Positions 1-33,582 of a stretch of DNA of 33,582 nt are shown here, one piece after another. The notes below the pieces were generated by a model. It had not been told where the DNA came from, ran no database searches, and saw only the letters and a program-made list of their open reading frames with translations. Location of the stretch: NCBI GenBank assembly GCA_027459665.1, contig DAIDHN010000044.1:1-33582 (forward strand), in the 5' to 3' direction. Within the stretch, counting starts at the first letter, position 1. Every line of letters starts with the position of its first letter. The position numbers and the translations under genes are program-made. This DNA is from Chthonomonadaceae bacterium. GTDB taxonomy: Bacteria; Armatimonadota; Chthonomonadetes; Chthonomonadales; Chthonomonadaceae.

Positions 1-28
1 ATTCTGCCGAAAAATCAACCCTATCCTC

Positions 29-58
29 TTGACCCCATTTATTCTGCAGTGGTACACT
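29..58 (+). promoter_or_regulatory. Predicted sigma70-type promoter of groESL
   Basis: TTGACC at 29-34 and TACACT at 53-58 are separated by 18 bases and match five and four of six consensus positions. Transcription would start near position 65, just before the CIRCE element, the usual arrangement for HrcA-controlled groESL. Assignment is by consensus match and position only. Confidence 0.6.
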
Positions 59-68
59 AATAACGAAA

Positions 69-95
69 TTGGCGCTCGCACTATGAGAGTGCCAG
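69..95 (+). promoter_or_regulatory. CIRCE-like HrcA operator
   Basis: TTGGCGCTC, a 9-base spacer and GAGTGCCAG form an imperfect inverted repeat with the 9-9-9 geometry of CIRCE (consensus TTAGCACTC-N9-GAGTGCTAA). Each arm differs from the consensus at two positions. It lies in the predicted 5' leader of groES. In other bacteria HrcA binds this element and represses groESL until heat shock; HrcA itself is not encoded in the window. Confidence 0.8.
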
Positions 96-157
96 AATTT
101 TGCACCGCGCCAAAGCTGGCGCACTGCGTAAGCAAACACAGACAGAGGAGAAACAAA

Positions 158-448
158 ATGCCTGCTTTGAAACCGCTCAATGACCGGCTGGTTGTAAAAA
201 CTGTCACCCCGGAAGAAAAGACCGCCGGCGGCATCATTCTGCCGGACAGCGCCCAGGAAAAGCCCCAGGAAGCCGAAGTGATTGCAACTGGACCAGGCAA
301 AACACTGGACAATGGCAAACTGGTTCCTATGGAAGTGAAGCCCGGAGACCGCGTTATCTACGCCAAATACAGTGGAACCGAAATCAAGCTGGGTTCTGAA
401 GAGTATGTGATTCTGCGCCAGGACGATGTGCTGGCAATCAAGAACTAG
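158..448 (+). CDS. groES: Co-chaperonin GroES
   Basis: GroES forms the seven-subunit lid of the GroEL chamber and works with it in ATP-driven protein folding in the cytoplasm. The 96-residue product has the family's normal length. It starts with the typical [10 protein letters not shown] stretch, carries the mobile-loop region around residues 17-35 (TAGGIILPD) and ends with the usual [13 protein letters not shown] strand. I chose the ATG at 158 because GAGGAG lies just upstream at 145-150 and because homologues start here; an in-frame extension further upstream would run through the CIRCE operator. The stop is 15 bases before groEL and overlaps that gene's ribosome binding region, so the two form one operon. 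Heat-shock control through the CIRCE element is expected. Confidence 0.97.
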
Positions 449-2077
<1,629 letters not shown>

Positions 2078-2093
2078 AATCTGTTTCGCACTC

Positions 2094-2137
2094 AAAACCC
2101 TCCTTTCACATTCTGCTGAAAGGAGGGTTTTATTTTG
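2094..2137 (+). terminator. Hairpin terminator after groEL, possibly bidirectional
   Basis: A perfect 15-bp stem (2094-2108 paired with 2117-2131) encloses an 8-base loop and ends in TTTTATTTT. The stem begins with AAAA, so it would also give a short U run when read from the converging smc gene. It separates groESL from the leftward smc unit. Confidence 0.9.
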
Positions 2138-2178
2138 CATTTCTCATTCAATGTGCCAAGTCTTGTACAGCAAAAGAA

Positions 2179-5100
2179 CTACATGCGTTTCATTACCACT
2201 GCGCTTTCAGGCAGGCTGCTTTCACTTTCCTGCGGTACGCGGTAACTCAGTACGCTGCTCACTCCGGCCTGGCGCATTGTAATGCCATACCATACCGGTG
2301 CTGCCTCCATGGTGGCGGGGTTATGAGTAATGATCAGCATCTGGCTTCGCTCGCTAAATTCGCGCACCAGCCCCAAAAAGCGTTCCACGCTGGCGCCGTC
2401 CAGCGGTGCATCCACTTCATCCAGCAGCACAAAAGGAGACGGACGCACTGCCAGAAACGAAAACAGCAGCGCTGTCGCTGTGAGAGAGCGCTCGCCTCCG
2501 GAAAGCAGCGAGAGGCTCTGCGCTTTCTTGCCAGGCGGCTGCGCTGTGATATCTATCCCCGTCTCCAGCAAATCGTCTGGCCGGGTAAGCTTCAGTTCAG
2601 CGCTGCCGCCGCCAAACAGCCGTGCGAAAAGAGTTTGAAATTCCCGTTTTATCTGCTCAAACGTTTCCAGAAACACCTCACGTGTGCTGCTGTCTATTTC
2701 AGATATGGTTTCCAGCAAACTGGCACGGCCTTTTTCCAGGTCTGCCTGCTGTTCAGACAGATAGCTGTACCGCTCTGTGAGACGTTCAAATTCTTCTACC
2801 GCACCCGTATTCACCTGCCCCATTGCGCGCAGTTCACGCCGCATGCGGGCTACTTCCTGTGCGGTCTGGCGGTCGGGCAGATTCTGTATCGGCATGCGAA
2901 GACCATCTTCCAATGTAATGCCGTACTCGCTCTGCAGTCTTTCCTGGGTTTGCGCCGACTGCACCTCGATACGCGCCAAACGCAGTTCCACCTCATGAAG
3001 TGATTCGGTAATAGAAGCCCGCTGTACATTCAGTTCACGCATACGGGCATTCATATGAAAACCGCTGTCCAGCGCTTCCTGCCTCAGCTTCTGCTGCTGC
3101 TCAAGGTCTTTTTCCAGCAGAACCAGCGTAGCACGAGCATCTTTCTGTTCCGCCTCAAGCCGCGCCTTCTCTCCCCCGCGCTCCCCTTCCATTGTGCACA
3201 TGGCATTCTGGCGGGCGGTTTTCTGTGCGTACTGGCTGTTCAGCGCCTGCAGCGCGCTTTCCCCTGCATTTATGCTGCGCAGCAGCCCCTGCTGGCGTGC
3301 GGCACACTGACTCACCGAAACCTCCAGGGCGACTACCGCTATTCTTGCCTGGTCTCGCGCTGCTGCCATCTGTGCGCTTTCTGCTTGCATTACCGAAAGC
3401 ACATCTTCTGCATCTTCGTTTTCTTCCAGTTCGGCTTCCAGGCGCGCCGAGGCTTTCTGCAGTTCCATTTGCAGCTGCTCTGCCTGTTTCTCCAGTGTTT
3501 GCAGACGGCTCTCTTCATTTTCAAGCTGCTGCTGCAGCCGCGCACTTTCGCGCAGTTCAGCATTGCGGCGCCCCTCCAGCGAAGCGCGTGCGGCCTGGTT
3601 TTCACTCAGTTTTTTTTGCAGGCCGCCCAGAGCTTCTTCCTGCTTCTGCAGAAGGGCAGTGAGCTGATTTACCTGTATGGCTGCTTCCTCTGCTGCTTTT
3701 TTCAGCAGGGGAATTTGCTGCTGCAGGTCATCCATTTCTCCCTTGCGCCCTACCAGGTGCGCCCCGCGTCCCTGCAGAGAGCCGCCGGTGAGTGCGCCGC
3801 CCGGTGAAAGCAGTTCCCCTTCCAGGGTAACTATTCGTCCCCAGCCTGTAAGCTGGCGAGAGGCGGTCAGTGCGGTATCGAGACTTGAGGCAACCAGCGC
3901 ACGCCCAAGCAGCAGCTGCACGGCAGCGGCGTACTCCTCGTCGAAGCCCACCAGGTCTAGCGCAGTGCCTTCTACCCCAGCAAGACCGGGGTTTTTGAAC
4001 GGCTGCCCCGGGCGAAGCAGCGGCAGGGCCAGAAAGGTAGCACGGCCTGCGCGTTCTTTTTTCAGCCAGTCTATTCCTCTGCGTGCCTCTGCCTCTGTGC
4101 GGGTAACAATATCTTGCAGGCTGCCCCCCAGCGCAACTTCCACGGCCACCCTGTAGCGGTCTGGCACAGTAAGCAAATCTACTACTGGTCGGTAATGCCC
4201 CTGCAGCGCACCTTTTTGCACGCCTCCCAGCAGGGCGCGCACTCCCTGGTAAAACCCCTCATGGCTGCGATGCAGCTCTGTGAGGGCATTCAGCCTTGCG
4301 CTCTGTTCCGCCAGAATGCGCCGTGCAGTTTCCAGCCCAGAGCGCGCCTCAGCCAGGACAGCGCGGGTTCCGGCACGCTGCGATTCCTGCTGTGTTTGTT
4401 CTGCCTGCAGCAACTGCTGTTCTTCTTCTTTCAGCTGCAAAGCCTGCTGCAACTCCTGCAGGCGGCTGGCTGTTTCATATTGCAGCTGCAAAACAGCGCT
4501 GCGTCTTTCCTGCAGCTGCCCGTTTTGCAGCCGCAGATTTTCCAGGCGCGCACCTGCTGCATTGAGGGCATTCTGCGCTTCGGCGCGTTCTCTGGTTCGC
4601 TGCAGGCGCACGCTCTGCTGTTCTTCTATGGCTTGCAAGGCAGCTGCGCATGCGGCTTCTTTCTGCTGCAAAATCACTTTTGCAGCGGCCCACTCTTCCC
4701 GCTGCCTAGCCTCCTCCTGGTGCAGTGCTTCCTTTTCTTCGGTATCGGCCTGCAGCAAGGTTTGCAGTCTCTTCCGCTCTGCCTCCGCCTCTTCTATCTC
4801 GGTTTCCAGCTGCTGCCTGGTCTGTTCTGCGGCGCTGATTTGCTGCTCCATCAAAATAAAAGCATTTTGCAGGCGTTCTACCCTTGCTGTACCGTTTTGC
4901 AGCCTTTGCCGGGCTGCATCCAGCTCACTCTCTGCATCTGCAATGCGCTGAGAGGCATCTTCTGCAAGGCGGTCGAGGCGGGCGAGGTCTGCCTCGCTGG
5001 CATGCAGACGCTTCAGGTCTTGCTCGCGTTCCTGCAGTGCGGCTTCCTGTTCGTAGTCGGCACGCTGCAGTTCAGAGGCCAGCAGTTCTACTTCCAATTC

Positions 5101-5769
5101 TTTCAAATGCCCCTGCACACCAAGGTAGCGGCGGGCCGCAGCGGCCTGTTTTTCCAGCGGGGTGCGCTGTTCCTCCAGTTCGCGCAGTATGTCATGCACA
5201 CGCTGCAGGTGAGCAGAGGCTGTTTCCAGTTTGCGCAGGGCTTCCCGTTTGCGCACCCGGTACTTCTTGATTCCTGCCGCTTCTTCAAACAACTCTCTTC
5301 TGTCTTCAGGGCGGGCAGAAAGCACCGCATCCACCTCATTCTGCCCTACTACTGCATAAGCGCCCTGCCCCATTCCGGTATCTAAAAACAGTTCGGTAAT
5401 ATCTTTAAGGCGGCAGGCTGCGCCATTGAGCAGGTAGGCTGATTCACCCGAACGGTATATTCTGCGGGTTACCTGTACTTCTGCAAAACGAATGGGCAGC
5501 ATTCCATCGCTGTTGTCTACCACAAGGCGCACTTCTGCCATGCCCAGCGGCTTGCGCTGTTCTGAACCGGCAAAAATCACATCCTGCGACTTGTCGCCGC
5601 GCAAAAGCCGCGGGTTTTGTTCTCCCAGCACCCAGAGAAGGGCATCTACTATGTTGCTTTTGCCCGACCCGTTTGGACCAACCACTGCAGTAAGACCCTG
5701 GTCTATATGAATTTCAGTGCGGTCTGCAAAGGTTTTGAAGCCAAGTAGCTGAAGTTTTTTAAGCTGCAC
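2179..5769 (-). CDS. smc: Chromosome segregation ATPase SMC
   Basis: SMC is the ATPase core of the bacterial condensin SMC-ScpAB, which compacts and separates replicated chromosomes. At 1196 residues it has the normal length. A Walker A motif GPNGSGKS is at residues 31-38. Long Gln/Glu/Ala-rich coiled coils run through about 170-505 and 675-1010. Between them is a hinge domain containing DIVTRTEAEARRGIDWLKKE and GGALTGGS. Near the C terminus are the ABC signature LLSGGERSLTA and the Walker B/D-loop FVLLDEVDAPLD. The start is a GTG at 5769 preceded by AAGGA six bases upstream. The stop of the upstream TlpA-like gene is 20 bases away, suggesting co-transcription. ScpA and ScpB are not nearby. 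It converges with groEL. Confidence 0.97.
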   Translation of the reverse strand: MQLKKLQLLGFKTFADRTEIHIDQGLTAVVGPNGSGKSNIVDALLWVLGEQNPRLLRGDKSQDVIFAGSEQRKPLGMAEVRLVVDNSDGMLPIRFAEVQVTRRIYRSGESAYLLNGAACRLKDITELFLDTGMGQGAYAVVGQNEVDAVLSARPEDRRELFEEAAGIKKYRVRKREALRKLETASAHLQRVHDILRELEEQRTPLEKQAAAARRYLGVQGHLKELEVELLASELQRADYEQEAALQEREQDLKRLHASEADLARLDRLAEDASQRIADAESELDAARQRLQNGTARVERLQNAFILMEQQISAAEQTRQQLETEIEEAEAERKRLQTLLQADTEEKEALHQEEARQREEWAAAKVILQQKEAACAAALQAIEEQQSVRLQRTRERAEAQNALNAAGARLENLRLQNGQLQERRSAVLQLQYETASRLQELQQALQLKEEEQQLLQAEQTQQESQRAGTRAVLAEARSGLETARRILAEQSARLNALTELHRSHEGFYQGVRALLGGVQKGALQGHYRPVVDLLTVPDRYRVAVEVALGGSLQDIVTRTEAEARRGIDWLKKERAGRATFLALPLLRPGQPFKNPGLAGVEGTALDLVGFDEEYAAAVQLLLGRALVASSLDTALTASRQLTGWGRIVTLEGELLSPGGALTGGSLQGRGAHLVGRKGEMDDLQQQIPLLKKAAEEAAIQVNQLTALLQKQEEALGGLQKKLSENQAARASLEGRRNAELRESARLQQQLENEESRLQTLEKQAEQLQMELQKASARLEAELEENEDAEDVLSVMQAESAQMAAARDQARIAVVALEVSVSQCAARQQGLLRSINAGESALQALNSQYAQKTARQNAMCTMEGERGGEKARLEAEQKDARATLVLLEKDLEQQQKLRQEALDSGFHMNARMRELNVQRASITESLHEVELRLARIEVQSAQTQERLQSEYGITLEDGLRMPIQNLPDRQTAQEVARMRRELRAMGQVNTGAVEEFERLTERYSYLSEQQADLEKGRASLLETISEIDSSTREVFLETFEQIKREFQTLFARLFGGGSAELKLTRPDDLLETGIDITAQPPGKKAQSLSLLSGGERSLTATALLFSFLAVRPSPFVLLDEVDAPLDGASVERFLGLVREFSERSQMLIITHNPATMEAAPVWYGITMRQAGVSSVLSYRVPQESESSLPESAVVMKRM

Positions 5770-5789
5770 AGTACATCCTTCTAAAAAGG

Positions 5790-7070
5790 TTATGGTTTGT
5801 TTTTCAGTATGCGCTGCAGGGTAGCCGCCAAATTCTGGTGCAGCAGTTCATCCCTTGCTGCCACAATGCGCCCGGTAGTGCCATCTACCAGCAGCGGAGT
5901 GGGTATGAGGCGTATAAAATAAAGCTGCGCCAGCTGCGCCTGCCAGAGTTTGCCATCGTATATATTGGGCCACTGCATGCCAAGCTTTTGCATATCGGCT
6001 GTTACCTGGCTGGCAGAATTGGCATAGTCTATGCTAATGCCCAGCACATCCAGCCCTTTGCTGTGATACTGCTTCCATGCCTGCACCATGTAGGGATTTT
6101 GCTGTGAACAGTCTCCGCACCACGACCCCCAGAAATAGAGCAGCACATACCTGCCCCTGTAGTCTTGAGGAAATTGCACGGTTTTTCCAGCCATGTCTGT
6201 TGCCGTGAATGCCGGGGCCAGATGCCCCGGTGTAAGGATGGGAGGCGGAAGTATCTGCGGCACGCTCACTGCAGAGGGCAGTACTTCCACCTTTCTGCCA
6301 GACGGCCCCAGTACGCGCAGCCGATAGGTAACTCCGCCAATATTAAAAGGCTTGTGCGCATCGTAGGTTTCACCGCGGGGGTCTATAATGCCGTTGTGGT
6401 TTACATCTATCAGCAGCCATGTTCCAGAAAACAGCGGATTGGCAGGGGTTTCAAAGTCGCCCCGGCAGTACTCATCGTAGAGCATGGCGGTGTAGGTTTT
6501 GCCGCCCAGCGTAAGCTCGCCTTTGCGCATATAGTCTGGCATGTAGACAATTGCATCTTTTTCTGCAGCAGCATTGAGGTTGGAAGGATCGGTAGAGGGC
6601 AGCGTGATAAGCAGGGGAAGCCGTGCCGTACCACTGCTGTAATGCACCGCCAGAGACACCACAACCGAATAACGCAGCCCTATTTTACCTTGAAAACCCT
6701 TTACTTTTTCTGTGTGCCACACCACGGGCTTCACACTGGCCAGGTTGGAAGAGCGGGTGATGAGCATAACAGGAGGCTGGCTCTGCGGATAATCTAGCAC
6801 TACATTGAAGAGAGTAGGATGCGCAGACGGCCCCATGCTGAGCTGCCCGTACAGCGGATGAAGCATGTAGGCGGGCGTGCCTGTTACGCCAGAAGGCGGC
6901 ACTGGCAGCAGGCCCAGCACTCTGGGCTGATTCTGGGTGGTTTGCCCCACTATGCCGGTTTGCAAATAAAAATGCGCCGTACAAACCGGCAGCGGTTTCG
7001 GCTTGCCTGCCGCCAGTATGGGGGCGGCTGCCCCAAGCAGCAAAAGCGCAATGCATGCAAATGCTTTCAT
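5790..7070 (-). CDS. Secreted TlpA/ResA-like thioredoxin-fold protein with a large N-terminal domain
   Basis: The 426-residue product begins with a signal peptide (MKAFACIALLLLGAAAP), so it should act outside the cytoplasm. The last ~140 residues are a TlpA/ResA-type thioredoxin fold: PAFTATDMAGKTV opens it, WCGDC is the redox CXXC motif, and a cis-proline region LIPTPLLVD follows. The first ~270 residues are a domain I do not recognise, containing a calcium-loop-like DVNHNGIIDPRGE segment as in dockerin/EF-hand loops. I chose the ATG at 7070 because it gives a clean signal peptide; an in-frame TTG at 7124 would add a charged extension. Family members reduce disulfides in partner proteins, but the partner here is unknown. 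It lies between dcd and smc with no functional link that I can see. Confidence 0.8.
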   Translation of the reverse strand: MKAFACIALLLLGAAAPILAAGKPKPLPVCTAHFYLQTGIVGQTTQNQPRVLGLLPVPPSGVTGTPAYMLHPLYGQLSMGPSAHPTLFNVVLDYPQSQPPVMLITRSSNLASVKPVVWHTEKVKGFQGKIGLRYSVVVSLAVHYSSGTARLPLLITLPSTDPSNLNAAAEKDAIVYMPDYMRKGELTLGGKTYTAMLYDEYCRGDFETPANPLFSGTWLLIDVNHNGIIDPRGETYDAHKPFNIGGVTYRLRVLGPSGRKVEVLPSAVSVPQILPPPILTPGHLAPAFTATDMAGKTVQFPQDYRGRYVLLYFWGSWCGDCSQQNPYMVQAWKQYHSKGLDVLGISIDYANSASQVTADMQKLGMQWPNIYDGKLWQAQLAQLYFIRLIPTPLLVDGTTGRIVAARDELLHQNLAATLQRILKNKP

Positions 7071-7178
7071 GCTTCTCTGTACAAAGGCGAGGGCGCACGC
7101 AGTACGCCCGCCGCATCCTTTCAATCTTTAAATTTCTGCCGGCTCTTAAAGCAGGCAGAGCGTATAAACAGAGTGCTG

Positions 7179-8366
7179 TTAAAAAAGACGGGGCTGCAGG
7201 TCTTCTGCTTCCTCTTCTGCATCCTGTATACCTGAAAACTGCCGAGAGAGCCGCACATCGCGCTGCGACTGGTAGTTCGAGCCTGCCTGCGAACCATACA
7301 GCGTATCGGGGCATTCGGTACAGCGCAGCAGCTGAATGCGAAACAGCGGCTGTCCATCTTCTATGAGAAAGGGGACATCGCGGCTGCGCACTTCCAGCAC
7401 AACGGCAGCAGCGCTCTCTTCTGCGCTCAGCTGCGAGTGGTAGCCAAACCCAGAGTCGAAAAAGCCTGCATAGTGCGTGCGCAGTTCGCCGCTACCCGCA
7501 TCGAAGGGCACCATTTCGGCACAGATGTGCGCTGGCAGGCAGATGAGTTCGCGGCTGCGAAAAATATAAAACTCATCCGGTTCTAAAATCACCGGTTTGC
7601 TGTCTGCATAAATGCGGTCCCAGTATCTGCGCCTCGAAAGGGTTCCTTGTGCACGTAAATCTACAGGCGGTGTATTGCGCCTGGCCTGGTATCCTACTGT
7701 GGGCTGATGCCGCTGCTCAATGCGGCGGGGCAGATGCACCGAAAGCACTATACCGTTGCTGGTAGAAAGGTGCTGCGAACGAAGAGTTGCCAGGTCTGGG
7801 TTGAGTATGAAATCGGTTTCATTCAGCAGTTCTTCTGTTTCAGCCTGGGCAAGGTGCGGGCTGCCCACTTGAAATCGTATCTGCGCAAGAGTGTCTCCGG
7901 GGCGAACGCGTACTGCAAAAGAGCGCGGCACCACCTCCAGGTAGAGCATTCCCCGGTAGCCTGCCGGCGCCTCATCAAATGCGATGCCTCGTTCTGTTAC
8001 CAGGCGGGTAAAAACATCGAGGCGGCCTGTGGTAGATTTTGGGTTAGCGCAGCCGCGTACATGCTGGGGCAGATGCAGCCCCTCTTGCAGCGGAAACAGA
8101 TAAATTTGGTTGCGCTCCAGCACTACCCCTTCTGCCGGCACCGGAAACTGGTACCATGCATAGCGTTCCAACTTGCGCGCCACACCCTCTTCGCCAGGCA
8201 GAAAGCTGCACTGAACCCGCCAGCCTGTATCTGCCAGCCTCAAATCCAGGCTGTTTGGCTGTACCTGCCCCGGCATGACATCGGGGCAGGTAATGATTCC
8301 ATTGCAAAGCGACTCGCGTATCCAGCGTGCAGGCAGCACGCCATTTTCAGGATCGGTGCAAATCAT
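7179..8366 (-). CDS. dcd: dCTP deaminase, double-domain (DCD) type
   Basis: dCTP deaminase converts dCTP to dUTP for dTMP synthesis. The 395-residue product is about twice the length of E. coli Dcd (193) and fits the long DCD family in which two Dcd/dUTPase-like folds are joined. The first half carries QPNSLDLRL (36-44), the active-site-type CANPKSTTGRLDVF (106-119) and GMLYLEVVP (139-147, Glu144 as likely catalytic base). The second half repeats the fold with PPVDLRAQG, MVPFDAGSGELRTHYAGFFD and LEVRSRDVPFLIEDGQ, but looks more diverged at the active site. The ATG overlaps the stop of the upstream oxidoreductase by four bases, so translation is probably coupled. Confidence 0.85.
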   Translation of the reverse strand: MICTDPENGVLPARWIRESLCNGIITCPDVMPGQVQPNSLDLRLADTGWRVQCSFLPGEEGVARKLERYAWYQFPVPAEGVVLERNQIYLFPLQEGLHLPQHVRGCANPKSTTGRLDVFTRLVTERGIAFDEAPAGYRGMLYLEVVPRSFAVRVRPGDTLAQIRFQVGSPHLAQAETEELLNETDFILNPDLATLRSQHLSTSNGIVLSVHLPRRIEQRHQPTVGYQARRNTPPVDLRAQGTLSRRRYWDRIYADSKPVILEPDEFYIFRSRELICLPAHICAEMVPFDAGSGELRTHYAGFFDSGFGYHSQLSAEESAAAVVLEVRSRDVPFLIEDGQPLFRIQLLRCTECPDTLYGSQAGSNYQSQRDVRLSRQFSGIQDAEEEAEDLQPRLF

Positions 8367-9517
8367 CGGGCAAAGTTCGGATCGGTAACTCTCTGCTCAA
8401 CCACCATGGACTTTGTTTTTGAAGAAGCTGCCAGTTCATCAATCAGGGCATCATACTCGGCCCGGTTCACAGGCAGGGTCACGCGTTTTTTGGTATGCCC
8501 CGCCAGTATTAGTGCGTTGATCAGTTCTACTGCAGGCAGGCCGTCGGTTCCCGGAGCAATCAAAGGCTCACCATGCAGAATGTGCCTTGCGAAGTTGCTG
8601 GTGATTGCGCTGTGGCCTCGTATTTCGCCCTGCGCAGGCAAATCTACAGGCAGCCACTCACCGTTGGGAGATGCCCACATTTCGGTTGAGTTGTGCGTGA
8701 ATTCGCGTATAGAGCCATCCATTCTAAACAGCGAGAGCTTGCCATCCTGCAGGGTAAGCTTCCCTTTGTCACCGCATATGTCAATGCGGTTGTAGCCCGG
8801 CGCTTCGGTAGTGCTTGCGTACAGATAGCCATGAGCGCCGTTTTTGTACTCAAGCAGACCAAATGCCTCGTCTTCCACTTCAATGTCATGCAGGCGGGTA
8901 CGTGTTTCTCCTGTCAGCGAGGCAGGCAGACCGCCCAGCCAGGTAAACAGGTCTAGGTAGTGCGGGGCCTGATTGATCAGCACTCCCCCACCTTCGCCCG
9001 CCCAGGTTGCCCTCCATCCGCCGGAATTGTAGTACGCCTGGCTGCGGTACCAGCCCATAACCAAACTGGTTCGATAGATTTCTCCCAGCACGCCGCTTTC
9101 TACAATAGAGCGCGCAGCCTGATTTTGCGCTTCAGAGCGCATCTGGTACATAACGCCAAAAGCGCAGCCCGATTTGCCGGCGGCGGCGGCCATGCGGTCT
9201 GCCTGTGAAACGGTTACCGCCAGCGGCTTTTCAGATAGAACATGCACCTTGCGTGCAAATGCATCTTCAGCTATTACCGGATGAAAATAGTGAGGGGTAG
9301 CAATGACTACCGCATCTACCAAACCGCTTTCCAGCAGTTCGATATGGCTGTGATAAGCAGGTACGCCAGTTTGCTCTGCCATGCGCGCCAGGGTAGAGGG
9401 TTCGGTATCGCAGATCGCTGCAAGCTCGGTCTCCGGTATTTTGGGTATCATGCTGCAGTGCCCCGACCCCATGCCTCCTACTCCCACCACGCCAAATCGT
9501 ATTTTTTTCTCAGCCAT
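8363..9517 (-). CDS. Gfo/Idh/MocA family NAD(P)-dependent oxidoreductase
   Basis: The 384-residue product has an N-terminal Rossmann fold with the nucleotide-binding GVVGVGGMGSG motif at residues 9-19. The family's EKPLAVT motif near residue 96 holds the conserved Lys. A C-terminal alpha/beta domain supplies the sugar site, with GGVLINQAPHYLDLFTWLGG matching the family pattern of G..N...H.lD...wl.G. Members oxidise or reduce sugars, inositols or sugar-derived acids; the substrate cannot be read from sequence. It is the first gene after the terminator at 9607-9644 and overlaps dcd by four bases. A second family member lies at 15383-16402 in the neighbouring sugar-type unit. Confidence 0.9.
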   Translation of the reverse strand: MAEKKIRFGVVGVGGMGSGHCSMIPKIPETELAAICDTEPSTLARMAEQTGVPAYHSHIELLESGLVDAVVIATPHYFHPVIAEDAFARKVHVLSEKPLAVTVSQADRMAAAAGKSGCAFGVMYQMRSEAQNQAARSIVESGVLGEIYRTSLVMGWYRSQAYYNSGGWRATWAGEGGGVLINQAPHYLDLFTWLGGLPASLTGETRTRLHDIEVEDEAFGLLEYKNGAHGYLYASTTEAPGYNRIDICGDKGKLTLQDGKLSLFRMDGSIREFTHNSTEMWASPNGEWLPVDLPAQGEIRGHSAITSNFARHILHGEPLIAPGTDGLPAVELINALILAGHTKKRVTLPVNRAEYDALIDELAASSKTKSMVVEQRVTDPNFAR

Positions 9518-9563
9518 CTTGCATCTCTCTTTCTCCAGGCGTTTTCTGTTTACTACTATGTGT

Positions 9564-9575
9564 CAGGCATGCCTG
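9564..9575. promoter_or_regulatory. 12-bp perfect palindrome, possible operator
   Basis: CAGGCATGCCTG is a perfect palindrome in the short intergenic region, 47 bases upstream of the oxidoreductase start at 9517 and downstream of the PhyH terminator. Its place fits an operator for the oxidoreductase-dcd-tlpA-smc unit. GCATGC-containing words are common in this DNA, so chance is possible. Confidence 0.3.
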
Positions 9576-9606
9576 CGATATGCTTTTTTCAATTCATTTG
9601 TTCTGC

Positions 9607-9644
9607 AAAACAAGGTGCAAATCCTGCCATTGCACCTTGTTTTT
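9607..9644 (-). terminator. Hairpin terminator after the PhyH-type gene
   Basis: A perfect 14-bp stem (9607-9620 paired with 9630-9643) has a 9-base loop and ends in TTTT on either strand. It lies 21 bases beyond the dioxygenase stop and ends the leftward sugar-type unit. It is symmetrical, so it could act in both directions. Confidence 0.85.
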
Positions 9645-9664
9645 CCCTGTGTGCAGGCTGTTTT

Positions 9665-10543
9665 CTATTGCAGTGCTCTTCTCACGCTCTGTTCCAGCGG
9701 AGAAAGGTCGGGGTAGTCTCCCTTCAGACGCATGCGCCTGCGCAGGGGCACTGTTCTATTGCACATAAAACGCGGTTTTCCGCTCAGGTTGGGGGCGGCA
9801 GCGTGGTAAAGAAAAGGATGACATATATACACATCTCCCGCCTCTGCCACGGCTTCTACCACACGCAGGCTGGTACCCTTTGCATCGCGGTACTGCTGGT
9901 TCATAAAAAAGCTGTTTCTGCTCTCCCCCTCTGGCAGCGGCGCTTTGCCTGTAAGCATGGCGAGCCAGGGATGCTGCAGACTGCAGGCGGTAATTCCCTC
10001 ATTCAGCGTGCATCCGTCGGGGCATTCGGCCAGATACCGGGCCACAATTTTATGCGACCCTTCGGCAATAACAGTTGCTCCGCCCTGTGAGCCAATGTCG
10101 GAAAAGTTGGGCAGCATGAGCAGCCCCTGATCGCCGGCATCTACATAGTGCCGAAAATGTATGCCATCCCAGTGCCAACCGCCGCCGGGCACTTCCCACG
10201 CTTTGTCGGCTCCTACGGCAAAGTTCACAGGCCACCACCCCCATGCAGGCGGTTGAGTGGGAATAAGCCTATTGTCGGCTCCTGCCAGGTCATTCATGGC
10301 GCCGGTGAGGCGTTCTGTCTGGCAGGCATCAAATTCCGGGCCAGAGTAATTTTCGGTGATGTGTACCATGGGCTTTGTCCAGGTAGATCGGTCTTGTTTG
10401 TCCACGCCCCGTTCTGCCAGTTTTTCCCAGATTGTATTCTGTACCGCCAGTGCGTTTTCTCTCGGGATGGCCTGATTCACTTTCACCCATCCATTTTCGA
10501 TAAAATGCTCCACTTCACTGTGAGTAAGCGTTTGGTAATGCAT
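9665..10543 (-). CDS. Phytanoyl-CoA dioxygenase (PhyH) family Fe(II)/2-oxoglutarate oxygenase
   Basis: The family hydroxylates small molecules using Fe(II), O2 and 2-oxoglutarate. In this 292-residue protein the iron-binding triad is visible: His124 and Asp126 in WHWD, and His247 in LYHAAAPN. Arg258 is placed to bind the 2-oxoglutarate carboxylate. The ribosome binding site AAAGGAG is six bases before the ATG. It is followed by a strong terminator and preceded by the MFS-HEAT gene with a 92-base gap that may hold its own promoter. The substrate is unknown; with a glycosidase, a transporter and a Gfo/Idh/MocA protein beside it, a carbohydrate-related compound is plausible but only inferred. 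Confidence 0.87.
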   Translation of the reverse strand: MHYQTLTHSEVEHFIENGWVKVNQAIPRENALAVQNTIWEKLAERGVDKQDRSTWTKPMVHITENYSGPEFDACQTERLTGAMNDLAGADNRLIPTQPPAWGWWPVNFAVGADKAWEVPGGGWHWDGIHFRHYVDAGDQGLLMLPNFSDIGSQGGATVIAEGSHKIVARYLAECPDGCTLNEGITACSLQHPWLAMLTGKAPLPEGESRNSFFMNQQYRDAKGTSLRVVEAVAEAGDVYICHPFLYHAAAPNLSGKPRFMCNRTVPLRRRMRLKGDYPDLSPLEQSVRRALQ

Positions 10544-10635
10544 GTAATGCTCCTTTGCTATAAGGATATATCAAAGTTGATTATCATTACATACGTCATC
10601 TGCGTGGCAAACTCCTGCTCTGCTGCAGGGCGCAT

Positions 10636-13095
10636 TCAGGCAGGCCGGCGTCTGGGGCGCAGCAGGCAAAGCGCCAGAGCCGCCATCTCTACAGGAGCCT
10701 GCTCGGGCGGATTGTGAACCAGCTGTGCAAGCGTCTGCTGAATGGGGCCGCGCACTGCCCTGGAAGATGAATAGGGCAGCAGTTCTTCCATTAAACGAAG
10801 GCAGGCCGAGTACTTTCCTTCGCTCAGTGCGGCCATTGCCTTGCGCGCAGCGCTTTCTCCGGCAGGCTGCTGTTTTCCCGCATCCAGCAGCATGCGTGCA
10901 AGTGCAGCATCCCGCTCCATCTCTTCTGCACCCAGCAAGTTGTACAGGCAGGCGCCCGCACCAAGCAGAACAGCACAGGCATGGGCTGTCTGCCTTCGCG
11001 CCAGAGCGGTGCGGCATGCGGGCAGTCGTGCTGCAAGCAGGGGCGCAGCTTCTACGCTGCGCAGGCGGGCAAGCGTATCTGCCAGCACAGGCAGCAGCGT
11101 TTCTGTATCTGCCTGCGCTACCATTGGAAGCAGTGCGGGGGCCGCCGCGGCATCACCTGTTTCTCCCAGTGCGGTTACAAGCGTCCTTATCATGCCCGCA
11201 GAAGAGCGAGGCTGCTGCAGTTTTGCCAGCAGCGCCGGCAGTGCACGCGCCGCGCCGGTTCTTCCCAGCGCTTCTACTGCTGCCTCCTGCAGCGCCGGCT
11301 CAGGTTCTTGCTGCAGCAAGGCAATCAGTGCATCTACTGCATCCGATCCCCCCAGCATGCCAAGCGCTTCACATACGGCAAGCCTGTCGCCTTCCGACAG
11401 CACGGCAGGGTGGTCGAGCAGTAGTTCGATGAGTACAGGGTTTGCGTGCCTGTCGCCTATGCGCCCCAGTGCAAAGGCTGCCTCTTCAACCACATTTGCC
11501 GAAGATTGTGACAGTGTTTCAAGCAGGGGTTCTACCGCACGGCGGTCTCCTATTTCTCCCAGTGCCCGTGCAGCTTCTGCGCGCACGGGTGCGCTGGGGT
11601 CATGCAGTGCTCGCATTAGCTCATCCAGTGCCAGCCGCGGGCGCGACTGCGCCAGCGCCCCGGTGGCTTTGAGACGGGTTTCGGGCTGTACAGGCTTTTG
11701 CAAATGCCGTATGTGGCGCCAGTCGCGCGGCCTTGCAGCGCCTACCTCTGTGATCACTTCTCTGGCGCTGCGCGCCCGTTCATCTCTCACCGGGCGCAGC
11801 AGCGGAAGAGAAGCCATTCTGAGCAGCACTGCCAGCAGAAACACAATCTGGTAGTTGCCCATGGGAAATCCCCAGAGCGTAGAGTGCCAGCCCGAAAGCA
11901 GGTGCATTAGAAAGCCTCCCAGCAGCGGCGCAAGCCCGCTGGCCAGGCCCACCAGTGCAGACATAGTGGCAGAGTAGATGCCTGTTTTTTCGGGCGGGCT
12001 GCCGCCTATAAGCAAGTTGAACTGTGCAAGCCCCACCACAGCCCAGAAAATGCCGCTGCCTACACTAATCTCCACCAGCAGCAGCCACATTAAAAATGGG
12101 TGCGATAAAACCGAAAACATCCAGGAAACAGGGAGAGTAAGCACCCCCCACACACCTATGATAAGCAGCGGCCGGTTGCCAAATTTGTCTGCCAGATACC
12201 CCCAGAACGGCATGGAGGCAAGAGAAAACACAGAAGTAACCGCCGCCAGTATCTGCAGCCATACGTAGCTAAGATGCAGCGCCTCGAGTGCATATGCGTT
12301 AAAAAACGGTGCTGCAATGTTCTGCCCGCAGCCAAATACTACATTGAAAAGCAGCAGGCTTCGAAAAGGCTTATCGGCAAAAGGCGCCTTGTAATACGCT
12401 ATGAGTGCGCGCCAGCCGGGGGTTCGGGCTGCGCGGCTGGTGCGGTGAGGGGGTTCGGGCTGGCGCAGAATACAGAGGCCTGAAAGCAGAGCTCCCACCA
12501 GAGAGAGGCCAAACAGCACTGCAAAACCAATCGATTCCCTGTGCGCCCTGTTCATTGCATCAAGATACCATGCTGCCGGCAGGCTCACTGCCATGCCCGC
12601 TATGCCGGCAACCATGTTGCGCTGCCCAAAATAGCGCCCCCTTGTACTCTCAGGCACCATATCAGACATCCAGGAAGTCCAGGCAGGCGCAGGCAGGTTG
12701 ACAATGATGAATGAGATGGTAAACAGCATCAAAAACAGGGAAAGCGACCAGCGGGCAGAAAACAGAAAGGGCAGTAGAAGAATGGGCAGCCAGAGCATGC
12801 GGCCCAGCAGGGAATACCAGAAAACGTACTTTTTGCGTTCGGGAAGAGCTTCGGTGGTGTACGAAGAAATGAGCTGCACCAGCGCCGCCAGCGTAGGCAC
12901 TGCCGTCAGCATTCCGATAGCCAGGCTGCCTCCGCCCAGAAAAAGAGCAAACCCCGTGAGAAATGCGCCCGAAGTGAGCGTACCCCAAATGGTGGCAAAA
13001 GCCCCATCTCCGGTTGAGTATTTCAGCCCCTTCAAAATCTCCAGGCGAGACAATCTTCCTGAAGTCTCACGATGTTGTTCGGCAGCCTCCGGCAT
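10636..13095 (-). CDS. MFS transporter with C-terminal HEAT-repeat domain
   Basis: The first ~450 residues of the 819-residue product are a major facilitator transporter with about 12 hydrophobic segments. The sequence FWGYLADKFGNRPLL is the MFS loop motif between membrane segments. The last ~330 residues are soluble HEAT repeats, for example APVRAEAARALGEIGDRRAV, which recurs in degenerate form at about 30-residue intervals. The HEAT domain probably lies in the cytoplasm and could act as a docking or regulatory scaffold; this is inference. I prefer the ATG at 13095 because AGGAG stands six bases before it. An in-frame ATG at 13188 would add 31 residues with four Cys and two His but has no clear ribosome binding site. 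The upstream glycosidase suggests a sugar or oligosaccharide substrate. Confidence 0.85.
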   Translation of the reverse strand: MPEAAEQHRETSGRLSRLEILKGLKYSTGDGAFATIWGTLTSGAFLTGFALFLGGGSLAIGMLTAVPTLAALVQLISSYTTEALPERKKYVFWYSLLGRMLWLPILLLPFLFSARWSLSLFLMLFTISFIIVNLPAPAWTSWMSDMVPESTRGRYFGQRNMVAGIAGMAVSLPAAWYLDAMNRAHRESIGFAVLFGLSLVGALLSGLCILRQPEPPHRTSRAARTPGWRALIAYYKAPFADKPFRSLLLFNVVFGCGQNIAAPFFNAYALEALHLSYVWLQILAAVTSVFSLASMPFWGYLADKFGNRPLLIIGVWGVLTLPVSWMFSVLSHPFLMWLLLVEISVGSGIFWAVVGLAQFNLLIGGSPPEKTGIYSATMSALVGLASGLAPLLGGFLMHLLSGWHSTLWGFPMGNYQIVFLLAVLLRMASLPLLRPVRDERARSAREVITEVGAARPRDWRHIRHLQKPVQPETRLKATGALAQSRPRLALDELMRALHDPSAPVRAEAARALGEIGDRRAVEPLLETLSQSSANVVEEAAFALGRIGDRHANPVLIELLLDHPAVLSEGDRLAVCEALGMLGGSDAVDALIALLQQEPEPALQEAAVEALGRTGAARALPALLAKLQQPRSSAGMIRTLVTALGETGDAAAAPALLPMVAQADTETLLPVLADTLARLRSVEAAPLLAARLPACRTALARRQTAHACAVLLGAGACLYNLLGAEEMERDAALARMLLDAGKQQPAGESAARKAMAALSEGKYSACLRLMEELLPYSSSRAVRGPIQQTLAQLVHNPPEQAPVEMAALALCLLRPRRRPA

Positions 13096-13200
13096 CCAGC
13101 GCTCCTGTACAGCATAATCTGTTTCAGAATACCCGCAAGTGTGGCATTGTGCAGAGTAATGGCAGCAGAGGAGGCCGCCGGCAGCCATGCCCGCTGTGAG

Positions 13201-15393
13201 TTATTTTGGCTGTGCCTCTATCGCTTTGAAAATCGGTTGATACAGAAAACGCCGTTTCACCAGTACAGGTTCGGCATGCTTTAGCGGCACGTCTTCTTTA
13301 AGGCGTGCAATTTCAAAATGCGTGTATGCTTTTTCTGCTTTCACAGTCAGCCTGTGTACTCCTGGTTTCAGCCAGGGCAGCCGTATGCTGACTCCATTTC
13401 CCTGCACATTTCTTGCTGCCACCCTGCCATCTACCAGCACAGTGCAGCCGGCAGGCTTTCTGCCCAGAAAGGCCCACTGCAGATGCAGGGTGCGGGAATG
13501 CATTGGATGAAGCATATCGGGCGAATAGACCGCCAGTATTGTGTCGGAGGGGTATTCGCCGTGGTACATGCGGATTGCCGCAGAGGTCAGGTTGTAATCT
13601 CTGTACCCTTCCCCGCCCCTGCTGCGCAGCCCCGGCAGCTGCACTGAAACCGGTTCCATGTCATCCGACAGCTCTTCACTGTAAATATCCACATACACAT
13701 CGTGTTTTGGTCCGTAGCCGCCGCCGACAGGCTGACCTGCAAACTCGTTCCACTGGTTCAGCAGCAAAAACCGGGGGCGCAGTTTCATTGCATCACGCCA
13801 CTGCACCAGGTAGGTCCAGCCATTTCTTTTGCCATAGGCGCCGGGGGCAAGCCAGCCGTCTGGCGGAAAAAAAGCGGGCGTAATGGTAAGCGCCTCGCAT
13901 TTGCCTGCATGCATGGTTGGCCGCGGGTGCAAACTGCCATCCATCCACGACCAGTACCCCTGCCTGTTGTAATGTACCATCTGATCCTGGGTCCACATCC
14001 ACCGCAGCGTAAATGCATGGTTTTGCAGCGGTTTCTGCCTTGCCTGGTACGCCGGACCGCCCCCATTCAGCACAATGGCCAGCGGCCTGCCATGCCAGCG
14101 CAGCCAGAGATCGTGATACCGGGAATTCTGCAAAAAGCGCCGGGCCGCATAATCCAGCTGCTGGTCTTCGACTGGGGTATTGTCTGGCAGGTTATTCACC
14201 CCAAACAGCAAAACCACGCCTGGCACCTGAATATGCTGTTTTCTCATCTGTGCGCATACCTGAAGCAGGGTGCGGGTATTGTGGGCAAGCTCAAATACGC
14301 CCGGCCCCATCTGGCTCCAGCTGGTGTGCCCGCTCAGGTTATTCGACCAGTCTACCAGCAGGTCATCTACCCCGGCGCGGGTGAGCCAGAGCAGGTGCTG
14401 ACGAATAACATCCGGGTTGCTTGAGGCGTAGTCTCCTATTACCGGGGTTGCCTCGGCCGTATCCCAGCGTGCGTTGAGCGGCCCGAACCACTCTTCCCAG
14501 TCCATAATCACCAGGTGCTTCGAATTTTGCGGCGGTCTCAGCACCGGCACGCGCAGCACCCGCACCTGCACGATATTCGAGCGTATGCCCCCCGAAGCAA
14601 GCGGCTGCCCCACCACAAACGGCCCATTCATGCCCGGCCAGCCATGCAGCGCACTGCCCCATACCCCCTGCCCTGCGGGCGCTTCTGAAACCGCCGGTTC
14701 CCCCTGAACTTCAGCCCGATTCGGCCAGCCTGCCGGAGCGGTGCCGTATACCTGCCAGCCAGGGTCTGTACTCAGATTGAAGCTCTGCTTTCTGTTTTCT
14801 GAAATGTGCAGCAGGGCCAGCAAACCGGCAGGCCCTGTGCCATTGTTTCCCTCTACGGCAATGGTGTTGCTGCCCTTGTGAAAATATGCTGCCAAGTGGC
14901 TGAGAGAGCGTATTTCAAACAAACTCGCCTGCTTTACAGCTACTTCCCTGCCATTGAGAAAAAGGCGCAAAGAGTCGTCGCAGGTTATCCAGAGATGGGC
15001 GCTGCGGGGGGAATGTGGCAGAAAAAAGGTTTTTTCAAAATAGAGGGTCTGATGATCTGTTACCTGCGCCCCCCATATCCAGTCTGCTTTGTGTGCATGA
15101 GGCGCTTCCCGCATTTGCAGTCGTGCCGTGCCCGGGTTGGGCAGAGGCAGAGGCAGTTCCGCCCTGCCGTCCGCGCCGGTAATGCAGTCGGCTCCCCAGC
15201 GTTTGCCATTGCATGCGGTTTGCAGTTTGGCCCCCGCTACAGGTCTGCCAGCCCGGGTAAGCCGTGCAGAAAGCAGCACCGAGAAGCCCATGCCAATTTG
15301 TGTATGGTTTACATGCAGGCGAAGAGTATCTGCAGATGCAGATACCGCCAGGCAAAGCAATGCTGCAAAGGCAGCCGCTCTGTTAGCACGCAT
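13201..15393 (-). CDS. Secreted multi-domain glycosidase-like protein (GH71/GH99-like barrel)
   Basis: The 730-residue product starts with a signal peptide (MRANRAAAFAALLCLAVSASA). After it comes a small beta domain (about 25-95) and a galactose-binding-like domain (about 100-200) with HLWITCDDSLRLFLNG and GSNTIAVEG, as in the carbohydrate-binding parts of many glycosidases. Residues ~290-570 form an (alpha/beta)8-type segment with LVIMDWEEWFGP, AGVDDLLVDWSNN, RPLAIVLNGGG and LLLNQWNEFAGQ; the QWNE motif resembles GH99/GH71-type barrels. A C-terminal beta-sandwich follows. The start at 15393 overlaps the upstream oxidoreductase stop by 11 bases. A role in polysaccharide breakdown is likely, but family, substrate and catalytic residues are not certain. 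Confidence 0.65.
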   Translation of the reverse strand: MRANRAAAFAALLCLAVSASADTLRLHVNHTQIGMGFSVLLSARLTRAGRPVAGAKLQTACNGKRWGADCITGADGRAELPLPLPNPGTARLQMREAPHAHKADWIWGAQVTDHQTLYFEKTFFLPHSPRSAHLWITCDDSLRLFLNGREVAVKQASLFEIRSLSHLAAYFHKGSNTIAVEGNNGTGPAGLLALLHISENRKQSFNLSTDPGWQVYGTAPAGWPNRAEVQGEPAVSEAPAGQGVWGSALHGWPGMNGPFVVGQPLASGGIRSNIVQVRVLRVPVLRPPQNSKHLVIMDWEEWFGPLNARWDTAEATPVIGDYASSNPDVIRQHLLWLTRAGVDDLLVDWSNNLSGHTSWSQMGPGVFELAHNTRTLLQVCAQMRKQHIQVPGVVLLFGVNNLPDNTPVEDQQLDYAARRFLQNSRYHDLWLRWHGRPLAIVLNGGGPAYQARQKPLQNHAFTLRWMWTQDQMVHYNRQGYWSWMDGSLHPRPTMHAGKCEALTITPAFFPPDGWLAPGAYGKRNGWTYLVQWRDAMKLRPRFLLLNQWNEFAGQPVGGGYGPKHDVYVDIYSEELSDDMEPVSVQLPGLRSRGGEGYRDYNLTSAAIRMYHGEYPSDTILAVYSPDMLHPMHSRTLHLQWAFLGRKPAGCTVLVDGRVAARNVQGNGVSIRLPWLKPGVHRLTVKAEKAYTHFEIARLKEDVPLKHAEPVLVKRRFLYQPIFKAIEAQPK

Positions 15394-16402
15394 CGGTGAG
15401 AGTAACAGGCTGCCCGGTTTGTATAGACTGCAGTGCAGCCAGGGCAATGCGCACCGCCTCTATGCCATCCTGCGGGGTAATAGAAGGGGTTGTGCCCGTT
15501 TCAACGCACTGCAAAAAATGTTCCAGCTCAGCCTGATACGGGTTGTAATCGGTGGGGCTTTCTGGTACTGCCACTGCCTCTCGCGAGCTTTCTCCGCCAA
15601 ACAGCGCTATTTTGAGGGGAGCAGCAACTGGCTGATTGCAGTTGTATTCCAGCAGGCCGGCATCTCCCGCTACTTCAAGTGTTACCTTGAACCCTGCCGG
15701 GTCGCTCCAGGTGCCTTCTACGTGGCCAATCACTCCGCTGCGAAAGCGCAGTGTCACCAGTGCAAAATCCTGTATGGGCAGACGCTTTTCCGCCAGCCCT
15801 CTTGCATACACGCGCTCTACCGGGCCAAAAGTCCAGCGCAGCCAGTCAAAATCGTGAATAATCAGGTCAAGCACACATCCCCCGCTCCACTCAAACTTTC
15901 CGTACCAGTCGTCCCAGGCATGCGGCATATATCCTCCCCGGTGCGTGCGCACCGAGGCGGGCGTGCCCACTGCTCCCTGCTGCACCTGACTGCGTGCGAG
16001 CAGAAACTCTGGAAAGAAGCGCACCACCTGGGCTACAAACAGCGGTATTCCTGCTGCTGCGCATGCATCGCGCATTTTTTCGCAGTCGTGCAGGGTGCGC
16101 GCCATCGGTTTTTCTGTAGATATGCCGCGAATGCCCAGTTCTGCTGCTCTTTTTGCTGCCTCCAGCACATAATCTACGTGCCACGGGGTAGGGCAGCAAA
16201 CATCTACAATATCAGGCTTCACTTCGGTAAGCATCTGTTCAAAACTGTGATAGGCTTTTGCTCCGTGTTTTGCAGCCAGGCTTTCTGCTGCCTCCAGCCG
16301 GATATCCATCACTCCTTCCAGGCGGGCATTTTCCATTGCGGTATAGCATGCGGCATGCATTCCTGCCATTCCGCCAGCCCCCACCAGCGCCACTCGCATC
16401 AT
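15383..16402 (-). CDS. Gfo/Idh/MocA family NAD(P)-dependent oxidoreductase
   Basis: This 339-residue protein has the Rossmann motif ALVGAGGMAGMH at its N terminus, the family motif STEKPMART with the catalytic-type Lys near residue 100, and the substrate-domain segment CVLDLIIHDFDWLRW near residue 180. The ATG at 16402 is followed directly by a second ATG; GGGAG lies seven bases before the first. It is the first gene of a leftward unit (oxidoreductase, glycosidase, MFS-HEAT, dioxygenase) that looks like a carbohydrate uptake and conversion module. A perfect palindrome 116 bases upstream may be its operator. The substrate is unknown. Confidence 0.9.
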   Translation of the reverse strand: MMRVALVGAGGMAGMHAACYTAMENARLEGVMDIRLEAAESLAAKHGAKAYHSFEQMLTEVKPDIVDVCCPTPWHVDYVLEAAKRAAELGIRGISTEKPMARTLHDCEKMRDACAAAGIPLFVAQVVRFFPEFLLARSQVQQGAVGTPASVRTHRGGYMPHAWDDWYGKFEWSGGCVLDLIIHDFDWLRWTFGPVERVYARGLAEKRLPIQDFALVTLRFRSGVIGHVEGTWSDPAGFKVTLEVAGDAGLLEYNCNQPVAAPLKIALFGGESSREAVAVPESPTDYNPYQAELEHFLQCVETGTTPSITPQDGIEAVRIALAALQSIQTGQPVTLTDAC

Positions 16403-16517
16403 ATTCGCGCTCCCTGTTGCACACGGTAGTCTTGTACTGTTTCATTTCCACACCAAATGCTTATGCTCCTGCCTGTTTTACAAAAATGCTGCGGCAGGTC
16501 TTGTTTTCCCTGCTATT

Positions 16518-16533
16518 TTCAGCCGCGGCTGAA
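16518..16533. promoter_or_regulatory. 16-bp perfect palindrome, LacI/GalR-like operator candidate
   Basis: TTCAGCCGCGGCTGAA is perfectly self-complementary and centred on CG, as in many LacI/GalR-family operators. It sits in the divergent intergenic region between the leftward sugar-type operon and the rightward nitrate operon. No LacI-type regulator is in the window. Its operator role is inferred from symmetry and place only. Confidence 0.45.
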
Positions 16534-16602
16534 TCACTATGGGCCTCTAGTGCAATTTCTGTGTACTTCTAGAAAATGTGTGCAGGCACGAAAAATAATT
16601 TA

Positions 16603-16631
16603 TTGCTGAAATGCAACGGAAACAATACAGT
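16603..16631 (+). promoter_or_regulatory. Weak promoter candidate for the nitrate operon
   Basis: TTGCTG at 16603-16608 and TACAGT at 16626-16631 are 17 bases apart, followed by an A/T-rich stretch with further -10-like words (TAAAAT, TATAAA) at 16634-16650. It lies upstream of the structured leader. Other -10 choices in this stretch are equally possible. I see nothing else gene-like in 16403-16700. Confidence 0.3.
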
Positions 16632-16710
16632 GCTAAAATATAAAATATATGCATTCCATGCGCGCTGCAGCCTGCGGTTTGCATCTTTTGCACTGAAGCT
16701 TTCCCTCTGG

Positions 16711-16830
16711 CGATGCCGCCTCAACCCAAATTCATCGGGAGGAGAGGCATTTGCCGGCCACTTCCACGGCTTTTCTCCTCCGGCACACAGCATGACGCTG
16801 TGGGCAAACACGGCACTGCTGCCTCCCAAC
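16711..16830 (+). ncRNA. Structured 5' leader, candidate Moco riboswitch
   Basis: The leader before narK can form several stems: GGAGGAGA (16738-16745) with TCTCCTCC (16774-16781), GCCG (16753-16756) with CGGC (16767-16770), a perfect CACAGC/GCTGTG hairpin (16786-16802), and a closing TGCCG (16714-16718) with CGGCA (16811-16815). GGGAGG (16737-16742) can instead pair with CCTCCC (16822-16827). The ribosome binding site AGGAGA (16854-16859) is complementary to TCTCCT (16774-16779), so switching could hide or free it. The purine-rich/CUCC-rich layout and the Moco-dependent nitrate reductase in the operon suggest the Moco RNA motif. I assign the class from memory of its appearance, not by alignment. 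Confidence 0.5.
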
Positions 16831-16864
16831 AATGTTTGCTTTTAATATTGCACAGGAGAATGCC

Positions 16865-18121
16865 GTGAGAATTCGTGACCTCAAAGAGAGCGGGCATGCG
16901 CCAACGCTGCTCAGTGCGTTTCTGCATTTCGATATATCGTTTGCCGTCTGGGTAATTCTGGGCGCACTCATGCCGTTTATAGCAAAAGGGCTGCACCTTT
17001 CCATTCCAGCCAAACTGACTCTCATTGCCGTACCCGCTCTTTCTGCAGGATTCTGGAGAATAGTGCTCGGCATACTGGTAGACCGCTATGGCGCAAAACC
17101 AGTAGGAACCGCCTCGCTTGCGCTCACTCTGCTGCCTCTTCTTGCAGGCTGGCTCTGGGCCAATTCGTACTCTTCCCTTTTTTACACAGCCTTCTTTCTG
17201 GGGCTGGCAGGCGCCTCTTTTGCAGTAGCGCTGCCCATGGCCTCGCGCTGGTATCCGCCGCAAATGCAGGGGGTGGCCCTGGGCATAGCGGGCGCAGGCA
17301 ATTCGGGCACGGTGCTGGCCACGCTGTTTGCTCCACTGCTGGCAAAGCATTATGGCTGGCACGCTGCCCTAGGCATGCTTATGGCTCCTGTAGCCTTGGT
17401 TCTGCTTGCATTTGTTACACTCTCTAAAGAGCCGCCTATTAAAAAACAACCGGTTACTGCCGCCGCTTTCGGCAAATTGCTGCAGCAGGCCGATACCTGG
17501 CGCTTCTGCCTGCTCTACTTTGTTACCTTTGGCGGCTTTGTAGGCATGTCGCTTTTCTTCAACACCTTTTTTGTAGACCAATACCATATTCCCATGGCAC
17601 AGGCAGGTCTCTACACTGCTCCCTTTATCATTCTTGGTTCATTTCTGCGGCCGGTAGGCGGAGCGCTGGCCGACCGCTTTGGCGGAATACGGGTGCTGTA
17701 CGCCGTGTATGCCTCCGTTGTTCTTTGCTGCCTGCTTATGGCTGCTCTCCTCACATCATTTGCGCTCTCGGCAGTTATCCTCTTCTGCATGATGGGCATG
17801 CTTGGCGCAGGAAACGGGGCGGTGTTTCAGCTGGTACCCCTGCGCTTTCGCATGGAAATCGGCATCATGACCGGCATTGTAGGTGCAGCAGGCGGTGAGG
17901 GCGGCTTCTATCTCAACATGGCTATGGGGCATCTGCACAAGCTTTCGCACAGCTACGCTGCGGGCTTTCTTGCATTCGGCACTACTGCCATAGCCGCACT
18001 GATCACGCTGAAACTTGCAGCGCCGGTATGGAACCAGCTGCTGCTCAAACTGGCCCGTGCACAACAACTGCCTGAATACGCCGCAGTGCAGTCTGCCCCT
18101 GCCACCGCCGAGGCAGGGTAG
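16865..18121 (+). CDS. narK: Nitrate/nitrite MFS transporter (NarK/NasA family)
   Basis: The 418-residue membrane protein should import nitrate, and perhaps exchange nitrite, for assimilation. About 12 hydrophobic segments are visible. The two nitrate-porter signatures are GIAGAGNSGT in the first half and GAAGGEGGF in the second. Arginines in FWRIVLGILVDRYG and FLRPVGGALADRFG match the two that bind substrate in this family. I chose the GTG at 16865 because AGGAG (16854-16858) lies six bases before it; an in-frame ATG at 16832 would run into the leader's 3' end and has no ribosome binding site. The gene heads the nitrate operon, with nirB starting 12 bases after its stop. Confidence 0.92.
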   Translation: MRIRDLKESGHAPTLLSAFLHFDISFAVWVILGALMPFIAKGLHLSIPAKLTLIAVPALSAGFWRIVLGILVDRYGAKPVGTASLALTLLPLLAGWLWANSYSSLFYTAFFLGLAGASFAVALPMASRWYPPQMQGVALGIAGAGNSGTVLATLFAPLLAKHYGWHAALGMLMAPVALVLLAFVTLSKEPPIKKQPVTAAAFGKLLQQADTWRFCLLYFVTFGGFVGMSLFFNTFFVDQYHIPMAQAGLYTAPFIILGSFLRPVGGALADRFGGIRVLYAVYASVVLCCLLMAALLTSFALSAVILFCMMGMLGAGNGAVFQLVPLRFRMEIGIMTGIVGAAGGEGGFYLNMAMGHLHKLSHSYAAGFLAFGTTAIAALITLKLAAPVWNQLLLKLARAQQLPEYAAVQSAPATAEAG

Positions 18122-18132
18122 AAAGGAACAAC

Positions 18133-20589
18133 ATGAACGCACAAAACAAACAGCGCCTGGTAGTCATAGGCAATGGCATGGCAGGCATGCGCGCTGTAGA
18201 AGAGATACTGGAACGAGGCGGAGCAGAACAATTTCAGATCACCGTTTTTGGCGATGAGCCATATGGCAACTACAACCGTATTTTGCTCAGCAACGTTCTC
18301 AACGGAAGCCAGGATGCCTCCGACATTTTTCTCAACCCGCTGCCCTGGTATGCCCGCAATAACATTACACTGTATGCGGGCGTGCGCGCAGCACGCATCA
18401 ACAGAAACGAAAAGCAGATAACTGGTTCTGATGGAACCACTGTGTACTATGATAAGCTGCTTATTGCCACAGGCAGCAGCCCATTTGTGCCACCCATTAA
18501 GAACCTGTATGAAGAAGAAAAACGCCTGCGGCATGGAGTGTATGTATTTCGCACTCTGGATGACTGTACTCACATTGCAGGCTATGCAGTAAAATGCAAG
18601 CGCGCAGTAGTAATAGGCGGCGGGCTGCTGGGGCTGGAAGCGGCGCGCGGGCTGCTGAACTATGGCGCACATGTTACCGTAGTGCACAACATGCCCTACT
18701 TGATGAACGCACAGCTGGATGCACAGGGCGCGGCAATTTTGCAAAACACCCTGGAACGAATGGGTATTGCCTTTCGCCTCAATGCAAATACGTCGAAAGT
18801 GCTGGGAGAAGATGCCGTAACCGGGCTGGAATTTGATGACGGAACCCAGCTTTCATCTGAAATGATTGTGATTTCTGCAGGCATTCGCCCAAACACCAGC
18901 CTTGCTGCCGAGTGCGGGCTTACTGTAGAACGGGGTATTGTTGCAGACGATACCATGCGCTCGGTAGATGACCCCAATATATATGTGGTGGGAGAATGCG
19001 CACAGCACCGTGGCAAGGTGTACGGGCTGGTGGCTCCTTTATGGGAACAGGCGCAGACTCTGGCCGACCACATTACCGGGCGCAATTTGTTTGCCGTGTA
19101 TGCCGGCTCGCGCATAGCCACAAAACTGAAGGTAATGGGGGTGGAACTCGCCTCGATGGGCTGTACAGAAGCTTCCGACAGCCAGGATGAAGTGGTGGTT
19201 TACTCTGAGCCGAAACGGGGCATTTACAAAAAACTGATTGTGCGCAGCAACCAGCTCGCCGGAGCCATACTGCTGGGAGATTCGGGAAAGGCGGCACATC
19301 TCATGCAGATATTCGACCGGCAGTCGGAACTGCCCGAAGACCGCACCCAGCTGCTTTTCGATATTGGCCCCGCAGCAAGCGCCCCTCCCCTGCTGGAAAT
19401 GCCGGATGAAACACAGATATGCAACTGCAGCGGGGTAAGCAAAGGAACATTGCGCAAATGCGCCCTCAGCGGCATACGCACGGTAAAAGGGGTAATGGAA
19501 GCCACCCGCGCAGGCATGGGATGCGGTTCGTGCCGCCCACTGGTAAAGGAAATTGTAGAGTGGGCGTGTGAAGGCAGATTGGAAGAAGACCCCTCGGTAC
19601 ACTACTATGTACCGGGAGTGCCTTTGGCAAAACCCGAACTGGTAGAGGCTGTACTGGCCCAGAAACTCAAATCGGTTTCGGCAGTATTCAACGCGCTGGC
19701 AGACGGCAAAGAAGACCCCGGCAGCAAGCCCGGCCTTGCCTCGCTGCTCAAAACAATATGGGCAGGCGAGTATGAGGACGAAAGAGACGCCCGCTTCATT
19801 AACGACCGGGTGCATGCCAACATTCAGAACGATGGAACCTTCTCGGTTGTTCCGCGCATCTATGGCGGCGTCACCTCGCCTGCCCAGCTGCGCCGCATAG
19901 CCGAAGTGGCTGAAAAATACGAAGTGCCCATGGTCAAAATCACAGGAGGGCAGCGCATTGACCTGCTGGGCATAAAAAAAGAAGACCTGCCCCGCGTATG
20001 GAAAGACCTGGGGATGCCCTCTGGCCATGCCTATGCAAAATCATTTCGCACCTGCAAAACCTGTGTGGGCACAGAGTTCTGCCGTTATGGCCTGGGCGAC
20101 AGCACTGCTTTAGGCATACAGATAGAAAAGCGTTTTCAGGGGCTGGAAAGCCCCGCCAAGCTGAAGCTTGCCACCGCAGGCTGCCCGCGCAACTGCTCTG
20201 AAGCAATGGTGAAAGATGTAGGGGCGGTGGCAGTAGAAGGAGGTAAATGGGAGATTTATGTAGGGGGAGCCGCCGGAGCGCATGTGCGCAAGGGCGACTT
20301 GCTCTGCACAGCAGACAGCCATGAACAGGTGCTGCAAATGATGGGTAGATTCATGCAGTACTACCGTGAAAACGCAAAATACCTGGAACGCACCTATGGC
20401 TTTCTGGAGCGGGTTGGCATAGAAAAAGTGCGCGCTGTGGTAGTAGAAGACAGGGAAGGCATTGCAAAAAGACTGGATGAGGCTATGCAGGCAGGCATAG
20501 ACGCATACCGCGACCCGTGGCAGGAAGCGCACCAGACCCATACGCCGCATCAGTTTGCAGAAATGATTACTGCGGAGGGCACAATATGA
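18133..20589 (+). CDS. nirB: Assimilatory nitrite reductase [NAD(P)H], large subunit NirB
   Basis: NirB reduces nitrite to ammonium with six electrons from NAD(P)H in the cytoplasm. The 818-residue product has a FAD/NAD-binding oxidoreductase half: VVIGNGMAGMRAVEE at the N terminus, a second dinucleotide motif VVIGGGLLGLEAARG near residue 160. A BFD-like [2Fe-2S] domain follows, with Cys430, Cys432, Cys464 and Cys467. The C-terminal nitrite/sulfite reductase half has Cys644, Cys650, Cys684 and Cys688 for the coupled [4Fe-4S] cluster and siroheme. Length and order are typical. AAAGGA is five bases before the ATG. The stop overlaps the nirD start (ATGA). Confidence 0.97.
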   Translation: MNAQNKQRLVVIGNGMAGMRAVEEILERGGAEQFQITVFGDEPYGNYNRILLSNVLNGSQDASDIFLNPLPWYARNNITLYAGVRAARINRNEKQITGSDGTTVYYDKLLIATGSSPFVPPIKNLYEEEKRLRHGVYVFRTLDDCTHIAGYAVKCKRAVVIGGGLLGLEAARGLLNYGAHVTVVHNMPYLMNAQLDAQGAAILQNTLERMGIAFRLNANTSKVLGEDAVTGLEFDDGTQLSSEMIVISAGIRPNTSLAAECGLTVERGIVADDTMRSVDDPNIYVVGECAQHRGKVYGLVAPLWEQAQTLADHITGRNLFAVYAGSRIATKLKVMGVELASMGCTEASDSQDEVVVYSEPKRGIYKKLIVRSNQLAGAILLGDSGKAAHLMQIFDRQSELPEDRTQLLFDIGPAASAPPLLEMPDETQICNCSGVSKGTLRKCALSGIRTVKGVMEATRAGMGCGSCRPLVKEIVEWACEGRLEEDPSVHYYVPGVPLAKPELVEAVLAQKLKSVSAVFNALADGKEDPGSKPGLASLLKTIWAGEYEDERDARFINDRVHANIQNDGTFSVVPRIYGGVTSPAQLRRIAEVAEKYEVPMVKITGGQRIDLLGIKKEDLPRVWKDLGMPSGHAYAKSFRTCKTCVGTEFCRYGLGDSTALGIQIEKRFQGLESPAKLKLATAGCPRNCSEAMVKDVGAVAVEGGKWEIYVGGAAGAHVRKGDLLCTADSHEQVLQMMGRFMQYYRENAKYLERTYGFLERVGIEKVRAVVVEDREGIAKRLDEAMQAGIDAYRDPWQEAHQTHTPHQFAEMITAEGTI

Positions 20590-20918
20590 TTACTAAAGAT
20601 ACGAGAATGGTACGCATTGCCGCACTGCAGTCAATACCGGCTGGCGAAGGCCGCGTGTTTCTGGTAGAGGGCGTACCCGTTGCTATCTTTCATGCGCGCA
20701 GCGGCAAGGTATATGCATCACAGCCAGACTGCCCGCACCGCGGCGGCCCCCTTGCAGACGGCCTGACAGGGGGAGATACGCTGGTCTGCCCGCTGCACGG
20801 CTGGAAGTTCAACCTCGAAACAGGCAAAGGGCAAAACTGCAGCATACAAACGTACCATGTAGAAACAGACAGCAGCGGATACATTTTGATGAAATGGCCA
20901 CAGATTACGGGAGGTTAG
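20586..20918 (+). CDS. nirD: Nitrite reductase small subunit NirD, Rieske type
   Basis: NirD partners NirB. This 110-residue version is a Rieske ferredoxin fold with a complete [2Fe-2S] ligand set: Cys49 and His51 in CPHRGG, Cys68 and His71 in CPLHGW. Some enterobacterial NirD proteins lack these ligands; here they are intact, so the subunit can carry electrons. The ATG overlaps the nirB stop by four bases, indicating translational coupling. The start at 20586 fits NirD homologues; a longer in-frame reading from 20517 would lie inside nirB. Confidence 0.93.
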   Translation: MITKDTRMVRIAALQSIPAGEGRVFLVEGVPVAIFHARSGKVYASQPDCPHRGGPLADGLTGGDTLVCPLHGWKFNLETGKGQNCSIQTYHVETDSSGYILMKWPQITGG

Positions 20919-20926
20919 CGGCAGGC

Positions 20927-21652
20927 ATGCTTCGCATTTTGCTCTTTTCACCCCGCAGTCCATCCAGAGTCATGTCTTCGGTTTCCAGCATGCTCCGCCA
21001 AACAGAGCATCTGGTAGCCGCTCCTTTGCTGGAAGGCGCAGCAGAAAATGCGGTAAAAGCACTGGAAACTGCATTCGGAGGGCCTCTGCCCGACCTGGTA
21101 GTAGCCGACCTAACTACCAGTCCCGACCTGCTGCCCCTGCAGCATCTGCACCGTGTATTCCGCACGCTCTTTGCCAGCCGCAATGAAGTGAGCGAGGCGC
21201 CGGCCACCCTGGCGCTTATTACACCGCGCCACCTGCAAATGCGCGAATGGCACACCCTGCTGGATGATTTTCTGCTGCCCCCCTACCCTCTGCAGGAAAC
21301 CCTGCCGAGGCTGGAGCTGATGGCGCGGCGAAAAAAAATGGCTCATGCTCATCTCAAAAAAATAGCCGACCTTACGCTCGACTCTACTGCTGCGCAGGTG
21401 CTTACCCCTGCAGGAGACTCTCTGCCGCTCACTCCCAGAGAGTATGCCCTGCTGCTTTTTCTGGCAACCTACCGCGGGCGCCTTTTCAGCAGAAACCGAC
21501 TGCTCGACCTGGTATGGGGAATGAACTACGAGGGAGGAGAACGCACGGTAGATATTCACATACGCAGGCTGCGTGCAAAGCTCAGCCCACAGGCAGCGCT
21601 GCTGCTGGAAACCAGGCGCGGTTCGGGTTACTGCCTCAAAAACGAAGATTAG
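20927..21652 (+). CDS. Atypical OmpR-family response regulator (GlnR-like), orphan
   Basis: The 241-residue protein pairs a receiver-like domain (about 1-125) with an OmpR/PhoB winged helix (about 145-241; LTPREYALLLFLATYRGRLFSR, TVDIHIRRLRAKL, RRGSGYCLKN). The receiver keeps an Asp at position 61 in VVADLTTSPD. It lacks the acidic pair near the N terminus (ILLFSPRS, Ser8-Pro9) and the conserved Lys (DDFLLPPYPL). It is therefore unlikely to be phosphorylated in the normal way, like actinobacterial GlnR, also an orphan OmpR-type nitrogen regulator. No histidine kinase is nearby. Start at 20927 follows GGGAGG by 12 bases; an in-frame ATG at 20894 lies inside nirD. It probably controls nitrogen genes, including its own operon. 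Confidence 0.85.
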   Translation: MLRILLFSPRSPSRVMSSVSSMLRQTEHLVAAPLLEGAAENAVKALETAFGGPLPDLVVADLTTSPDLLPLQHLHRVFRTLFASRNEVSEAPATLALITPRHLQMREWHTLLDDFLLPPYPLQETLPRLELMARRKKMAHAHLKKIADLTLDSTAAQVLTPAGDSLPLTPREYALLLFLATYRGRLFSRNRLLDLVWGMNYEGGERTVDIHIRRLRAKLSPQAALLLETRRGSGYCLKNED

Positions 21653-21671
21653 GAAGAAAGATTCATTTCAT

Positions 21672-22088
21672 ATGGAAACTCAACAACCCCCTTTAGTAAT
21701 TGAAAACCGGCGTGATCATCTGGTGCGTACAGGCAAGGCGGTTCCACGCTTTCTGCAGGGCGTGTTCCCTTTTATTGGCCGCGGTCTGTTTGAGCAGGAA
21801 CAGGTAGACGACTCGCTCTGCTACACCACGCCGGCGGCATGCGAGGCAGAAATCACCTATGTAAGGGCAGGCAATTTTTCTGATGAAATGCTCTACCTCA
21901 TTCTGGCTGCAGATGGAGCGCCGCTGCGCTACTTTCCACTGGGGGCAGGTGCCTCATGCCACATCGAGCTGGCTATTGTAGAGAGGCACAGGGCAGGAAG
22001 CCGCATTCAAATGAACTTTGCAGCACCCCTGGCCCTGCGTGGAACAATTGTGCTTGACATAGGGCTGCTGGAAATCTGCACACAGTAA
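21672..22088 (+). CDS. Small conserved-looking protein between regulator and nitrate reductase
   Basis: I do not recognise this 138-residue protein. It has no signal peptide or membrane segment and reads as a compact, beta-rich soluble domain (ITYVRAGNFSDEMLYLILAADG, RGTIVLDIGLLEI). It sits in the operon directly before the nitrate reductase gene, three bases away, which suggests a helper role in maturation or electron delivery. Cyanobacterial NarM, a small protein needed for nitrate reductase activity, is a functional parallel, but I cannot claim homology. AGGAAGAAAG lies at 21651-21660 before the ATG at 21672. Confidence 0.7.
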   Translation: METQQPPLVIENRRDHLVRTGKAVPRFLQGVFPFIGRGLFEQEQVDDSLCYTTPAACEAEITYVRAGNFSDEMLYLILAADGAPLRYFPLGAGASCHIELAIVERHRAGSRIQMNFAAPLALRGTIVLDIGLLEICTQ

Positions 22089-22091
22089 CCC

Positions 22092-24179
22092 ATGACAGCC
22101 ACCCCCACCCACTGCCCCTACTGTGCCCTGCAATGCGGCATGTATCTGGTTGAACGCAATGGCGCGGTGCAGGTAGAGGCACGCCAGTTTCCCACCAACA
22201 AGGGAGGGCTTTGCCGCAAGGGATGGACTTCGGCAGAACTGCTAGCACACCCCGACCGCCTGACAGTTCCGCTGCTTCGCACTCAAAAAGATGCGCCCCT
22301 GCAGCAGGTATCCTGGCCGCATGCTCTCGATTTTCTGGTGAAGCGCCTGCAGCATATTCAGCAGGAATATGGCCCTGAAAGTGCAGGGGTGTTTGGCGGA
22401 GGCGGCCTCACCAACGAAAGCGCCTACCTGCTGGGCAAATTTGCGCGTGTAGCTCTGCGCACCCCGCACATTGACTACAACGGGCGCTACTGCATGTCTT
22501 CTGCAGCTGCGGCGGCAAACCGCGCCTTCGGGCTGGATAGAGGGATGCCGTTCCCTGTTGCCGATATTGCTGAGGCAGAGGTTGTACTGCTGGCAGGCGG
22601 CAATCCAGCTGCAGCAATGCCCCCCATTATGCAGTATTTTGAGCAGCAAAAAGCGCGAGGCGGCACACTCATTGTGTGCGACCCGCGCAGAACCGCTACC
22701 GCCGCCATGGCCACACTGCACCTGCAGCCGGTGCCGGGGACCGATATGGCGCTGGCATATGGCATTCTGCACATCGCCTCCAGAGAAAATTTGCTTGACC
22801 ATGCTTTTATACGTGAGCGCACCAGCGGCTTTGAAGAACTGCGAGCACAAATTGCTGCTTTCTGGCCAGAACGCTCAGAACGAATCACCGGCGTGCCTGC
22901 TGCGCAGATTCAGCAGGCCGCCAGAATGCTTGGCCATGCAGAGCGCGCCATTCTGCTTACAGCACGAGGAGTGGAACAGCAAAGCAAAGGGGTAGACAAT
23001 GCCCTGGCCTTCATCAATGTAGCGCTGGCGCTGGGGCATGCCGGCAAAACGGGCAGCGGATGGGGATGCATAACAGGGCAGGGAAACGGACAGGGAGGAC
23101 GTGAGCATGGCCAGAAAGCAGACCAGCTCCCTGGGTACCGCTCACTCGCCAACCCAAAACACCGCGCAGAAGTGGCCGCAGTGTGGGGAATCGACCCGGA
23201 TGCGCTGCCCGGACCGGGGCTTTCTGCACAAGAACTGCTGGAAGGCATTGGAGAAGAAGGCGGCATAAAAGCGCTGCTGGTGATAGGCTCTAACCCAGCA
23301 GTCTCTGCTGCAAGCGCCGGGGTGGTGCAGAAACGGCTGGAGCAGCTGAACCTGCTGGCCGTTGCAGACTTCTTTCTCTCTGAAACCGCTCAAAAAGCTG
23401 ATGTCGTGCTGCCGGTGGCACAGTGGGCTGAAATGGAGGGCACCATGACCAATCTGGAAGGCAGAGTGATTCGCCGCCGCCGGGCGCTGCCGCCCCCGCC
23501 CGGCATTCCTGCAGATGCCGCCCTCATTGCAGAACTGGCTGAGCGCATGGGGTTTCGGGCACAGTTTCCAAAAGATGCCGAAGCGGTGTTTGAAGAGCTT
23601 TGCAGGGCATCGGCAGGAGGGCTGGCAGATTACGCCGGCCTGAGCTGGAAACGAATAGAGCGCGAAGAGGGCGTTTTCTGGCCCTGCCCCGCCCCGTCGC
23701 ATCCCGGCACACCCCGCCTTTTTCTCGACCGCTTTGCTCACCCAGACGGCAGGGCGAAATTTCATGCTGTGCGCTACCGCCCCGCCGCCGAAGAGCCTTG
23801 TTCACTCTATCCCCTTTACCTAACTACTGGCAGAATCATGGCACAGTACCAGTCGGGGGTACAAACACGACGCGTACGCACACTGCATGACATGGCCCCC
23901 GAAGCGTTTGTAGAGCTGCACCCTCAACTTGCCCAGCAGCATGGCATACCCGAAGGGGGGCAGGTGCGCGTATCTACGCGCAGAGGCACTATCGAAGTAA
24001 AAGCACGAATCACCACAGACATTCGGCCCGACACCCTGTTTATTCCTTTTCACTTTGCAGGAAAAGGCTGTGCCAACCTGCTTACCAACTCTGCGCTGGA
24101 CCCCATCTCTAAAATGCCCGAATTCAAGGTATGCGCTGCCCGAATAGAGGCTGTACTCACGCCTGCCGGCCAGAACTGA
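22092..24179 (+). CDS. nasA: Assimilatory nitrate reductase, molybdopterin type (NasA/NarB)
   Basis: The enzyme reduces nitrate to nitrite in the cytoplasm using bis-MGD molybdenum cofactor and one [4Fe-4S] cluster. The cluster ligands are Cys8, Cys11, Cys15 and Cys41, in CPYCALQCG and GGLCRKG. Cys134 in GRYCMSSA matches the molybdenum ligand of the Nap/Nas group. The C terminus has the dinucleotide-binding fold ending in FHFAGKGCANLLTNSALDP. At 695 residues it is short, like cyanobacterial NarB, and lacks the extra C-terminal flavin or BFD domains of some NasA. There is no obvious ribosome binding site; the start follows the preceding stop by three bases, so coupling is likely. It depends on Moco supply, relevant to the moa/mog genes at 28656-33180. 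Confidence 0.93.
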   Translation: MTATPTHCPYCALQCGMYLVERNGAVQVEARQFPTNKGGLCRKGWTSAELLAHPDRLTVPLLRTQKDAPLQQVSWPHALDFLVKRLQHIQQEYGPESAGVFGGGGLTNESAYLLGKFARVALRTPHIDYNGRYCMSSAAAAANRAFGLDRGMPFPVADIAEAEVVLLAGGNPAAAMPPIMQYFEQQKARGGTLIVCDPRRTATAAMATLHLQPVPGTDMALAYGILHIASRENLLDHAFIRERTSGFEELRAQIAAFWPERSERITGVPAAQIQQAARMLGHAERAILLTARGVEQQSKGVDNALAFINVALALGHAGKTGSGWGCITGQGNGQGGREHGQKADQLPGYRSLANPKHRAEVAAVWGIDPDALPGPGLSAQELLEGIGEEGGIKALLVIGSNPAVSAASAGVVQKRLEQLNLLAVADFFLSETAQKADVVLPVAQWAEMEGTMTNLEGRVIRRRRALPPPPGIPADAALIAELAERMGFRAQFPKDAEAVFEELCRASAGGLADYAGLSWKRIEREEGVFWPCPAPSHPGTPRLFLDRFAHPDGRAKFHAVRYRPAAEEPCSLYPLYLTTGRIMAQYQSGVQTRRVRTLHDMAPEAFVELHPQLAQQHGIPEGGQVRVSTRRGTIEVKARITTDIRPDTLFIPFHFAGKGCANLLTNSALDPISKMPEFKVCAARIEAVLTPAGQN

Positions 24180-24196
24180 ACTGTGCCTGTTTTTAC

Positions 24197-24212
24197 CCTC
24201 TGCATGCAGAGG
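24197..24212. repeat. 16-bp perfect palindrome after nasA
   Basis: CCTCTGCATGCAGAGG is perfectly self-complementary and lies 18 bases after the nitrate reductase stop and 47 bases before the glgB -35 box. It could fold as a 6-bp hairpin with a CATG loop and act as a weak terminator, but no U run follows. An operator role for glgB is the alternative. Confidence 0.4.
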
Positions 24213-24258
24213 CGGGGCAGATTAAAAAATGAAACAGTTGCTGCAATGCGCGGCAGAC

Positions 24259-24287
24259 TTGACATTTACGCCCGAGGAAGTTAACAT
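24259..24287 (+). promoter_or_regulatory. Predicted sigma70-type promoter of glgB
   Basis: A perfect TTGACA at 24259-24264 is followed after 17 bases by TAACAT at 24282-24287. Transcription would start about 30 bases before the glgB ATG. It separates the glgB unit from the nitrate operon. Confidence 0.65.
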
Positions 24288-24322
24288 TACAGCATTAACC
24301 TCTGTAAAAGGCCATATGCCTC

Positions 24323-26371
24323 ATGAAGCACCCTTACCCGGAACCAGATGGTTCCGCATTGATTCAGATTGACCCGTGGCTCGCACCTTACACCGACGCA
24401 CTGCGCCACCGCTGCCATCTTTATATGCACCGCCGAAGGGCTGTCGACCCCGAAGGCGACATGCGCGGCTCCATTACGCTGGGGCACCAGTACTTTGGGC
24501 TGAACCGGGGGCAGCACAACGAACAAAACGGAGTGTGGTACCGGGAGTGGGCGCCGGGAGCGCATTCTCTTGCCCTCACGGGAGATTTCAACCAGTGGAA
24601 CCGAGGATCGCACCCAATGCAGCGGGATGAGTTTGGCGTATGGTCACTGTTTCTGCCAGACAGCCAGTATGATTCTCTGCTTACGCATGGCAGCCGCGTA
24701 AAGGTGCATGTCTCCTCACGATCAGGAGAAATGGACCGCATTCCCGCCTACATACGCAGAGTAGTGCAGGAAGGAGAGAGCGGTCCTTTTACGGGGCAGT
24801 ACTGGCAGCCCCCGCAGCCCTATCTGTGGCAGCACCCTGCCCCGGCAAAACCAGACAGACTGCGCATTTACGAGGCGCATGCCGGCATGGCTCTGGAAGA
24901 AGGAAGAACTGGCACCTGGCTGGAATTTGCCGAAACAGTGCTGCCGCGCATAGCAAATCTGGGCTACAATGCAGTGCAGCTGATGGCCGTGATGGAACAC
25001 CCCTACTATGGTTCGTTCGGATACCATGTCTCCAGCTTCTTTGCCCCCTCCTCACGATTTGGAACGCCGGAAGAACTGAAGGCGCTCATCGATAAAGCGC
25101 ACCACATGGGCCTGATAGTGATAATGGACATTATTCACTCACATGCTGTAAAAAACGTGCTGGAAGGTCTCAACCATTTTGACGGAACCACCTATCAGTA
25201 CTTTCATGACGGCGCCAGGGGACAGCACCCCTTCTGGGACTCGCTGCTGTTCGATTATTCCAAAACCGAAACACTCCGCTTCCTGCTATCCAACACAAGG
25301 TATTGGCTGGAAGAATTTCACTTCGACGGCTATCGGTTTGACGGAGTAACCAGCATGCTTTACCTGGACCACGGCATACGTGACTTTACCAGCTACGATG
25401 ACTACTTTAATAACAACGTTGACCCAGATGCCGTGTGCTACCTCATGCTGGCAAACGAGGCGGCACGGGCAGTAAATCCGCAGGCGGTTACTATTGCAGA
25501 AGATGTATCGGGCATGCCCGGCATGGCGCGGCCTGTTTCAGAGGGCGGGCTGGGGTTTGACTACCGGCTTGCCATGGGCGTGCCAGATATGTGGATACGG
25601 CTGCTGAAAGAAAAACGGGATGAGGAGTGGAACATAGCAGAGCTTTACCATACCCTGCTCAACCGCAGGCACAGTGAAGCGCACATTGGCTATGCAGAAT
25701 CGCACGATCAGGCTCTGGTAGGCGACAAAACCCTGGCGTTTCGCCTTATGGACCAGCAAATGTACTGGAATATGAACACAGCCAGCCAGAGCCTTGTGAT
25801 AGACAGAGGCATTGCCCTGCATAAACTTATTCGCCTCATTACCTTTGCTCTGGCTGGCGAAGGCTACCTCAACTTTATGGGCAATGAGTTTGGGCACCCC
25901 GAATGGATAGATTTTCCGCGTGAAGGCAACGGGTACTCTTATCAGCATGCACGACGCCAATGGTCGCTGGCCGAACATTCTCACCTTAGATACCAGTATC
26001 TGCAAAATTTTGACCGTGCCATGCAGCACCTGGATATGCGCTACCATTTGCTGGCCGATAAACTGATAGAGCAGCTTGCCCTGCACGAAGACACACGCCA
26101 GCTTGTTTTTCGGCGCGGCCCGCTGGTATTCGCATTCAATTTTCATCCTGAACAGTCTTACACAAGCTTGCGCATTCCTGTGCCAGATGCTGTCTCCTAC
26201 CAGGTTGTGCTCGATACCGACTCTACAGACTTCAACGGGCATGGGCGAACTGCAGAAAAACAGGTATATCCCATGCAGAGCATCCCACTTTACGGCAGGG
26301 CGCAGTCGCTGCAAATATACCTGCCCTCACGAAGCGCACAGGTTCTTGCCCCTCTACCGGGTATGCTTTAA
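24323..26371 (+). CDS. glgB: 1,4-alpha-glucan branching enzyme, eukaryotic-type (GH13_8)
   Basis: The enzyme makes alpha-1,6 branches in glycogen by cutting and transferring alpha-1,4 chains. The 682-residue protein has an N-terminal CBM48 (YREWAPGAHSLALTGDFNQW, about 73-92), a GH13 barrel and a C-terminal beta domain. The catalytic residues are visible: nucleophile Asp340 in DGYRFDGV, acid Glu393 in IAEDVSGMPG, and Asp462 in YAESHDQAL. Motifs such as GGLGFDYRLAMGVPDMW and ESHDQALVGDKTLAFRLMD resemble plant and animal branching enzymes more than the bacterial GlgB type (GH13_9). No other glycogen gene is nearby. The upstream ribosome binding site is weak (AAAAGG 13 bases away). The inositol-monophosphatase-like gene follows after 40 bases. 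Confidence 0.93.
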   Translation: MKHPYPEPDGSALIQIDPWLAPYTDALRHRCHLYMHRRRAVDPEGDMRGSITLGHQYFGLNRGQHNEQNGVWYREWAPGAHSLALTGDFNQWNRGSHPMQRDEFGVWSLFLPDSQYDSLLTHGSRVKVHVSSRSGEMDRIPAYIRRVVQEGESGPFTGQYWQPPQPYLWQHPAPAKPDRLRIYEAHAGMALEEGRTGTWLEFAETVLPRIANLGYNAVQLMAVMEHPYYGSFGYHVSSFFAPSSRFGTPEELKALIDKAHHMGLIVIMDIIHSHAVKNVLEGLNHFDGTTYQYFHDGARGQHPFWDSLLFDYSKTETLRFLLSNTRYWLEEFHFDGYRFDGVTSMLYLDHGIRDFTSYDDYFNNNVDPDAVCYLMLANEAARAVNPQAVTIAEDVSGMPGMARPVSEGGLGFDYRLAMGVPDMWIRLLKEKRDEEWNIAELYHTLLNRRHSEAHIGYAESHDQALVGDKTLAFRLMDQQMYWNMNTASQSLVIDRGIALHKLIRLITFALAGEGYLNFMGNEFGHPEWIDFPREGNGYSYQHARRQWSLAEHSHLRYQYLQNFDRAMQHLDMRYHLLADKLIEQLALHEDTRQLVFRRGPLVFAFNFHPEQSYTSLRIPVPDAVSYQVVLDTDSTDFNGHGRTAEKQVYPMQSIPLYGRAQSLQIYLPSRSAQVLAPLPGML

Positions 26372-26411
26372 TCTGCACAACATGATATTTATAAAGGAGT
26401 AACCTCGGCTT

Positions 26412-27365
26412 ATGAACCCGCAAACAGCCATTCGCGAGCTGGCTGCCCATGTGCGATCGGCAGTGCTGCCGCATATGGGAGCATGGCGCTCACGAAAAGT
26501 AACCGGCATTGCATCTAGTGGAGATGCCACATTCAGCATCGATGACATTGCAGAAGAGGCGGTTGTGCAGTTTATAGAGCAAAATTCTCTTGCAGTCGCC
26601 TACTACTCTGAAGACAGGGGTTTGATTTCGCCGCAGGGCGTGCAGAAACTGCAGGGCATTCTCATTATAGACCCCATAGACGGCACACGCGCCGCAATCG
26701 CCGGTCTCGAGTCGTGCGTGGTATCTGTTGCCTGGTGTGATGCGGTAGAAACACCGCTTTTTTCAGATGTACACTACAGTGCAATCTGCGAGATAAAAAC
26801 GGGGCAGACTCTGGTAGCAGAACGGGGCGGAAAGGTAGAGATATTCTTCGCCGGCGGCACTGCTGCCGATGTTCAGCTTTCTCCCATCACAGAAATTGAC
26901 CAGGCAGGCATATCGCTGGGAACTGTGGGAGCGCCGCTGGAACTGCTGTTTCAGGCAATTGGCGGTCTGGTTTCACGCACCACGGTGCGCGGCGGCTTTT
27001 TTGTACTAAACAGCAGCGCCTTTGAACTTACCAGGCTGGTGACAGGGCAGATGAGTGCGGTGCTGGACGTGCGCTGCAGACTGCTGCGAGATTTTCCAAA
27101 TACCCGCAACCGCTTTATACAGACAGGAGGCGGACGCCTGCTCTCGCTGTATGGTTACGATGTGGCCGCTGCAGCCATGATTGCTGAAACCGCCGGATGC
27201 GTGGTAACAGACGCCTGGGGCAGCAGCCTGAAAAACTGGCCTCTGATGGATACCTCTGAAGGCAATTTCGGCTCTCTCATTGCAGCTGCCAACCCCCAGC
27301 TGCATGCCAGCCTGCTGCAGGCCGTGAATGATGAGTTTGCAAATTTTTCCAGGTTTCATTCGTAA
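26412..27365 (+). CDS. Inositol monophosphatase family protein
   Basis: The 317-residue protein belongs to the Mg2+-dependent, Li+-sensitive sugar phosphatase superfamily. Metal-binding motifs are YYSEDRG (Glu67), IIDPIDGTRAA (Asp87, Asp90) and a late GYDVAAAAMIAETAG. Members dephosphorylate myo-inositol phosphates, fructose-1,6-bisphosphate or PAP; which applies here cannot be told. The usual GDP..T motif appears as SGDATFSIDDIAE. AAGGAG lies 12 bases before the ATG. It probably shares a transcript with glgB. Confidence 0.85.
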   Translation: MNPQTAIRELAAHVRSAVLPHMGAWRSRKVTGIASSGDATFSIDDIAEEAVVQFIEQNSLAVAYYSEDRGLISPQGVQKLQGILIIDPIDGTRAAIAGLESCVVSVAWCDAVETPLFSDVHYSAICEIKTGQTLVAERGGKVEIFFAGGTAADVQLSPITEIDQAGISLGTVGAPLELLFQAIGGLVSRTTVRGGFFVLNSSAFELTRLVTGQMSAVLDVRCRLLRDFPNTRNRFIQTGGGRLLSLYGYDVAAAAMIAETAGCVVTDAWGSSLKNWPLMDTSEGNFGSLIAAANPQLHASLLQAVNDEFANFSRFHS

Positions 27366-27391
27366 CAACAAAATATTTGGCAACTGTTCAA

Positions 27392-27438
27392 CAGGCTGCA
27401 TCTCAATACTGTGACCAGTGTGTATGGGAGGCAGCCTG
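27392..27438 (+). repeat. Inverted repeat between two genes
   Basis: CAGGCTGC (27392-27399) and GCAGCCTG (27431-27438) are perfect complements across a 31-base loop, which itself holds ACTG/CAGT. It lies after the phosphatase-like gene and just before the ribosome binding site of the peptidase. It may be a weak terminator or attenuator; there is no U run. Confidence 0.3.
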
Positions 27439-27474
27439 CTATTCTGTATTATTCTATTTCAGGAGGATAACTGA

Positions 27475-28533
27475 TTGGAAGAAAGATCGTACCAGTTTCT
27501 AAAGCGTCTGGTTGATACGCCCGGCCCATCGGGTTATGAACAGCAAGTGCAGAAAGTGTTTCGCGAAGAGCTTGCGGATATTGCAGACCAGATACAAACC
27601 GACATTATGGGCAACGTAACGGCCATACTCAACCCGGGTAGTGCAGTGCGGGTAATGCTGGTCGGTCATGCAGATGAAATCGGCTTTCAGGTGCGCTACA
27701 TTGCAGAGGATGGAAGCATTTACTTTGGCCAGATAGGGGGGCACGATGCGGTGGTTGCCGTTGGGCAGCGCGTGCAGATACATACCAGCAAAGGCCCCAT
27801 CCCCGGTGTTCTCGGACGCAAGGCTGTGCATCTGCTGGAGGCAGGAGAGCGCGACAAGGTGCCGAAAACAGATGATTTGTGGATAGATATTGGAGCCGCC
27901 AGCAAAAGCGAAGTTGAAGAGCTGGTGCAAATTGGCGACTGTATTACCTATGCGCAGCAGCTGCAGCTTCTGCATGGCGACCGGGCCACAGCACGCAGTT
28001 TTGATAATAAAATGGGCTGCTTTCTGGTGGCAGAAGCCCTGCGCATTCTGAAAAACAAGCCGCTGCGCTGCTCGGTTTACGGCGTATCAAGCGTGCAGGA
28101 AGAGGTGGGTCTGCGAGGCGCCCGCACCGCCTCCTTTGAAATCGATCCGCTGGTGGGCATAGCTACCGATGTATGCCATGCAATGGATTATCCCGGTGCA
28201 GACAAAAAGAAAGTAGGCGATATCAAGCTGGGAAAAGGGCCTACCATTGTACGCGGCGCCAACATAAACCCCAAAGTATTTTCGCTTATGGTAGAAACCG
28301 CACGCAGCCTGGACATTCCGTATCAGGTAGAGGCAGCGCCCGGCGGCACCGGCACCGATGCAAATGCCATGCAAATATCCAGGGCAGGCATGGCCACCGG
28401 GCTGATAGGCGTGCCACTGCGGTATATGCATACCCCCAACGAAATTATGTCGCTGCAGGATATAGTGCATGGCGCACAGCTGATGGCCGGTTTTGTAGAG
28501 CGCATCACCCCGGAAATAGACTGGACGCCCTAG
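27475..28533 (+). CDS. M42 family metallo-aminopeptidase (FrvX/glutamyl aminopeptidase/TET type)
   Basis: M42 peptidases are large self-compartmentalising aminopeptidases with two metal ions (Zn or Co); some members have endoglucanase annotations in error. The 352-residue product shows the full set: His65 in VGHADEIGF, Asp177 in RSFDNKMG, catalytic Glu209 and metal ligand Glu210 in SVQEEVGLRGA, Asp232 in IATDVCHAMD, and His319 in RYMHTPNE. The start is a TTG at 27475, supported by a perfect AGGAGG at 27461-27466, eight bases upstream; no ATG fits. It converges with the leftward Moco block. Confidence 0.93.
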   Translation: MEERSYQFLKRLVDTPGPSGYEQQVQKVFREELADIADQIQTDIMGNVTAILNPGSAVRVMLVGHADEIGFQVRYIAEDGSIYFGQIGGHDAVVAVGQRVQIHTSKGPIPGVLGRKAVHLLEAGERDKVPKTDDLWIDIGAASKSEVEELVQIGDCITYAQQLQLLHGDRATARSFDNKMGCFLVAEALRILKNKPLRCSVYGVSSVQEEVGLRGARTASFEIDPLVGIATDVCHAMDYPGADKKKVGDIKLGKGPTIVRGANINPKVFSLMVETARSLDIPYQVEAAPGGTGTDANAMQISRAGMATGLIGVPLRYMHTPNEIMSLQDIVHGAQLMAGFVERITPEIDWTP

Positions 28534-28560
28534 TACGAAAGTGCTTGTTCAAACCAAACC

Positions 28561-28599
28561 ATGCAGGAAGATGACAGAAAGAGAGGCATCTTCCTGCAT
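28561..28599. terminator. Inverted repeat between convergent genes, possible bidirectional terminator
   Basis: A perfect 13-bp stem (28561-28573 with 28587-28599) and a 13-base loop lie between the convergent peptidase and mogA-larC2 genes. There is no U run on either side, so it is not a textbook intrinsic terminator. Its place suggests transcript end formation or protection. Confidence 0.5.
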
Positions 28600-28655
28600 A
28601 GAAAGTTGTATCAAGAGTATTTCAGATTTGGCAGTGACACAGAAAACCATGCACC

Positions 28656-29615
28656 TCATTCTGGAGAATGCCGGTTTTGCTGCAGGTATGCAAGTTGTGC
28701 TGCAAGGTAGACGGTTTTTACGGGCGTTTTGTGCTGCACTGCAGCAGCGCGTACATCTTCATATTCGGGTGAGGCAGTAGTTTCTTCTCCCCGGTACATG
28801 CCTGTTTTCACACGAATAGGGCCGTATTCTGTTTGCACGGTGTGCCAGCTGCGCTTCAAAACCACGCGCTGGGCAGCGCTGCACCGCACCCCTAGGGTAG
28901 TGGTTTCACAAAACAGAATTTGTATCAGTTCCTCCCGTTTGCCTGCCGGCGCCAGCACGGTAAGCAAGGTAGCCGGCCTTTGCTTTTTCATTTGCACCGG
29001 GGTCAAAAACACATCCAGCGCCCCTGCTGCAAAAAGCCTTGCCATTGTCTCTTCATAAAACTCAGGGGAAAAATCGTCCAGATTAGCCTGCAGCGTTTCT
29101 ACCATATCGGTACTGTCGAGGTCAGGGCGCGCTGCCGGGTGCGGTGCCGGCTGCTCCTGCAGCAGGCTGAGCGCATGGGGCAGAAGCGGTAAAAGCAGCT
29201 CTATGTTTTCACGCACTGCATTTGGGCTGCCGGGCAGATTCACCAGAAATGTGCTGCCTGCTATGCCGGCCACTCCTCTGGAAAGCGCAGCAGCAGGCTG
29301 CCGCCTGCCACCTTCACGGCGGAGCATTTCGGCTATTCCGGGCGCTTCCCGTTCTATTACCCGCCGGGTTGCCTCGGGGGTGACATCGCGGGGAGCAAAG
29401 CCTGTGCCCCCGGTAGTAAACACCGCCGCCACCCCATCTGCCACCCATTTGCGCAGCAGCATCTCAATGCCGTCTTCATTGTCTGCACACACAGCATGCT
29501 CCACCACCTGCCAGCCTGCTTCCTGCAGCATTTGCACCAGCAACGTACCAGAGCGGTCTTCCTGTTCTCCTGCCGCACACCTGTCGCTCACTGTAAGTGC
29601 CGCCATTTTCATCAT
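28656..29615 (-). CDS. MogA/MoaB domain fused to LarC C-terminal (LarC2) domain
   Basis: The 319-residue protein joins two cofactor enzymes. Residues 1-155 are a MogA/MoaB domain, which adenylylates molybdopterin before molybdenum insertion; its signature TTGGTGFAPRDVTPEAT is at 67-83 and NLPGSPNAVREN at 126-137. Residues ~170-312 match the C-terminal domain of LarC, the CTP-dependent nickel insertase that completes the lactate racemase pincer cofactor: ETLQANLDDFSPEF, GALDVFLTPVQMKKQRP, ETTTLGVR, YGPIRVK and SPEYEDVRAAA. The LarC N-terminal domain is absent, as are larA, larB and larE in the window. The start overlaps the TlpA-HEAT stop (ATGATGA). A joint role in metal insertion into a sulfur-ligand cofactor is possible but inferred. 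Confidence 0.9.
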   Translation of the reverse strand: MMKMAALTVSDRCAAGEQEDRSGTLLVQMLQEAGWQVVEHAVCADNEDGIEMLLRKWVADGVAAVFTTGGTGFAPRDVTPEATRRVIEREAPGIAEMLRREGGRRQPAAALSRGVAGIAGSTFLVNLPGSPNAVRENIELLLPLLPHALSLLQEQPAPHPAARPDLDSTDMVETLQANLDDFSPEFYEETMARLFAAGALDVFLTPVQMKKQRPATLLTVLAPAGKREELIQILFCETTTLGVRCSAAQRVVLKRSWHTVQTEYGPIRVKTGMYRGEETTASPEYEDVRAAAVQHKTPVKTVYLAAQLAYLQQNRHSPE

Positions 29616-30802
29616 GATTTGCCTTCCGCCTGAGCAAGTGCTGCAAGATACGGCTCAGGAGTGCGCGGCCCGCCCTGCCAAATATGGGTAATTCTGCCCT
29701 GCGGGTCAATCAAAACCGTATCGGGCACATCTTCTATGCTGCCAAACTGGCGCAGTATTCTTCTGTCTGCAAGCGCCTGCGGGAAGGTAATGCCATGCTC
29801 CCTGCACCATTTTTTCACCCCTCTGCTATCGCCGTTTGCTGCTGTGACCACACCCAGCACAGTTGCATTCTGACCTTTAATCTGGTTGTAAACAGCCTCT
29901 ATAGAAGGTATCTCATGGTTGCATGGATCACACCCAACACCCCAAAAATAGAGCAGCACGGCCCGGCCTTTCAAACTAGACCGGTTGATGACCCTGCCAT
30001 CTACCGATACCGCAGAAAAATTCGGGCAGGGCTGGGTGCGCGTTACAGGCGGCGGCACAAGGTTTTCAAAACCAGGCGCTGTTTTCCAGTTCTCTTTTTT
30101 GCCCTGCCACCACTGCAGCCACTTTTCAGAAACAGCCGCCCTCTGCGCCACAGGGGCCAGGCGGGAAACATGCCAGTTGTTGCCGGTCGCAATGCACAGC
30201 GCCATGGTAGAAAACTGCACAACATCGCCATCTCTGCTTTGCAGCCCGTTCATCAGCCCTGGTACGAGGTTATGGTTCATTGGGCTTTTTCTGTGCCGCT
30301 CAACCCACTGCACCGCCAGACTGGATGCCGCTTCTGCCTGCCAGGGGTCGGGGTCGTTGATTTCCGCCATTATTGTCTGCAGCCCTTTTTGCAAATTCAG
30401 TACTGGCAGCACCTCCAGGGCACGCTTGCGAACCACCGAATCGTCGTCCTGCAATCCCTGCTCCACCACCTGCAACACCTGCGGAGGAGGCTGAACTCTG
30501 GCCCTGCCCGGCTGATGATACATATTTCCCAATTCATCAATCACGGCGTAGCGCAGCCCTGCGCTCGGGCTGTTCACAAGGTTCAGTAAAAGAGACAGGC
30601 GAGAGGCTTGGGGCGTTTTGTGCAGCAGCTTTCTCAGCGCATTGGGGCTTTGCTCGCTGTTGCCGTAGAGTGGATTGATTTTAGTATGATGCATTTGAAC
30701 ATATCGGTACCCAAGTGCGACGGCAATCAATACCAAGCCTGCCAACACCCATGCCGGCTTTATGCCAGCACCCTGTGCAGCAGATAGCTCATTGTCTTGC
30801 AT
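29612..30802 (-). CDS. Membrane-anchored HEAT-repeat protein with C-terminal TlpA-like thioredoxin domain
   Basis: The 396-residue product has one N-terminal membrane segment (AWVLAGLVLIAVALGYRYV, residues ~18-36), putting the rest outside the cytoplasm. Residues ~55-230 are HEAT repeats, for example DDDSVVRKRALEVLPVLN and DPWQAEAASSLAVQWVE. The last ~140 residues are a TlpA/ResA-type thioredoxin fold with the redox motif CDPC in LYFWGVGCDPCNHEIPS and the cis-proline segment IEDVPDTVLID. Start at 30802 is supported by AAAGGAGG eight bases upstream; an in-frame ATG at 30826 would precede that site. It overlaps mogA-larC2 by four bases and has its own promoter. It may transfer thiol electrons to a partner held by the HEAT part. 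Confidence 0.85.
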   Translation of the reverse strand: MQDNELSAAQGAGIKPAWVLAGLVLIAVALGYRYVQMHHTKINPLYGNSEQSPNALRKLLHKTPQASRLSLLLNLVNSPSAGLRYAVIDELGNMYHQPGRARVQPPPQVLQVVEQGLQDDDSVVRKRALEVLPVLNLQKGLQTIMAEINDPDPWQAEAASSLAVQWVERHRKSPMNHNLVPGLMNGLQSRDGDVVQFSTMALCIATGNNWHVSRLAPVAQRAAVSEKWLQWWQGKKENWKTAPGFENLVPPPVTRTQPCPNFSAVSVDGRVINRSSLKGRAVLLYFWGVGCDPCNHEIPSIEAVYNQIKGQNATVLGVVTAANGDSRGVKKWCREHGITFPQALADRRILRQFGSIEDVPDTVLIDPQGRITHIWQGGPRTPEPYLAALAQAEGKS

Positions 30803-30841
30803 AACACAGCCTCCTTTGTATCGCACGGTAAAAACACATTG

Positions 30842-30881
30842 TACTGTTTTTCAGTATATGCTGATATGATGTATCATACAA
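30842..30881 (-). promoter_or_regulatory. Promoter of tlpA-HEAT/mogA-larC2 with two overlapping palindromes
   Basis: On the - strand, TTGTAT (30876-30881) and TATACT (30853-30858) are 17 bases apart. A perfect palindrome TATGATGTATCATA (30865-30878) lies between and over the two boxes. A second, TACTG-N5-CAGTA (30842-30856), overlaps the -10 box and likely start point. Two symmetric sites over one promoter suggest repressor binding. The regulator is unknown. Confidence 0.6.
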
Positions 30882-31011
30882 TACCTGTCTAACCCTGCGT
30901 ATGGCACACATAACATGGCAGCAGGCAGCACGCCTCTCAAACATCGGCTTGGCGTTAAATGCCTGGTCTCATACCAAATATCGCGCGGCGGCGCATTGTC
31001 TGGCAAAACCT

Positions 31012-31569
31012 TCATCTTAAAAACAGCTGCCATGATCCGTCTGCACTGCGGTTTGCTTCTTCATAGAGCCTGTCTCCTTCTGCAAGATTGGAAGGGTCTG
31101 GCAGATAGATGCGTATATGATTGAATCCGTACTGGTAGGCATCTGGCAAAACCAGTACATTCAGGGCCTGCTGCACCACGGCAGGATTGCTGCCAGTAAA
31201 AAAAAGCTGCAGTGTGGCTGGTTCTCCTTTCTGCTCTTGCGCGCTGTTAATGGCTCCTGCACTCTGCTGCAGCAGTTTACTGTAAAATGGAAAGCGCGTG
31301 TCTTCGCGCTGCTGTTGTGCCTGTTGCGCCGAGGTAAGCGGCACTGCAAGAGAAGCGCTGCCAGCAGCAGGTGCAGCACTGGCGGGGGTTGGGGCGGCGG
31401 CGCCGGCAGAGAGAGATGCAGCGGGCGGTGCAGAAGCAGAAGATGAGCGGGGCAGAAACCAGGGGGCGGCAATATAATAAACGCCCAGTGCGGTAAGCAG
31501 CATAAGAGCGAGGGCAAGTATGCTCAATAAAAACAGGGAGAGCAGGGAACGCGCACTGCCGTTATTCAC
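31012..31569 (-). CDS. Membrane-anchored protein of unknown function
   Basis: I do not recognise this 185-residue protein. Residues ~9-36 form one hydrophobic membrane segment (LLSLFLLSILALALMLLTAL), followed by a low-complexity Ala/Ser/Pro linker (about 40-80) and a C-terminal domain of ~95 residues containing ATLQLFFTGSNPAVVQQALN. The linker suggests that the C-terminal domain reaches away from the membrane on the outer side. The start is a GTG at 31569 with AAGGAG six bases upstream. It follows moaE by 14 bases, so it is probably in the nfo-moaD/moaE transcript. A 209-base gap with a new promoter separates it from the next gene. Confidence 0.75.
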   Translation of the reverse strand: MNNGSARSLLSLFLLSILALALMLLTALGVYYIAAPWFLPRSSSASAPPAASLSAGAAAPTPASAAPAAGSASLAVPLTSAQQAQQQREDTRFPFYSKLLQQSAGAINSAQEQKGEPATLQLFFTGSNPAVVQQALNVLVLPDAYQYGFNHIRIYLPDPSNLAEGDRLYEEANRSADGSWQLFLR

Positions 31570-31583
31570 GCACTACTCCTTCC

Positions 31584-32021
31584 TCACCTCTCTTCCGAAG
31601 CCGGAAACGCCTCTTCTCCTTCTATCCACCATGTTCCGTCTGGGCAGGTTTCCCGTTTCCATATGGGCACCAGAGCCTTCAGGGTATCTATGCAGTACCT
31701 GCACGCCTCAAAAGCCTCTGCCCGATGCGGTGCGCTCACGGCTACAGCAACGCTGGCATCTCCCGGTTTCATAATGCCCAGGCGGTGCCACAACGCTACC
31801 TGGCATCCCCAGCGTTTTTCAGCATCCTCTGCCACACGCAGCAGCTGTTTTTCTGCAAGAGGCATATAGGCACGATACTCTAGTGAGGCCACCTGCTTTC
31901 CGCGTGAATGGTTGCGTACCTGCCCTATAAATACACACACCGCCCCATGTTCGTCCGGCGCGATGCGCGCTTCCAGTGCATCCCTGTTCAATGGGGTATC
32001 TACAATTTCGGCACTTGCCAT
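31584..32021 (-). CDS. moaE: Molybdopterin synthase catalytic subunit MoaE
   Basis: MoaE pairs with thiocarboxylated MoaD and puts two sulfurs into cyclic pyranopterin monophosphate to make molybdopterin. The 145-residue product has normal length. The conserved segment DTLKALVPIWKRE holds Lys115 and Lys122, matching the active-site lysines of E. coli MoaE, and GAVCVFIGQVRNHSRG and LEYRAYMPLAEKQL are typical. I chose the ATG at 32021 because GGAGGA stands ten bases before it and because homologues start here. That ribosome binding site is made of the last two codons of the upstream Nfo-MoaD gene, so the two subunits are expressed in a linked way. Confidence 0.95.
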   Translation of the reverse strand: MASAEIVDTPLNRDALEARIAPDEHGAVCVFIGQVRNHSRGKQVASLEYRAYMPLAEKQLLRVAEDAEKRWGCQVALWHRLGIMKPGDASVAVAVSAPHRAEAFEACRYCIDTLKALVPIWKRETCPDGTWWIEGEEAFPASEER

Positions 32022-32028
32022 TCTGCAA

Positions 32029-33180
32029 TTATCCTCCGCTGGAGGGGGGCAGCGCTGCAACGCGGTCTCCCTCGCACAGCAGGGTTCCCCGTTCAGCAAA
32101 CTCATGGTTCACGGCAAACTGGCAGCAGGCAGACAGCCCTGCCAGGCGGGCATCCTTCTGTTCCAGAATTTCAGCCAGCTGCTGCAGGCTTGTGTTTTCG
32201 GGCAGTTCCATCTGCAGCAAAGGGCCAGCCTCGCTAAAATGCCCGCACAATTCTACTTCCACAAAAACCCCAGTGCCACCGGCAGCAAGCCTTTGCAGCA
32301 GTGCCACATTTACCTGATGCATAGTATGTGCATCAGGGGTTTCTACTACCACAGGCACATGCTGCAAACGCGCATCGCGCACCAGCCGGGCAAACGGTTT
32401 AAGGCCTATTTCCCCCTTGCCAATGTGCTCATGCCGGTCAACACGGCTGCCCAGCCCTTTTTTAGAGTCGTTGGCATGAATGATGCGCAGTGCAGAGAGA
32501 CCAACCTGTGCATCAAATTCTTTCAGGGTATTTTCCCAGGCATCTTCCGTACGCAAGTCATAGCCGGCGGCAAAGATATGGCAGGTATCCATGCAAACTC
32601 CAATACGCTGCTGGTGGTCTACCCCCTTCAGCACTGCGCCTAGCTGTTCAAAACGCCAGCCCAGGCCGGTGCCCTGCCCTGCTGTAGTTTCCAGCGCTAT
32701 TCCGGCAGTGCATCCGGCCGCATCTGTCTCTTCCAGAATGCGCACCAGGCTTTCAATCAGTCGCGCTACAGCCTCTTCCTCGCCTCTTTCCAGGTGCGCT
32801 CCCATGTGGGTCACTACCCAGGGTATTCCCAGTGCATGTGCGCGTTCCAGTTCTCCGCGAAACGCATTGCGCGACCTGTCTAGCACATCGGCATCTGGTG
32901 CAGCAAGGTTGATGAGGTATGAGTCATGTGCACAGAGAAAAGGCAGAGCCGTTTCTTCCCGTGCATTCTGAAAAGCGCGTATTTCCTCTTCAGCAAGCGG
33001 GGGATGGCTCCATTGGCGGGGGTTGCCGGTAAAAAGCTGAACTGCTGTGCAGCCGATTTCCCTGCCAGAAAGCAGGCAGGAGGAAAGTCCCCCTGAGGAG
33101 GGCATATGCGCCCCTATCAGACGCAACTGATTGGAGGGAGGCTCGCCCGGGGCGCTTCCCTCCGGTAATGCAGATTCCAT
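32029..33180 (-). CDS. Endonuclease IV (Nfo) fused to molybdopterin synthase small subunit (MoaD)
   Basis: The 383-residue protein has two unrelated parts. Residues ~20-300 are endonuclease IV, a three-zinc AP endonuclease of base excision repair, with all nine metal ligands in place: His85, His125, Glu164, Asp198, His201, His235, Asp248, His250 and Glu280. Residues 305-383 are a full MoaD: a beta-grasp fold with CCQFAVNHEF, EGDRVAALPP and the free C-terminal Gly-Gly that is thiocarboxylated by MoeB-type enzymes. There is hardly a linker. An in-frame GTG at 32262 (Val307), with only a poor upstream GGGG, might start a free MoaD. The reading frame is continuous and moaE follows. The ATG at 33180 adds ~20 residues to the usual Nfo start. 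Confidence 0.93.
   Translation of the reverse strand: MESALPEGSAPGEPPSNQLRLIGAHMPSSGGLSSCLLSGREIGCTAVQLFTGNPRQWSHPPLAEEEIRAFQNAREETALPFLCAHDSYLINLAAPDADVLDRSRNAFRGELERAHALGIPWVVTHMGAHLERGEEEAVARLIESLVRILEETDAAGCTAGIALETTAGQGTGLGWRFEQLGAVLKGVDHQQRIGVCMDTCHIFAAGYDLRTEDAWENTLKEFDAQVGLSALRIIHANDSKKGLGSRVDRHEHIGKGEIGLKPFARLVRDARLQHVPVVVETPDAHTMHQVNVALLQRLAAGGTGVFVEVELCGHFSEAGPLLQMELPENTSLQQLAEILEQKDARLAGLSACCQFAVNHEFAERGTLLCEGDRVAALPPSSGG
32032..32037 (-). promoter_or_regulatory. moaE ribosome binding site formed by the MoaD Gly-Gly codons
   Basis: The C-terminal Gly-Gly of the MoaD domain is encoded GGA GGA followed by TAA. This GGAGGA hexamer is a near-perfect Shine-Dalgarno sequence ten bases upstream of the moaE ATG. 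Ribosomes finishing MoaD therefore cover the moaE initiation region. Confidence 0.75.
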
Positions 33181-33254
33181 AGGGTTCTGATATCGTCCTT
33201 CGGGCCAAAATTGTTGATTGCAGAGGCCGGCCCGGCAAGGCCCTGCTTTCTTTT

Positions 33255-33283
33255 ATTGTATCATGCAAGGCCAGTGCTGTCAA
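33255..33283 (-). promoter_or_regulatory. Predicted sigma70-type promoter of nfo-moaD/moaE
   Basis: On the - strand, a perfect TTGACA (33278-33283) is followed after 17 bases by TACAAT (33255-33260), five of six consensus. Transcription would start about 70 bases before the nfo-moaD ATG. I see no gene in the rest of 33181-33478, only a short inverted repeat GCAGAAAG/CTTTCTGC at 33398-33431. Confidence 0.75.
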
Positions 33284-33478
33284 CGTGCTTTTTCGCACAG
33301 CAGGCAAATTTACCTGTATTGCAGCCTCCTACCCTCCCTGCGAACTGTTTGTACCCAGTGCTGCCTCAAGGTGTACCGGTTTGGGGTGGCAACTGATGCA
33401 GAAAGGTTTTCCCTAGCGCGCCTCTTTCTGCTTAAATGCAGCCCTACCCCTAACTCCCCAGTACACATGCACAGCCGT

Positions 33479-33582
33479 CTAGCCTAGCACATCCTGCCAG
33501 GTTGTGGCGCTCAGCGCTTTCTCTATCATAGCCTCCAGCACAGAGGCATCTTCAATGCTCTCTAGCAACGAAGCAGCCTCGG
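33479..33582 (-). CDS. C-terminal end of an unidentified gene, cut by the window edge
   Basis: Reading leftward from the right edge, one frame stays open for 33 codons and ends at TAG (33479-33481). The peptide is acidic and helical (SLLESIEDASVLEAMIEKAL, then SATTWQDVLG). Such a tail resembles the C terminus of some PD-(D/E)XK/Rpn-type nuclease-like proteins, but 33 residues are too few to claim this. It has the same orientation as nfo-moaD, which has its own promoter. Confidence 0.4.
   Translation of the reverse strand, partial: EAASLLESIEDASVLEAMIEKALSATTWQDVLG

Follow-up and report, generated by a model that had tools for sequence, protein, structure and literature searches.

LarC, the nickel insertase known from Lactiplantibacillus plantarum and Moorella thermoacetica (PDB 6bwo/6bwq/6bwr and 12bi), acts in the synthesis of the nickel-pincer nucleotide (NPN): the phosphate of the precursor P2TMN is cytidinylylated with CTP, nickel is inserted, and the phosphoanhydride is then hydrolysed (PMC11796402). 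About 15% of genomes, including those of many cyanobacteria, carry larBCE without larA, and cyanobacterial LarBCE proteins of this larA-less type make NPN in E. coli (PMC11796402). The molybdenum cofactor (Moco) pathway contains a comparable step, in which MogA, a trimer, adenylylates molybdopterin (MPT) and MoeA then inserts molybdate and cleaves off AMP; an aspartate pair (D49/D82 in MogA, D515/D548 in Cnx1G) is critical for the adenylylation (PMC9458074). The known fusion partners of the MogA/MoaB domain, which corresponds to the G-domains of Cnx1 and gephyrin (2is8, 1uuy), are MoeA (Cnx1, gephyrin) or MoaC (NF002947 MoaC/MoaB).

The window analysed here, a 33,582-nt stretch of DNA from a Chthonomonadaceae bacterium, encodes a different arrangement, i.e., a MogA/MoaB domain that bears at its C terminus the C-terminal domain of LarC (LarC2). 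The mogA-larC2 fusion gene (positions 28656..29615, minus strand) is an uninterrupted frame of 319 aa that starts with an ATG overlapping the upstream stop codon (ATGA). On the same strand, residues 1-156 (29148..29615) form the MogA/MoaB part (molybdopterin adenylyltransferase, G-domain), residues 157-169 (29109..29147) a linker of low confidence in the AlphaFold2 model that differs in length and sequence between species, and residues 170-315 (28671..29108) the LarC2 part. In a Pfam search with the fusion ORF, MoCF_biosynth (PF00994) aligned with residues 6-147 over profile positions 2-144 of 144 (E=1.3e-31), and Ni_insertion aligned with residues 138-303 through its positions 234-375, which are the LarC2 half only (E=1.6e-47). 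The NCBIfam LarC2 model (NF052512) matched residues 174-289 (E=1.9e-44). TIGR00177 scored above its cut-off, with the equivalog models of MogA and proteobacterial MoaB below their curated cut-offs. PDB sequence searches paired the N-terminal half with MoaB 2is8 (E=3e-40), MogA, and Cnx1G and the C-terminal half with LarC2 of 6bwo; the AlphaFold2 model (37-row input alignment, mean pLDDT 93.3, pTM 0.68) matched the folds of 1uuy/1uux (TMt 0.90-0.91) and 6bwo (TMt 0.70). The join of MogA/MoaB to the LarC C-terminal domain, read from the letters by the first-pass annotation, is thus confirmed by Pfam, NCBIfam, PDB, and fold match, and we hold this domain content with very high confidence. Pfam and NCBIfam found no LarC1 part in the ORF, and Pfam no MoeA E-domain of the Cnx1/gephyrin type, MoeA being a separate gene on another contig (C10). 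As a possible internal start for a free LarC2, Met171 of the window protein was discarded, as it is not conserved among the family fusions.

The residues that mark each half are well preserved. Taking as near-invariant the LarC2 positions that reach at least 95% conservation among 96 one-piece LarC proteins, the window protein retains all 18, and every fusion retains nearly all. A Gln in place of Glu at residue 176 was dropped as a mark of lost or changed LarC2 function, the 96 one-piece LarC proteins having E in 88 cases and Q in 4. The MogA half keeps 38 of 40 conserved positions, the exceptions being F123 and L124 in place of Leu and Ile. It is a complete domain with both essential aspartates and the TGGTG and PGS loops; D45, D77, and S112 align with D515, D548, and S583 of Cnx1G.

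The window contains no larA, larB, or larE, as the first-pass annotation had observed, and larB, larE, and larC1 are found elsewhere in the same genome (3.67 Mb, 99.9% complete). LarB lies on contig C41 (279 bits) and LarE on C56 (321 bits), both above cut-off. There are two Ni_insertion matches, namely LarC1 alone (profile positions 1-234) on C36, which keeps 38 of the 38 conserved LarC1 residues, and LarC2 in the fusion. The remaining Moco pathway genes, encoding MoaC (on C12), MoaE, and MoeA, are all present. MoCF domains number three, in CinA (L003), MoeA (L005, C10), and the fusion, which is accordingly the sole MogA as well as the sole LarC2 of the genome. LarA was not detected (no PF09861 match). 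The window genome thus resembles the larA-less NPN pathways (PMC11796402) in having LarB, LarC, and LarE, and differs from them in that its LarC is split and fused and that close relatives with the same fusion have LarA. The absence of LarC1, noted in the first pass, holds for the fusion protein but not for the cell, and since LarC1 is a separate gene its absence from the polypeptide is ruled out as a sign of new function. A full larABCE set with normal moeA and mogA had been named there as favouring a simple dual-function or accidental fusion; half of that complement is present, with larB, larC1, larE, and moeA found and larA and a separate mogA missing.

Compared with described LarC proteins, then, the likeness extends to the near-invariant LarC2 residues and to the accompanying LarB, LarE, and LarC1, and the difference lies in the unlinked LarC1 and LarC2 genes, the attachment of LarC2 to MogA, and the lack of LarA. 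No single polypeptide with both LarC1 and LarC2 was found in the window genome. Because the two parts are on separate genes, we class the protein as a LarC2-bearing fusion and not as LarC; together with LarC1 it probably forms a two-chain LarC. In both the window genome and G045 (see below), at L192:8050-9618 and L188:9212-10813, the gene just upstream of larC1 is a menaquinone-biosynthesis gene of the MqnA/MqnD family (PF02621), a neighbour not found beside larC1 in G043, G044, or G039.

The surroundings of the fusion point to Moco. On the same strand lie moaE, for the molybdopterin synthase large subunit (31584..32105), and an in-frame fusion of an endonuclease IV-like domain with a MoaD/ThiS domain ending in GG (32029..33180); on the plus strand, a molybdopterin oxidoreductase of the assimilatory nitrate reductase type (22092..24179) is a likely Moco user. 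The proximity of moaE, the MoaD domain, and the nitrate reductase provides supporting context for a dual function. Farther along are genes for a nitrite reductase (18133-20589) and an MFS transporter (16832-18121). Immediately upstream, and overlapping the fusion, is a minus-strand gene for HEAT repeats plus an AhpC-TSA/TlpA-like thioredoxin domain (29612..30826), which adjoins the fusion in 5 of the 12 family loci compared, the window included. No lar operon surrounds the fusion in the family loci compared, where its neighbours are non-lar genes. The ORF at 32029-33180, which overlaps moaE, has PF01261 at residues 40-287 and PF02597 at residues 323-383 with a stop-free stretch between them; it gives the window a second unusual fusion that involves a Moco gene.

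Across the family, LarC2 resides in a frame of 307 to 400 codons in all 17 Chthonomonadaceae genomes examined (11 genera), and in each of them that frame opens with a MogA domain, one copy (L051) ending at a contig edge. The fusion is therefore neither a chance product nor an assembly error. A scan of genome contigs with two short patterns, of which the best 80 matches were examined, yielded fusions only at L097-L099, which are of the Chthonomonadaceae type; the others were MogA or LarC alone. Matches at L134, L146, L155, and L158 that seemingly started inside a MogA part all turned out to be one-piece LarC. The survey for this architecture proposed at first pass thus finds it throughout the family and, among those 80 matches, nowhere outside it. 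No account of a MogA-LarC2 protein or of LarC2 fused to MogA emerged from a search of the open literature, in which few subscription papers were covered. The parts are known; what is new, and apparently unreported, is the division of LarC and the attachment of its C-terminal half to MogA, an arrangement that has become fixed in one family.

In the two other families of the order (f2, f3), the nearest relatives by genome, LarC is one-piece and MogA, where present, is free or joined to MoaC. The unfused condition, one-piece LarC with free MogA, is the likely ancestral state. In one sister-family genome, the MoaC-MogA fusion (G036:C55, L196), another kind of MogA fusion within this order, adjoins moeA. 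LarC2 domains from the family fusions group in one clade (support 80/93). Their MogA domains are placed close to the order's free MogA and not within a clade of 28 others (97/97), but the tree is poorly resolved and gives weak branch support to the fused MogA half having arisen once. The simplest history would be a single split of larC together with a single join to the resident mogA.

The partner genes accompany the fusion in most of the family. LarC1 was found in 15 of the 17 genomes, LarB in 16, LarE in 15, and MoeA in 15, and the LarC1 proteins from ten family genomes each agree with one-piece LarC at no fewer than 37 of its 38 conserved LarC1 residues. In the drafts G041 and G047 (97% and 94% complete), both of which have LarB, LarE, and the fusion, LarC1 was not found, nor was MoeA in the draft G051, which has the fusion. 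Nine genomes contain a LarA domain and eight, including the window genome and G045, do not. As none of the 17 has another LarC2, the nine LarA-bearing genomes probably rely on the fusion to make NPN for LarA.

Taken together, these data are best explained by a bifunctional cofactor-assembly protein, with MogA acting for Moco and LarC2 for NPN with LarC1 in trans, a reading we consider quite probable on sequence grounds. The MogA domain would adenylylate molybdopterin (MPT + ATP -> MPT-AMP), and a separate MoeA would use MPT-AMP for molybdate insertion. The LarC2 domain, as the half of LarC that uses CTP, would act with the separately encoded LarC1 in trans and with LarB and LarE to complete NPN, which in LarA-less members presumably serves another NPN protein. 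In the ancestor of the family, a one-piece larC would have been split once and its 3' half joined to the resident mogA. That one protein serves two cofactors, a possibility already raised in the first-pass annotation, is the preferred reading, since the genome has no MogA and no LarC2 apart from those in the fusion. Our confidence in the dual function is moderate, and in a benefit of the join, low. From sequence we infer both activities, a LarC1-LarC2 complex, and any advantage of linkage. The likeness of the MogA and LarC chemistries pointed out at first pass is borne out by the literature (PMC11796402, PMC9458074), and the evidence favours two parallel reactions carried out by a single chain, for which LarC1 and MoeA are separate partners.

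One closed genome of the family, G045 (L040, L177, L213, L261; a single 3.44-Mb contig, 99% complete), is particularly informative. Neither MoaC nor MoeA was found in it, and its sole molybdopterin-oxidoreductase match (PF00384) sits in an operon with complex I subunit genes and by context would be NuoG. The MogA half of its fusion is degenerate, having lost 11 of the 40 conserved positions, including D77, now Ala, and the PGS-loop Gly, now Phe, and lies on a long branch (2.28) in the tree. Its LarC2 half, in contrast, is intact, and LarC1, LarB, and LarE are present. Moco synthesis thus appears to have been lost in G045, and with MoaC and MoeA absent, MogA decayed, and LarC2 intact, LarC2 seems to have been kept without Moco. 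Although this concerns one lineage, it speaks against LarC2 as a Moco metal-insertion domain. The decayed MogA domain of G045 is still translated within the fusion.

The alternative that fares best accepts both activities and regards the fusion as neutral, a chance join after the larC split in which linkage means one mRNA and one polypeptide and the domains act as if free. It is consistent with the disordered, variable linker, with adjoining genes that are not lar genes, and with the decay of one half while the other stays in G045; however, the join has been retained in each of the 17 genomes, spread over 11 genera, even with one half dead, and the MogA half may persist as an oligomerisation or folding part. 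We regard this alternative as evenly balanced. It departs from the bifunctional reading on benefit only, not on activities, and neutrality and a weak benefit look the same at the level of sequence. We consider it scarcely probable that the join creates a shared platform, with MogA, LarC2, MoeA, and LarC1 in one particle coordinating both cofactors, or that LarC2 works in trans on a ligand derived from molybdopterin to give an undescribed cofactor. LarC2 was reportedly found to be hexameric in a 2018 paper on LarC, and its symmetry and that of trimeric MogA would be compatible in one particle.

The first-pass annotation had suggested a possible new metal-insertion enzyme, in which LarC2 takes on metal insertion into the Moco dithiolene by way of nucleotide activation. 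In the form considered here, CTP or AMP chemistry would aid the loading of the MPT dithiolene with a metal, be it molybdate, tungstate, or nickel, in keeping with the location of the gene among Moco genes in the window and with the fact that both domains nucleotidylylate the phosphate of a thiolate ligand before metal insertion (PMC11796402, PMC9458074). Yet a normal MoeA is encoded in 15 of the 17 family genomes, including the window genome, a complete LarB/LarE/LarC1 set is retained, and G045 keeps an intact LarC2 with MoaC, MoeA, and 11 of the 40 MogA residues gone, so that we consider reuse for Moco very unlikely; the data suggest two known pathways wired together, not a new metal chemistry. 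That the LarC2 half is a CTP- or metal-sensing regulatory module for the MogA half, outside NPN synthesis, would accord with the two draft genomes in which LarC1 was not found and the eight without LarA, but is most improbable given that all near-invariant LarC2 residues are retained, LarB, LarE, and LarC1 occur in 16, 15, and 15 of the 17 genomes, and LarC2 persists where MogA is degenerate.

As the sole source of both predicted activities in Chthonomonadaceae bacteria, the fusion physically joins two pathways that each nucleotidylylate a thiolate ligand before metal insertion. It also shows that LarC occurs in divided form, its LarC1 and LarC2 parts being encoded by unlinked genes; this predicts a two-chain LarC acting in trans and opens to direct test how the two parts share the work. 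Relatives with and without LarA, plus one that seems to be without Moco, provide natural controls, also for finding NPN proteins other than LarA. Finally, a single in-frame TGA is present in molybdopterin-oxidoreductase matches of five family genomes (G039:C43, G040:C248, G041:C549, G043:C178, and G044:C482), which are possible selenocysteine formate dehydrogenases.
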